This document shows positions 1-47,681 of a stretch of 47,681 bases of DNA, one piece after another. This stretch comes from Candidatus Nomurabacteria bacterium (lineage in GTDB: Bacteria; Patescibacteriota; Saccharimonadia; Saccharimonadales; Saccharimonadaceae), in assembly GCA_031266275.1 (NCBI GenBank), contig JAISBI010000013.1, forward strand, positions 1 through 47,681, given 5' to 3'. The first letter of the stretch is position 1. Each line of letters starts with the position of its first letter. The notes under the pieces were generated by a model, which was not told the DNA's origin, did no database searches, and worked only from the letters and a program-made list of their open reading frames with translations. Both the position numbers and the translations under genes were made by a program.

Positions 1-4
1 ATGC

Positions 5-95
5 TATAATAGGAGCACAAAGGACTTCGGTCTGTCGAACCGCTCATTGCAAGATGGGCGGTTTGAACTTACAGCCCTAGCAACTCCCTGATTTG
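5..95 (+). ncRNA. possible structured small RNA at the window edge
   Basis: An extended -10 (TGCTATAAT, positions 2-10) precedes a stretch that folds well. A small GGAC-TTCG-GTCT tetraloop hairpin lies at about 22-33. A strong hairpin follows, with arms 38-47 and 54-63 (10 bp, one G-U pair, loop TGCAAG), extendable to 35-66. No open reading frame or Shine-Dalgarno fits. The 3' end is not defined and the family was not recognised. It could instead be the leader or tail of something to the left of the window. Confidence 0.25.
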
Positions 96-114
96 TCGTT
101 TATATTTTGCATCT

Positions 115-150
115 ATCCAAAAAGACACGCTTGACTCAATTCAGTGTCTT
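115..150 (-). terminator. possible minus-strand terminator hairpin
   Basis: Arms AAGACAC (122-128) and GTGTCTT (144-150) form a perfect 7-bp stem. Read on the minus strand the stem is followed by TTTTT. No minus-strand gene is seen immediately upstream of it, so its role is unclear. Confidence 0.25.
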
Positions 151-199
151 GCGCATCTCTTATGATTACATGATATCACACTTTCTATAATAATTCTAT

Positions 200-227
200 T
201 TGGCTTTTTCCAAAAAAGTGCTATACT
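200..227 (+). promoter_or_regulatory. promoter of the GA-tract surface protein gene
   Basis: TTGGCT (200-205) and TATACT (222-227) are 16 bp apart, with an extended TGC before the -10. The predicted start near 234 gives a leader of about 40 nt. That leader includes an AAAGGA ribosome site at 259-264 serving the ATG at 273. Confidence 0.5.
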
Positions 228-272
228 AAACACATACATAATATGAATTTAGACGAAGAAAGGACGAAAATT

Positions 273-1382
273 ATGAAAAAAAGCACTAAAAACTCCAAAC
301 CCAATAAAGTTTCAAATAGAGCCCAACGAGAGAGAGAGAGAGAGAGAGAGAGAGTAGGTCTTGCGTCTCTGTTCTATTTAGCTAAACGTATAGGTAAGGT
401 ATTTAATAGTAAACAACAAGTTGCTTGGATTATTATATCTACCGTACTTATTTGTCTTACTTTTGTGGTGGGTTTTAGTATTGGTGGTAGTGTTAATAGT
501 GCTAGTCCTAGTGGGACTAGTATACCGGTGAAGAAAGGTGGCACTGGTGCTACTACACCAAGTGATGCTATACAAAATCTTTTGCCAGATTTTGCTAGTA
601 ATGCTGGCAAGGTGCTGGGTTCTACTGGTTCTGGGATTGGCTGGGTGGCGCAGACTGGCGGCGGTAATTCGGCTTATATGTTTCCTGATTATGCCAATCA
701 AGAAACGGCTAATCGGAATGAGACAAATAATGTAGCGTGGACGGTTGAAAATGACGGTTATGTTTATTGTAGAATGATGATGACATCAGCAAATGCGAGT
801 GCCAACGATGCGGCTATTTATATTAACGATAAAGCCGTTGCTAGAGGCAGTGCTAACGGGGCAAACCCTCAAAGAGTAAATCTGTTCGGCGTTTACCAAG
901 TTAGTAGTGGCGATAGAGTTCGTTTATGGTATAACGTTGGTCTTACTCAAACAGAACAGATGGGTTGTTGGTTCATTCCGCCCAAATATTCCACCCCGCC
1001 CACGCCGATTGTGGTGGAGGGCGGCGATTATAAAACTGCGGAGCAGGCGGTTATGGTGAATGACGGTGGCAATTTGCGACAGAAATTGTGGGTGGACGGT
1101 AAGCCGATTTATCAAAAGACAATCAATTATACTGTCGGCAACCTTGCTTCTGGCGGTGGTGTAAAGATAGGCGACATTTCTTTATTGTCAAGCGATTTAG
1201 ATAAAATGGTCAACGCCGAGTTTGTTAGTAATCAGTCGACTAATGTTGGCGTGGTAGGTTATTTTTCAATACATAATAATAACGGTGATTTGATGCTTTG
1301 GAATGGCTGGTTGGCTGCTTCGGTTGGTGTGCCTTTGACTATTACGGTTCAATATACAAAGACAACGGACACACCGCTATGA
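273..1382 (+). CDS. membrane-anchored surface protein with phage tail-fibre-like motifs and an in-frame GA tract
   Basis: The ATG at 273 is chosen because AAAGGA lies 8 nt upstream; an in-frame ATG at 243 has no ribosome site. The 369-aa protein starts with a basic, Ser/Lys-rich cytoplasmic tail containing alternating Arg-Glu residues encoded by a GA repeat (328-354). One transmembrane segment follows (about residues 53-75, IIISTVLICLTFVVGFSIGG), then a secreted region. The motif KKGGTGATTPSDAIQNL resembles the GGTGATT repeats of phage tail fibres. KLWVDGKPIYQKTIN resembles the 'W-x-DGKPIYRKT' motif of phage structural proteins. The rest is Gly/Asn/Thr-rich and probably beta-structured. I infer a type II-anchored surface adhesin or receptor-like protein. 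The target is unknown. Translation could be switched on and off by repeat slippage. Confidence 0.75.
   Translation: MKKSTKNSKPNKVSNRAQRERERERERVGLASLFYLAKRIGKVFNSKQQVAWIIISTVLICLTFVVGFSIGGSVNSASPSGTSIPVKKGGTGATTPSDAIQNLLPDFASNAGKVLGSTGSGIGWVAQTGGGNSAYMFPDYANQETANRNETNNVAWTVENDGYVYCRMMMTSANASANDAAIYINDKAVARGSANGANPQRVNLFGVYQVSSGDRVRLWYNVGLTQTEQMGCWFIPPKYSTPPTPIVVEGGDYKTAEQAVMVNDGGNLRQKLWVDGKPIYQKTINYTVGNLASGGGVKIGDISLLSSDLDKMVNAEFVSNQSTNVGVVGYFSIHNNNGDLMLWNGWLAASVGVPLTITVQYTKTTDTPL
328..354 (+). repeat. GA dinucleotide tract (13.5 units) inside a coding region
   Basis: Twenty-seven bases of uninterrupted GA encode alternating Arg and Glu immediately before the membrane anchor. A TAG abuts the tract in another frame. 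Adding one unit gives TAG at once; losing one unit gives TAA about eleven codons later. The present length is in frame. Such tracts are classical slipped-strand phase-variation sites. Confidence 0.9.
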
Positions 1383-1425
1383 TGAGAGATAAGTTGGAGA
1401 AGTTAAACGACACTGCGGCCAAAAC

Positions 1426-1474
1426 ACACCAAATATAGCGTATAGTTTTCCACAATATACGCTATATGTGGGTT
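1426..1474 (+). promoter_or_regulatory. paired NrdR-box-like sites in an inverted repeat
   Basis: ACACCAAATATAGCGT (1426-1441) and ACGCTATATGTGGGTT (1459-1474) match the known NrdR box ACACTATATATAGTGT at about 13 and 11 of 16 positions. They start 33 bp apart, near three helical turns, as paired NrdR boxes usually do. They also contain a perfect 12-bp inverted repeat (1433-1444 with 1456-1467). A terminator for the upstream gene is an alternative reading, but the stem is AT-rich. Confidence 0.5.
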
Positions 1475-1514
1475 TTTCAGAGATGAATGTTGTAAATTTT
1501 ACAGGCAAAAAGTC

Positions 1515-1544
1515 TTGACAACACTATATGTAGGGGTGTATACT
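1515..1544 (+). promoter_or_regulatory. nrdD promoter overlapping an NrdR-like box
   Basis: TTGACA (1515-1520) and TATACT (1539-1544) are 18 bp apart. The spacer holds ACACTATATGTAGGGG (1521-1536), a good NrdR-box match. A repressor bound there would block RNA polymerase. Transcription would begin near 1551, leaving a leader of about 134 nt with a GAAAAGCGCTTTTC palindrome (1629-1642) and an AAGGAGG ribosome site. Confidence 0.6.
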
Positions 1545-1684
1545 GTCTGTTAAGCACTAAATGTGGGACGACCACCACGCAAAACAAAAACCACAGTGCA
1601 AAAACAACAATTTTTAAGGGGACTGTTTGAAAAGCGCTTTTCTTCGCGCCCAAAAATCCAGCCTCAAAGGAGGGTCAAAACCAT

Positions 1685-4030
1685 ATGTATAAATTCATCA
1701 AAAAACGCGATGGCCGCAAAGCCAAATTCACGCCAGAAAAAATCGTCACCGCCATATCCAAAGCCGGCCAAGCCACCGGCGAATTCGACCAGCGAACCGC
1801 GCTGAAACTGGCCGACAGAGTGTTGGACAAAGCCGAAAAAGAACTCGGCAAAGCCGTGCCGACGGTCGAACAGGTCCAAGACATCGTCGAAGACGTGCTG
1901 ATGAATTCCAAATTTCACGAAACCGCCAAAGCCTATATTTTGTACCGCAACGAACGCACGAGGGCGCGCGAGGGCAATTCCCGTCTCATCCAAACTTACC
2001 GCACCATCGCGCACGCGATGGCCGAAGACAATTCCGACGTCAAGCGCTCCAACGCCAACGTCGACTCCAATACGGCGATGGGCAAGATGTTACAATTCGG
2101 CGCTGAGGGGTCGAAAGAATTCGCCGCCAAATTTTTGCTCAATCCGAAATTCGCCGAAGCTCACTCGGGAGGCGACATCCACATCCACGACCTCGATTTT
2201 TGGGCCACCGGCACTTTGACTTGCTGCCAGACCGATCCGATTGAATTGTTCAAAGACGGCGGGTTCAACACCGGTCATGGATTTTTGCGCACGCCGAATT
2301 CGATTTCTTCGTATGCGGCGCTGGCTGCGATTATTCTGCAAGCTAATCAAAACGAACAGCACGGCGGCCAATCGATTCCGAATTTCGACTATGCGATGGC
2401 GGAGGGTGTCAATAAAACTTATCGCAAAGCCGTCAAGTCCAATTTCGAAAAATACGCCCGATTTGCCGGCAAAAAAACCGCCGCTTTGGACGAGCAGAAG
2501 TTGGCCAAATTAGAATACGACGAAAAAATGGGAGGCTTGCCGATAGAAATTTTCGAAGAAGCGAAAGTCGACGCCGATAAGCAAACCGCTCAAGCGATGG
2601 AGGGCTTCGTGCACAACCTCAACACCATGCATTCGCGCGCTGGCGCCCAAGTGCCGTTTACGTCGATTAATTTCGGCACCGACACGTCGCGGGCCGGCCA
2701 TTTGGTATCCGACAAGCTCCTCGACGCCATCAACAGCGGTCTGGGGCACGGCGAAACGGCCATTTTCCCGATTGCCATTTTCAAAGTCAAAGAGGGCCTC
2801 AATTATAATCCCGAAGACCCGAATTATGACTTGTTCAAAAAGTCAATGGCGGTCAGCGCCAAGCGGCTGTTCCCGAATTTCGTGTTCCTCGACGCGCCGT
2901 TCAATCTGCAATATTACAAGTCGGGCGACTACCATTCCGAAGTCGCCACGATGGGCTGCCGCACTCGCGTCATGGCTAGCGTTTTCCCCGAGACTGACGG
3001 CCGCGCGACCGGTCGCGGCAACTGCTCGTTTACGACTATTAACTTACCCCGCATCGGCATCAAGCACGGCACGGTGCTGGGCAAACGCAAAGCGGCTGAT
3101 TGGAAAGGCTTTTATAAAGAATTGGACGAAAAACTGGAGCTGGTCGCCGCGCAATTATTGGAACGCTACGAATTTCAGGCCAAAAAATATGTCCGCAATT
3201 TCCCGTTTTTGATGGGGCAGGGCGTTTGGGTGGACAGCGGCAAGCTCGGGCCCAACGACACATTGCGCGACGTCATTAAACACGGCACGCTGTCAATCGG
3301 CTTCATCGGACTGGCGGAATGTTTGAAAGCCATGTTGGGCGCGCATCACGGCGAGTCCGAAGAGGCGCAAGCGAGAGGCGTCGAAATTGTCAAATTCATG
3401 CGCGACAAATGCGATAAATTGGCCGAGGAATACAGTTTGAATTTCTCGCTGCTCGCCACGCCGGCAGAGGGATTGGCCGGTCGCTTCACTAAAATAGACC
3501 GCAAACAATTCGGCGAAATCGTCGGCGTGACCGACCGTGATTTTTATACTAATTCATATCACGTGCCGGTCTATCATCACATCGGCGCCTTTGACAAAAT
3601 CGACCGCGAAGCGCCATATCACGCGCTGTGCAACGCTGGCCACATCACTTATATCGAACTGGACGGCGATCCGTCGCAAAACCTCGACGCGTTTGAAACG
3701 GTCATTCGCCATATGAAAGAAGCCGGCATCGGCTACGGTTCGATTAACCATCCAGTCGACCGAGACCCAGTCTGCAGTTTCAGCGGAATTATCGAGGGGG
3801 AATACTGTCCGTCTTGCGGACGCCATGAACATGATGGGGAATATGGCTTCGAACGCCTGCGCCGCATCACCGGCTATTTGGTCGGGTCGTTGGAACGCTG
3901 GAACGACGGCAAGCAAGCCGAAGAAGCCGCTCGCGTCAAACACAGCGTGGCCGGAGTCTATAATAAAGCCGAAAAATCCGCCCGCGAAGCCGCCAAACGC
4001 ACCCAAACCAAAGCGCTGGGAAAGGCTTGA
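1685..4030 (+). CDS. nrdD: anaerobic ribonucleoside-triphosphate reductase (class III)
   Basis: This enzyme reduces ribonucleotides to deoxyribonucleotides without oxygen, using a glycyl radical made by the NrdG activase. The 781-aa protein has an N-terminal ATP-cone (about residues 1-98), the usual allosteric site. The core includes HIHDLDFW...LTCC and MGCRTR, with Cys425 the likely active-site thiol. The C-terminal RITGYL motif places the radical on Gly730. The C-terminal zinc site normally has two CxxC pairs. Here the first pair is C697-S-F-S700, so one ligand is missing; CPSC (708-711) is intact. The start has an AAGGAGG ribosome site. nrdG follows after 1 nt. NrdR-like boxes upstream suggest control by deoxynucleotide supply. 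Confidence 0.96.
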   Translation: MYKFIKKRDGRKAKFTPEKIVTAISKAGQATGEFDQRTALKLADRVLDKAEKELGKAVPTVEQVQDIVEDVLMNSKFHETAKAYILYRNERTRAREGNSRLIQTYRTIAHAMAEDNSDVKRSNANVDSNTAMGKMLQFGAEGSKEFAAKFLLNPKFAEAHSGGDIHIHDLDFWATGTLTCCQTDPIELFKDGGFNTGHGFLRTPNSISSYAALAAIILQANQNEQHGGQSIPNFDYAMAEGVNKTYRKAVKSNFEKYARFAGKKTAALDEQKLAKLEYDEKMGGLPIEIFEEAKVDADKQTAQAMEGFVHNLNTMHSRAGAQVPFTSINFGTDTSRAGHLVSDKLLDAINSGLGHGETAIFPIAIFKVKEGLNYNPEDPNYDLFKKSMAVSAKRLFPNFVFLDAPFNLQYYKSGDYHSEVATMGCRTRVMASVFPETDGRATGRGNCSFTTINLPRIGIKHGTVLGKRKAADWKGFYKELDEKLELVAAQLLERYEFQAKKYVRNFPFLMGQGVWVDSGKLGPNDTLRDVIKHGTLSIGFIGLAECLKAMLGAHHGESEEAQARGVEIVKFMRDKCDKLAEEYSLNFSLLATPAEGLAGRFTKIDRKQFGEIVGVTDRDFYTNSYHVPVYHHIGAFDKIDREAPYHALCNAGHITYIELDGDPSQNLDAFETVIRHMKEAGIGYGSINHPVDRDPVCSFSGIIEGEYCPSCGRHEHDGEYGFERLRRITGYLVGSLERWNDGKQAEEAARVKHSVAGVYNKAEKSAREAAKRTQTKALGKA

Positions 4031-4031
4031 T

Positions 4032-4586
4032 ATGAAATCAAATGGGGCGAAGCAGCCGCGCTGGCCAGAACCAGACGGCACGCCTCTGAAATTAGCCGAT
4101 GACGAAGTATTATTATCGGGACCGCTGCAAAGCGACAGTATCGTCGACGGCGAGGGCCTGCGCGCAGTACTATGGACGCAGGGCTGCCGGCGGCGCTGTC
4201 AGGGTTGTCATAATCCGGAAACTTGGGATGAGGCTGGTGGGTTTATTGTCAAAATCGACGACATTAAAGACCAATTGCGCGCCATGAAAGGCCAAACCGG
4301 CCTGACATTCAGCGGCGGCGAACCGATGCTGCAAGCCAAAAATTTGAAAAAAATCGCTGATTGGGCCCGCCGAGAGCTAGGCTGGAACATCTGGTCGTTC
4401 TCCGGCTACACCCACGAACAACTGCGAGAAGCCGGCGGCAACAAATGGGCCCTAGTAAAAAGCCTCGACGTCCTCATCGACGGCCCATTCATACTGCCAG
4501 AACGCGACCTGACCCTACGCTTTCGCGGCTCGCGCAATCAGCGATTATTGCGTTTGGAGGAGGGTGAGATAGTGAGTGTTGAGTGA
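4032..4586 (+). CDS. nrdG: anaerobic ribonucleotide reductase activating protein (radical SAM)
   Basis: This radical-SAM activase generates the glycyl radical on NrdD. The 184-aa protein carries the 4Fe-4S motif C52-RRR-C56-QG-C59 and an FSGGEPMLQ SAM-binding motif near residue 105, then the SFSGYTHEQL segment common in NrdG. The ATG at 4032, one base after the nrdD stop, is chosen because upstream codons in this frame overlap the nrdD catalytic tail. Its N-terminus is about 30 residues longer than in typical NrdG. Translation is probably coupled to nrdD. Confidence 0.93.
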   Translation: MKSNGAKQPRWPEPDGTPLKLADDEVLLSGPLQSDSIVDGEGLRAVLWTQGCRRRCQGCHNPETWDEAGGFIVKIDDIKDQLRAMKGQTGLTFSGGEPMLQAKNLKKIADWARRELGWNIWSFSGYTHEQLREAGGNKWALVKSLDVLIDGPFILPERDLTLRFRGSRNQRLLRLEEGEIVSVE

Positions 4587-4620
4587 CACCATTAGATAAT
4601 AAACGAAAGGAAGTAACGTA

Positions 4621-5190
4621 GTGAGTGTTGAAACAGAGTACAAATTTGCAGTGGAAAACATCAAAAAAGTTGAGAGGCTGTTATCTGGCATAGCAGAGCC
4701 GATTTTAGACCGTCAATACCAATCGAACGTCATGTTCGATAATAAAGAAAAATTAATGCAATACACTAATGGTCGAGTACGCGTGCGAGTATTAGGTGAT
4801 ACCGGCAACAAAGTCTTGACTTACAAAAAACCGCTCAGAAGTACGAACGGCGCGAAGAGAGAAACCGAATACGAAGTGACATTTTTTGATGCAAAAAACA
4901 ATATCGAGAGTATTTTAAAAGCGCTGGAGTTTTCACCGACCACCAGTTACGAAAGATACCGCTCGGAATGGAAACTTGACGGCGCGACAATTACGCTAGA
5001 CGAATATCCGTTTGCCAACTTTATTGAAATTGAGGGGAAACAACAGAATATTCAGAGAGTCGTCAAAAAATTGAACTTTCACGTCGCAGACGCCCTGACC
5101 GACCCAGCCGATACGCTTTTCCAAAAATGGCGCAAGGAGCATGGATTATCATTCAAGGCACATTTGAGGTTTGACGACTATGATAAATGA
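4621..5190 (+). CDS. CYTH-domain protein (class IV adenylate cyclase / triphosphate tunnel family)
   Basis: A GTG start is used, with AAGGAAG 7 nt upstream. The N-terminus has the CYTH signature E4-T-E6-Y-K8 (ExExK). Alternating Arg/Lys/Glu strands follow (GRVRVRV, LTYKKPLR, ETEYEVTF, FIEIEGK), as in tunnel-fold phosphohydrolases and CyaB-type cyclases. At 189 aa it is a single CYTH domain without a CHAD domain. These enzymes act on triphosphate-containing substrates with Mg or Mn; the substrate here cannot be told from sequence. It lies 34 nt after nrdG and may be co-transcribed, but has its own ribosome site. Confidence 0.8.
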   Translation: MSVETEYKFAVENIKKVERLLSGIAEPILDRQYQSNVMFDNKEKLMQYTNGRVRVRVLGDTGNKVLTYKKPLRSTNGAKRETEYEVTFFDAKNNIESILKALEFSPTTSYERYRSEWKLDGATITLDEYPFANFIEIEGKQQNIQRVVKKLNFHVADALTDPADTLFQKWRKEHGLSFKAHLRFDDYDK

Positions 5191-5242
5191 CGAGGACAAA
5201 ACCTCTCGACTTCGATTGGCCTTTGCGCACGGCCAGACATGG

Positions 5243-5959
5243 TCACTTGACAGTTTTTTTCCGTTTTTCTTCTTTTATTAAAAGCTTTAAAAGTCCTTCG
5301 AAATCTACCTTGTCATAATTTTCTTTAATTAATTGTTTGAGTTTCACGGTCGATGGTTTATTATCGGTCTCTGGAACTGGCGTCAAGTCCTTAAATTCTA
5401 GGTTCAAAAGCTCGACCAGCGCCTCTTTGATATTTTGAATTTGTTCCTCGTTTAGTCCGTTTTTTTCCAAGTATTCTCTAAAATGTTTGAGAAAAACAAG
5501 ATGCATGGTTTCGTGCATAATTGTTTTGGTCTGGCTTGCCAATCCATTGTGAGCCGTCACGAAAAAATCATCTGTTCCGTGAGGATTAATGGTTATTGTT
5601 GTGAAATAGCAAGTCATAGGCTCCGCTATTACCACAGAAATCTTGAAATATTTTTTTAATCTAGCAGTGTATTTAGGTCCCAAGTTGCTCCAGATACGCC
5701 GCAAAGCCTGCGCATTTACGTCCATGATGTTTGGACGGTATAAGTTCTTTGTAATATATTCCTTGATATTCTTGCGCTGAGTTGCGCTATCTTGCTGTTT
5801 TAGCGCCCTAACGTCAAGTGGTGGGGCAAAACGCGGCAATAGTCGCGAATATAAATCCGTCATGTCGCGCCCATAAGATGGGATACCATCTTCGATAAAA
5901 GCCCAGACGTATTTGTCAACGTCTTTTTCTATGTCATATGTAAAATCAAGCTCTATCAT
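5243..5959 (-). CDS. putative HExxH zinc metalloprotease-like protein
   Basis: This 238-aa protein has HETMH (149-153), a zincin signature. A KEAL motif about 26 residues later (Glu179) could give the third zinc ligand, as in gluzincins. There is no signal peptide or membrane segment; the C-terminus is Lys-rich. It is a distant paralogue of the minus-strand gene at 9379-10095. Both share an N-terminal YDI motif, HExxHxxFxxH, then an acidic stretch and KE[AS]L, and both are 238 aa. It has an AAGGAA ribosome site and its own promoter, and is inserted against the direction of its neighbours. The substrate is unknown. An anti-toxin-like or stress protease is possible but not shown. Confidence 0.6.
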   Translation of the reverse strand: MIELDFTYDIEKDVDKYVWAFIEDGIPSYGRDMTDLYSRLLPRFAPPLDVRALKQQDSATQRKNIKEYITKNLYRPNIMDVNAQALRRIWSNLGPKYTARLKKYFKISVVIAEPMTCYFTTITINPHGTDDFFVTAHNGLASQTKTIMHETMHLVFLKHFREYLEKNGLNEEQIQNIKEALVELLNLEFKDLTPVPETDNKPSTVKLKQLIKENYDKVDFEGLLKLLIKEEKRKKTVK

Positions 5960-5983
5960 ATATTCCTTTTCTCATTAGTTCAT

Positions 5984-6014
5984 CATAGCAAAAGGCGTTT
6001 GCAAACGCAAACGC
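5984..6014 (-). promoter_or_regulatory. promoter with a palindromic operator candidate for the HExxH gene
   Basis: On the minus strand TTGCGT and TATGAT, with extended TGC, are 17 bp apart. The perfect 14-bp palindrome GCGTTTGCAAACGC (5995-6008) overlaps the spacer and -35 end. This is a plausible repressor site for the minus-strand gene and lies about 90 bp from the divergent transketolase start. Confidence 0.4.
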
Positions 6015-6099
6015 TTCTTAGCCTACGCCTCACTGCACTAACACAATCATAAATCTTAATTATTTCATATAATCTTGACAGGTATGATATAATTGAACC

Positions 6100-6915
6100 A
6101 TGAGCGAAATAACGAGGCTGGAAAAACATGCTGCGTCGGTGCGGCGCGGTGTTTTGAGCATGTTGGCGACGGCGGGGTCGGGGCATACGGCTGGGTCTTT
6201 GGGGCTGGTCGAGGTCGTCACGGCGATGTATGGCGCGGTTTTGAAATTCAATCCCAAGAACCCGCACGACTCGAGACGCGATTTGTTTATGTTGTCGAAT
6301 GGGCATGTGGCGCCGGTGTTATATGCGACATTGGCCGAATTCGGTTTGATTTTGAAATCGGAACTGCGGACTTTGCGCAAACTTGGCACGCGATTGCAGG
6401 GGCATCCCGAGCGCACTAAATTAGCTTGGCTGGAAACGACGTCTGGACCGCTGGGCGAGGGTATTGGGCAAGCCGCTGGCATGGCATTGGCCATCAAGCG
6501 CGACGGGCAAGCTTTGAAACGATTCGTCTATGTCGTGACGGGCGACGGTGAGCTGGACGAGGGCAATGCGTGGGAAAGTATCATGTTTGCCGCAGACCAA
6601 AGGCTTGGCAATTTAATCATGATTGTCGACCGCAACGGCATTCAACTGTCGGGCGACACCGAAAACGTCATGCCGTTGGAAAACCTATCGGAAAAAATCG
6701 CGAGTTTCGGCTGGAACGTGCAGGAAATTAATGGCAATAGTTTCGAAGATATTTTGAACGCCGTGAAAATTGCTCATGACATCACCGATAGGCCGACTGC
6801 CATCATCGCCCATACCACCGCTGGCAAAGGCGTCGAAGAAATCGAGGGTGATTGGCATTGGCACGGCAAGGCGCCGAGCAAAGAGCAGGAGGCCAAATGG
6901 CTAAAAGTACTCTGA
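6100..6915 (+). CDS. transketolase, N-terminal (thiamine diphosphate-binding) subunit
   Basis: This subunit carries the pyrophosphate-binding half of transketolase, which moves two-carbon units in the non-oxidative pentose phosphate pathway. The 271-aa protein shows GSGHTAGSLG near residue 26 and GDGELDEGN (the GDG...N thiamine diphosphate motif) near residue 148, followed by IVDRNGIQLSG. It ends where the first domain of a full transketolase would. The catalytic partner half is the next gene, overlapping by 19 nt. Split transketolases are common in archaea and some CPR. A TATAAT box (6088-6093) ends 6 nt before the ATG and there is no ribosome site, so the message is probably leaderless. Confidence 0.93.
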   Translation: MSEITRLEKHAASVRRGVLSMLATAGSGHTAGSLGLVEVVTAMYGAVLKFNPKNPHDSRRDLFMLSNGHVAPVLYATLAEFGLILKSELRTLRKLGTRLQGHPERTKLAWLETTSGPLGEGIGQAAGMALAIKRDGQALKRFVYVVTGDGELDEGNAWESIMFAADQRLGNLIMIVDRNGIQLSGDTENVMPLENLSEKIASFGWNVQEINGNSFEDILNAVKIAHDITDRPTAIIAHTTAGKGVEEIEGDWHWHGKAPSKEQEAKWLKVL

Positions 6916-7838
6916 GGGAAATTCGGCACGGCTTCGCCGACGGGCTATTGGAAGCAGCGCGCGCGGACAGCAATGTTTATGTGCTGAGCGCGGATTTGTC
7001 GTCCAGTCTCGGCTTCGACAAGATTGCCGCCGAATTACCGAATCAATACGTCGAAGTCGGCGTGGCTGAGCAAAATATGATTTGTGTGGCGTCAGGGTTG
7101 GCACATATGGGGAAAACCGCATTTGCCGGCTCGTATTCGATGTTTAGCCCATGCAGAAACTGGGAGCAAATTCGCACGACGGTGTGTTTGAACCGGCAAC
7201 CTGTCAAGATTATTTCGTCGCACTCTGGATTTTCCGACGCCAGCGACGGCGCGACGCATCAAGCGCTGGAAGACATCGCTTTGGCGCGAGTCTTGCCGGA
7301 GCTCGTAGTGCTGAGTCCGGCCGACTATGCGGAAGCGCGAGCGATGGCGCCCGCACTAGCCAAAGACCGTCGTCCGACTTATGTGCGCATGCAGCGCGGC
7401 AAGTTTCCGGACATTTTTCCAGACGGTATTGAATTTAAAATCGGCCCAGCCCGCCACATTCGCGACGGCAAAGATGTTGTAATTTTTACAACAGGATCAA
7501 TGGCCAGCACCGTGCTGGACGCCGCCGAAATATTAGAAAAAAGCAAGATTAGCGCCGCCGTCGTGCATTTCCCAACCATCAAGCCGCTGGACGAAAAAAC
7601 CGTACGGGAAATGGCGAGCAAGTACGGCCGCATCATCACTGTTGAAGAGCACCAAATCGCCGGCGGATTTGGCTCGGCCATAGCTGAAACCATAGCCGAA
7701 AAACAACTGGCGCGGTTATGCCGAATCGGCGTCCGAGACAGCTTCGGCGAATCCGGCAGCTACGAAGAATTATTAAAAAAACACGGCCTCGATACCAAAT
7801 CAATTGTTGCACAAATTAAAAAGTTTATGCTAGAATGA
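6897..7838 (+). CDS. transketolase, C-terminal (pyrimidine-binding) subunit
   Basis: This is the second half of the split transketolase: the pyrimidine-binding domain plus the C-terminal transketolase domain. The 313-aa protein contains YVEVGVAEQNM (the conserved catalytic Glu of the pyrimidine domain), SSHSGFSDASDGATHQALED and VEEHQIAGGFGSAIAE. The start at ATG 6897 is chosen for the AGGAGG site just upstream, although an in-frame start exists further back. It overlaps the first subunit by 19 nt, so translation is probably coupled and the two proteins should form one enzyme. DXP synthase halves are related, but the two-gene layout and motifs favour transketolase. Confidence 0.93.
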   Translation: MAKSTLREIRHGFADGLLEAARADSNVYVLSADLSSSLGFDKIAAELPNQYVEVGVAEQNMICVASGLAHMGKTAFAGSYSMFSPCRNWEQIRTTVCLNRQPVKIISSHSGFSDASDGATHQALEDIALARVLPELVVLSPADYAEARAMAPALAKDRRPTYVRMQRGKFPDIFPDGIEFKIGPARHIRDGKDVVIFTTGSMASTVLDAAEILEKSKISAAVVHFPTIKPLDEKTVREMASKYGRIITVEEHQIAGGFGSAIAETIAEKQLARLCRIGVRDSFGESGSYEELLKKHGLDTKSIVAQIKKFMLE

Positions 7839-7842
7839 AATT

Positions 7843-8541
7843 ATGACAAATCCGTACTCCGACGTTTATAAAGAAAAAAAAGGCTTCCCGTTCGGCGCAT
7901 TGGCAGCGATTTTCGCGGTGCTGGCCGTCGGGCTAATCGGCCTGTCAATTTGGCTGTATCCGCAAAAAGAGACTGTCAAAACTGAAGTCGAAGCTGAAGC
8001 GACGGCCGCCGCCGAACAAGCGCGAATCGAGCAAATCGCCATTGACCAGAAAGCGTTTGATGCGGAGGTGGCTAGGACCACCAAGACGTTCGTCTCGTCA
8101 GCGGACTTCGGCTCCATTTCGTTTGAATATCCTGAAACTTGGTCAAGTTACGTCGACCTCGACGGCACCGGCAAAGACACGACGTCATATTCGGTTTATT
8201 TCAATTCGGGCATGGTGCTACCGGTTGATGACAAGGGCATTTATAGCAATGCTTTGGTGCTGTTCATCCAAAAAACTGATTTGGCGGCCATCGACAAAGG
8301 ATTCGAATCCAATATGAAAAAAGGCACCGTGCAAAAGGATTCGTATGCGCTAAGCAACGGCCAAATGAACCTCACCGGCGTGCGCTATAGCGGCAATATT
8401 TCGTCCAAGAACAAAGATAAAACCGGCTCGGTGATTTATTTTCGCATCCGCGACAAAGTTTTGGGGCTGTATAGTTATGTGCCGGCCGAACAGGCGGCTA
8501 TCTATAACATCGTGCTGGGAACGATAAGGTGGGTCGAATGA
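7843..8541 (+). CDS. membrane-anchored protein, first of a tandem pair
   Basis: The family was not recognised with certainty. The 232-aa protein has a short cytoplasmic N-terminus, one membrane segment (about 17-41, GALAAIFAVLAVGLIGLSIWL), an Ala/Glu-rich helix, and an extracytoplasmic domain beginning FGSISFEYPETWSSY. That phrase resembles PsbP-like or lipoprotein-type 'P-x-x-W' domains. It is a paralogue of the next gene, which overlaps it by 4 nt (ATGA). TAGAAT (7831-7836), inside the end of the transketolase gene, ends 6 nt before this ATG, suggesting a separate leaderless transcript. Confidence 0.7.
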   Translation: MTNPYSDVYKEKKGFPFGALAAIFAVLAVGLIGLSIWLYPQKETVKTEVEAEATAAAEQARIEQIAIDQKAFDAEVARTTKTFVSSADFGSISFEYPETWSSYVDLDGTGKDTTSYSVYFNSGMVLPVDDKGIYSNALVLFIQKTDLAAIDKGFESNMKKGTVQKDSYALSNGQMNLTGVRYSGNISSKNKDKTGSVIYFRIRDKVLGLYSYVPAEQAAIYNIVLGTIRWVE

Positions 8542-9227
8542 AAATATCTGTCGCAACGATTATGGCTGGCATCTTTGGCGCACTATTCATGGCGGCCGCC
8601 GGATTTGCCATCGCGATTTATGGCGACTTCGCGCATTTTTCCAATGACAAAGAAGAAGTCGTAGCCGAAGCAGCTGACGACGCGAAGTTGGAACAAGCCG
8701 AATCTGACGGAGCAGAAATCATCGAGCTAGTCAAAGGCAAACCAGCCGAGAACCTGAAAACTCCGCTCACCTATGCCCATTTCAAAGCGCCGGCCCAATT
8801 TGCCGGCATCGAGTTCAATTATCCGCTGACATGGAGCGTATATGAGAAAAACGACGCCACCAAAACCACTGACGACAAAAGATACGACATCTATTTTGAC
8901 GTCGGCACCGTCGATTCGACCCAAACAGCCCGTGCTCACTCATTAGTCGTCAGCATCATCAGCGACTCATACGAATCAGTTTTGGGCGGCTTTCGCAAAA
9001 ACATCGACAGCGGCATCCTGATGGCCGTGCCATATGCCGTGACCGGACACGAAAACGACGTCAATTACTCCGGCGTGCTGCTGGACGGCAACCTAGAAAC
9101 CGGCGTCACCGGCGTCATGCTAATATTGAAAACCCGCGAAAAAACCCTGACCATCCGCAGTGACCTAGCCGACACAATGGACGACTTCCGCGACATCATG
9201 CTGCCGAGCTTTACTTTCGTGCCGTAA
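8538..9227 (+). CDS. membrane-anchored protein, second of a tandem pair
   Basis: The 229-aa protein has an N-terminal membrane segment (about 8-28), an acidic stretch, and an outer domain with FAGIEFNYPLTWSVYEKND. This aligns with FGSISFEYPETWSSYVDLD of the preceding gene, so the two arose by tandem duplication. The ATG at 8538 overlaps the previous stop, with AAGGTGG just upstream; a GTG at 8529 is less likely. The last ten codons and stop are duplicated at 10138, beyond the inserted HExxH gene, with only synonymous changes. Function is unknown; an extracytoplasmic role is inferred. Confidence 0.7.
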   Translation: MKISVATIMAGIFGALFMAAAGFAIAIYGDFAHFSNDKEEVVAEAADDAKLEQAESDGAEIIELVKGKPAENLKTPLTYAHFKAPAQFAGIEFNYPLTWSVYEKNDATKTTDDKRYDIYFDVGTVDSTQTARAHSLVVSIISDSYESVLGGFRKNIDSGILMAVPYAVTGHENDVNYSGVLLDGNLETGVTGVMLILKTREKTLTIRSDLADTMDDFRDIMLPSFTFVP

Positions 9228-9236
9228 GCGCTTTGG
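9194..9236 (+). repeat. 43-bp direct repeat, left copy (end of the upstream gene)
   Basis: This segment covers the last eleven codons and stop of the 8538-9227 gene plus AAGCGCTTTGG. It matches 10138-10180 at 41 of 43 positions. Both mismatches are synonymous third-position changes. The two copies bracket one minus-strand gene. Confidence 0.9.
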
Positions 9237-9247
9237 CCATCAGGCCT

Positions 9248-9270
9248 ATTGCTATTTCATGTATAGCAAT
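9248..9270 (+). terminator. possible terminator hairpin
   Basis: ATTGCTAT (9248-9255) and ATAGCAAT (9263-9270) form a perfect 8-bp stem with a 7-nt loop, followed by only TTTG-like sequence. It lies 20 nt after the stop of the membrane-anchored pair. The remaining bases up to 9378 show nothing else notable. Confidence 0.35.
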
Positions 9271-9378
9271 TTGTCTAGAAATCTTGGCGAGAAATTACCG
9301 ATTTTGACGTTAAGGTAAGGGCAATTTAAAATAGTAAAAATTGAATCTCGAAACTCAAACTAACAGATGAAAGAAAGG

Positions 9379-10095
9379 CTAAAATACCCTTGTATTAACA
9401 AATTCCGACAACCGCTCAACCCCATAATCTACCAGCTTATCAAAATCATGATACTTTTTCCAATGAGCGTGGAGGACTTTGCGAAAAGGTCGATGTTGCG
9501 GATAGCCGGTGTCTATTTCTTTAACCAACGGATATAATTCTTCGTCTAAAATCACCGTTAGAGATTCCTTCAAATAATCAAACTCTTCCTCACTCAATTG
9601 CGAGACCGGAGAATTCTGGTTTTTTCGCCAATAATGTATAAACTGGAAATGCAGTCCTTCGTGCAAGAAGGCGTCAATTGGCATGCCCCATTTTCCCTCT
9701 ATTGAATCATACATAAAAATTCTTCGGTCGTCGTAAAAGTACGGGGAGCGTGGGAAGGTAGTTATGACGAAAGTGAATTCATCACTCATCATCGGGTGGT
9801 TAGTGATTTTTTCTAATGCGCGACAGGCTTCTATAAATTTATTAGCAAAATCTTGTTCGGCGATTTGAATGAAGTTATTTAATTGGCTATTAGAATTTTG
9901 CTCTTGAGCCGAAAGATAAGGACGTAAAATCTTTTCTGACTCTGACTGGCTGAGGCCTTTGATTTGTTCAGCGATTTTCTTATCGACTGGATTTGTCAGA
10001 TTATCGGCCCAATTAACGCCCTTTGACGAATAGTGAATTGCGCTCCACCAATTCCACATGTCGCCAGCTATGTCGTAGATGATTTTGTAGTTCAT
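9379..10095 (-). CDS. putative HExxH zinc metalloprotease-like protein (paralogue)
   Basis: This 238-aa protein has HEGLH (145-149) and, after an acidic stretch, KESL with Glu177 as a candidate third zinc ligand. It has the same length and motif order as the 5243-5959 protein. No signal peptide or membrane segment is seen. The start at 10095 is chosen over an earlier in-frame ATG at 10158: a TATAAT box on the minus strand (10110-10105) lies 9 nt before it, and the earlier start falls inside the flanking repeat region. The gene is the only cargo between two 43-bp direct repeats and runs against its neighbours, which suggests acquisition. Substrate unknown. Confidence 0.6.
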   Translation of the reverse strand: MNYKIIYDIAGDMWNWWSAIHYSSKGVNWADNLTNPVDKKIAEQIKGLSQSESEKILRPYLSAQEQNSNSQLNNFIQIAEQDFANKFIEACRALEKITNHPMMSDEFTFVITTFPRSPYFYDDRRIFMYDSIEGKWGMPIDAFLHEGLHFQFIHYWRKNQNSPVSQLSEEEFDYLKESLTVILDEELYPLVKEIDTGYPQHRPFRKVLHAHWKKYHDFDKLVDYGVERLSEFVNTRVF

Positions 10096-10137
10096 ATAGT
10101 TGAGATTATAACATGTAAAGCATGGCGTCAACAATTC

Positions 10138-10180
10138 CATCATGCTGCCGAGCTTCACTTTCGTGCCATAAGCGCTTTGG
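10138..10180 (+). repeat. 43-bp direct repeat, right copy
   Basis: This copies the 3' end of the 8538-9227 gene (41 of 43 bases), including its stop codon. It lies just upstream of the histidine kinase promoter. It probably marks the original gene end before the HExxH gene was inserted. Confidence 0.9.
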
Positions 10181-10198
10181 TTGTGTTACAATTGATAT

Positions 10199-10900
10199 AT
10201 GAAAGACGCGGAGGGGAATTTCGAGATACCGGCTTTGGTGGCAGCGGCGCATGAGCTAAAGGCTCCGTTAGTGTTGTTGCGACAATTGTCGCTGCAATTA
10301 CAAAACTGTGACGACGCCAGCAGATGTGCGGAAATTACTCGCCGCATCAAATTGACGTCGGAGCGGTCGTTGCGTTTGGTCGATGGATTATCGAAAACCG
10401 CGCGGCTGGAAGACGCCATGTTTGAGCTGAAGCCGATTATGATTAATGGCGTCGTGAATGAAGTTGTGTCGGAAATCCAGCCATTAGCTGATGCTCTGAA
10501 CCAAGAAATCCGCGTCAAAAGCCGGCGGCGCTCCGTCGTGGTGGGTCATCTCGATTTGATACGCACAGTGCTGTTGGGTTTGCTCGATAATTCATTGATG
10601 GCTGGCACGGCGAAAAATAAAATCGATATAAGCTTCTCGGCCGGCAGGGAACAATTAGTATTGTCGGTGCGTGACCACGGGCAAAAAATCGACAGAAAAG
10701 TTTATAGAAGCATCATGTCAAATCTCGGTCACGGCGCCGTCGGCGTGCCGGATCGGCCGTTGTCGAGCGGGCTGGGGCTGTTCGTGGCCACGCGCTTCGC
10801 CACATATATGAAAGGCAGCCTGTCCGCCGTTTGTCATCGGCGCGGCGGCATGACGTTCAAAGTTTCACTGCCGCTTTCGAGGCAATTGGAGTTGTTCTGA
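10199..10900 (+). CDS. soluble sensor histidine kinase without a sensor domain
   Basis: The 233-aa protein is a minimal kinase core. The phospho-accepting His18 sits in an H-box (AAHELKAPLVLLRQ). Then come an N-box (TVLLGLLDNSLMAG), a DHGQKI G1-type motif and a SSGLGLFVATRF G2 box. There is no membrane segment or input domain, so it presumably acts in the cytoplasm on a signal given by another protein. The receiver gene follows with a 1-nt overlap (TGATG), marking a two-component pair. TACAAT (10187-10192) ends 6 nt before the ATG, consistent with a leaderless message that starts the recO operon. Confidence 0.88.
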   Translation: MKDAEGNFEIPALVAAAHELKAPLVLLRQLSLQLQNCDDASRCAEITRRIKLTSERSLRLVDGLSKTARLEDAMFELKPIMINGVVNEVVSEIQPLADALNQEIRVKSRRRSVVVGHLDLIRTVLLGLLDNSLMAGTAKNKIDISFSAGREQLVLSVRDHGQKIDRKVYRSIMSNLGHGAVGVPDRPLSSGLGLFVATRFATYMKGSLSAVCHRRGGMTFKVSLPLSRQLELF

Positions 10901-11241
10901 TGAGGGTTTTAATCGTCGATGATGACGCGTGGTTCGCCGAAAGTTTGAAAGGTTGTTTGAGTGGTTTTGAAGTCGGCATCATCACGGCGGCCGATGATAT
11001 TTTTCCGGCCATCGAACAATTTCGCCCTGATATTTTATTGTTGGATTTGATTTTGTCCGAGCAAAACGCCATCACTTTTTTGAATGAGTTTGCTAGTTAT
11101 GACGATTTGCAAACCTTGCGAATTTTCGTGCTCAGTTCGGCGGCCAAAGACTTCGACGCGAAAACTTTGACCGATTTCGGCGTCGAAAAGGTTTTCGACA
11201 AAGCTGATTTCACGCCGCAGATATTGGAGGCCGCCATATGA
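10900..11241 (+). CDS. stand-alone response regulator receiver
   Basis: The 113-aa protein is a single receiver domain with acidic residues D7-D9, phospho-acceptor Asp49 (LLLDL) and a C-terminal FDKADF lysine. There is no DNA-binding or enzymatic output, so it likely works by protein contact. The ATG overlaps the kinase stop. A longer in-frame start at 10831 lies wholly within the kinase gene and is rejected. recO begins inside its stop codon (ATGA), so the three genes are probably translated together. Confidence 0.88.
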   Translation: MRVLIVDDDAWFAESLKGCLSGFEVGIITAADDIFPAIEQFRPDILLLDLILSEQNAITFLNEFASYDDLQTLRIFVLSSAAKDFDAKTLTDFGVEKVFDKADFTPQILEAAI

Positions 11242-11915
11242 AAACCTTGCGCACCGACGGCGTGATTTTGCGCCGAACAAATTTCGGCGAAGCCGACCGC
11301 ATCATCAAAGTCATCACGCAGCGCGACGGCATCGTTTCCGTCATGGCAAAATCGGTGCGCAAAGAAAAATCCAAACTGGCCGGCGGCATCGAACTTTTCG
11401 CGATTTGCGATTTGAATTTGCATTTCGGCAAAAGCGAATTGGCCGTACTGACCGGCGCACGCATCAAAACTTTTTTCGACCAAATATTAGTCGACTACGA
11501 TAGATTGCAATTTGCCTACGACGTCTTGAAGCGCATCGGCAAAACCGCCGAGAGCATGGCCGAGCCGGAATTTTATAATTTGTTAACCGAAACATTAGCC
11601 GCGCTGAACGACGTAAAGGTATCGCTCAACCTAATCAAAGTCTGGTTCTATCTGCACCTCGCCAATATTTTGGGGCACGGCTTGAATACGGCGACTGACG
11701 TTTCCGGCATGAAACTAGTCGAGGGCGCACATTATAATTTCGACTCGCATGGTCAAGTTTTCATCTTCAATGAAAACGGCAGCTTCGGCACCGAACATAT
11801 TAAATTCCTGCGCGTCTTGGCCCAAAACAAACCAGCCATAGTGGCCAAAATCGCCGACGTCGATAAATTATCTCGAGACTGCACGCCGTTGGCTCTAGCT
11901 ATGGCAAAAATCTAA
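11238..11915 (+). CDS. recO: DNA repair protein RecO
   Basis: RecO helps load RecA onto SSB-coated single-stranded DNA in gap repair. The 225-aa protein has the N-terminal OB-fold start RTDGVILRRTNFGEADRIIK, VMAKSVRKEKSKLAGG and the helical C-terminal domain. Cysteines that form a zinc finger in some RecO proteins are absent. It overlaps the receiver stop by 4 nt. Its pairing with a two-component system may be simply operonic. Confidence 0.92.
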   Translation: MKTLRTDGVILRRTNFGEADRIIKVITQRDGIVSVMAKSVRKEKSKLAGGIELFAICDLNLHFGKSELAVLTGARIKTFFDQILVDYDRLQFAYDVLKRIGKTAESMAEPEFYNLLTETLAALNDVKVSLNLIKVWFYLHLANILGHGLNTATDVSGMKLVEGAHYNFDSHGQVFIFNENGSFGTEHIKFLRVLAQNKPAIVAKIADVDKLSRDCTPLALAMAKI

Positions 11916-11936
11916 AACCGTGCTATACTTAATAGT

Positions 11937-12962
11937 ATGAAGAAAGTTATTTTGACAGGAGACCGTCCAACCGGTAAATTGCATCTGGGGCACTATGTCG
12001 GGTCGTTGAAAAAACGCGTCGAGTTGCAAAATTCCGGATTGTACGACATGTACGTCATGATTGCCGACGAGCAGGCGCTGGCCGACAACGCCCGCAACCC
12101 GCAAAAAATCCGCGACAGTTTGCTGGAAGTGGCACTGGATTATTTGGCGGTAGGAATCGACCCGAGCAAGACGACTATTTTCATCCAGAGCCAAATCCCA
12201 GCGCTGTATGAATTGACTTTTCACTATTCCGGCTTCGTGCATCTCGGGCGATTGCAACGCATTCCAACCCTGAAGCAAGAAATTAAAGAGCGTGGCTTTG
12301 AAAAAGAATTGCCGATATCATGGCTGACTTATCCGATTTCGCAGTGCGCCGACATCACGGCTTTTGGCGCGCATCTGGTGCCGGTCGGACAAGATCAAGC
12401 GCCAGTAGTGGAAATCGACCGCGAGATTGTGCGGGCATTCAATCGGCAATACGGCGATATTTTGGTCGAACCGGAAGCTGTCGTGCCGGATGGCTTTGCC
12501 AAGCGTCTGCCCGGACTGTATGGCATAGATGACAAAATGAGTAAAAGCCTCGACAATGCGATTTATCTGTCGGATTCGCCGGAAGAAGTGGCGGCCAAAG
12601 TCATGAAAATGTACACCGATGCCGACCATATCCGCGTGGAAGATGCTGGCAAAGTCGAAGGCAATGTCGTGTTTATATATCTCGACGTTTTCGCCGAAAC
12701 GGCCGAGCAAAAAACAAAAGTCGCCGAGCTGAAAGAGCAGTACCAAAAAGGCGGGCTGGGGGACGTGGCCGTGAAGAAATATCTCATCGAAGTGCTGGAA
12801 AGTGTCTTGGCGCCGATTCGCCAGCGCCGCGCCGAATACGAACAAGACCTAGACAAAGTCCGCGCTATTTTGCGCGACGGCAGCGCCAAAGCGGACGCGG
12901 TCGCCAATCAAACTTTGCAAAAAGTTCGCGAAGCCATCGGGCTGAATTACCTTGAACAATAG
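11937..12962 (+). CDS. trpS: tryptophanyl-tRNA synthetase
   Basis: This class I synthetase charges tRNA-Trp. The 341-aa protein has GDRPTGKLHLGHYVGS (HIGH motif HLGH), a DDKMSKSLDNAI KMSKS motif near residue 202, and GAHLVPVGQDQAP. Length is normal for bacterial TrpRS. TATACT (11924-11929) ends 7 nt before the ATG and no ribosome site is present, so a leaderless start is likely despite its position behind recO. Confidence 0.97.
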   Translation: MKKVILTGDRPTGKLHLGHYVGSLKKRVELQNSGLYDMYVMIADEQALADNARNPQKIRDSLLEVALDYLAVGIDPSKTTIFIQSQIPALYELTFHYSGFVHLGRLQRIPTLKQEIKERGFEKELPISWLTYPISQCADITAFGAHLVPVGQDQAPVVEIDREIVRAFNRQYGDILVEPEAVVPDGFAKRLPGLYGIDDKMSKSLDNAIYLSDSPEEVAAKVMKMYTDADHIRVEDAGKVEGNVVFIYLDVFAETAEQKTKVAELKEQYQKGGLGDVAVKKYLIEVLESVLAPIRQRRAEYEQDLDKVRAILRDGSAKADAVANQTLQKVREAIGLNYLEQ

Positions 12963-12992
12963 ATTTAGAAAACTATAACGAGAGGAGGAAGT

Positions 12993-14132
12993 ATGAAAAA
13001 AATATATCTAGACAACGCCGCCACTGCGCCAATTCTGCTGCCGGTCATTTGGGAAATGCAAAAAGTGCTTTATGGTTTCGGCAATCCGTCCAGCCTGCAC
13101 AAATCCGGCCGCGATGCCAAAAAATTAGTCGCCAACGCGCGTCGGCAAGTAGCGAAATTAATCGGTACCCAGCCAGACGAGATAGTTTTCACGTCTGGCG
13201 GAACCGAATCAAACGGTAGCGTGATTTTCAATTTTCGAAATCAAAAAATCATCATCTCGGCCATCGAACATCCGAGCATCATGGAACCGGTTAGACGCCT
13301 AGACGAAACATTAATAGCACCAGTCAACAAAAGTGGGCGAGTTAATCTGTCTGCTTTTAAAAAACTGCTCGACGAAAAGCCAGCTTTAGTCTCAATCATG
13401 CTGGCCAACAATGAAACCGGCGCCATCCAAGATGTGAAAAAAATCGCGACTTTGGCTCACGCAGCCGGTGCCCTCGTCCACACTGATGCCACTCAAGCCG
13501 CCGGCAAAGTTCCCATCGATGCCCGCGAACTGAACGTCGATTTCCTGACCATTTCCGCCCACAAAATCGGCGGGCCAAAAGGCGTCGGCGCTCTATATAT
13601 CAAAAAAGGTCTCGCGCTCGAACCAATGCTGCTGGGCGGACACCAAGAAAATAACCGACGGGCCGGCACGGAAAACGTCGCCAGCATTGTCGGGTTTGGC
13701 TTGGCGGCCGACATTAGCCGGAAAAGCTTGCGCGCGACGGCGCGGAAAATGACCACCCTGCGCGATAAATTAAAATCCGGCATCATAGCTGCGATACCGG
13801 ACGTCACCGTCAACGGCGACCCGAATAATTCATTGCCGCATATTTTGAACGTTTCGTTCGCCGGCGCGGAGGGCGAATCAATTTTGTTGCGGCTGGATAG
13901 ATTGGGCATCGAAGTTTCGACCGGTTCGGCTTGCGCTTCGCGGGACATCATGCCGTCGCACGTACTGATGGCGATGGGCGCCGATGCGGAATTAGCGCAC
14001 GGCTCGATTCGTTTCAGTTTGGGCGTCGACACGACGGCCGAAGATATTAACAAGGTGCTGAAAAAACTGCCGCCAATCGTCGAAAACCTGCGCAACCTAT
14101 CAACCATCGGGAAAAAATATGGCCGAAAATAA
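12993..14132 (+). CDS. cysteine desulfurase (NifS/IscS-type)
   Basis: This PLP enzyme strips sulfur from cysteine for Fe-S clusters and thio-modified tRNA. The 379-aa protein has LDNAATAP at the N-terminus, VHTDATQAAGK, the PLP lysine K191 in SAHKIGGPKG, and the catalytic cysteine C314 in STGSACAS. The active-site loop resembles the IscS/NifS group. A strong GAGGAGG site precedes the ATG. The scaffold gene follows with a 14-nt overlap, so the pair likely forms a minimal Fe-S assembly unit, supplying for example NrdG. Confidence 0.95.
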   Translation: MKKIYLDNAATAPILLPVIWEMQKVLYGFGNPSSLHKSGRDAKKLVANARRQVAKLIGTQPDEIVFTSGGTESNGSVIFNFRNQKIIISAIEHPSIMEPVRRLDETLIAPVNKSGRVNLSAFKKLLDEKPALVSIMLANNETGAIQDVKKIATLAHAAGALVHTDATQAAGKVPIDARELNVDFLTISAHKIGGPKGVGALYIKKGLALEPMLLGGHQENNRRAGTENVASIVGFGLAADISRKSLRATARKMTTLRDKLKSGIIAAIPDVTVNGDPNNSLPHILNVSFAGAEGESILLRLDRLGIEVSTGSACASRDIMPSHVLMAMGADAELAHGSIRFSLGVDTTAEDINKVLKKLPPIVENLRNLSTIGKKYGRK

Positions 14133-14544
14133 CTCTGATTGGCTGTATTCCGACGAAGTCAAAGACCATTTTTTCCACCCGCGCAATGTTTTATTCGAAG
14201 ACGAATCGACTTTCCCGCACAACGCGCGCGGGATGGCCGGCAATGTGATTTGCGGCGATCAAATGCTGATGCTGCTGAAAATAAAAGACGACATCATCAA
14301 AGACATCAAATGGAAAACTTACGGCTGCGCTTCGGCCATCGCCTCGACTTCGATGCTTTCCGAAGTCGCCAAAGGCATGAATATCGCCGACGCTTTCAAT
14401 ATCACTCCGCAAGAAGTGGCCGAAAAATTAGGCGGTCTGCCGCCCAACAAAAAGCACTGCTCGGTTCTCGGCGATGAAGCGCTGCGCTCCGCCATCAATG
14501 GTTATTTGAGCGAGAATGGACGCCGAAACTATGAGGTTAAATAG
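14119..14544 (+). CDS. Fe-S cluster scaffold protein (IscU/NifU-type)
   Basis: The 141-aa scaffold has three cysteines at the expected places: C45 in NVICGDQ with Asp47, C70 in TYGCASAIAS, and C114 in KKHCSVL. These bind the nascent cluster. It overlaps the desulfurase gene by 14 nt, so the two products are made together. SufU is a close relative; the lack of a long insertion before the third cysteine favours IscU/NifU-N type. Confidence 0.93.
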   Translation: MAENNSDWLYSDEVKDHFFHPRNVLFEDESTFPHNARGMAGNVICGDQMLMLLKIKDDIIKDIKWKTYGCASAIASTSMLSEVAKGMNIADAFNITPQEVAEKLGGLPPNKKHCSVLGDEALRSAINGYLSENGRRNYEVK

Positions 14545-15193
14545 ATTTTTAGCAGAGTCCACCGGACTCAGTCGGCGCGAAGCGGACGAAAAAATCACGG
14601 CGGGGCAAGTTCTAGTCAATGGCAAAAAAGCCGTTTTGGGCCAACAAATTGAACCGGAAGCGGACAACATTCTACTCGGCGGGGAACCCGTCGAAAGTGT
14701 TGTAAAATTTACAACAGTAATGTTGAATAAACCGGCTGGCTACGTCTCCTCGCGCAACGGTCAAGGCCGGTCGACAGTCTATGAATTATTACCCGAAAAA
14801 TACGCCGAGCTAAAAACCGTCGGGCGATTGGACCAAGATTCCAGCGGGCTATTGCTGCTATCTAACGACGGCGGTTTCACACACCAAATGACGCACCCTA
14901 AATTCGCCAAGGTAAAAGTATATGAAGTCAAATTAGACAAACCACTCGAACCTTTGCACCAGCAAATGATTGCCGATTTAGGCATTGAGCTAGCTGACGG
15001 CCACTCCAAATTAGGCTTGGAAAAGTTGGACGACTCGCGAAAATTCTGGCGCGCAACCATGCACGAGGGCCGCAACCGCCAAATTCGCCGCACTTTCAAA
15101 GCCTTAGGCTACGCCGTCGAAGCCTTGCATCGCACTCATTTCGGACCGTATATTCTCGGCGATTTGGAATCGGGGGCTTTCCATGAAGTATAG
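14531..15193 (+). CDS. rRNA pseudouridine synthase (RsuA/RluB family)
   Basis: The enzyme converts a specific rRNA uridine to pseudouridine. An S4 domain opens the protein (MRLNRFLAESTGLSRREADEKI). The catalytic motif is GRLDQDSSGLLLLSNDG, with Asp the nucleophile, followed by HEGRNRQIRRTF. The start at 14531 is preferred over 14516 because family members begin MRLN; neither has a strong ribosome site. It overlaps the scaffold gene by 14 nt. RluB and RsuA targets cannot be separated by eye. Confidence 0.9.
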   Translation: MRLNRFLAESTGLSRREADEKITAGQVLVNGKKAVLGQQIEPEADNILLGGEPVESVVKFTTVMLNKPAGYVSSRNGQGRSTVYELLPEKYAELKTVGRLDQDSSGLLLLSNDGGFTHQMTHPKFAKVKVYEVKLDKPLEPLHQQMIADLGIELADGHSKLGLEKLDDSRKFWRATMHEGRNRQIRRTFKALGYAVEALHRTHFGPYILGDLESGAFHEV

Positions 15194-15410
15194 ATATCGC
15201 GAGCCGATGACACACCAAAAATGCGGTGGCAAAAACTGCTACGCGTCCAAAAAAGAAGCCGAAACAGCCGGCCGCGAGCAAGAATTATCGGACCTAAAAA
15301 ACGAAACCAAAATCTCAGTCTATCGCTGCCAATTTTGCGGCAAATGGCATTTGACATCCGCTCTTCCAAAAAACCGCAAATCATGTTATGATGTAGCAAA
15401 AGAGGAGTGA
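15183..15410 (+). CDS. small zinc-ribbon-like protein
   Basis: This 75-aa basic protein has two cysteine pairs, C14 with C19 (KCGGKNC) and C49 with C52 (CQFC), consistent with one zinc site. It ends in charged residues. It overlaps the pseudouridine synthase by 11 nt. No known family was recognised. Its place after an rRNA-modifying enzyme hints at an RNA-linked role, but this is inference. Confidence 0.65.
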   Translation: MKYRYREPMTHQKCGGKNCYASKKEAETAGREQELSDLKNETKISVYRCQFCGKWHLTSALPKNRKSCYDVAKEE

Positions 15411-15412
15411 GT

Positions 15413-16054
15413 ATGGCACAGACTACCAAAAACAATTCGTCAGTTAATTTTGCTAAAATTTGGCAAGAGATTGGTGCTGTGCCGGAGAAACCGCACCGGA
15501 AATCGCCGTCTGTCACACACAAAAAATCTACCAAAACAGCCGTCAAGCACGCCAAAAAGCCCCATCACGCCAGCAAAAAAACACCCGCAAAAAAGCGCCT
15601 GCCCTATATTTTCGTCGAAGAAATCAATATCCGGCCGCGCTTGCCTCAGGAACCGCAGATATTCGAACCGGTCCTCGTCATCGAGCGATACGAATACGGC
15701 AGGGAGGAGCAGATTGAAAAAAATATCGAGCCAGAGTCCGTTGTTGCCAAAACCGAAACGGCGCCCGCCGCGCCCAGCGGCTTCAACCAAGTCTACGACA
15801 AAATATTGATGGCTCGCCGCGCCATCACGGCCATCCAATCCGAATCCGAAACCATCAAGCAGCAAAAAGAATTGATTCGAGCGACCGCAATCGACAGCCC
15901 CAGCAGCAGCAGCACCGGCTTGGCGGCCGGAATATTGCCGAAGCCGCGCCAATTTGACGCCCGCGCTCATCGCTCAATCGAACGGCCGAGCACTTGGCAG
16001 CGGCTGACCAAAAACTGGCAGAGTTTCAAAAAACGACTTTTTATGGTATTGTGA
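15413..16054 (+). CDS. basic low-complexity hypothetical protein
   Basis: The 213-aa protein starts at ATG 15413, with GAGGAG 5 nt upstream; the in-frame GTG at 15407 overlaps that site. The N-terminal 65 residues are Lys/His/Pro-rich, the middle is acidic, and the C-terminus has a short amphipathic Arg/Lys stretch. No membrane segment, signal peptide or known domain was found. It lies 7 nt before the sortase gene, whose product also has a long basic cytoplasmic tail, so the two may work at the inner face of the membrane. Confidence 0.6.
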   Translation: MAQTTKNNSSVNFAKIWQEIGAVPEKPHRKSPSVTHKKSTKTAVKHAKKPHHASKKTPAKKRLPYIFVEEINIRPRLPQEPQIFEPVLVIERYEYGREEQIEKNIEPESVVAKTETAPAAPSGFNQVYDKILMARRAITAIQSESETIKQQKELIRATAIDSPSSSSTGLAAGILPKPRQFDARAHRSIERPSTWQRLTKNWQSFKKRLFMVL

Positions 16055-16061
16055 TAACAAG

Positions 16062-17273
16062 ATGGGCGAACATGACGAACGCAGCAAAATCCATATTCCT
16101 CAGCGAAGCGCTGGCGGGACCAATATGGCGCAGCGCCGAACGGCGACCGGTTTGGCGCGTACTAAATTAGAAAATGTTTATCAAGCGGCCGCAAAAGACG
16201 CCGAGCCAGCTTCGCCGTTATCGACCGAGCAACCATCGCCGCGTACTCGTGCCGAAGTAGTCAAAATCATCGATGAAACGCCGGCCGACAAGGTCCCGAA
16301 CCTAGACGGCCCAGCCGTCACGGTGCACAAATCGCATCTCGACGATTATCACAAAGCTTGGCAACAATATTATCAAAAATATTACGAACAATATTATTCT
16401 CATCATTTGAAAAAAGAAGTTTCCAACGTCAAAAAGCAGCGCTTGCGCGGATTTTTGACCAAAACCGCCGCCAAGCGCAGAGAACCGGCCAGCGAAAAAG
16501 AAGCCGTGCGCAAATTGCATCACGAAGTTATTTATCACGCCAAAAAAACCGCTCGCAAGGCCAAAAATTCCCGTCATTTCAAACCGATTTTGGCCGGCCT
16601 GATTACCGCCACCATCGTCTTGCTCATTCAATTCAATCAAATGATTACCGGCGCGGTGGCAGCTTTCGTCGCGCCGAGCGACGACCGTGAGCAACCGCTG
16701 TTAGTGGCGTCCATCGACGAGACTCCGGTCGGACCGGAAAACATGCTCGTCATTCCAAAATTGGGGCTCGAATCACCATTAGTTTTCGACGCCAAATCTT
16801 CCGGCGAAGAAGACATGCAAATCGCGCTGGAACACGGCGTGGCGCATTATAACTTGCCGGCCGCCAATAGCTTGCCCGGCCAAAAAGGCAACTCCGTCTT
16901 TTTGGGCCACAGCGCCGGCGACATTTTCTACGGCGGCGATTTCAAATACATCTTTTCCAAACTGAATCGCTTGACAACCGGCGACACTTTTTACATCAAT
17001 TACAACGGCAAACGCTACATCTACAGCGTCGACCACTCAGCAGTCATCAGCCCCAGCGACCTCGACAAATTATACATCAACGACGGCGGCGCGTGGGCGA
17101 CATTAGTCACCTGCGACCCGCCCGGTTCATCAATCAGCCGATTATTAGTCTACGCCAAACAAGTCAGTCCCGACCCCAACCAAGATAGCAAACAAATCAA
17201 CTCGACCGCCAGCGCGCCCAAAAGCATCACCGGCAAAACACCAACCCTTTTCGAGCGAATTTTCGGTTATTAA
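16062..17273 (+). CDS. sortase (class E/D-like transpeptidase)
   Basis: Sortases cut a C-terminal sorting signal and join the protein to a cell-surface acceptor. This 403-aa protein has about 180 residues of basic cytoplasmic tail, one membrane segment (near 182-204) and an outer catalytic domain. The triad is visible: H283 in FLGHSAGD, C351 in LVTCDPPG and R360 in SISRLLV. The TLVTC-P-G spacing resembles class E. The tail is much longer than usual. A candidate substrate with an IASTG signal lies at 41901-42701. Class E enzymes prefer LAxTG, which fits. Confidence 0.92.
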   Translation: MGEHDERSKIHIPQRSAGGTNMAQRRTATGLARTKLENVYQAAAKDAEPASPLSTEQPSPRTRAEVVKIIDETPADKVPNLDGPAVTVHKSHLDDYHKAWQQYYQKYYEQYYSHHLKKEVSNVKKQRLRGFLTKTAAKRREPASEKEAVRKLHHEVIYHAKKTARKAKNSRHFKPILAGLITATIVLLIQFNQMITGAVAAFVAPSDDREQPLLVASIDETPVGPENMLVIPKLGLESPLVFDAKSSGEEDMQIALEHGVAHYNLPAANSLPGQKGNSVFLGHSAGDIFYGGDFKYIFSKLNRLTTGDTFYINYNGKRYIYSVDHSAVISPSDLDKLYINDGGAWATLVTCDPPGSSISRLLVYAKQVSPDPNQDSKQINSTASAPKSITGKTPTLFERIFGY

Positions 17274-17276
17274 AGA

Positions 17277-18722
17277 TTAATCAACAATCATCTTAGAGCG
17301 TTGCAAGACGTTTTTATCGTCAATCTTTTGCAGTGAAAATAGATACTTTTTGTCATTGGACAGGAAAATGGTTTGACCGGAAAGTGGCAAAGTGTATTGA
17401 TTATCGCCGTCAAAATCAGCCAACACCACCTTGCCAGACCCCGCCGCCGTGCGCCATGCAACATGAAAATCATCGACGAAGTACGGTCGAGTTGGCGCCT
17501 GGTATTCGCCTCGATGCTTGGTTTCTTGATCATAGGACATGACCGCACTGGCCGATCCAGCTAAGATGATACGGCCACTGTTGTTAACCCTCAACCAATC
17601 AATCTTGTCAAGTCCGGCGTCGAGCTCCGTTTCTTTTGGTGCATCGTCCAGCGGTTCGGCGATATTAAATATCGTTTTGCCATCAGTCACGACGACGTGG
17701 TCTTTGTTATAATAATTCACGAAATAAGCGTCGACCGGCGCGGCCACATCAAAAGTCTTGATAGCGCGATACTTGCCACGATAAGTCACGCCGACTGTTT
17801 TCTCACCCTTGCTGTCCAGCGAAATCGACGTCAATTTCTCATCATATTGAGAGAATTTTAAAGCATGCTCCACCAACGGCGCAGACACGGATTTGTTATT
17901 GTAATCCAGCAAGCGCAAATTATCGCCCGAATCAATGATGTAAAATTGCCGCTCGCCATGCTGATGGAAAGAAATCTGTTTGATGTCGATAGCAAATTCC
18001 CGCGTCAAATTATAAGCCACCTTGAGATTAGTGCGGTCGAGATAAATATATTCGACTTTTTCCGCTCCGCCGGATATGAAACTATATTTGAATAGGAAAT
18101 AACGCGAGCCGACATCGCCCTCGACGATAGCCAAATCAGGTTCGGTGCCTTCGTCGGCCGGACTCAATGTATCGGCCGGCAGGCTGAAATTGTTGACTTG
18201 AATATTGGTCGGGTTATTGACCGACAGCATCGAAAAGCTATTGAACGGCAAGTGCTGTAGCAAAATCCATTTATTATCGCGGCTTTTGACCATGTCGCGA
18301 ATATTGTTTGCGACATTGGCGACGTCGTCAGTCTGCAGGTCCGTCGGCACGAACAGCGCATAATTCAGCCACAACACTTGGCCTTGCACCATGTCGAAAT
18401 TTTTCTGCCAATCATGATAGCCGTTCAGCGTCATCTTGACGGCGTGCGAACCGATGTCGAGCACCACTTCATTCGGCGTGCGAAAATTCTTCTCCACATC
18501 GTCGACGAAGATGCTAGCACCGTTCGGACTGGAGGCTAATTGTAATAGCGCCGTCGGCTTCAATCCGTCCGTGTCGATGCGATTACCGACCACTCGCACG
18601 AAAGAAAATGCCAGCAATGCCAACGCCCCGACTGTCATAGCAGCGTATTTCAATATGCGTACAATCAACTCGTTGCGACGGACCGTCTTGATGTCTTTCT
18701 TCAATCTTTTCAATTTGTCCAT
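17277..18722 (-). CDS. membrane-anchored PEGA-domain protein
   Basis: The 481-aa protein has a basic cytoplasmic start, one membrane segment (about 24-44, AAMTVGALALLAFSFVRVVG) and then a PEGA domain (about 58-115, SSPNGASIFVDDV...NGYHDWQKNF), a surface beta fold. The rest looks like beta-propeller or similar repeats. The start at 18722 is chosen because TACAAT on the minus strand (18734-18729) ends 6 nt before it; the open frame runs 97 codons further into the divergent gene and is rejected. The gene converges on the sortase gene with a 3-nt gap. Confidence 0.82.
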   Translation of the reverse strand: MDKLKRLKKDIKTVRRNELIVRILKYAAMTVGALALLAFSFVRVVGNRIDTDGLKPTALLQLASSPNGASIFVDDVEKNFRTPNEVVLDIGSHAVKMTLNGYHDWQKNFDMVQGQVLWLNYALFVPTDLQTDDVANVANNIRDMVKSRDNKWILLQHLPFNSFSMLSVNNPTNIQVNNFSLPADTLSPADEGTEPDLAIVEGDVGSRYFLFKYSFISGGAEKVEYIYLDRTNLKVAYNLTREFAIDIKQISFHQHGERQFYIIDSGDNLRLLDYNNKSVSAPLVEHALKFSQYDEKLTSISLDSKGEKTVGVTYRGKYRAIKTFDVAAPVDAYFVNYYNKDHVVVTDGKTIFNIAEPLDDAPKETELDAGLDKIDWLRVNNSGRIILAGSASAVMSYDQETKHRGEYQAPTRPYFVDDFHVAWRTAAGSGKVVLADFDGDNQYTLPLSGQTIFLSNDKKYLFSLQKIDDKNVLQRSKMIVD

Positions 18723-18810
18723 GAACCAATTGTAACATTTTTGGAACTTTTTATAAATACTTGCATTTTTTTCGGAAATAGCATAAACTTTATATGAATA
18801 GGGTGAGCAA

Positions 18811-19803
18811 ATGAAAGAAAATGCAGTCATTATTAACGGAGTTTTATATGATGCGGCAACTGGGTTGCCGGTTAAAAGGTCTCCCGAACCGTCACCCGAA
18901 GAACTGGGTAAGCCCAGGCGCGGTACGCCACCACCAAGCAAGGTCCAAAAATCGACCACTCTGAATCGTAAAACTACTCGAGATCCTGTTGTTACCGAAC
19001 CGAAACTAAACAAGTCTGTCAGTCCAATTCATCGCTCGATCAAAGCCGTCAAACCGCGTTCTGCGCCCAGACCAACGGTGGCCAAACCCATCACGCCAAA
19101 GCCCAAACCAACTCCGCCCAAAAAAATCGACACGGGCGGCATCCCGACCAAACACCCGCTTGTGACGCATTTCGCTGACATCCGCCCTTCTGGCAATCTG
19201 CGCCTAGACTTTGACGACAAAGAATACGAGCCAGAACCTGCTGTCGCTACCGAAATCGAACCGGAGCCCATCAGCCCCAGGCCTGAAAGGCCGAAGCCGG
19301 AGCCAATAACTGACGATGAGTCGTCGCCTATCGACGAATTAGTTGACGACGTCATCACTAAAACCGATAGGGAACCATTGCCCGACCGAACCGGTGCCCG
19401 TAGATTGCCATATCGCAAACCCAACCGTCGCACTGTTATCATAGTCTGTGCCCTGTTGGCGGCTTTGATTATCGGTCTAATAGCCGTAACAAACTTGCCG
19501 AAAATCGAAGTTATGATTGCCTCGCAAAGCTCATCCATACCGGGCAAAATTCCCAGTTACACCGTGCCGGGTTACAAATTAAAGACTCCCGTCGTGTATT
19601 CTGACACTTATATCCAATTAACCTATGAAAACCCGCGCCAAGACGAAAAATACACCGTCATGCAATCCAAAACCGAATCCGAAGACGCCCCCTTCAGTAT
19701 TAACGGTAACACCGGCACAATCATCAAAAAAGGCATCACCTACAATATATCGCACGCTACTCTGTCCAACGAACAATTGCGCCGCATTGCTGACAGCTTA
19801 TAG
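18811..19803 (+). CDS. Pro-rich membrane protein with an extracytoplasmic C-terminal domain
   Basis: The 330-aa protein has a cytoplasmic region of about 205 residues rich in Pro, Lys, Arg and Glu. One membrane segment follows (RTVIIVCALLAALIIGLIAV, about 209-228), then a 100-residue outer domain with YENPRQDEKYTVMQSKTESE, similar to DUF4367-type domains. A GGGTGAG ribosome site precedes the ATG. It is divergent from the PEGA gene, 88 bp away. A degraded copy of its last dozen codons is found after the RCC1 gene, at about 21645-21682. Function is unknown. Confidence 0.72.
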   Translation: MKENAVIINGVLYDAATGLPVKRSPEPSPEELGKPRRGTPPPSKVQKSTTLNRKTTRDPVVTEPKLNKSVSPIHRSIKAVKPRSAPRPTVAKPITPKPKPTPPKKIDTGGIPTKHPLVTHFADIRPSGNLRLDFDDKEYEPEPAVATEIEPEPISPRPERPKPEPITDDESSPIDELVDDVITKTDREPLPDRTGARRLPYRKPNRRTVIIVCALLAALIIGLIAVTNLPKIEVMIASQSSSIPGKIPSYTVPGYKLKTPVVYSDTYIQLTYENPRQDEKYTVMQSKTESEDAPFSINGNTGTIIKKGITYNISHATLSNEQLRRIADSL

Positions 19804-19850
19804 TTTGCACTTTTGAAAAAAGAGTGAATTTTTACATGAACATAATTGAA
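19789..19850 (+). repeat. direct repeat flanking the RCC1 gene, left copy
   Basis: This covers the last codons and stop of the preceding gene and about 50 noncoding bases (TAGTTTGCACTTTTGAAAAA and on). It matches 21667-21730 closely in the noncoding part and more weakly in the coding part. The promoter embedded in the right copy is degenerate here. Confidence 0.75.
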
Positions 19851-19905
19851 AAAGCCATTGGGAAGATGCTAGGGTTTGCTAAAAACGACTGTAAAAACCT
19901 TAGTT

Positions 19906-19918
19906 TTTATGCTATAAT
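19906..19918 (+). promoter_or_regulatory. promoter of the RCC1 gene
   Basis: An extended -10 (TATGCTATAAT, TATAAT at 19913-19918) is clear; a -35 is weak. The leader is about 38 nt and carries an AAGGC-type ribosome site before the ATG at 19963. Confidence 0.5.
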
Positions 19919-19962
19919 GGTCAGCAGAAAAGTTATATCATTAATAAAATAAGGCAACGACA

Positions 19963-21630
19963 ATGAAGTTTAGCGACTTGAAACAGACGACGAAACGGCG
20001 AAGTTCAACTCGGCAGTGGGTGGTTTTTGGCAGTTTAGCCGCAGTTTTGGTGGTTGGGCTGTGGATTTTGTGGTCGCCGGTGCAGGCGGAAACTAGACTG
20101 TCGCAGGATCCGGCAGTACGTGGTCTGACGGCCGGCGGAGCACATGCTTGTGCGATTTATAATCAAGCTGAAATTTTGTATTGCTGGGGGTTGAATGATC
20201 GAGGTCAGCTCGGCACGGACGATGCTCCACTCAATCATAGTCAGCCCGATACGGCAGTGGGCGGCTTGCTCACCGGCAAGAAAGCTTCAGCGGTGGCTGC
20301 TGGGTTTGCTCATACCTGCGCGGTGGCCGAGGGTGGAGTATATTGCTGGGGCGCCAACGATAAAGGTCAGCTCGGCAATGGAACTAGCATTGATAGTGAC
20401 GAGCCGGTTTTGGTCAATGGTTTGAGCGGGGTGACGGACATTTATGCGGGCTTCGCCACGACTTGCGCCAAAGCAGGTGATATTTATTGTTGGGGCGACA
20501 ATGACGAGGGACAGTTCGGCAACGGAATGACAACCCCAACCCCAATCGATATGCCACTGTTACTGACTGGGACTTCTGGCGTGGACGATCTGGCGATTGG
20601 CGTGGCGCACAGTTGCCGAGTGATTGGCGGAGCGGCGTCTTGTTCGGGCGCGGGCGCGAACGGCCAGCTGGGCGACGGCTCAGGCGATGATAGTTTGGTG
20701 CCGATTGCGGTAAGCGGAATTGATGGCGAAGTCACGTCGGTGTCAGTTGGCTTTTTCGGTAGTTGTGCGGTGACAAACTTGGGCAAGTTTTATTGTTGGG
20801 GCGACGATACGTCGGGACAAGTCGGCGTAGGCGCGGCCTTTACGGCGCGCCTGCTGAAAGACTACGGCTCGGTGGTACCGATTGCCAGTGGCTATGCGCA
20901 TAATTGCGCTGAATTTTATTGTATTGGGGAGAATGGCAGTGGTCAACTTGGCGACGGGACTGTTGTGAGCAACCCCGCGATGACGGCGGTGGACGACACG
21001 AGCGGTCTGCTGGACGGCTTGACAGCTAAGCAAATTGCGGCTGGCTTTGATTTTACTTGTTGGGTAGCGGGAAACGCGGACAGCCCTTTGCAAGACGCGG
21101 TGTTTTGCGCTGGCGAAGGGACTGATGGACAGCTCGGCGACGGTTTGTCGACTAATTCTTCGGTACCAGTAGCAGTAGATACTGATTTGGTCGAGAGAGA
21201 AGAAATCTATATAAGTTTGAGCGCCGACCTCGACCCAAACGAAATTAATTTATCAGTAACGCCAAATGGCAACCTGGCGGCCGGCTCCGTGAATTTGACA
21301 GTGATTACAAATAATAACAGTGGATACAACCTGTTAATCAAAGCTGGCTCGGCAGACTTGGAATGCCAGACTAATGCCAGTTGGAAAATTCCAGCGCAAA
21401 GCGTGAACGACACAGCGCTAGAAGTCAATCATTGGGGTTACGAAAAAGGCTCGGCCGAACCGACGACATGGAAAGGTGTCAATACCACCAACGCGTCGCT
21501 CGATGGGCTAGGTACAGCGACCTTTGCTGATGGGCACAGAACAGAAACTTGGTTCGGCGTGCGGGCGACGACTTTGCCGGCCTGCAATAGTTATACAGGA
21601 ATTGTGACTTTTTCGGCAGTTAAGATATAA
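19963..21630 (+). CDS. surface RCC1-repeat beta-propeller protein
   Basis: The 555-aa protein has a basic N-terminus and one membrane or signal segment (about 20-38, ending VQA). Six or seven RCC1 repeats follow, of the form H-x-C-A...YCWG-x-N-x-x-GQLG. Each repeat holds a cysteine pair, unusual for nuclear RCC1 but common in bacterial surface versions. The last 150 residues form another domain (TNNNSGYNLLIKA) that resembles the N-terminal module of the FISUMP proteins here. It is probably an exported binding protein. It is flanked by direct repeats that copy the end of the upstream gene, suggesting insertion. Confidence 0.85.
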   Translation: MKFSDLKQTTKRRSSTRQWVVFGSLAAVLVVGLWILWSPVQAETRLSQDPAVRGLTAGGAHACAIYNQAEILYCWGLNDRGQLGTDDAPLNHSQPDTAVGGLLTGKKASAVAAGFAHTCAVAEGGVYCWGANDKGQLGNGTSIDSDEPVLVNGLSGVTDIYAGFATTCAKAGDIYCWGDNDEGQFGNGMTTPTPIDMPLLLTGTSGVDDLAIGVAHSCRVIGGAASCSGAGANGQLGDGSGDDSLVPIAVSGIDGEVTSVSVGFFGSCAVTNLGKFYCWGDDTSGQVGVGAAFTARLLKDYGSVVPIASGYAHNCAEFYCIGENGSGQLGDGTVVSNPAMTAVDDTSGLLDGLTAKQIAAGFDFTCWVAGNADSPLQDAVFCAGEGTDGQLGDGLSTNSSVPVAVDTDLVEREEIYISLSADLDPNEINLSVTPNGNLAAGSVNLTVITNNNSGYNLLIKAGSADLECQTNASWKIPAQSVNDTALEVNHWGYEKGSAEPTTWKGVNTTNASLDGLGTATFADGHRTETWFGVRATTLPACNSYTGIVTFSAVKI

Positions 21631-21666
21631 GGTTATATATGGCGAAGACGGACAGCAGCGTCGCGT

Positions 21667-21730
21667 TGCTAGCAGTTTATAGTTTGCATTTTTGAAAAAA
21701 AGAGTTATACTTTTTACATAAACATAATTA
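21667..21730 (+). repeat. direct repeat flanking the RCC1 gene, right copy
   Basis: A remnant reading ..QQRRVASSL-stop matches the end of the 18811-19803 protein (..QLRRIADSL-stop). It is followed by TAGTTTGCATTTTTGAAAAA and further matching bases. This copy contains a working-looking promoter for the FISUMP gene (TTGCAT, N16, TATACT at 21706-21711). Confidence 0.75.
21684..21711 (+). promoter_or_regulatory. promoter of the FISUMP gene with the GA tract
   Basis: TTGCAT (21684-21689) and TATACT (21706-21711) are 16 bp apart. The leader is about 41 nt and carries a strong AAGGAAGGAG ribosome site before the ATG at 21759. Confidence 0.55.
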
Positions 21731-21758
21731 GGAGAGCTACAAAAGGAAGGAGTCGACT

Positions 21759-23150
21759 ATGAAAAATGCAACGAGAGAGAGAGAGAGAGAGAGTAGCCCC
21801 CGGTCATTCGCTGACCTGATCGGCGGATCTAGGAAGGGCCTTTCAAACCTCCTCAAATCTCACCCTCGCACATTTGTCATCTCCGGAGCCGTCCTCGTCT
21901 TATCCTCGCTATTCCTTCTCAATTACAACCTCACTCATGCTGATTCCTCTGTCACCCTGACGGTAAATGGAGGTTCTAATAATGGTGGTGTTACCATAAC
22001 GGTGCCAAAGGGTGACAATAACTGTGCTACTTTTACCTTAGACACTATCACGACTACCAATAGCTCATTGGGTTATAACATTAAAGCCTACACCAAAACC
22101 AGTGATACTGGTATTACAATAAAGAAACAAGACAATACAGAACTACCAACTAATCCAAATGACCCAATAGAAATAATAAATACCACTACTATAACCACTA
22201 ACGATAAGAAGGCTACTGCTTACCAGGCTTGTGCGGATAGTAGCATTAGTGATGGGACGAAGACGGTTGAGGTGGCGTATATGATAGCGGAAAACCCAAC
22301 GCCTTGTGTCTCAGATCAACAATTCAAAGGCGACGTCGGCAATATGCAGAACATAGACACCTCAACCTGGGACCAAGGAGACACTGGCATAGCAGTAGAT
22401 ACACGTAACGATCAAAAATACTGCATCGGTAAACTAAAGGATGAGAAGACATGGATGTTAGACAATCTAAAGTTAGCGCTGACAGATGGTATGATATTGA
22501 CTTCGACAACTACAGACGTAACATCCAACAGGACGGTAACTTTTAGTTGGAACAATTTCATTCAAGGCGACGCTGGCCACGACGATAATTTCGTCACCAG
22601 TGGTTATCTAACAAGAAACGGCGATGATTCGACAACTGGCGCTAACTACAACGCCTGGCGCCAAGTAAATCCTAGCGACCCAAATATGCCCAATAGTGCT
22701 AACTGTAGAATTAACGATGGCAGTACCTACAACAGCAGCTCCAAGACCGGATGTGGCTATCTATATAACTTCTATACAGCAACCGCTAACACAACCAGCA
22801 ACGGCTCTATCTGTCCAGCCGGTTGGAAATTACCATCTGGAGAAAATACCAGTGGAGACTTTGGCATGCTAGACCTAGCCTATCAGCCAGGCGGCACAGG
22901 TAGTATTCATGGTCTTTCTGATCCCGATACTCAAATGCTGTGGCTGCCTGCTGGCGCTTGGAGAAACGCTTTTAGTGGCTACTACGACTCTGGCCTCAAC
23001 AATCAAGGTTCGACCGGTAACTATTTGTCTTCGTCAATTTATTCGGTATTCGACACTTATGTTGCAGATTTCGACAGCAACGGCGTTAACCCTGGTGTGG
23101 CTTACGGCCGTCGGAGCGGCGGATTTGCAATTCGCTGTTTAATTGGTTAA
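21759..23150 (+). CDS. FISUMP-domain surface protein with GA tract
   Basis: The 463-aa protein has a basic N-terminus with alternating Arg-Glu encoded by a GA tract. One membrane segment follows (about 46-62), then a beta module with TNSSLGYNIKAYTK, then a FISUMP domain (Fibrobacter succinogenes major paralogous family). Its hallmarks are KYCIGKLKDEKTWMLDNLK, CGYLYNFYTATA, ICPAGWKLPSG and a C-terminal GGFAIRCLIG. This fold is related to C-type-lectin-like domains. The C-terminal 58 residues differ from the two paralogues mainly at NNC codons. Codons 15-24 include a GTCATTCGCTG repeat unit also found outside genes. Role inferred as variable surface binding. Confidence 0.85.
   Translation: MKNATRERERESSPRSFADLIGGSRKGLSNLLKSHPRTFVISGAVLVLSSLFLLNYNLTHADSSVTLTVNGGSNNGGVTITVPKGDNNCATFTLDTITTTNSSLGYNIKAYTKTSDTGITIKKQDNTELPTNPNDPIEIINTTTITTNDKKATAYQACADSSISDGTKTVEVAYMIAENPTPCVSDQQFKGDVGNMQNIDTSTWDQGDTGIAVDTRNDQKYCIGKLKDEKTWMLDNLKLALTDGMILTSTTTDVTSNRTVTFSWNNFIQGDAGHDDNFVTSGYLTRNGDDSTTGANYNAWRQVNPSDPNMPNSANCRINDGSTYNSSSKTGCGYLYNFYTATANTTSNGSICPAGWKLPSGENTSGDFGMLDLAYQPGGTGSIHGLSDPDTQMLWLPAGAWRNAFSGYYDSGLNNQGSTGNYLSSSIYSVFDTYVADFDSNGVNPGVAYGRRSGGFAIRCLIG
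21773..21793 (+). repeat. GA dinucleotide tract (10.5 units) inside a coding region
   Basis: Twenty-one bases of GA follow the fourth codon and encode Arg-Glu. Loss of one unit puts TAG in frame directly after the tract; gain of one leads to TGA about eight codons on. The sequence context (ACGAGAG...AGTAG) matches the tract at 328-354. Confidence 0.9.
21803..21832 (+). repeat. GTCATTCGC repeat unit within coding sequence
   Basis: GTCATTCGC, seven other bases, then ATCGGCGGATCT. The same two blocks occur at 23161-23190 downstream of this gene and, more diverged, at 34396-34424. Here it encodes SFADLIGGS. Confidence 0.7.
22972..23147 (+). other. diversity-generating-type variable region candidate (FISUMP C)
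   Basis: This is the C-terminal FISUMP segment from AFSGYYDSGL to IRCLIG. Compared with the paralogues at 32662-32840 and 34434-34615, several aligned codons differ in the first two bases but keep a third-position C (for example AAC here, GGC and TTC there; AAC here, TTC and ACC there). That is the pattern left by adenine mutagenesis of AAC codons. Confidence 0.45.
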
Positions 23151-23160
23151 TCCACATGCC

Positions 23161-23231
23161 GTCATTCGCCGGATCCAATCGGCGGATCTGTTAGCATTTT
23201 CGTGGGTTCGCCAGTCAAGCCAGCGAATGAC
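23161..23231 (+). repeat. GTCATTCGCCGG inverted-repeat element after the FISUMP gene
   Basis: GTCATTCGCCGG (23161-23172) and CCAGCGAATGAC (23220-23231) are inverted copies with one mismatch. They enclose a GATCC/GGATC mini-stem and a GGTTCGCCAGTCAAG segment. The element starts 11 bp after the stop codon. Similar units lie downstream of both minus-strand FISUMP genes. Confidence 0.7.
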
Positions 23232-23316
23232 AGTGAGAGGGCAGTCGGCAGATGACAGTGCGACGAGTTTGGGCAAATGACTAGTGAACAACAAAAAATT
23301 ATGGTACAATGTTGAC

Positions 23317-24765
23317 ATGATACGTACTCGTTTCGCGCCCAGCCCGACCGGCTATATCCACGTCGGCAATATCCGCACGGCACTGTTCGCTTATTTACTG
23401 TCCCGTCACGACGAGGGCGGCAGTTTCATCCTACGCATCGAAGACACCGACCAAAAACGCTTCGTCGACGGCGCCGAAAGAGCGGTGCTTGAAACGCTTC
23501 AGTGGCTCGGTTTGGATTGGGACGAGGGCCCGCAACTGTCCGGCGCCGAAATCGGCGACTTCGGGCCATATCATCAGACTGAACGACGCGAATATTATCA
23601 AAGGTGGGCCGAGAAGCTAATCGCGGCCGGCCGAGCCTATGCCGACCCATATACACCGGAAGAAATTCAAGGTTTTCGCGACGAAGCGGCGCGTAATAAA
23701 AAAGCTTTTCGCTACCGCGACCACCGCCCAAACAATCCGCCAGAATGGAACGGCACCCAGCCGCTGCGTTTCAAATCTGAGCCCAAAGATTATTCGTGGC
23801 ACGACGAGATTATGGGCGATTCTGCCGGCGGGCGCGACGCCGTCGACGACTTCATTTTGATCAAATCCGATGGCTTGCCGACTTATAATTTCGCTCACAT
23901 CATCGACGACATCGAGATGAAAATCACCCACGTCATTCGCGGCCAAGAATTCATCGCCTCGATGCCGAACTATCTGAGCTTATACGAAGCACTGGGCGAA
24001 GCACCGCCGATTTACGCCCACATGCCGCATATTTTGAACGAAACCGGCAACAAAAAGCTCGGCAAACGCGACGGCGCCAAATCCGTCAACGAATATCGAG
24101 CGGGCGGCTACTTGAGAGAAGCGATGCTGAATTTCCTCGCCTCGATGGGCTGGAACGACGGCACCGAACAAGAGATTTTCAGCCCGACGGAATTGGTGGA
24201 AAAATTCACGCTCAGCCGCGTCGGCCGCAGCAGCGCCCGTTTCGACGAAAAGCGCTTGCTCTGGTTGAACGGCCAATGGATTAAACGCATCGAGTTAGAT
24301 GATTTATCAGAGCGAGCGGCGGATTTTTGGGGCGAAATGGGGCAAAAGGCCGACCCTGATTATAAAAAAGAAGTTTTGAGCATCGTGCGCGACCGGTTGA
24401 AAACATTGGCCGACTTGCCGCTCTTAAGCGAATATTTTTTCAGCACGCCAAAAGTCGATTGGCCGATGATTGACAGCGACAAACAGCTGAAAAAACTGCC
24501 ACGCGCCGACCAAATATCATTGCTAAAATCAGCCGTCGAAAAATTATCAAAAATTTCACTGACTGATTGGACGAGTGAAAATCTACAGGGTAAATTAAAC
24601 GAATTACTGTCACTAACTGACTCCAAGCCAGCCGTTTTGTTCAGCCTAATCCGTTTCGCATTAACTTGGGCGCCGTTCAGCCCCAGCTTGCCGGAAACCA
24701 TGATTCTGCTCGGGCCAGACGAAACATTGGCCCGCCTGCAGTCCGCCATCGTCGCCGGAAAATAA
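23317..24765 (+). CDS. gltX: glutamyl-tRNA synthetase
   Basis: The enzyme charges tRNA-Glu; without a GlnRS it may also mischarge tRNA-Gln for amidation, which cannot be judged from this window. The 482-aa protein begins MIRTRFAPSPTGYIHVGN (HIGH-type motif HVGN), then RIEDTDQKR, and has KLGKRDGAKSV as the KMSKS-like loop. The start is fixed by motif position. TACAAT (23305-23310) ends 6 nt before the ATG without a ribosome site, so it is probably leaderless. An upstream in-frame GTG at 23284 lies before this -10 and is rejected. Confidence 0.97.
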   Translation: MIRTRFAPSPTGYIHVGNIRTALFAYLLSRHDEGGSFILRIEDTDQKRFVDGAERAVLETLQWLGLDWDEGPQLSGAEIGDFGPYHQTERREYYQRWAEKLIAAGRAYADPYTPEEIQGFRDEAARNKKAFRYRDHRPNNPPEWNGTQPLRFKSEPKDYSWHDEIMGDSAGGRDAVDDFILIKSDGLPTYNFAHIIDDIEMKITHVIRGQEFIASMPNYLSLYEALGEAPPIYAHMPHILNETGNKKLGKRDGAKSVNEYRAGGYLREAMLNFLASMGWNDGTEQEIFSPTELVEKFTLSRVGRSSARFDEKRLLWLNGQWIKRIELDDLSERAADFWGEMGQKADPDYKKEVLSIVRDRLKTLADLPLLSEYFFSTPKVDWPMIDSDKQLKKLPRADQISLLKSAVEKLSKISLTDWTSENLQGKLNELLSLTDSKPAVLFSLIRFALTWAPFSPSLPETMILLGPDETLARLQSAIVAGK

Positions 24766-24809
24766 TTGAAAATTCCACCGAAATATGCTACCATTCAAAC
24801 ATAAGCATC

Positions 24810-26087
24810 ATGAAATTATTTCAAAGAAAGCAACCTGATCAAACAGCCGCGCTGGCCCAATCGGCCTCGGCGGCTGGACAACCGTCGGCCGAACAAATCA
24901 CCGCCAAAGCCATCATCAGCTCCATTGACGAAGGTCTGATTTTGCTAAGCGCCGACGGCGTGATTACGGTTTTTAACCCAGCGGCCGCTCGAATCACCGG
25001 TTGGAATACTGAAGAGGCGATTAATTTGAACTTCTTATCAATCTTCCGGTTAGTCGACTCTCAAGACAGAGAGTTGAAAGAGGCCGGCAATCCGGTCGTT
25101 GACGCCATCAAAAACCGCCAACCCGATAAAACCGATACTTTTTCCATCGTAACCAAGCACGGTGAAAAATTGAATTTAGATTTATCCGTGATGCCGATGG
25201 AACAGGGGACTTTGCTGGTTTTTCGCGACATCACAGATCGCAAAAAACAAGACGCTGAGAAGACCGATTTCATTTCCACCGCCAGCCATGAAATGCGCAC
25301 ACCCGTCACCGCCATCGACGGCTACTTGGGGCTGCTGGCCAATCCGACCACCGCCACCATCGACGAGCGCGCCAAAGGTTACGTCGAAAAAGCCCAGTCC
25401 AACGTCAAACATCTCGGCCAGCTTTTTCAAGACCTGCTCGACACCACCAAAGCCGACGACAATCGCATCAATGCGCGCCCCGTACCGCTGAACGCGACCG
25501 AAGTTGCTAAAGGCGCTGTGAACGATCTGTCGGCCAAAGCAGCGCAGAAAAACTTGCAACTAACTTACGACGCCGGCCAAACATTGCAGCCGATTTACCT
25601 CATATTAGCCGATCGCGACCAGTTACTGGAAGTTTTGTATAATATAATTGAAAACGCGATCAAATACACCGCTCAAGGTGGCGTGGCCGTCAGCGTTGAC
25701 GGCGACGACAGCAAAGTTCGTTTCAAAATCCAAGATACCGGCGTTGGCATCACGCCCGAAGATTTGCCACACTTGTTCCAGAAATTTTATCGCATCGACA
25801 ATTCCGACACCCGCGAAATCGGCGGCACTGGCTTGGGACTGTATCTGTCCAAAAAATTAGTCGACAATATGAAAGGCCGGATTTTCGTCGAAAGCGTCCC
25901 CAGCAAAGGCAGCGCCTTTTTCGTCGAATTACCACGCATTTCTGAGGCCGAAGCGAAATTAGCGACCCAAACTACTCCGCCGTTACCACCGCCACCCGTC
26001 CAAGAATCAACCGCTCCGACGCTCGATCAACCGGTAGCGCCGACAGTGCAAATAAACCCGCCAGAAAGTATTGCGCCGCAAGCATAA
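24810..26087 (+). CDS. PAS-domain soluble histidine kinase
   Basis: The 425-aa protein has a PAS sensor domain (about 32-145, ISSIDEGLILLSADGVITVFNPAA...FRDITDRK). The HisKA H-box has phospho-acceptor His160 (FISTASHEMRTPVTAIDG). The HATPase domain shows an N-box (NIIENAIKYT), DTGVGI and GGTGLGLYLSKKL. A Pro-rich tail of about 50 residues follows. No membrane segment is present, so it senses something cytoplasmic, perhaps via a PAS ligand. A -35/-10 pair (TTGAAA, N17, TACCAT) lies just after gltX. The receiver gene follows 21 nt later. The upstream in-frame extension overlaps gltX and is rejected. Confidence 0.92.
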   Translation: MKLFQRKQPDQTAALAQSASAAGQPSAEQITAKAIISSIDEGLILLSADGVITVFNPAAARITGWNTEEAINLNFLSIFRLVDSQDRELKEAGNPVVDAIKNRQPDKTDTFSIVTKHGEKLNLDLSVMPMEQGTLLVFRDITDRKKQDAEKTDFISTASHEMRTPVTAIDGYLGLLANPTTATIDERAKGYVEKAQSNVKHLGQLFQDLLDTTKADDNRINARPVPLNATEVAKGAVNDLSAKAAQKNLQLTYDAGQTLQPIYLILADRDQLLEVLYNIIENAIKYTAQGGVAVSVDGDDSKVRFKIQDTGVGITPEDLPHLFQKFYRIDNSDTREIGGTGLGLYLSKKLVDNMKGRIFVESVPSKGSAFFVELPRISEAEAKLATQTTPPLPPPPVQESTAPTLDQPVAPTVQINPPESIAPQA

Positions 26088-26108
26088 ACGTGATAAAATA
26101 GAGGTAGT

Positions 26109-26870
26109 ATGACGAAGATTTTATTGGTCGAGGACGATGAATCATTACGCGAAATTTACGGCACGCGCTTGATTGCTGAGGGCTACGACGTAGTGACCGC
26201 CGGAGATGGCGAAATAGCTTTGGCTGTGGCCATCAAAGACCGGCCCGATTTGATTTTGAGCGACGTCATGATGCCAAAAGTCAGCGGCTTCGAAATGATT
26301 GATATTTTGAAATCAACTACAGAGACCAAAGACATCAAAGTCGTCGTCATGACAGCCCTGTCAAATGATTCGCAGCGCCAGCGCGGCGAAGCGCTAGGCG
26401 TCGACAGATACCTCGTCAAGTCTCAAGTCGGCATCGAAGACGTCGTCGCGACCATCCACGAATTATTAGGCGACAAAGAGGGAGCCAAAGGACCCGTCAC
26501 GCCAGCCCCAACCGCCGCACCAGAGCCAACTCCAGCCTCACCCAACAGCGCTCCGCTAAACGCGCCCCAACCCATTCGTCCGCCCATCGTCGCGGCCCAG
26601 CCCGCCTTGAACGAGCAAGGCATGGTCACTAATGACGTAGCGGCGTACGGAGATAATCAGAAAAAAATCATCGCTCCACTCGACCCGAATTTAACTTTGC
26701 ACAGCGAGCCTACATCTCCGCTAGTGCCGACCGACATCGCCGCACCAGAGTCGGAGCCGACTGCCGAACCGATGCCGCCCGCCGAGCCACTCGCTCCGGA
26801 AGCCCCAGCCGCCGCCGGACCAGCTGCTCCGCCCCCGCCAGATGCTCCGACCGCCCCGCCAGCACCCTAG
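26109..26870 (+). CDS. response regulator receiver with Pro/Ala-rich tail
   Basis: The 253-aa protein has a canonical receiver (about 1-120): acidic D9/D10, phospho-acceptor Asp52 (LILSDVMMP), Thr in MTALS and Lys in YLVKSQ. The remaining 130 residues are Pro/Ala/Glu-rich and lack a DNA-binding domain, so output is by contact or localisation. TAAAAT (26094-26099) lies 9 nt before the ATG and overlaps a GAGG ribosome-like site. It forms a pair with the PAS kinase upstream. Confidence 0.88.
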   Translation: MTKILLVEDDESLREIYGTRLIAEGYDVVTAGDGEIALAVAIKDRPDLILSDVMMPKVSGFEMIDILKSTTETKDIKVVVMTALSNDSQRQRGEALGVDRYLVKSQVGIEDVVATIHELLGDKEGAKGPVTPAPTAAPEPTPASPNSAPLNAPQPIRPPIVAAQPALNEQGMVTNDVAAYGDNQKKIIAPLDPNLTLHSEPTSPLVPTDIAAPESEPTAEPMPPAEPLAPEAPAAAGPAAPPPPDAPTAPPAP

Positions 26871-26910
26871 ATAGTAGCTTTTTTCGACAAGATATGGTAT
26901 AATTTCGAGC

Positions 26911-28464
26911 ATGGAACATCTAAGTCCAACTGGTCACACTTTTTATAAAAACCTTGAAAAAGCGCTCCGAACTCGGCAGGATTTTTTTGACAATATCGAA
27001 ACCAGCGAGCGATACCACGTCGTCGGCGTCGGCAAAATTATCACCAACGCTTATGAACGCCTACGCAACGTCAGCGAAAACGCCGAAGAGCACCTCTTGC
27101 TGCAGCGAGCAATCCGCCGTTTTTTGAGGCGGCTATTTCTGACTCTGGATTCGAATGACATCGCCAACTCCGGCACCGAGTTGATTACCGAATTAACGAT
27201 GGCTCGATACTTGCAAAATGATGCCATACCGACCGAAACCATCGAAAAGGTTTCGCAGCTGGTGCTGGATCACGCCAACGCCCGCGACCGCCTCAAACGC
27301 CAAGTCCGCGCCCGCAAACTCGAAACTTACACTTCCGATGCATTGTCAGTGGAAATCGCCGAGCTGCTCAGCCCACATTTTTTCACGTCGGCCGTGACCG
27401 ATTTGATTTATCAATATTATATGCGCAGCCTCGACACGCGCAATCTCTTCGGCCACGTCAAACCAAAAGATTACGACATGGCGCTATTCGTAGCGATTTA
27501 CGCCAGCATTTTCCACGCCGACGAAGCCCAAATCCGCCATGAATATTTGAAGCGCTTCAAAGTCACGCCCAACAGCGCCGACTTTTACAAAGCCAACAAA
27601 TCCATCGACAAGTTGATAGCCAGCCACACCACCGACGTCATGCGCAAAGCCATCGATAGGCAAGGCGCGCCGTTTCGGATTTTGAACAACATGTTGTCAA
27701 GCGACGAATTTGACGTTTTGAAATTACTCGCCAACCGCACGACATTTCTGACCAATTATGAACTGGAAATTGCCAATTCGTATGACAAAATCAGCACCTC
27801 GATTAATCGCGGCGTCGTCCGCAGCATCCTATTTTTGCTGGTCACCAAAACATTGCTCGGCGTGGCGGTCGAAGCACCGTTTGACATCGCCATTTCCGGC
27901 CAAGTTATTTTATTGCCGCTGCTGCTCAATATTTTATTCCCGCCGATTTACATGTTGCTGCTGCGCTTCACGATTTTGATGCCAGACCAAGCCAACACAT
28001 CGGCCCTGACCAGCGAGATTGACAAAGCATTATTCCACGTCAACGGCCCCGTCGTCCTGCCGCGCCCGCAAAGGTTCGGCATCGGTTATCAACTGGTCTA
28101 TGCAGCAGTTTTCATCGGCGTATTCGCGCTGGTCATTTGGCTGCTCAGCATGCTTAACTTCAATTGGCTGCAAGTCGTCATATTCTTCTTCTTCGTGTCG
28201 GCGGCCAGCTTTCTCGGCTTCCGCCTCGCCCGCACCGTGCGCGAATTCGAAGTCATCGCCAGCCGCCAAAACTTCGGCACCGTCATCCGCGACTTCCTCT
28301 ACATGCCATTCGTGATTTTGGGCCGCTGGGTCAGTGAAAAATATGCCAAAATTAATATCGTGGCCAACGTCCTCGACATGTTCATCGAACTGCCACTCAA
28401 AACTATTCTGCACACCATTCGCCAATGGGGCCGCTTCATTTCTAATAAAAAGGACGACCTATGA
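26911..28464 (+). CDS. conserved multi-pass membrane protein of unknown function
   Basis: The 517-aa protein has about 290 residues of soluble, helical, charged sequence. It then has at least four membrane segments: near 304-321, 330-352 (LLPLLLNILFPPIYMLLL), 395-412 and 417-432, and ends in a basic tail. No family was recognised. TATAAT (26898-26903) ends 7 nt before the ATG, pointing to a leaderless transcript shared with der, whose ATG overlaps its stop (ATGA). Confidence 0.75.
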   Translation: MEHLSPTGHTFYKNLEKALRTRQDFFDNIETSERYHVVGVGKIITNAYERLRNVSENAEEHLLLQRAIRRFLRRLFLTLDSNDIANSGTELITELTMARYLQNDAIPTETIEKVSQLVLDHANARDRLKRQVRARKLETYTSDALSVEIAELLSPHFFTSAVTDLIYQYYMRSLDTRNLFGHVKPKDYDMALFVAIYASIFHADEAQIRHEYLKRFKVTPNSADFYKANKSIDKLIASHTTDVMRKAIDRQGAPFRILNNMLSSDEFDVLKLLANRTTFLTNYELEIANSYDKISTSINRGVVRSILFLLVTKTLLGVAVEAPFDIAISGQVILLPLLLNILFPPIYMLLLRFTILMPDQANTSALTSEIDKALFHVNGPVVLPRPQRFGIGYQLVYAAVFIGVFALVIWLLSMLNFNWLQVVIFFFFVSAASFLGFRLARTVREFEVIASRQNFGTVIRDFLYMPFVILGRWVSEKYAKINIVANVLDMFIELPLKTILHTIRQWGRFISNKKDDL

Positions 28465-29807
28465 CCAAGTTGCCGACGGTCGCGATCGTCGGTCGAGCAA
28501 ACGCCGGTAAAAGCTCACTGTTCAATCGATTAGTCGGTCAGCGTCAGGCCATCGTTGCCCGCGAAGCCGGCACCACCCGCGACAACGTCATCGGCACAGT
28601 TGACGACCGATTTCAATTAGTCGACACTGCTGGGCTGAAAGATCCAGCCGACGACTTCGAAGCGACCATCCAAGACCAAGTAGCCGACGCCATCGATGCC
28701 GCCGACGCCATTTTATTCGTCGTCGATTCGACTGAATATCCGCTACAGACCGACGGGGAACTGGCGCATAAGATTTTGAAAAGCAAAAAACCAGTTATCT
28801 TATGTCTGAACAAAGCCGACCTAAAAGAGCATCTCGGCCCAGAAGAATTTTTGAAATTCGGCATCAAAGACGTCATCGAAACTTCCGCCGAACATAGTCG
28901 TGGCATTCGCGAAACTATCAAAAAGTTAGGAGCCGTCTTGCCGCCCGCGCCGAAAAAAACCATGAAAGTAGCCAGTGACGACACTCTTAAAATCGCCCTG
29001 ATAGGACGGCCCAACGCCGGCAAGTCCAAACTGTTCAACGCTCTCGCCGGCAAGCAGCAAGCCGTCGTCGCTGCCCGCGCCGGCACCACCCGCGACATCA
29101 ATCGCGCCCATTTCAAATACGATGGCCGCGACATAGAATTGCTCGACACCGCCGGCGTTCGCCGCTCCGGCAAAATCGAGCGCGGCATCGAAAAATTTTC
29201 CATCCTGCGCACCATGCAAGCCATTGAAGAGTCCGACATCTGCCTGCTCCTGATGGACGTCGGTGAAGTGAACACTGGACTGGACCAAAAATTAGCCGGC
29301 ATCATCACAGACGCCGGCAAAGGTATCATCATCGTAGTGTCCAAATGGGACACGCTTGATGACAAAGACGCTTTCACCCGCGACCAACTAGCCGCCGACA
29401 TCACACACAAATTTGAACACGTGCCATACGCACCGCTAATCTTCACCTCATCAGAAACCGGCCAAAACGTCACCAAGCTCTTCGAACTAACCGCCGAAAT
29501 CGCCGCTCGCCGCCGCGCGCAAATACCGACCCGCGAACTCAACGTCCTACTGCAAAAAGCCGTCCACGCCCACCCGCCAGCCGGCCTCAAAAACACCCAC
29601 CCGAAATTTCGCTACATGGTCCAAACCGACATCAATCCAGCATGGTTCGTAGTCTATGGCTCGCATTTCAAATTTATCCATTGGTCCTACAAACGCTACC
29701 TCGAACGCCAAATGCGCGAAGCCTTTGACTTCACCGGCACGCCAATCAAATTCAGCTTCCGCGACGAAAAACAAATCAAAGCCAACAAAGAGAACTCTCA
29801 AAATTAA
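28461..29807 (+). CDS. der: ribosome assembly GTPase Der (EngA)
   Basis: Der has two GTPase domains and a KH-like tail and acts in 50S subunit assembly. The 448-aa protein shows G1 motifs GRANAGKS (residues 9-16) and GRPNAGKS (about 180), DTAGL and DTAGV (G3), NKAD and SKWD (G4), then a C-terminal KH region. Ala replaces the usual Val in both P-loops (N-A-GKS), and the first has Ala for Pro. Length is typical. It overlaps the membrane protein gene by 4 nt. Confidence 0.97.
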   Translation: MTKLPTVAIVGRANAGKSSLFNRLVGQRQAIVAREAGTTRDNVIGTVDDRFQLVDTAGLKDPADDFEATIQDQVADAIDAADAILFVVDSTEYPLQTDGELAHKILKSKKPVILCLNKADLKEHLGPEEFLKFGIKDVIETSAEHSRGIRETIKKLGAVLPPAPKKTMKVASDDTLKIALIGRPNAGKSKLFNALAGKQQAVVAARAGTTRDINRAHFKYDGRDIELLDTAGVRRSGKIERGIEKFSILRTMQAIEESDICLLLMDVGEVNTGLDQKLAGIITDAGKGIIIVVSKWDTLDDKDAFTRDQLAADITHKFEHVPYAPLIFTSSETGQNVTKLFELTAEIAARRRAQIPTRELNVLLQKAVHAHPPAGLKNTHPKFRYMVQTDINPAWFVVYGSHFKFIHWSYKRYLERQMREAFDFTGTPIKFSFRDEKQIKANKENSQN

Positions 29808-29837
29808 AAGAAACCGCCTGATTAAATAATCAAGCGG
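29802..29837 (-). terminator. terminator between convergent genes
   Basis: CCGC-C-TGATT (29814-29823) and AATCA-A-GCGG (29828-29837) form a hairpin with one mismatch and an AAAT loop. Read on the minus strand it is followed by TTTCTTTTAATT, so it should end the minus-strand gene. Its position suits der as well. Confidence 0.6.
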
Positions 29838-29849
29838 AATCCATGACGA

Positions 29850-30443
29850 CTATTTTACCCCGAAGCGATTCAGGACGGCGCCGATTACCGTGTTGTCTTT
29901 GAGCGACCCGAAGTCAACGTCCGTATACACCTCAGGGTGCTTTTCTCTGTAATATCTGTTCAGCTCCAAAACCGCATGCGTAGCGATAATCGCGTCAGTA
30001 TCTTGCCGCGATCCAGAAAAAGCCACCAGATACTCAACTGCTTCTGACTGAAGATATACGATTTCGTTTTTCTTAGATTTCTTCTGTATGAAGTCTGTCA
30101 GATGCACCCTGATACCGCCGTTCCAGTGTACGAACGGCTTGAGCGCCTTGAGGTTTTCTTCGTCAGAAAGATTTTTGTCCCGAAGTTCTCCGGTGCTTCG
30201 GATTTCCGGATGATCACGAAGAGTTATGATTTTCTCTGCCGCGCATTCATTACCGCAACCGGCTATTGGGCTGATGTCGAAATGCCAGATTAATTCACCA
30301 TTGACCCTTTCTTCAATGATGAAACGCCACTTATCGAGACTAGGAACATATCCTGTCTCCCTTTCAAGAGTTCTAACAACAACGTTGTTATACTCTATCG
30401 CTGACTCTTGACCAATAGTGGGTGTATTGATTTGAAATTTCAT
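29850..30443 (-). CDS. hypothetical protein with a long structured leader
   Basis: The 197-aa protein has no recognised domain, signal peptide or membrane segment. It is acidic and mixed alpha/beta in appearance; it contains a CGNEC cysteine pair near residue 62 and HWNGGIRVHLTDF in the middle. The ATG has a GGAAGAGG ribosome site. It is preceded by an unusually long leader (about 220 nt) from a consensus promoter, so its expression is probably controlled at the RNA level. It is transcribed against der and pth. Confidence 0.6.
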   Translation of the reverse strand: MKFQINTPTIGQESAIEYNNVVVRTLERETGYVPSLDKWRFIIEERVNGELIWHFDISPIAGCGNECAAEKIITLRDHPEIRSTGELRDKNLSDEENLKALKPFVHWNGGIRVHLTDFIQKKSKKNEIVYLQSEAVEYLVAFSGSRQDTDAIIATHAVLELNRYYREKHPEVYTDVDFGSLKDNTVIGAVLNRFGVK

Positions 30444-30664
30444 TTTCCTCTTCCTTTCAAAAACGCGAAAATGCCGGCCAGAACACCATGTTCCGCCTAG
30501 CTCACCCGCGAAAATTCACGCGCAGGCTAGGCGAAACACCAATTCAAAGTTCATACAGTCGTCATGATATAAAGGTTCATAGCCGGTAAAATTATAAGAT
30601 TTTTACGAAAGTAAAAATCTCCGCATGCGGAGACTTTCCGCAAACTTCATTTTACTCTACCTAC
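30444..30664 (-). promoter_or_regulatory. long structured 5' leader, possible cis-regulatory RNA
   Basis: Between the predicted start (about 30664) and the ribosome site there are three foldable blocks. One is a perfect 16-bp palindrome (30618-30633). The next is a 9-bp stem GATTTTTAC/GTAAAAATC (30598-30619). The third is a larger hairpin with outer arms 30494-30501 and 30526-30533 (8 bp, CGCCTAGC) and an inner CGCG pair. The first two overlap and could be alternative structures. No known riboswitch consensus was matched. Confidence 0.4.
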
Positions 30665-30670
30665 ATCTCC

Positions 30671-30699
30671 ATTGTATCACAAATCGCTCAAAAAGTCAA
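30671..30699 (-). promoter_or_regulatory. consensus promoter of the structured-leader gene
   Basis: On the minus strand TTGACT (30699-30694) and TACAAT (30676-30671) are 17 bp apart, with TG before the -10. It resembles the promoters at 31593-31621 and 39924-39952, all starting TTGACTTTT. Confidence 0.7.
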
Positions 30700-30742
30700 G
30701 CCAAATTTTGTAAAAAACTCCGATTTCGGTTATACTGATGAT

Positions 30743-31324
30743 ATGAAATTAGTAGTTTTTCAGGGAAATACCGGATTGAAGTACAGAGATACGCGCCACA
30801 ACGTCGGTTTCATGACGGCGAATTTTTATATCAAAACTTTGGGCCTGCGCTGGAAAAATGACAAAAAGTTCGGTGCCGAAGTCACACGGCTAGACGACGA
30901 CGTGATTTTCGCCAAACCGCAGCTTTATTATAATTTGACCGGTCAAGTAGTGCAAAAGGTCATGAGTTTTTATAAAATCGACATCGACGACCTGCTGGTA
31001 GTTTGTGACGATCTCAATGTCGATTTCGGCCAAGTCCGCGTCCGCGCCAGCGGCAGCGCCGGCGGCAACAACGGCCTGAAGTCCATCATCGACCAAATTG
31101 GCGACGAATTTAAACGCATTCGCATCGGCACTCACAATGACGATACGCGCAACAAATCCAGCGACTCGGCTTTCGTCCTGTCGAAATTCAGCCGCGCCGA
31201 GCAGAAACTATTACCGAACGTCTTCGAAACGACCATAAATTTCATCGAAAGTTTCATGGCCGATAACTTCGCTCACGAAACTATCGACAGTTTGAAACCG
31301 CCCGTAAAATCAAAAAACCACTGA
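30743..31324 (+). CDS. pth: peptidyl-tRNA hydrolase
   Basis: Pth frees peptides from peptidyl-tRNA released from stalled ribosomes. The 193-aa protein has QGNTGLKYRDTRHNVGF with catalytic His19, YNLTG (usually YMNxSG), DDLNVDFG with the catalytic-site Asp, and SAGGNNGLKSI. The last motif is normally GGHNGLKSI, so the substrate-contacting His is Asn109 here; Asn110 is kept. TATACT (30731-30736) ends 6 nt before the ATG: leaderless. The 3' end overlaps the terminator of a minus-strand RNA. Confidence 0.95.
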   Translation: MKLVVFQGNTGLKYRDTRHNVGFMTANFYIKTLGLRWKNDKKFGAEVTRLDDDVIFAKPQLYYNLTGQVVQKVMSFYKIDIDDLLVVCDDLNVDFGQVRVRASGSAGGNNGLKSIIDQIGDEFKRIRIGTHNDDTRNKSSDSAFVLSKFSRAEQKLLPNVFETTINFIESFMADNFAHETIDSLKPPVKSKNH

Positions 31325-31347
31325 AGCAAGGGTGGGCATCGCTTCAG
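31312..31347 (-). terminator. intrinsic terminator of the minus-strand ncRNA
   Basis: Arms GCTTCAG (31341-31347) and CTGAAGC (31321-31327) form a perfect 7-bp stem. On the minus strand TGG and then TTTTTT (31317-31312) follow. On the plus strand the hairpin directly follows the pth stop but lacks a T run. Confidence 0.8.
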
Positions 31348-31586
31348 CGGTTATTTGACCCTTTGACGCACCCTAGAGTCCGCTAAAATCGCGAGACTTT
31401 TCGCGGGCAAAGCGTGACCCACCTCAATTCACGTTTATTGGGGTCCGCCGGTCAAAGGGGTTAGACGAGAGCCAAGTTATATTGCATTCTCTGGAGGGTA
31501 GATAGAAAATGCGCTATGGCTCACGACCTAACATAAGTTAGAATGGGGGTATAAGGTGCGTTAACTAGCCAAATGACTAGCTATAC
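31312..31586 (-). ncRNA. unidentified structured noncoding RNA, about 275 nt
   Basis: A full consensus promoter (31621-31593) and an intrinsic terminator bracket a stretch with no plausible reading frame on the minus strand. Folding elements are plentiful. A long-range 10-bp stem with one bulge pairs ACCCCTTTGAC with GTCAAAGGGT (plus-strand 31357-31366 with 31451-31461). Local hairpins include CGCGA-AAAGTC-TCGCG, an 8-bp stem around 31420-31443, and CTAAC-TTAT-GTTAG. It lies between pth and dprA. tmRNA, SRP RNA and RNase P RNA signatures were looked for and not seen. 6S RNA-like function remains possible. Confidence 0.65.
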
Positions 31587-31592
31587 AATTCC

Positions 31593-31621
31593 ATTATAGC
31601 ACACTTCAATTCAAAAGTCAA
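31593..31621 (-). promoter_or_regulatory. consensus promoter of the ncRNA
   Basis: On the minus strand TTGACT (31621-31616) and TATAAT (31598-31593) are 17 bp apart, with an extended TGC. It is the best promoter in the window and closely resembles the one at 39924-39952. Confidence 0.8.
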
Positions 31622-31728
31622 TACTTTTTCGATACTTTTTTACAAATACTCCATTTTATGTCATTAGCATAAACTTTTTGACCGCTGTTATATCGAAAAC
31701 ATGAACATTTTGTGATAAAATAAAAATC

Positions 31729-32598
31729 ATGGATAAAATTACCGAAATCAACCCGCGAAACCATATTTGGCTGAAACGTTTGACGAAAATTCCACAGCCA
31801 GTATCGAAGCTTTATTACATGGGCCGACTGCCAGACAAGCAAGCGCCGACCGTCGCCATCATCGGTTCGCGCAAACCGACGGCTTATGGCCGCGAGATAA
31901 CTTTGCGCTTGGCGGAGAAATTAGCGCGGCGCGGTGTGGTGATAGTATCGGGGCTGGCGCTGGGCCACGACGCGCTGGCTCATCGCGGAGCACTGAACGG
32001 CGGCGGCGTAGCGGTGGCGGTGCTGGGCACACCTTTGCCGACCATCACGCCGCGCACCAACCGCGCATTAGGCGAAGAAATCTTGCAATCAGGCGGCGCC
32101 ATCATCAGTGAAATCGACAAAATCGATCAAAATAGCAAAGTTTTTTATAAAACCACCTTTCTGCAACGCAATCGCATTGTGGCCGGACTAGCCGACGTGT
32201 TGATAGTGACCGAAGCCAGCCGCCGCTCCGGCACTATGAGCACCGTGCGCCACGCGCTAGAACAGGGCAAAGAAGTCATGGCCGTACCCGGCAACGTCAC
32301 GTCGCCGCTGTCGGTCGGCTGCAATATACTAATCCAGCAAGGAGCGACGCCAATCTTGTGCGTCGAAGACGTGCTCGAAAAGTTGGGCATCTTTGACGAA
32401 CCGAAACAACTAAAATTACATTTCAAAGACCCGCGCGAACAAAAAATTTATGATTTGATTGCCGGAGGCCTGCGCGACGGCGACGAATTGCAACGCCAAT
32501 CCGGCCTCAGCGCCAGCGAATACTTGACCGCCATCACCATGCTCGAACTCAGCGGCTCAATTCGCGGGCTTGGGGCGAATAATTGGGGGTTGAAGTAG
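31729..32598 (+). CDS. dprA: DNA processing protein DprA/Smf
   Basis: DprA binds incoming single-stranded DNA and loads RecA during natural transformation. The 289-aa protein contains the Rossmann-like core: GSRKPTAYGR near residue 46, VSGLALGHDALAHRGAL, RNRIVAGLADVLIVTEA, SGTMSTVRHALEQGKEVMAVPG, and a C-terminal winged-helix region. TAAAAT (31716-31721) ends 7 nt before the ATG. Saccharibacteria are thought to import nucleotides and DNA, which fits retention of DprA. Confidence 0.95.
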   Translation: MDKITEINPRNHIWLKRLTKIPQPVSKLYYMGRLPDKQAPTVAIIGSRKPTAYGREITLRLAEKLARRGVVIVSGLALGHDALAHRGALNGGGVAVAVLGTPLPTITPRTNRALGEEILQSGGAIISEIDKIDQNSKVFYKTTFLQRNRIVAGLADVLIVTEASRRSGTMSTVRHALEQGKEVMAVPGNVTSPLSVGCNILIQQGATPILCVEDVLEKLGIFDEPKQLKLHFKDPREQKIYDLIAGGLRDGDELQRQSGLSASEYLTAITMLELSGSIRGLGANNWGLK

Positions 32599-32600
32599 GC

Positions 32601-32637
32601 GTCATTCGCCGGCACTTGAGACTTGTCATCCGCCAGC
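32601..32637 (+). repeat. GTCATTCGCC repeat next to a FISUMP gene
   Basis: GTCATTCGCCGG (32601-32612) and a variant GTCATCCGCCAGC (32625-32637) lie between the dprA stop and the 3' end of the minus-strand FISUMP gene, within 60 bp of its stop codon. Confidence 0.65.
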
Positions 32638-32658
32638 TTGACCAGTGGACCAACAAAG

Positions 32659-34200
32659 CTAACCAACCAAACAACGAATAGCAAACCCGTTGGCCCGATC
32701 GCCGTTGTCGGTACCAGGGTAGACGCTGCCGCTGTCGAAGTTCGTGCCATAAGTGACACCCGCTGGGCCGACCGACGAAGACCAATAGGTGCCGTACCGA
32801 CCCTGACCGAAGAGGTTGGAGTAGTAGCCGCCGCTAAGAGCGCCCTGCCAAGCGCCCGTCGACAGCCACAAGTTTTGGGTGTCAGGACTAGATAGGTTGT
32901 GGTCGACGCCAGTGCCACCATTATAGGCTAGGTCAAGTTTGGCAAAGTCGTTGGTTTTATCACGCGGGCCGAATAAGCCAGATGGTAGTTTCCAATTAGC
33001 TGGACAGATGGAGCCATTTGCCGTGCCACTGGTTTGAGTGTTTAGTGCCGTACTAGCAGCTGCTGTGTAGAAGTTGTATAGGTAGCCACATTTGGTTTTA
33101 CTGTTAGTGTTATAGGACAGTCCACTATTGCCGCTATCTCCGATGTTGTTTTGGCATTCGTTGGTGGTATTGGGGTTAGCTTGACGCCAAGCGTTGTATT
33201 CGTCATGGTCGGTGCCAGTAGCCGATGAGCCTATTTTGGTTAGACGGCCGGATGTGACGAATTTGCCAGTGGTGTCACGGGTACCAGAAGTGAAGTTATC
33301 CCACGCGAAGTCTACGGTTACTTCGGTACCGGTTTTTAGATTAGTGGTGGCTGGCGTTAGAGTCATGCCTTGCTCCAGCTCTAGCTTGAGATTATCAATC
33401 ATCCAACAATTATTATCAGCCAACTTCCTCATTCGGTATTCTTGGTTGTCTCTGGCGTCTCTTAATGTGATGGTTTCGTTTAGTGTTAATGCATCACATT
33501 TAGCCTTAGTCATTGATTGCATGGTGGTTGAGGGGTTGTCTACTACATCATAGGTGATGTTGTATTTATAGGTGCCTGATTGTATGTCTTGTGGTACGGT
33601 GACTGCTATGGTATGGTCTTGGGTGCTGGGGCTGGTGTTTGTCTCATTAGTATAGATGTTTATGCTGTTTTCGGTTAGTTTTTCGTTGTTGAGGGTGAGG
33701 GTGATGTTGTTGGTGGTGTCACTAGCTGGAGTTTGGTTTAGTTTAGCAGAGAGGGTATAGCCGCTGTAGTTGTCGGTGGTGACTGTGGTGGTGGAGGTGG
33801 CGGTTTTAGTGAGGGGTTTAGTTTGGTTAGTTGGGCTATTATTACTGTCTTTGGGCTTATAGATGTTTATGTCAATGGCGGGGGTAACAGATGAGAGATT
33901 AGAAGTGGCTTGGGTGTTGAGAGGGTTAAGGTTGTTAGAGAGAATGGCTATGGTTGGGATGGTTAATAGGGGGAGTAGCATGAGGGATATGGTGGTGGCT
34001 TTATGGATAGTTCTTTTGGTCGTGGTTTTATTATTACGAGTAAGGATACGGACAGCGATGAGCAGTAGCAATGCGAAACTGAGTATCGATAGGGCCACGA
34101 CTGTCGGTGAGAGAAAGCCTGGGCTGGTTATCCCGCCAGCATTAGGGACGCTCGGGGTGTTAACTACGTTAATATTGAGGGTTTGAGTAAGGTTCTGCAT
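32659..34200 (-). CDS. FISUMP-domain surface protein (tandem copy B)
   Basis: The 513-aa protein has two N-terminal membrane segments (about 32-50 and 71-87) joined by a basic loop. A Thr/Asn-rich beta module follows (TTDNYSGYTLSAKLNQ...TIAVTVPQDIQSGTYKYNITYD), then a FISUMP domain: EYRMRKLADNNCWMIDNLKLEL, CGYLYNFYTAAAS, ICPANWKLPSG, YWSSSV and GFAIRCLVG. AAAGGAG precedes the ATG. It is a paralogue of the next upstream gene, with the N-terminal half well conserved and the C-terminal segment variable. It is likely exported and anchored, with the FISUMP domain outside. Confidence 0.87.
   Translation of the reverse strand: MQNLTQTLNINVVNTPSVPNAGGITSPGFLSPTVVALSILSFALLLLIAVRILTRNNKTTTKRTIHKATTISLMLLPLLTIPTIAILSNNLNPLNTQATSNLSSVTPAIDINIYKPKDSNNSPTNQTKPLTKTATSTTTVTTDNYSGYTLSAKLNQTPASDTTNNITLTLNNEKLTENSINIYTNETNTSPSTQDHTIAVTVPQDIQSGTYKYNITYDVVDNPSTTMQSMTKAKCDALTLNETITLRDARDNQEYRMRKLADNNCWMIDNLKLELEQGMTLTPATTNLKTGTEVTVDFAWDNFTSGTRDTTGKFVTSGRLTKIGSSATGTDHDEYNAWRQANPNTTNECQNNIGDSGNSGLSYNTNSKTKCGYLYNFYTAAASTALNTQTSGTANGSICPANWKLPSGLFGPRDKTNDFAKLDLAYNGGTGVDHNLSSPDTQNLWLSTGAWQGALSGGYYSNLFGQGRYGTYWSSSVGPAGVTYGTNFDSGSVYPGTDNGDRANGFAIRCLVG
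32662..32840 (-). other. diversity-generating-type variable region candidate (FISUMP B)
   Basis: This is the last 60 codons. Against copy A, the stretch from GGYYS to WSSSV is nearly identical except for codons AAC/GGA, TTC/GGC, CGG/TCG and ACC/TTC. Further on, GCC-AAC replaces AGC-TAC. Most variable codons end in C. Confidence 0.45.
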
Positions 34201-34370
34201 ATTAGTTCTCCTTTTTTGTCTAACTGTATACCGGCATATTTTTAATATTAATATTTGGTAGGGTTAGGTCTTTGGGGGAAATTTCTGCTTATGTTTATAA
34301 TTTTAACATGAAGTTTTTGGAAATGCAAGGGTTTGGGTTGTGGACCCATCGTTCGCTAGCGCCTGAATTT

Positions 34371-34424
34371 GTCATTCGCCGGCCGTCTCCCTCTAGTCAT
34401 TCGCCGATTCTGATTGGCAAATCT
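34371..34424 (+). repeat. GTCATTCGCC repeat pair between the FISUMP genes
   Basis: GTCATTCGCCGG (34371-34382) and a second unit GTCATTCGC plus ATTGGCAAATCTAG (34396-34424) lie 7-60 bp beyond the 3' end of copy A and upstream of copy B. The second matches the unit at 21803-21832. Confidence 0.65.
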
Positions 34425-34430
34425 AGTAGA

Positions 34431-35987
34431 TTAATCGACTAAACAACGAACCGCACGCCCGTAGCTCCGATCGTCGTCGCCCGTACCTGAGTTGACGTAG
34501 TTACTAACGAAAAACGTGACGTAGGCGTAGTCCACCGAGTAGACCGAAGAAGACCAATAGAAGCCGTACGAACCCTGACCGCCGAGTCCTGAATAGTAGC
34601 CACCACTAAAAGCGCCCTGCCAAGCGCCTGCTGGCAGCCATAGCATCTGAGTATCAGGGCTGGCAAGGTTGTGGCCAACGCCTGTGCCGCCTGGTTGATA
34701 TGCTAGGTCAAGTTTTCCAAAGTCGCCATTGGCACTTTGGCCACTTGGTAGCTTCCAGCCACTTGGGCAGACGGATTGTTGGGCTATGTAGCCAAGTCCT
34801 TTACCACTACTGTATTCAACTTGGGCGGCCGAGCCAGCGGTAGCGGTGTAGAAGTTATAGAGGTAGCCACAGCCGGTTTTAGAGTTGGTGTTGTAGGATA
34901 CGTTACCATCGTTGAAATCGGTGCTGGTATTATTTATACAATTGGTGCTACCTGACATGACTGGGTCATTGGGGTCGTTTTGGCGCCAAGCATCATAGTT
35001 AGGAGAGGTTGAGGAAATGCTGCCATCGCGGGTATTATAGCCACTGGTGGTGAAGTTACCGGTCATACCGGCGAGGGAGGTTCCGGCACTGGTGCCGTCT
35101 TGAGTGAAGTAGATGGTTTTGCTGGTGTCAACATTAGTATTAGCTGGAGTTAAGATCATGCCGTCTGTTAGCTCTAGTTTGAGGTTATCTAGCATCCATG
35201 TATTGTTGTCGGCTAGTTTACCTATGCAGTATTCTTGGTTGTTACGAGTGTCTGTGGCGATTCCGGTGTCGCCTATGCTCCAGCTGGTCGTATTGAGGTT
35301 TTGCATGTTACCGACATTGCCTTTGAAAGTGCTGCCGGAGGCGCAGGCGATAGAGTTCTCTGTTATATCATAGATAATATTGTAGACATATGTGCCGATA
35401 GCTATGTCTGACGGCACCGTGACCGCTAGGGTGTGGTCATATATGCTAGGGCTGGTACCTGTGTCATCGGCGTAAATATTTACACTGTTGGTAGTTAATA
35501 TTTCATCGTTCAGGGTGATGGTTATGTTGTCAGTGGGGTTTTGGTTTAATTTGGCGGACAAGGTATAGCCAGTGGCATTATTGGTAGTAACTATAGTAGT
35601 GCTATTGACTGTTTTAGTAGCAGGACCAGTCATGGTGTCTTTGTAAATATTCACATCGACAGTAGGGGTAACGGACGAGAGGTTAGAAGTGGCTAGAGTG
35701 TCAGGAGCGTTGTTGAAAAGAATGGTTAGGGTTGACACGGTTAGCAACGGAAGTAAAATGAGCGATATGGTGGTGATTCTATGGATAGTTTTTTTGGCGG
35801 TAGTTTTACCATTACGAGCCAGTAGATGAGCGGCGATGAATAATATAGAGACAAGACTAAGCGCGATAAGAGCTATCACGATAGGCGAGAGGAAAAACTG
35901 AGTCTGAACTCCGATCATTCCTCCAGTGTCAGGAACGCTTGGAGTGTTGAGGATGTTGATATTGAAAGTTTGGGGAAGGGTTTGCAT
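34431..35987 (-). CDS. FISUMP-domain surface protein (tandem copy A)
   Basis: The 518-aa protein repeats the plan of copy B: MQTLPQTFNINI start, two membrane segments (about 33-55 and 70-88), a beta module with TTNNATGYTLSAKLNQ, and a FISUMP domain (EYCIGKLADNNTWMLDNLK, CGYLYNFYTATAG, VCPSGWKLPSG, YWSSSVYSV, GRAVRCLVD). AAAGGAG precedes the ATG. The linker ASGSTFKGNVGNMQNLN is shared with the 21759 gene, suggesting module exchange. An AGTAGT-TT-ACTACT palindrome (36030-36043) lies in its upstream region, shared with divergent topA. Confidence 0.87.
   Translation of the reverse strand: MQTLPQTFNINILNTPSVPDTGGMIGVQTQFFLSPIVIALIALSLVSILFIAAHLLARNGKTTAKKTIHRITTISLILLPLLTVSTLTILFNNAPDTLATSNLSSVTPTVDVNIYKDTMTGPATKTVNSTTIVTTNNATGYTLSAKLNQNPTDNITITLNDEILTTNSVNIYADDTGTSPSIYDHTLAVTVPSDIAIGTYVYNIIYDITENSIACASGSTFKGNVGNMQNLNTTSWSIGDTGIATDTRNNQEYCIGKLADNNTWMLDNLKLELTDGMILTPANTNVDTSKTIYFTQDGTSAGTSLAGMTGNFTTSGYNTRDGSISSTSPNYDAWRQNDPNDPVMSGSTNCINNTSTDFNDGNVSYNTNSKTGCGYLYNFYTATAGSAAQVEYSSGKGLGYIAQQSVCPSGWKLPSGQSANGDFGKLDLAYQPGGTGVGHNLASPDTQMLWLPAGAWQGAFSGGYYSGLGGQGSYGFYWSSSVYSVDYAYVTFFVSNYVNSGTGDDDRSYGRAVRCLVD
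34434..34615 (-). other. diversity-generating-type variable region candidate (FISUMP A)
   Basis: The last 60 codons are rich in NNC codons at exposed-type positions (GTC TAC, GAC TAC GCC TAC GTC, AAC TAC GTC AAC, AGC TAC), matching different NNC codons at the aligned places in copies B and C. Confidence 0.45.
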
Positions 35988-36119
35988 GGGGGCTCCTTTG
36001 AGAATTATTTATATTTAGTATTTTATGTTAGTAGTTTACTACTTATGGTTATGGGTGTCAAGACCCTCAACCTGTGGACATATTTGATTTTTTATATTTT
36101 TACTGTTATAGTCAAAATA

Positions 36120-38429
36120 ATGGCGCAGAAACAAAAGAATTTAGTTATCGTCGAAAGTCCGGCCAAAGCCAAAACTATCGAGAAGTATCTCGGGAGTGAT
36201 TTTCGGGTACTCAGCAGCGTCGGGCATATTCGAGCCATCGCTGACGACAAAAGTTCGCCAAACGGCAAGGCCATCGATCCGGCGCGCGGCTTCGCTACGA
36301 CTTATGTCATCGATCCGGACAAGCAAAAAACTGTCAGCGAGCTGAAAAAAGCCGCCAAAGACTCTGATTTAGTCTGGCTAGCCACTGACGAAGACCGCGA
36401 GGGCGAGGGTATCGCTTGGCACTTGTGCGAAGTTTTGGGCCTGCCGGAAAAAACCACCAACCGCATCGTTTTTCATGAAATTACTAAGCCGGCTATTGAA
36501 GCGGCCATCGAAAATCCGCGCAAAGTCGATATGAAGATGGTCGAAGCTCAGCAGGCCCGCCAGATTTTAGACCGCTTGGTCGGATTTGAACTCAGCCCAG
36601 TGGTTTGGCGAAAAGTACCAGGTGGCAAATCAGCCGGCCGCGTCCAAAGCCCAGCCGTGCGTTTGTTAGTCGAGCGCGAAAGGGAAATCCAGAAATTCGA
36701 CAGTAAATTTGAATTCAAAGTATCGGCGATTTTCACTCACGCCGGCAAAGAAATCAAAGCCACGCTCGACCATAGTTTCCCGACCGAAGCAGCCGCGAAA
36801 AAATTCCTCGAAAGTTTGATAGACGCGAAATTCACAGTAGCAGACGTATCGAAAACCCCCGCTAAGCGCACACCGCCGGCGCCGTTCACGACCTCGACTT
36901 TGCAGCAAGTCGCAAACTCTCGAATCGGCCTATCTGCCCGCGCCACTATGACGGCCGCCCAACGACTGTATCAATCTGGCAAGATAACTTACATGCGCAC
37001 CGATTCGCTGAATTTATCGGGGCAATTCCTCAGCGCCGCAACCAAATTCATCACTCAAGAATTCGGCGAAAAATATCATCAAATCCGCACTTTCAAAACC
37101 AAGTCCGCTGGCGCCCAAGAAGCACATGAAGCCATTCGCCCGACCAATGTCACGACCGAAACGGCCGGCCACAGCGAAACTGAAAAGAAATTATACAAAT
37201 TAATCCGCGCTCGCACTCTCGCGACCCAAATGGCCAACGCCGAAATTGAAAAGACTGTTGTAAAGATTACAACAGACAGCGGCGCGACTTTTGAAGCGAC
37301 CGGCGAAGTCGTATTATTCGACGGCTTCCTCAAAGTTTACGGCGAACGCAAAGACGAGGTCTTGCCCAGCCTCAGCGTCGGCGACAAATTGGTTGGCCGC
37401 GAAATCACAGCTCGCCAAAATTTTGATCGCCCGCCGGCCCGCTACACCGAAGGCTCGTTGGTTAAAGAGTTAGAAAAGCGCGGCATCGGCCGACCCAGCA
37501 CCTATGCCACAATTCTCTCGACCATTCAAACGCGCGGCTACGCCGAACGCGGCTTGAATGAGGGCACGGAGCGCGAAGCTATCGAACTAAAACTGCGCTC
37601 CGGCAAAATTGCTCGCAGCATCATAACAGAGAAGACCGGCGCCGACAAAGGCAAACTCGTCCCGACCGACATCGGCATGACTATTTCCGACTTCCTGACC
37701 GATTATTTCAAACAAGTCGTCGACTATGACTTCACGGCCGAAGTCGAAAAAGAACTCGACGACATCGCCGACAGCAAACTCGAGCGCAACAAAATGCTAT
37801 CTGATTTTTACGGACCGTTTCACAAATTAGTAGAGAAGTCCGACTCCATCAAACGCGAAAAAGTCGCCGAGATGCGCAAACTCGGCACCGACCCCAAAAC
37901 GAAATTGCCAGTTTTCGCCCGCATCGCCCGCTTCGGCGGTGTGGTGCAGTTGGGCGACGGCGACGGCGATGACAAACCGCGCTTCGCGCCATTGCCAGAC
38001 GGCGCCCGCATCGACACCGTGACACTAGAGCAAGCCCTGACCATGTTGCAACTGCCGCGCCTAGTCGGCAAAACTGACGATGACCAAGAAATCACCGCCA
38101 ACATCGGCCGCTTCGGGCCCTATATCAAAGTCGGTTCGCTGTTTATTTCCATCAAACCACCCCTGACGCCATTCGACATTGACGAAAAAACCGCCCGCCA
38201 GCTCTACGCCGAAAAATTAGCTTTCGAAAAAGCCAAAAACATCGCCGACTTCGGCGACATCAAAGTCTTGAACGGCCGTTTCGGTCCTTACGTCACCGAC
38301 GGCAAGAAAAACGCCAAAATCCCCAAAGACACCGACCCAAAAAAGCTGACCGAAGCGGCCGCCCGCAAATTACTCAGCGAAGCGCCAGCCAAAAAATCAG
38401 CCCGTCGCGGCCGCCAAGCCAAACGATAA
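36120..38429 (+). CDS. topA: DNA topoisomerase I
   Basis: This type IA topoisomerase relaxes negative supercoils. The 769-aa protein has a TOPRIM domain (LVIVESPAKAKTIEKYLG), DEDREGEGIAWH, and the catalytic Tyr291 in ITYMRTDS. The C-terminal region has topoisomerase C-repeat motifs (IGRFGPYIKVGS, NGRFGPYVTDGK) instead of cysteine zinc fingers, and ends in a basic tail. The ATG at 36120 is chosen: TATAGT (36107-36112) ends 7 nt before it, and the 50 upstream codons in frame are hydrophobic AT-rich noise. Confidence 0.97.
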   Translation: MAQKQKNLVIVESPAKAKTIEKYLGSDFRVLSSVGHIRAIADDKSSPNGKAIDPARGFATTYVIDPDKQKTVSELKKAAKDSDLVWLATDEDREGEGIAWHLCEVLGLPEKTTNRIVFHEITKPAIEAAIENPRKVDMKMVEAQQARQILDRLVGFELSPVVWRKVPGGKSAGRVQSPAVRLLVEREREIQKFDSKFEFKVSAIFTHAGKEIKATLDHSFPTEAAAKKFLESLIDAKFTVADVSKTPAKRTPPAPFTTSTLQQVANSRIGLSARATMTAAQRLYQSGKITYMRTDSLNLSGQFLSAATKFITQEFGEKYHQIRTFKTKSAGAQEAHEAIRPTNVTTETAGHSETEKKLYKLIRARTLATQMANAEIEKTVVKITTDSGATFEATGEVVLFDGFLKVYGERKDEVLPSLSVGDKLVGREITARQNFDRPPARYTEGSLVKELEKRGIGRPSTYATILSTIQTRGYAERGLNEGTEREAIELKLRSGKIARSIITEKTGADKGKLVPTDIGMTISDFLTDYFKQVVDYDFTAEVEKELDDIADSKLERNKMLSDFYGPFHKLVEKSDSIKREKVAEMRKLGTDPKTKLPVFARIARFGGVVQLGDGDGDDKPRFAPLPDGARIDTVTLEQALTMLQLPRLVGKTDDDQEITANIGRFGPYIKVGSLFISIKPPLTPFDIDEKTARQLYAEKLAFEKAKNIADFGDIKVLNGRFGPYVTDGKKNAKIPKDTDPKKLTEAAARKLLSEAPAKKSARRGRQAKR

Positions 38430-38482
38430 TGTTCACGCTTATACAATATTCCTAGTATAGAACAATATTTTATAAAAAATAC

Positions 38483-38511
38483 TTGCAAAATGATAAAAAC
38501 TATGATACAAT
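38483..38511 (+). promoter_or_regulatory. promoter of the sigma4-HARE-HTH gene
   Basis: TTGCAA (38483-38488) and TACAAT (38506-38511) are 17 bp apart, with an extended TATGA. The leader of about 77 nt contains an ACGG...CCGT mini-hairpin and an AAAGGA ribosome site before the ATG at 38595. Confidence 0.65.
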
Positions 38512-38594
38512 AGAATAGATTTAAATATAAATTTTAATCGCGATAACGGTCGGCGACGGCCGTCACGCTCAAGTGGGACGAAAGGAAAACAAGT

Positions 38595-39632
38595 ATGCTT
38601 GAGTCAAATAATAAAATAATTCAGAACACGATGAACGAGGTGATGACACTGGTCGATCGTGATCGCGAAAAAGAAATCTTGACGCGCCGTTTCGGGCTGG
38701 ACGGCAATCGTGAGACGCTGGAGGCTGTCGGCGATGACATGGGCATCACGCGCGAACGGGTGCGCCAAATTGAAAAAGTAGCGCTGGAACGCTTGCGCCA
38801 AAAACTTTTCCACGATAAAAGTCCGAGCTTTAACCAAGCCGAAAAAATCATCATCAAAGAGCTGGCGGAAATCGGACGCGGCGCGCGCATCAGCGACCTG
38901 TCCAAGTATCTGCTGGGCAAATCGGATAAAATCTCGGTGGCGAATCTGCACCTCATCACAGTGCTGATACCGAAATTGACCACTTTGACAGAGAATAATA
39001 ATTACTATCAAGGCGCCATCATCAGCCCAGACGAAGACTACGAAGAAAAAGACCTGCGCCGCGAAGTCGACAAAATCGTCGGCATCATTCGCACTCATCG
39101 CGAACCAGTCACGCCAGAGCAAATGTTCGAAGGCACCGACTACGAGCACCCGAACAACGTAGCGGCTCTCGCCTCGCTGTCCAAAGCCATCGCGACGCTG
39201 AACGGCAAATGGGGCCTGACCAGCTGGCCGGCCGTCAATCCGAAAAATATTCGCGACAAAATTTACGTCATCTTGGCCCAGCGCAAAAAGTTGATGCACT
39301 ACAGCGACATCGCCGAATCGATTAAAAAAAGCGATTTCAAGCGCAAAAACGTCACCAAACAAGCCGTGCACAATGAACTCATCAAAGACGATCGCTTCGT
39401 GCTGGTCGGACGCGGCATCTACGCGCTGTCGGAATGGGGCTACAAAAAAGGCACCATCGCCGACGTCATCACCGACATTTTACTCGAAAACGGTGCGCCG
39501 ATGGAGCGCAAAGACATCGTTAAACGAGTGCTAAAAGTCCGCCAAGTGCGCGAATCGACCATTTTGCTAAACTTGCAGAACCGCGACGAGTTCGAGCGAG
39601 TTGGCAAGGCTTTGTATACAGTCAAAAAATAG
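38595..39632 (+). CDS. sigma factor region 4 fused to HARE-HTH domain
   Basis: The 345-aa protein opens with a typical sigma-70 region 4 (about 18-70). Its region 4.2 helix-turn-helix reads TLEAVGDDMGITRERVRQIE, the part that reads the -35 box and contacts the RNA polymerase beta flap. Regions 1-3, needed to melt the -10, are absent. The C-terminal third (about 215-343, HYSDIAESIKK...GRGIYALSEWG...FERVGKALYTVKK) is a HARE-HTH domain of the RNA polymerase delta (RpoE) type. It probably tunes transcription rather than acting as a sigma factor. It could instead be a repressor that occupies -35 sites. Confidence 0.85.
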   Translation: MLESNNKIIQNTMNEVMTLVDRDREKEILTRRFGLDGNRETLEAVGDDMGITRERVRQIEKVALERLRQKLFHDKSPSFNQAEKIIIKELAEIGRGARISDLSKYLLGKSDKISVANLHLITVLIPKLTTLTENNNYYQGAIISPDEDYEEKDLRREVDKIVGIIRTHREPVTPEQMFEGTDYEHPNNVAALASLSKAIATLNGKWGLTSWPAVNPKNIRDKIYVILAQRKKLMHYSDIAESIKKSDFKRKNVTKQAVHNELIKDDRFVLVGRGIYALSEWGYKKGTIADVITDILLENGAPMERKDIVKRVLKVRQVRESTILLNLQNRDEFERVGKALYTVKK

Positions 39633-39696
39633 TCAGTTTTCGAGGCAAGGGAAAAGCCAGTCTGATATGTTTTTCCACGTCTCGCTGGGCACGCTC

Positions 39697-39807
39697 GCTT
39701 ACCCGACATATTTTTCATCACACGCACTTGGCTCACCAAAAGCTAACAAGTGGATCTTTTGGCGAGCCAAATGTTGAAAAGTGTTCTGAAAAACATGTCG
39801 GGTAAGC
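39697..39807. repeat. large nested inverted repeat
   Basis: Outer arms 39697-39717 and 39787-39807 match at 20 of 21 bases. Inner arms 39728-39742 and 39756-39770 match at 14 of 15. The whole 111-bp unit can fold into one long two-step hairpin. No reading frame or target duplication is seen. It may end transcription from the upstream gene or be a small mobile (MITE-like) relic. Confidence 0.75.
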
Positions 39808-39923
39808 TTTCTTTGAAATTTTCTCGTCTCACCTCAGTCAAAACAGGGATGGAGCAGTTTTTTATCAACAGGGGCGGGAGCATAACCAGTTTGACGATTA
39901 CCAATTAAAATAGTGGTTAAGTA

Positions 39924-39952
39924 TTGACTTTTAAATTAAAGCGTGCTATAGT
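39924..39952 (+). promoter_or_regulatory. consensus promoter of the secreted Lys-rich protein
   Basis: TTGACT (39924-39929) and TATAGT (39947-39952) are 17 bp apart with an extended TGC. Over 29 bases it matches the ncRNA promoter at 31621-31593 at about five in six positions. Confidence 0.75.
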
Positions 39953-39958
39953 AGAAGT

Positions 39959-40266
39959 ATAGAGTGTGCGAGGTGGAGCAACCCGGGCATTCGTAGCAAC
40001 TTAACAATTTGCGCGAATTAAACTAACCAGATGGGCATGGGTTTTCCAAAGACGGGAAATTCACGCACATTTGAAACCAACTAGTTTATATTTTTCGGGA
40101 AAATCTGCACCAAATCGAATTGTCGATAATGACATGTGTCGGTAGCTCGATTTGGTGCAAACGCGTTGTGCCAATCGTCTTCGGGAGCTTTTAGGTTTGC
40201 ATCAAGCGAGCCGACTCTCAACTACCGCCGGCGGCGGTAGTGCAGTTTCATTAAGGAGGAAAACCA
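39959..40266 (+). promoter_or_regulatory. 308-nt structured leader, possible cis-regulatory RNA
   Basis: The leader holds a perfect 13-bp inverted repeat (40106-40118 with 40147-40159). A 9-bp hairpin with a GGC loop (40221-40241) stands 11 nt before the AAGGAGG site (40253-40259). The second hairpin could hide or expose the ribosome site. No known riboswitch consensus was recognised. The bases from 39633 to 39923 hold only the inverted repeat described separately. Confidence 0.45.
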
Positions 40267-41697
40267 ATGAAACAGAAGATAGACAAGAAGAGCGCCGCCG
40301 TCAAGGCGGTCTTACCCGTTTTCGTCATAATCGCCATGATTATGACGACCGTGTGGGCGGCCCCCATAAGCGTAGCATACGCAGCCGACAATACCAAAAC
40401 TATCACAGGTGATGGTTATACGGCGACTGTAACGACAAGCGGCGAGTCTTTTGACGAGTCCTCTTTTAGTTACAACATCGACATCAAAGCCGCCAGTAAC
40501 GCAAACGATAAAACAGTGCTCGGCTATGAGAAAAAAAACGGCGGTAAACTTTGGAAAGGAAAGGTCAAAAAACTTACTGTCAAAAAATCCAAGTACAAGC
40601 ACCTTGATAACGCCGTAAATGCCTACATCAAAAAATTGGTGAAAAAAGGCACTTACGGAACAATTAAAGTGCGCGCCAAAGCTTACAAAGGCGTGAAATT
40701 TACCAATAAAGGACTGAACGCCAAAGGCGCCCGCGTCAAATGGACTGATATAGTCGGGTCCAAGTGGTCGCCAGGCCCTTACCAAAATATCGATATCAAA
40801 ATCAAGTTATCGAAAAAAGGCAAGGTAAAGTCGGCATCTGGCGAAAAAAAAGGCGGTCCTGGTGGCGGGAATTGTGGCAACACGGTCCCAATTAATGCCA
40901 AAAGTCCTAAGCTGACGTGGAAAAACGTGATAATCGTAAAAGATTACACAAAAATTTCTTCCAGCTATACCGCCACGGTGGAAAGCAAGATCAAAGCCGT
41001 CATTGACGGCGATGCTAAAGCCAGTTGCCCGGGTGGACACGTCTCTGCCAAAGCCAGTTTCCGTGCCGAGGCGTGGGGGAGCTATAAGCACAGCTTCTCC
41101 ATAACAGCTTCCTCGAAAGTGGAAGCCCAAAAGAAAGCTGAGACCGAGGCGAAAAAAATTAATTTAAAGGCAAAAGCCAAAGCGGCCGTGAAAGGAAAGG
41201 CTGAAGGCAACCTGATGACGAAAGCGTCAGGCTGGGCCAGTATCACTATAAAGTGCAGCAACGACAACCCAGCGCCACCGGCTCCACCCACACCGCCGGT
41301 TCCACCGGTGCCGCCGGTCCCTCCGACGCCCCCGACGCCGACGCCAGATAGGACACCGACTGTGTCGGTCGGAGACCTTGAGTGTCTTCATCTCCTCGAC
41401 AACGGTGACATCGAGATCATCGCGTATGATTCCGACGGAGATACCATCGCCGTCAAGTCAATTCAGATGAGCGATCATGGGACCTACAAAGGGCCCAAGA
41501 TGCAATCGTCTGAAATACTGTCTGATGGCAGTCGCCGTACCGTCTGGAAGATGAACGTGACAGCTGTACAGCTTGGCACCTGTACCTTTTCTGTAACGGT
41601 CGAGGCTAACGGGAAAACCGCAACTTCTATGGTCTCATCGATCTCTGTGATCGAGAACGAAGGAGAAGCGGTCTGGGGAGACCCGAATTTGGACTGA
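40267..41697 (+). CDS. secreted Lys-rich protein with Pro-rich linker
   Basis: The 476-aa protein has a Sec signal peptide (about 1-38, cleaved after AYA). A very Lys/Gly-rich region of about 290 residues follows, then a Pro linker of PPxPP type (about 335-362) and a C-terminal domain of about 110 residues (TPTVSVGDLECLHLLDNGDI...CTFSVTVEANGK) resembling an Ig-like fold. There is no sorting signal or C-terminal membrane segment. A strong AAGGAGG site lies 7 nt before the ATG. The high positive charge would favour binding to wall polymers, a host surface or DNA; this is inference. Long leader RNA suggests tight control. Confidence 0.75.
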   Translation: MKQKIDKKSAAVKAVLPVFVIIAMIMTTVWAAPISVAYAADNTKTITGDGYTATVTTSGESFDESSFSYNIDIKAASNANDKTVLGYEKKNGGKLWKGKVKKLTVKKSKYKHLDNAVNAYIKKLVKKGTYGTIKVRAKAYKGVKFTNKGLNAKGARVKWTDIVGSKWSPGPYQNIDIKIKLSKKGKVKSASGEKKGGPGGGNCGNTVPINAKSPKLTWKNVIIVKDYTKISSSYTATVESKIKAVIDGDAKASCPGGHVSAKASFRAEAWGSYKHSFSITASSKVEAQKKAETEAKKINLKAKAKAAVKGKAEGNLMTKASGWASITIKCSNDNPAPPAPPTPPVPPVPPVPPTPPTPTPDRTPTVSVGDLECLHLLDNGDIEIIAYDSDGDTIAVKSIQMSDHGTYKGPKMQSSEILSDGSRRTVWKMNVTAVQLGTCTFSVTVEANGKTATSMVSSISVIENEGEAVWGDPNLD

Positions 41698-41900
41698 AAA
41701 ACAGGTCCAAAAACTTGGGGTGAAACATAGACCCAAGCAATAACTAGTTGGTTTTCGGCTGGGAGTAAAGATTTATACAATCAAGGATTCTGGAGTCCGC
41801 ATGATTGGTAAGTACTTTGCTCCCGCCGTTTACCAGAGAGAAACAGAAGATCCGTGCCCATTTGGTTAAGCATATTAAAATATTATTGAAAGGAGAAACT

Positions 41901-42701
41901 ATGAATATAGTTAAAATTTTAAGTTCAGGTATCGCGACTTTGGCCCTAATCGGCGGAATGGCTATCCCAGCTTTTGCTGAGCCGGCCGCTATGGGTCAGA
42001 TTGAAATGGGCGATATCATGCGATTAAATCATCGCGACAGCACCGATTATCAGCGCACTTTGAGCGCGGCAATCGGCGAGGAAATTCAAGTGCGCGTGCG
42101 CATTTGTAACATCGGTTCGGGCAGCCCCGAAATCAACAACGCTGCTTTGAAAAGCGTGCGCGTGGCAGCGACGCTTGACGGTCTCAGCACCAGCGCCAGC
42201 ATAACTGCGGAAAACGCGGTTAATGAGGGCCCCGTGACAGATACTGTCAACGTCACAACTACCGCTCCGGCTCACTTGGAATACGTGGCCGACTCTTCGC
42301 GAGAATATAAACACATCGGCGCGGTCGATGCGGGCACTTGGCAAAAAGTTGAATCTTTCACCGGTGACGTGATGGCCGACGGCGGCGCGCTATTGGCTGA
42401 AGACGTGCAACTTGGTTGTGCCAATGCGCAACTGATTGGCTACAAAGTGAAAGTCGTGGCCGACGAAACGTCAATGTGCACGATTCCGGGCAAAGAAAAT
42501 CTGCCGGCTGACGATCCCAACTGTAAAGTGGACCCGACGCCGACACCAACCCCCACCCCGACACCAACGCCAACCCCCAATACCCCGAGCACAATCGCTT
42601 CGACCGGTCCGGGACTGTTGGCCATCGGCTCGGCCTTAGCGGCGGGCGGTTCGGCTTTTGGCCTCAGCAAATTTGCTGGACGCAAAAATTCGCGCAAATA
42701 A
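41901..42701 (+). CDS. secreted protein with sortase-type C-terminal signal
   Basis: The ATG at 41901 is chosen, with AAGGAG just upstream and a signal peptide starting there (MNIVKILSSGIATLALIGG, cleaved after AFA). The 266-aa precursor has a beta-rich middle and a (Thr-Pro)n stalk (about 210-225). The tail has IASTG (232-236), a hydrophobic stretch and RKNSRK. That order is the layout of a sortase substrate, and IASTG fits the LAxTG preference of class E. The sortase at 16062-17273 is the obvious candidate enzyme. The hydrophobic stretch is short and Gly/Ala-rich. Confidence 0.78.
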   Translation: MNIVKILSSGIATLALIGGMAIPAFAEPAAMGQIEMGDIMRLNHRDSTDYQRTLSAAIGEEIQVRVRICNIGSGSPEINNAALKSVRVAATLDGLSTSASITAENAVNEGPVTDTVNVTTTAPAHLEYVADSSREYKHIGAVDAGTWQKVESFTGDVMADGGALLAEDVQLGCANAQLIGYKVKVVADETSMCTIPGKENLPADDPNCKVDPTPTPTPTPTPTPTPNTPSTIASTGPGLLAIGSALAAGGSAFGLSKFAGRKNSRK

Positions 42702-42727
42702 TTGCACCGAAGTTGCTAGACAGAAGT

Positions 42728-42757
42728 GAAAAAGACCTCTCAAGAGAGGTCTTTTTC
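42728..42757 (+). terminator. intrinsic terminator
   Basis: A 13-bp perfect stem (GAAAAAGACCTCT with its complement) and a CAAG loop end in TTTTTC. It is symmetrical enough to work in both directions and closes the sortase-substrate gene. Confidence 0.9.
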
Positions 42758-42762
42758 TGTTA

Positions 42763-42791
42763 TTGACATTATATCTCATATGAGGTACAAT
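42763..42791 (+). promoter_or_regulatory. consensus promoter with spacer palindrome, leaderless start
   Basis: TTGACA (42763-42768) and TACAAT (42786-42791) are 17 bp apart. The perfect palindrome CTCATATGAG (42774-42783) sits in the spacer and may be an operator. The -10 ends 7 nt before the ATG at 42799. It overlaps an in-frame ATG at 42790, which therefore cannot be the start. Confidence 0.8.
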
Positions 42792-42798
42792 GGGCCAT

Positions 42799-45408
42799 AT
42801 GGGATTATTTGATAAAAAAACTACAAACACAAAGGCCGTTCTGCTGTCCCTTGAGATACCGAAGAATAACGATAAAAAAGAATTGGCGGCGGAGCAGCTT
42901 TTTGCTTCGATTCACGGCATTTTGCGCGACCGCAAAGAGTTGCGGCTGTCCGGCGGCGTGCAAGAGCACATCAGTTTTGAAATGGCTTCGAGCGGCAAAT
43001 TAATTCGTTTCTACGTCTGGGTGCCGGAGTCGCTCAAAACATTCGTCGAGGGCCAGATTTACGCGCAGTATCCTAGCGTGCAAATTCACGAAGCCGACGA
43101 GGACTATGCCCGACGGGCCGTGACTGGCAACACCATCGCCAGTGCCGAAATAAATTTGACGGACAATGAGTTTTTGCCCATCAAGACGTTTCAAAGTTTC
43201 GAAGTCGACCCATTAGCTGGCATCACAGCCACGCTGTCGAAATTGCACAGCGACGCCGAAGAAGTTTGGATTCAAATTTTGGCCCGTCCAATCAATGACA
43301 GCTGGCACGTCGGGGCGGCCAACGTCGTCAAATCAATCAAAAGCGGGCAGGGATTTAATTTAAATTTGGGTCAATTAGGCCAATTAGTTTCGCTGCTATC
43401 CAAACCGCTCGACCCGAACGAAAAGCCAGAATTATCCGAACGGGCCAAGACTCAAGTCGCAGAAATCGAGAAAAAATCCACCAAGCTCGGCTTCCAAGTC
43501 AAAATCCGCGTCGGCTATATCGGCCCCGACCAAACCAGCGCCAAACTGCAGCTGCAGTCGGTCGCTGGCGCTTTCAAACAATTCAATTCGACCAATTTGA
43601 ACGGCTTCAAATTATATAATACGCGCTACGGCGCCGACAGTTTGACAGCCTACCGCACCAGAGAGTTTCCCATGCGCACCGGCTATATTTTGAACAGCGA
43701 AGAGCTGGCCAGCGTCTATCACTTGCCGCATACTAACGTCGAAACACCGAACGTAGTTTGGGCGAATTCGAAAACCGCCGAACCGCCGTCAGGGCTGCCG
43801 ATTTTCAATGGCGACGGGGAACATGATGACGAAATTTCCGCTTTTGGCATCACCGATTTTCGCGGTATGCAGCAGCAATTCGGCATTCACCGCCGCGACC
43901 GCAACCGTCATATTTACATCATCGGCCAGACTGGCACCGGTAAATCTGGATTGTTGGAGCTGTTGGCGTTGTCGGATATTTATCATTCGCAGGGCTATGC
44001 CATCATCGACCCGCACGGCGACTTCGCCGTCAATAACTTGCACTTCATTCCGCCACACCGTATCAAAGACGTGGTTTATTTCAATGCATCGGACGTCGAA
44101 TTTCCATTGGCTTTCAATCCGATGGAATTGACCGATCCGGCACTCAAAAACAATACTTGCTCGGAAGTGGTTGGCGTGATGAAACGCATGTTCGGCGACA
44201 GTTGGGGGCCGCGCCTCGAAAACTTGCTCCGTTATACGATTTTGGCGCTGCTCGAATATCCCGACTCGACGATGCTCGACATCACGCGCATGCTGACTGA
44301 TAAAAAGTTCCGCGAAAAAGTTTTGCGCGAAGTCAAAGACATCGTCGTCCTGCAATTTTGGCGCGTAGAATGGTCAAATTGGGGCGACAAAAACCAAGCC
44401 GACGCCATCGGGCCGGTGCTTAACAAAGTCGGCGCTTTCGTGGCCAACTCAACCATTCGCAATATCATCGGCCAGCCAAAAAGCTCATTTAACATCCGCG
44501 AAATCATGGACGGCGGCAAAATTTTAATCGTCAACCTTTCAAAAGGCTTAATTGGCGAAGACAACGCCGGAATTTTGGGCTCGTTTTTCGTCACGAAAAT
44601 TCAACTGGCCGCGATGGGCCGCAGCGACATCCCGAACGTCGAAGACCGCCGGCCGTTCTATCTCTACGTCGACGAATTTCAAAACTTCGCCACTGATTCT
44701 TTCGCGGTGATTTTGTCCGAAGCCCGCAAATACGGCCTGTGCTTGACAGTCGCCAACCAATACATTTCACAAATGAGCGATACGGTGCGCGAAAGTGTTT
44801 TCGGCAACGTCGGCACGCTGCTGTCGATGCGCGTCTCGGCTGACGACGCCACCAAAATCGAAAAACAATTCGCGCCGCAATTCGAATCAAAAGATATTTT
44901 GTCGATGAACAATCGGCACTTCGTGGTCGACATGATAATCAACGGCGAAAAAATGCAGCCGTTTTCCGGCGTGACATTGTCGCTGCCGCCGCGCCAAGAC
45001 AGCCATATCGACCAAATCGTCGAATACTCCAGAGAAAATTATTCCAAACCGCGCATGGTGGTCGAACAAGAAATCGCCGAGAAAATCGACATCCCGCTGG
45101 AACTGCATTCCAAAACTCAGCGCCGCGCCATTCGTAAATCCGAAAGGGAAGACGGGGATGCGGGCCAGCCAGAGAAAAACACTTCGCCCAGCGGCAAAAC
45201 CGGCTCGCAAACCGTCCTGCCGAAAAGTTTCAGCCTGCTCGGCGCCACCGAAACTATTGAAAAACCAGCAACCGATAAAGCCACCGCCAATAAACAACCG
45301 GCCGCCGAAAAGTCGGGTCCGAAGCCAAAGAGGCACCCTCGCTCACATAATCGCAACAAAAACAGGGAAGCCCAAAATTCGACTAAGCCAACCCGCAACG
45401 CTACTTAA
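42799..45408 (+). CDS. TraD/VirB4-like conjugative-type ATPase
   Basis: The 869-aa protein is an AAA/RecA-type ATPase of the HerA-TraG family that drives DNA or protein through type IV secretion machines. The N-terminal 350 residues are a family-specific region. Walker A is GQTGTGKS (376-383), followed by DPHGDF. Walker B is FYLYVDEFQNF with D625/E626, and SEARKYGLCLTVANQY is the TraG/TraD-type segment. The Lys/Pro/Ala-rich tail of about 100 residues is likely disordered. No membrane segment is obvious. No other secretion genes are in the window. The start follows from the promoter position. Confidence 0.9.
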   Translation: MGLFDKKTTNTKAVLLSLEIPKNNDKKELAAEQLFASIHGILRDRKELRLSGGVQEHISFEMASSGKLIRFYVWVPESLKTFVEGQIYAQYPSVQIHEADEDYARRAVTGNTIASAEINLTDNEFLPIKTFQSFEVDPLAGITATLSKLHSDAEEVWIQILARPINDSWHVGAANVVKSIKSGQGFNLNLGQLGQLVSLLSKPLDPNEKPELSERAKTQVAEIEKKSTKLGFQVKIRVGYIGPDQTSAKLQLQSVAGAFKQFNSTNLNGFKLYNTRYGADSLTAYRTREFPMRTGYILNSEELASVYHLPHTNVETPNVVWANSKTAEPPSGLPIFNGDGEHDDEISAFGITDFRGMQQQFGIHRRDRNRHIYIIGQTGTGKSGLLELLALSDIYHSQGYAIIDPHGDFAVNNLHFIPPHRIKDVVYFNASDVEFPLAFNPMELTDPALKNNTCSEVVGVMKRMFGDSWGPRLENLLRYTILALLEYPDSTMLDITRMLTDKKFREKVLREVKDIVVLQFWRVEWSNWGDKNQADAIGPVLNKVGAFVANSTIRNIIGQPKSSFNIREIMDGGKILIVNLSKGLIGEDNAGILGSFFVTKIQLAAMGRSDIPNVEDRRPFYLYVDEFQNFATDSFAVILSEARKYGLCLTVANQYISQMSDTVRESVFGNVGTLLSMRVSADDATKIEKQFAPQFESKDILSMNNRHFVVDMIINGEKMQPFSGVTLSLPPRQDSHIDQIVEYSRENYSKPRMVVEQEIAEKIDIPLELHSKTQRRAIRKSEREDGDAGQPEKNTSPSGKTGSQTVLPKSFSLLGATETIEKPATDKATANKQPAAEKSGPKPKRHPRSHNRNKNREAQNSTKPTRNAT

Positions 45409-45847
45409 TCGGCAAAGTCAACTCATATATTTTCTTGCTCAGCCCGTACAGGCTCTGCACGCGATTTTCCAATTTATAATAATGCCGAATATAAGCGCCC
45501 GTCAGCACGAAAACTATTAAATCCAGCAGAAATATCAGGCCAAAGAAAATCAAATCGGCCGGCAGGGCAGTGCCGTCGGCCGCCATCTGCCAATCGGGCG
45601 GGAAATTCGCCAGCAAAACCCCTGTCCCGACGAATAGCAAAATCATCAGGCTCGAGAAAAACAGCGTCACACGCAAATGCACTGAGCGTTCGGCCTGAAA
45701 ATTAGCAATCGCCCCTGTTTGATATTCGCTCAGGTCGCGAATTGCCCGCTCTGTTGCTTCCCTGTTAGTTTTCGCCAAGCGCGCTTTGAGCAGCTCGCGG
45801 TAGCGTTTCTCGACATATTTGCGATGATAGATGATAGCTTTTTCCAT
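45401..45847 (-). CDS. small two-pass membrane protein
   Basis: The 148-aa protein has a charged helical N-terminus of about 55 residues, two membrane segments (about 60-80, LFFSSLMILLFVGTGVLLA, and 95-117, LIFFGLIFLLDLIVFVLTGAYI) and a short C-terminal tail. The family was not recognised. It converges on the ATPase gene, overlapping by 8 nt. TATAAT on the minus strand (45862-45857) lies 9 nt before the ATG with no ribosome site. Confidence 0.72.
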   Translation of the reverse strand: MEKAIIYHRKYVEKRYRELLKARLAKTNREATERAIRDLSEYQTGAIANFQAERSVHLRVTLFFSSLMILLFVGTGVLLANFPPDWQMAADGTALPADLIFFGLIFLLDLIVFVLTGAYIRHYYKLENRVQSLYGLSKKIYELTLPIK

Positions 45848-46598
45848 GATGACTCAATTATACCATGACGAAGCGAGCAAACAAAATAAGCTCGTTCCAA
45901 AGCTGGTGAAAGGCGGGAATTTATTAATCAATTAGCAATTGACAAAAAACAATGGCAGCCGGCGCGGGCAGGTGCGGCGACAAAATTTAATTATTTTTCT
46001 ATTTAATTATTCGCGGGGAAATCGCAGCTGAAGATTGGTGAGAAAAGGTATGTCGTATCGTCTTTGTTCAAAATATGCTATGTCGCACAATATATCTTTT
46101 GCGACATTTTTAGGGGTTCGGATTTGGGCTGCGCGCTGCCACGCCATATGTGTCTTAGCCACACTATGTGCGCACGCGCAAGCCTCAGCACACGTCTTGG
46201 CGCCCTGCAAGGAAAGACACTTCGTTCTTATAATTAATACGTTCTCGTTGCAAACCAATTCAACCCGCATAAACATTACGCGCCATAAGCACTCCCGACC
46301 ACACTCCCCCAAAAGCCACCACCAAGCATCAAAACAGAGGCCGCCGCTGTTACTTGACGTCATGCGAAGTTCATTGTAAAAAATACTTTTCCACAGCCCC
46401 TGCCCCATTTTTCACACCCACTTTTCACGATTTGACTTTTCACGCTTACCATGTTTATTTAATATTTTTCCAACCAAAATTTTCACTCCACTCCCCCACC
46501 CCTCCATAACAGAAAAATGCCTTCTCCCCCTCTCATCTTCGCTATAACTTCTATAACATATTTTCTTTACTCGTAGGACTCATAATATTTTTTAAGAT
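45848..46598. other. 750-bp noncoding stretch with DnaA-box-like repeats
   Basis: No convincing gene is present. An 8-bp hairpin ATGTCGCA/TGCGACAT followed by TTTT (46080-46111) looks like a plus-strand terminator. Two copies of TTTAATTATT occur near 45990-46015. From about 46250 to 46560 the plus strand is very poor in G. Four ACTTTTCAC-like words (46385, 46407, 46420, 46435) include TTTTCCACA and TTTTTCACA, which fit the loose DnaA-box pattern TTWTNCACA. Confidence 0.4.
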
Positions 46599-47681
46599 TT
46601 AACTGCTAATGACGCACCGAACAGACATCCCATTATATTTATGATCACCATTAGATGTCGTTACGCTAATAGAGCCGCTGTAAACGATGTTAAGATAGTA
46701 AGCGGCTTGGACGGAATAAACCGTAGCTGTCCAATATCTCCCATAATTTGTCTGCTGGTACAATCCGCCGCCTGGCAAAAAGTATCCGGCGGGAGTTACG
46801 TGAAAAATAATAACAGCAAAATTACTACCCGAACCACTTACTGAATAAACAGCACTAAATTCTGTACGAGTTGGTAGCTCCCAACCATCCGGACATAGCT
46901 CTATACCAGCGCTGGCAACGTTAGTATTGGACGAATTATTACTGCAACTACCACTAGCACTGCCTAAAGCAGCGCACCAATTGTAGAGGTAACCGCATTC
47001 GGTGTAGTCGAGCAATGCTGCGGTGGTGCGATAGGAAGTGTCACAGCGGCTACCGTTATATTGAGTGACATCAGTGTTGGTGGGATCAACCCATTGTTTT
47101 TGTTTGTTGTAAGGTGGGTCGGCCCTGTCCCAATAAGTAGAAGAGGCATTGGTGCCACCACTAGCGCTTGTACTACCAGCTCCGCTGGTTAATTGCGTGC
47201 CAGCCTCGCTTCCACCATAAGCTAAATTCGTCAACATCCAGCAATTATTATCACTAAGCTTGCCTATGTAGTAATAATGACCGTCACGGTCGTCCACGAT
47301 TGCGGTTTCGCTCGTCGGACAATTGGATTTGGTTACGTCTTGCATAACCGCAGCAGCCCCCACAAAACTCCAACTCCCAGTCGTTGCGTCAGACTGTGTT
47401 ACCCCGTTGCCGATTACGCACGAATAGTAAAGCGTGTTAGAGCCCACTGTAGTGTTGTAATCTGTTCCGCTGGCATTGGTAACTGCATCAGCAGCAGCGC
47501 CCCATTGGCAAGTGGCCCCAGTGGAGACAACAGTAATCGTGGTAGCTCTGGCAGGAACATCAATGGCGCTATCAGCAGGTACTGTGGCTGGAATGGCTGG
47601 AGGTAAATACCTATATGTATAAGCATTGGCTAGGGCGTATTCTCCGCCCCACGTCTTTATGATGATGTTGTATACACCTGG
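46599..47681 (-). CDS. FISUMP-domain surface protein, 5' end beyond the window
   Basis: The frame stays open to the right edge, so the gene is partial (360 codons seen). The edge encodes VYNIIIKTWGGEYALANAYT, the end of an IPT/TIG-like Ig domain. A Pro/Ala linker and a cysteine-containing region follow, then a FISUMP domain (YYYIGKLSDNNCWMLTNLAYGG, CGYLYNWCAALG, LCPDGWELPTR, GRYWTATVYSV, MSVRCVISS). The GTG at 47445-47447 would cut off the visible Ig-like part and is rejected as the start. It lacks the GTCATTCGC repeat downstream, and its C-terminus is more diverged than the other three. Confidence 0.85.
   Translation of the reverse strand, partial: PGVYNIIIKTWGGEYALANAYTYRYLPPAIPATVPADSAIDVPARATTITVVSTGATCQWGAAADAVTNASGTDYNTTVGSNTLYYSCVIGNGVTQSDATTGSWSFVGAAAVMQDVTKSNCPTSETAIVDDRDGHYYYIGKLSDNNCWMLTNLAYGGSEAGTQLTSGAGSTSASGGTNASSTYWDRADPPYNKQKQWVDPTNTDVTQYNGSRCDTSYRTTAALLDYTECGYLYNWCAALGSASGSCSNNSSNTNVASAGIELCPDGWELPTRTEFSAVYSVSGSGSNFAVIIFHVTPAGYFLPGGGLYQQTNYGRYWTATVYSVQAAYYLNIVYSGSISVTTSNGDHKYNGMSVRCVISS

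Follow-up and report, generated by a model that had tools for sequence, protein, structure and literature searches.

The GA tract at positions 328–354 of the window (the whole 47,681-nt stretch of Candidatus Nomurabacteria DNA analysed here) very probably belongs to a phasome, a collection of slipped-strand contingency loci spread over the genome. This assignment is based on the anatomy of the tracts, the statistics of their reading frames and the selection acting on the genes that carry them, as read from sequence. From these we infer that slippage is the source of the length changes, that it switches the protein ON and OFF and that the switching has a biological role.

In each of the surface-protein genes concerned, a GA/CT dinucleotide run follows the translation start and precedes the membrane anchor. 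In the mechanism we propose, replication slippage, in a genome without MutS, would add or remove 2-bp units. One length in three would join the start to the body of the protein (ON), and with the other two translation would soon, after a few codons, meet a stop (OFF). A given cell would then display a random, heritable and reversible subset of about 20 surface proteins, which could plausibly serve as adhesins or decoys toward a host bacterium, phages or the animal gut.

The window locus

The first tract-bearing gene of the window (273–1382, + strand) encodes a predicted surface protein of family A, with 369 aa counted from ATG 273. An in-frame alternative, ATG 243 (ORF 243–1382), shares its frame with ATG 273 and gives 379 aa; the likelier start is ATG 273, which has the Shine–Dalgarno-like AAAGGACG ahead of it. 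A probable promoter on the same strand consists of TATACT at 222–227 and TTGGCT at 200–205, as suggested by their sequence, and the GTGCTATACT motif is found also 5′ of the paralogs on contigs C9 (two), C30 and C38. The tract itself, (GA)13G or 13.5 units on the + strand, begins 55 nt 3′ of ATG 273, is 27 nt long and 100% pure, and is read in frame as (RE)n, which places the gene in the ON state. The original prediction had read this run exactly.

Changing the tract length in silico reproduces the predicted consequences of gaining or losing one unit. At 27 nt the gene yields 369 aa; at 29 nt the repeat continues as ...RERE and meets a TAG directly, contributed by the flank TAGGTCTTG (355–363, + strand); at 25 nt the frame runs through ESRSCVSVLFS to a TAA, about 11 codons on. 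Lengths of 21 and 33 nt regain the frame. Paralogous tracts with the same flank measure 23, 25, 27, 29, 37 and 41 nt, and thus do not differ in 6-nt steps.

A transmembrane anchor is predicted directly 3′ of the tract (408–479, + strand; body helix 18–41). It is followed by a segment that is invariant in comparisons across family A, PSGTSIPVKKGGTGATT...NLLPDF...GKVLG (510–620, + strand), which spans the stretch between the anchor and the variable head. The structural model of the body has a mean pLDDT of 57, with one N-terminal helix and a better-modelled region at residues ~110–210 (684–986, + strand), where a C1q/TNF-like jelly-roll head is predicted with pLDDT mostly between 64 and 82; this region differs between family A paralogs. 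The resemblance hints weakly that the head may be adhesin-like. A Pfam search with the window protein gave no match above the cut-off, and a PHROG tail fibre match (E=0.0011) was obtained for one paralog and none for the window protein. The description of the protein as phage-tail-like in the original prediction finds weak support in the PSGTSIPVKKGGTGATT motif, the match of one paralog (E=0.001) and the low-confidence jelly-roll model.

The window contains a second GA tract (21773–21793, + strand) of 10.5 units, 14 nt 3′ of ATG 21759, which is also in frame and hence ON. Its gene (21759–23150, + strand) encodes a predicted 463-aa surface protein of family B with a transmembrane segment and a weak Fib_succ_major match; a paralog at C30:5824 is OFF. 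Directly 5′ of this gene lies one for a membrane-anchored protein with RCC1 repeats (19963–21630). It is free of tracts, so the proposed switching does not extend to all surface genes.

Distribution of tracts in the genome

The genome comprises 792,187 bp in 42 contigs, of which the window is contig C36, and is 92% complete. Pattern searches together with fetched stretches identified 23 GA/CT tracts of 19–41 nt in these 0.79 Mb, located on contigs C1 (2), C3, C4, C6, C9 (3), C12, C13 (2), C15, C19, C21, C26, C30 (3), C32, C35, C36 (2) and C38. The searches were run with different ends, and the 14-, 18- and 20-mer counts reconcile with the list of 23. The repeat unit of 2 nt is not a multiple of 3, and the runs are pure and far above chance length: from the dinucleotide frequencies of the window, the expected number of GA/CT runs of at least 27 nt is 2.5e-13 in the window and 4e-12 in the genome, and that of runs of at least 19 nt is about 8e-7 to 1e-6 in the genome. 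In the 128 kb examined for simple repeats, only GA/CT runs and one 14-nt CAG run exceeded the thresholds, and no homopolymer of at least 9 nt was present. The pattern is thus not one of general microsatellite growth.

Of the 23 tracts, the 22 that are readable in context all occupy the beginning of a long ORF and are followed at a short distance by a hydrophobic anchor. When the anchor was sought with an automatic KD scan, it was detected at 20 of the 23 tracts, the misses being contig-end or threshold cases. In 13 loci the GA strand is coding: a start with a Shine–Dalgarno-like site and a basic leader precede the (RE)n stretch, and a hydrophobic helix and a secreted-type body come after it. 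In the other 10 the CT strand is coding and (SL)n occupies the equivalent place; C32, whose contig ends inside the tract, is counted here by its leader. The tracts on C3, C4, C13, C19 and C26 had been considered as non-coding, a reading rejected on finding that their genes are on the CT strand. Start assignments rest on Shine–Dalgarno-like sites, some of them weak, mainly in the CT-type genes. Whichever strand codes, the base 5′ of the GA strand is C in 22 of 22 cases, and the three bases are AAC in 17 of 22. We considered AAC as a sign of a mobile cassette and set the idea aside, as most cases reflect shared descent.

The tract-bearing genes belong to at least five protein families, several of them unrelated. 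Family A, with its constant PSGTSIPVKKGGTGATT segment and variable heads, accounts for C36:328, two tracts each on C1, C9 and C30, and those on C38, C21 and C6 (the last via overlap with C8/C39). Family B comprises C36:21773 and C30:5824, and family C the tracts on C3, C4, C13 (two), C19, C26, C35 and C32. C9:34713 and C15 precede TIG-domain proteins, and C12 a SurA/rotamase-like protein, as judged from weak matches. The predicted transmembrane anchors, TIG and Fib_succ_major domains and jelly-roll-like heads suggest that these genes would function on the cell surface or in contacts with the host. With family A as query, a genome_contigs scan found no relatives that would permit a comparison between strains.

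Two family A loci are unusual. At C21:12363–12389 the tract is in frame, and an in-frame TGA replaces an otherwise invariant tryptophan (GIGWV) and limits the product to 112 aa. The leader of the C6 tract runs, by way of a 33-nt overlap, into a 119-nt stretch common to two different bodies, C8 and C39; the C6 end, C8 start and C39 end may represent a pair of paralogs, a mixture of two strains or a leader able to pass from one body to another.

Reading frames and selection

Calling the frame by hand from the start nearest to a good Shine–Dalgarno site gives 7 ON and 14 OFF for 21 of the 23 tracts (C15 and C32 left out). The in-frame loci are C36:328, C36:21773, C12, C21, C30:9981, C4 and C9:34713. 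A blind automatic rule gives 8 ON and 12 OFF, with the three phases represented 8, 5 and 7 times; in that run C4, whose contig ends soon after the tract, was taken on the wrong strand and is in frame either way. Both results fit one third in frame, as free slippage predicts.

The bodies of the OFF genes stay open for hundreds of codons unless the contig ends, the longest reaching 741 aa; a nonsense codon within the body is seen only in C21, whose tract is in frame. Nei–Gojobori dN/dS for pairs in which both paralogs are OFF is 0.13–0.24 in family C and 0.24–0.65 in family A. The family B pair has a value of 0.15. These figures are to be read with the high and rough dS in mind and with a paralog divergence that predates the current tract lengths. 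The OFF genes have thus been selected as proteins, and OFF cannot be a lasting state.

A search for MutS_V found none in this genome, nor in 99 of the 100 genomes covered, whereas the control set gives matches in 11 of 14. As tract-free relatives likewise lack MutS, its loss permits the tract pattern and does not cause it. Slippage switching of a membrane-anchored surface protein, as first proposed for position 328, is the explanation we favor, and it is backed far more strongly by the genome than by one locus: by the 23 tracts, the 7:14 frames, the intact and conserved bodies and the lack of MutS, and also by the same layout in related genera. The initial reading was correct and extends well beyond the one locus for which it was stated.

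Tracts in related genomes

The RNR gene of the window matches Saccharibacteria, with a best identity of 74%, and the closest records appear to be termite-gut MAGs, to judge the habitat from isolate codes such as Nt197, Th196, Pc512 and Gx485. The tract layout recurs in other relatives. One of these, G011, carries about 19 tracts that are built in the same way, with 6 ON and 7 OFF. Within one G011 protein family, whose members are 58–78% identical, L075, L078, L086, L094 and L095 have GA tracts and L096 has a CT tract; similarly, family C, which is CT-type, has a GA-type homolog in G106 and a CT-type one in G041 (JAISDN01, Gx485_bin132). Homologs with GA in some and CT in another indicate that tracts were gained, or leaders swapped, more than once, and recurrence at one functional place points to the switch, not the peptide, as the target of selection.

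Three further features of these genomes deserve mention. A SurA/rotamase-like membrane protein has a GA tract in both genera, ON here (C12:42875) and OFF in G011 (C20:20983), the two proteins being 26% identical over 332 aa (E 3.5e-21); it is possibly a secretion chaperone, in which case switching it could affect many exported proteins together. At G011:C39:10569–10612, two candidate ATGs in different frames, both with SD-like sites, precede the tract by 25 and 12 nt, so that protein could be made at two of every three tract lengths, a situation known from multi-start contingency genes. G106 (JAITKW01, Pcl387_bin78), a genome of roughly 0.5 Mb, has 13 or so tracts, if not more, with many of them where a contig ends, and would be a third phasome.

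GA runs of at least 18 nt occur in 14 of the 100 genomes used in the MutS_V search and in 41 of 379 across the phylum, mostly with few matches each. In the wider phylum sample most genomes have zero or one tract, and many tracts have no obvious membrane anchor downstream; an anchor was seen in 7 of 20, so it is in the family to which the window belongs that the pattern is most pronounced.

Assembly evidence and alternative explanations

All genomes considered are metagenome assemblies, in which stutter could give a dinucleotide tract the wrong length. Neighboring contigs that overlap by exactly 119 nt suggest k=119 de Bruijn assembly, and the closeness of several tracts to contig ends is due in part to exact 119-mers that paralogs have in common. 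Contig breaks near tracts were considered as proof of length mixtures and rejected as such for most, since exact 119-mers recur between the ends of C3 and C4 and between those of C8 and C39, which therefore break on repeats; the traceable breaks near tracts in the genome that contains the window are explained by common paralog sequence. Only one break fits a length fork. In G020 (JAITGI01, Pc512_bin123), a 23-nt CT tract forms the very end of contig C37, down to its last base, contig C40 overlaps C37 by exactly 119 nt and runs on past the tract, and the 96-nt leader has no other copy in that assembly. This is suggestive of a second, longer tract length in the reads, and loss of coverage or a filtered paralog could also produce the break.

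If stutter in assembly or PCR had corrupted the lengths, the true tracts might all be in frame, with (RE)n or (SL)n as constant parts of the proteins. Short-read assembly and the many tracts near contig ends lend this some plausibility, but tracts of 19–41 nt fit within a 119-nt k-mer, the in-frame share of one third (found again in the separate G011 assembly) is that of random phase and not of an in-frame majority, and GA in one homolog with CT in another would be odd for a constant protein element; we regard such an artefact as very unlikely. We give equally little credence to the idea that ribosomal or transcriptional slippage yields some full-length protein from out-of-frame genes, the tract tuning its level. 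Repeats can slip in transcription too, but the CT tract of Helicobacter pylori sabA has the same length distribution in cDNA and genomic clones (PMC2715451), and recoding alone would not account for the random phases.

Least probable of all is neutral microsatellite expansion in the absence of mismatch repair, with the out-of-frame genes as dying pseudogenes. A genome without MutS is where this might be expected, but the tract-free relatives are equally without it, the runs are of GA/CT only and sited at gene starts, and the bodies are intact (C21 excepted) with dN/dS far below 1.

Comparison with known systems

Repeat-based on/off switching is well known in pathogens, and babB, hopZ and oipA of H. 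pylori are CT-repeat phase-variable outer-membrane adhesins. Another such gene, sabA, belongs to a surface-adhesin family and has a CT tract in its 5′ coding part, with mixed lengths within strains (PMC2715451). The loci described here resemble sabA in having a 5′ coding dinucleotide tract in a paralogous surface family, where a change of one unit shifts the frame. They differ in phylum and envelope, in their longer tracts (19–41 nt) and in the use of one dinucleotide in several unrelated families on either strand, giving (RE)n and (SL)n; and whereas sabA lengths were seen mixed within strains, those reported here are assembled lengths. The tens of loci, surface-related genes and roughly random ON/OFF states recall the SSR phasomes of Campylobacter, Neisseria and Haemophilus, but those consist mainly of homopolymer or tetranucleotide tracts and this one of GA/CT only.

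The kind of mechanism is already known, and its occurrence in CPR bacteria appears to be new. As the original prediction had anticipated, no paper on phase variation in CPR bacteria was found in the literature searched, which covered few subscription papers. The nearest CPR case in that literature is a gracilibacterial surface gene with a hypervariable PTD 9-mer repeat (PMC6851277); the other matches were incidental. Like the proteins described here, it combines a CPR bacterium with a repeat in a surface protein that has one N-terminal TM, but its 9-nt unit keeps the frame and varies synonymously, and it is a single gene with no on/off switch. Dimeric (AG)n repeats have been reported in blood-borne Mycoplasma, Rhizobiales and Rickettsiales (PMC4516964). 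There, too, the same dinucleotide is enriched in small parasitic genomes, but those repeats are mostly very short (AG)3 runs and no switching of surface families was shown.

Biological implications

CPR bacteria live on other microbes, and host recognition, host change and phage evasion are at stake. If the tracts act as we propose, genome-wide ON/OFF switches would generate surface diversity at the level of the population with almost no regulatory genes, and a list of the tract-bearing genes would be predicted to reveal the host-contact proteins. We consider it reasonably likely that an episymbiotic CPR bacterium has here a phasome of its whole surface, built from one dinucleotide gained repeatedly on either strand, in which a minimal genome without MutS would vary about 20 proteins combinatorially, giving ~2^20 states, and each cell would test a different surface against host bacteria and phages.

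Follow-up and report, generated by a model that had tools for sequence, protein, structure and literature searches.

An apparently new structured RNA class beside dprA in Saccharimonadia, with an arm loop resembling the 16S rRNA 3′ tail

What is transcribed between pth and dprA in the window (the whole 47,681-nt stretch that was analyzed), and how far beyond this genome does it extend? An earlier note on this DNA had described a strongly bounded RNA of about 275 nt in the interval and considered a new or very diverged housekeeping RNA plausible. Comparison with relatives, Rfam models and viral sequences makes the existence of a new, class-wide structured RNA class close to certain; we refer to it by the working name dprA-divergent RNA. 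Three results go beyond that note, namely the class-wide extent of the RNA, a loop resembling the 3′ tail of 16S rRNA, and shortened copies in phages.

A structured RNA gene on the minus strand

The RNA is encoded on the minus strand, whereas the title of the earlier note gave no strand (Table 1). Its promoter, previously called near-perfect, matches 11 of 12 positions with a 17-nt spacer and an extended TG on this strand, and ranks best among the promoter-like sites of a 2-kb region (10 found, 2.6 expected); transcription would be expected to start near 31586. The hairpin with T6 that had been read as a terminator was recovered as well, and was missed by a simple scan because its loop is 13 nt long while the scan allows loops of up to 8 only. 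Folding of the 283-nt stretch gave -106.5 kcal/mol, compared with -71.8 ± 4.7 kcal/mol in shuffles (z = -7.4). The claim that the interval lacks coding potential also held, since no ORF of at least 50 aa lies inside the RNA and its relatives differ by insertions of many lengths. A short ORF inside the RNA (AUGUUAGGU...) was considered and dropped, as it is absent in distant families. The source genome (792 kb, 42 contigs) contains one copy. Between dprA and topA the window has an insertion (32659-35987, minus) that encodes two large, tandem-like surface proteins, of which one matches Fib_succ_major weakly; dprA and topA adjoin each other in many relatives.

Table 1 Features of the dprA-divergent RNA and its neighbors in window coordinates.
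Feature	Positions	Strand	Basis
-35 box TTGACT	31616..31621	minus	11/12 promoter match; TTGAC box at same place in relatives
-10 box TATAAT with extended TG	31593..31598	minus	11/12 promoter match; 17-nt spacer to TTGACT
Whole RNA, about 275 nt	31311..31586	minus	promoter; terminator; fold z = -7.4; conservation in relatives
5′ hairpin, sequence variable, stem kept in relatives	31562..31585	minus	fold z = -4.2; alignment
Element A1 CGCACCUUAUACCCCC, single stranded	31545..31560	minus	conservation; ACCUUAUACCCC retained in phage copies
Local hairpin CUAAC-UUAU-GUUAG, can expand, missing from one phage copy	31528..31541	minus	
Arm P3, 5′ strand (GUUAG + GUCGUGAGCC)	31518..31532	minus	covariation
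Apical hairpin H4 (stem 31512-31504/31492-31484, loop 31503-31493)	31484..31512	minus	arm z = -4.4
Arm-tip loop AUCUACCCUCC, universal element ACC(C)UCC, 16S rRNA 3′ tail-like	31493..31503	minus	
Arm P3, 3′ strand (GGCUCUCGUCUAAC)	31460..31473	minus	covariation
Pseudoknot 5′ strand CCCUUUGAC	31451..31459	minus	covariation with GUCAAAGGG
Core hairpin P5 (GGCGGACC ... GAGGUGGGUCACGC), bears GGUGGG	31412..31449	minus	covariation
Extra hairpin, lineage-specific, absent from most relatives	31380..31407	minus	
Pseudoknot 3′ strand GUCAAAGGG	31359..31367	minus	covariation with CCCUUUGAC
Intrinsic terminator, stem 31351-31341/31327-31317, invariant 13-nt loop GAUGCCCACCCUU, U6 (T6 at 31317-31312)	31312..31351	minus	covariation; z = -7.0
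pth, convergent neighbor	30743..31324	plus	Pfam PF01195; 3′ end overlaps RNA terminator in window
dprA, divergent neighbor, constant landmark of locus	31729..32598	plus	Pfam PF02481

Compensatory changes were found in the stems when relatives were compared. In alignments whose rows were partly chosen by pattern, and in which related sequences share changes, double changes occurred in all 10 pairs of the terminator stem (94% of cells paired; covariation 0.80 versus 0.26 after shuffling and at most 0.21 when slid), in 7 of the 9 pairs of the pseudoknot (100% of cells paired, 31 distinct rows) and in 10 of the 15 pairs of arm P3 (97.7% of cells paired). The outer part of P3, GUUAG/CUAAC, varied little within the covariation set; by eye, it is swapped for UUGC/GCAA in genus g2 and for UUAAG/CUUA in locus L247. 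The 10-bp long-range stem ACGCACCUUA/UAGGGUGCGU, which the earlier note had proposed to close the molecule, fared differently: all of its pairs form in the window, yet of 123 relatives just 10 can form 9 or more of the 10; 102 of the 123 have G·G at the third pair, and convincing compensatory changes were not seen. It was therefore discarded as the main long-range pairing, and the conserved long-range pairings are the pseudoknot and the P3 arm. In many genera (e.g., L164, L166 and L170), a longer domain that contains the conserved motif GACUAUNCAGUAGUG takes the place of the core hairpin.

With Rfam covariance models, neither the window nor distant relatives matched any family; weak matches to psRNA14, mir-1420, sR14 and BjrC68 lay far under the gathering scores, and a tRNA and tmRNA search inside the RNA was negative. 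The previously noted lack of tmRNA, SRP and RNase P signatures was thereby borne out, as both the tmRNA (RF00023, C23:19009-19411) and the RNase P RNA (RF00010, C23:14178-14481, 245.7 bits) of the source genome lie on another contig and neither model matched the window. SRP RNA models (RF00169, RF01854) matched neither the window nor 11 genomes, a search in which the Bacillus subtilis control was also missed. With no SRP RNA found elsewhere, SRP RNA was seriously considered as the identity of the dprA-divergent RNA, and this was dropped once Ffh and FtsY also proved absent: the SRP54 GTPase fell under the cut-off in 11 of 11 genomes (the source genome and ten relatives; controls positive in 14 of 14), and the SRP domain IV motif was not found in the complete genome G028. 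The SRP pathway thus seems to be missing from the source genome and these ten relatives. A literature search found no published description of the RNA, and an earlier anonymous listing is possible. Within the limits of that search, the RNA class appears to be new. One copy per genome, presence in nearly all of the order and compensatory changes in the stems bear out the housekeeping RNA that the earlier note envisaged, and neither outcome that the note had named as a refutation, stems that relatives do not share or a clear match to a known family, was observed.

Distribution across the class and shortened phage copies

Within the family, plain blastn recovered the RNA from 165 of 198 genomes, covering 51 of 61 genera. 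R1, a covariance model of the 3′ part of the RNA only, recovered it from 324 of the 393 class genomes, with a single copy in almost all of them. At the level of the phylum R1 found it in 31 of 380 genomes, all but one from its own order, a count that under-reports because R1 models the terminator loop, which other orders are without. Restriction of the RNA to the order Saccharimonadales, as read from this count, was withdrawn when dprA loci revealed it in other orders. In the dprA loci of 30 such genomes, picked by protein family alone, nearly all that were long enough presented a divergent upstream strand with a TTGAC promoter, an ACCCUCC-tipped arm and a terminator, and these RNAs also carry a CCCUU/AAGGG-type pairing. 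Judged by these loci, the RNA is class-wide in Saccharimonadia. In named collections its relatives were Saccharibacteria, save unclassified or evidently misbinned records; one record filed as Chloroflexi (L097) bears a Saccharibacteria RNA and dprA and is probably misbinned.

The gene order der-pth-[RNA]-dprA-topA is kept across relatives, and dprA is divergent from and adjoins the RNA in 97 of 111 loci. Where dprA has been lost (L176, L222, L225, L226, L248, L250 and L253) the RNA remains beside topA; its position is therefore ancestral and its function is not tied to dprA. The distance to pth varies, reaching several kb in relatives.

Phage contigs of IMG/VR provided a second line of comparison. 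Six of these (L315, L317, L318, L319, L320 and L321) bear a version of the RNA shortened to ~100 nt, consisting of ACCUUAUACCCCC, usually a small hairpin, and then an arm with the UACCCUCC loop (ACCCUCC). In most copies the base of the arm is itself a terminator stem running into U, and a 7-nt bulge is present on the 3′ side of the arm in 5 of the 6. The outer stems are unrelated in sequence and fully paired, with double changes in 7 of 8 pairs. Neighboring genes encode endolysins, virion proteins, Erf, RecT-like proteins, exonuclease VIII and HNH proteins (L318 has too little DNA to tell), and the shortened form was absent from the cellular loci examined. A further phage contig (L316) carries a full-length-type copy together with a DNA methylase and a PDDEXK/FtsK-like protein. 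Two other viral pattern matches (L322 and L323) were attributed to chance, having neither A1 nor a matching fold. Since the phage miniatures keep A1 and the arm loop, these two elements of the 5′ half are the probable working parts of an RNA that would act in trans, and the phage copies are the best evidence for this.

Conserved single-stranded elements and the 16S rRNA tail

Element A1 was invariant in 99 of 99 sequences, partly owing to the search pattern, and the region around it (query 79-115) retained 97-100% identity across many genera. The terminator loop hardly changes within the order and can pair with GGUGGG inside the RNA, through at least six consecutive pairs (G-U allowed) in 98% of sequences versus 32% of shuffles; its mean internal pairing was 7.75, compared with 5.14 in shuffles. 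GGUGGG is located either just 5′ of the pseudoknot 3′ strand or in the core hairpin: of 32 sequences that lack it at the first place, 22 have a copy at the second and 10 a shifted six-base complement. These values, although shared ancestry weakens the count, suggest that the terminator loop docks internally onto GGUGGG. The ACC(C)UCC loop at the tip of the arm is predicted to be exposed, its mean probability of being unpaired reaching 0.97 across 23 RNAs from other orders and 0.94 across 133 from its own order, and a search for an internal partner gave none above chance. It is the one sequence common to the whole class, which makes a partner outside the RNA likely.

A likeness between this loop and the 3′ tail of 16S rRNA (the anti-Shine-Dalgarno, or anti-SD, and Era site) was noticed after the fact. 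Beyond the shared ACC(C)UCC, the loop of genus g2, AUUACCUCC, is identical to nine bases of the 16S tail of its relatives. In the order of the source genome the 16S 3′ end is GGAUUACCUCC, with one odd exception, and other orders have mostly the usual GGAUCACCUCC. In Saccharimonadales (e.g., G000:C9:845-890 and G028) the tail reads GAUUACCUCC, as opposed to the nearly universal GAUCACCUCC; GATTACC tails are rare among bacteria (203 of 20,495; PMC6107228). At the position preceding ACC, the RNA loop has U in every parsed RNA of the own order, whose 16S tails are UUACC apart from one odd exception, and likewise in families f31 and f32; it has C in f30, f33, f34, f35, f36, f38, f39 and f40. Among the 14 genomes of other orders for which loop and tail are both known, 13 have the same base here as in their own 16S tail (G212 disagrees), although the dprA tree allows few independent changes, possibly one or two. 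Against a simple identity, the RNA presents the sequence in a hairpin loop, the loop has one C more than 16S (ACCCUCC vs ACCUCC) in nearly all lineages outside g2, and the RNA is otherwise not an rRNA fragment. A1 and the terminator loop match the rrn region over 8-10 nt, a likeness to rRNA that was not persuasive. For the arm loop, mimicry of the 16S tail is the leading inference.

Candidate functions

The best explanation, to which we give a probability of about 40%, is that the dprA-divergent RNA is a trans-acting, single-copy RNA that mimics the 16S tail and modulates translation initiation. Modulation of initiation by such mimicry would be the most likely function because the anti-SD-like loop is exposed and has no internal partner, and because phages keep miniatures of the RNA. 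Docking of the terminator loop UGCCCACCC onto GGUGGG would yield a compact particle, with the arm-tip loop held out toward an outside partner. The loop could then serve as a decoy or stand-in for the 16S tail, competing either for mRNA Shine-Dalgarno (SD) sequences or for a tail-reading factor such as Era. In this way the RNA would tune SD-led translation in organisms where leaderless mRNAs are also many, and the shortened form expressed by phages would serve to occupy that partner or to imitate it. A bolder version, tentative and with the odds against it, has this class-defining RNA stand in for the anti-SD tail and adjust how far translation is SD-led or leaderless, with phages having adopted a stripped two-element copy.

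In the complete genome G028, an SD-like motif precedes 282 of 867 starts and a -10 box in the leaderless position 182, with both at 8. A TATAAT-like box lies at -15 to -10 of around one fifth of the predicted starts, and these hardly overlap with the SD starts. As the two kinds of start are nearly exclusive, an SD-directed RNA would act on a distinct class of genes.

The same two elements could instead belong to an ordinary base-pairing sRNA, whose C-rich A1 and arm loop pair with G-rich mRNA leaders and whose likeness to the 16S tail reflects merely a common need to pair with SD-like sequence. This reading, which we consider doubtful, has a precedent in the actinobacterial 6C RNA or B11, which targets ribosome binding sites by pairing through C-rich loops (PMC10470900). 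It is consistent with the retention by phages of only the two C-rich single strands, and with two sites in G028: 12 nt complementary to the loop extend across the start region of an rseP-like gene, and 11 nt complementary to A1 directly precede the start of another gene. However, sites complementary to A1 or the loop were about as numerous in G028 as expected, their enrichment at start codons was not clearly above that of other G5 runs or of G-richness generally, and the invariance of 13 + 8 nt over so wide a group exceeds that usual for seed pairing with changing targets. A sequence near 209165 of G028:C1 (minus), UAUACCCCCUA, is identical to 11 nt of A1 and lies in the leader of an 88-aa ORF just before AGGAGG. 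6C RNA and B11 share with the dprA-divergent RNA unpaired C-run loops and lineage-wide conservation; they differ in having two simple C loops, and their covariance models gave no match to the Saccharibacteria RNA at any threshold used. To our knowledge, they have no pseudoknot and no likeness to the 16S tail has been recorded for them.

Alternatively, the RNA may form the core of a stable RNP in which a protein, for example a KH-domain or ribosome-assembly protein such as Era, binds both C-rich elements and is titrated by the phage RNA; we regard this as unlikely. Within the 16S tail, Era recognizes GAUCA and CCUCC (target GAUCACCUCC; PMC10582724), and some loops of other orders read AAUCACCCUCC. 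The fixed geometry of the phage copies, with the 7-nt 3′-side bulge in 5 of 6 and stems otherwise unrelated, would also suit a protein ligand. Such a partner would nevertheless be hypothetical, and most loops lack two bases of the Era site, its G and its first A. That phages carry the shortened form in six cases and a full-length type in one might further be taken as a sign of a phage-host contest, for instance an RNA that is part of a defense system and is blocked by the phage short RNAs. This is improbable, given that defense systems spread patchily whereas the RNA occupies a fixed housekeeping locus, as one copy, in nearly all genomes, with the same set of housekeeping genes around it throughout.

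Descent from a known RNA is more improbable still. A diverged tmRNA, RNase P, SRP or 6S RNA would account for the similar length and, for SRP, for the failure to find its RNA elsewhere, but tmRNA and RNase P RNA sit elsewhere, the SRP GTPases are absent from the Saccharimonadaceae genomes tested, Rfam matches were lacking even in distant relatives, and the pseudoknotted form is unlike 6S. Like the RNA described here, 6S RNA is widespread, single-copy and of housekeeping type, at roughly 200 nt; it is a long bubble hairpin imitating a promoter, whereas the pairing supported here comprises an arm and a pseudoknot, and the 6S model (RF00013) matched neither the window nor relatives. RepG of Helicobacter likewise has a C-rich terminator loop, which it uses for pairing, while the Saccharibacteria terminator loop most likely pairs inside its own RNA. 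Finally, a cis element (a leader, antisense or by-product of a divergent promoter serving dprA or pth) would fit the position beside dprA in most loci and the overlap with the end of pth in the window, but it is already refuted by transcription away from dprA with an own terminator and no constant downstream gene, by retention of the RNA next to topA without dprA, by the several kb that can separate it from pth, and by unlinked phage copies.

Leaving aside the universal RNAs, retention by almost all members of one bacterial class is uncommon for an RNA. The presence of such an RNA throughout a class of parasitic-type bacteria of the candidate phyla radiation with tiny genomes, apparently without SRP, hints at a core process that has gone unrecognized. 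The phage miniatures point to which 100 nt do the work and offer a ready-made minimal construct. Cultured, genetically tractable Saccharibacteria exist (PMC10633639), so that expression, essentiality and partners of the RNA are directly testable in these organisms.
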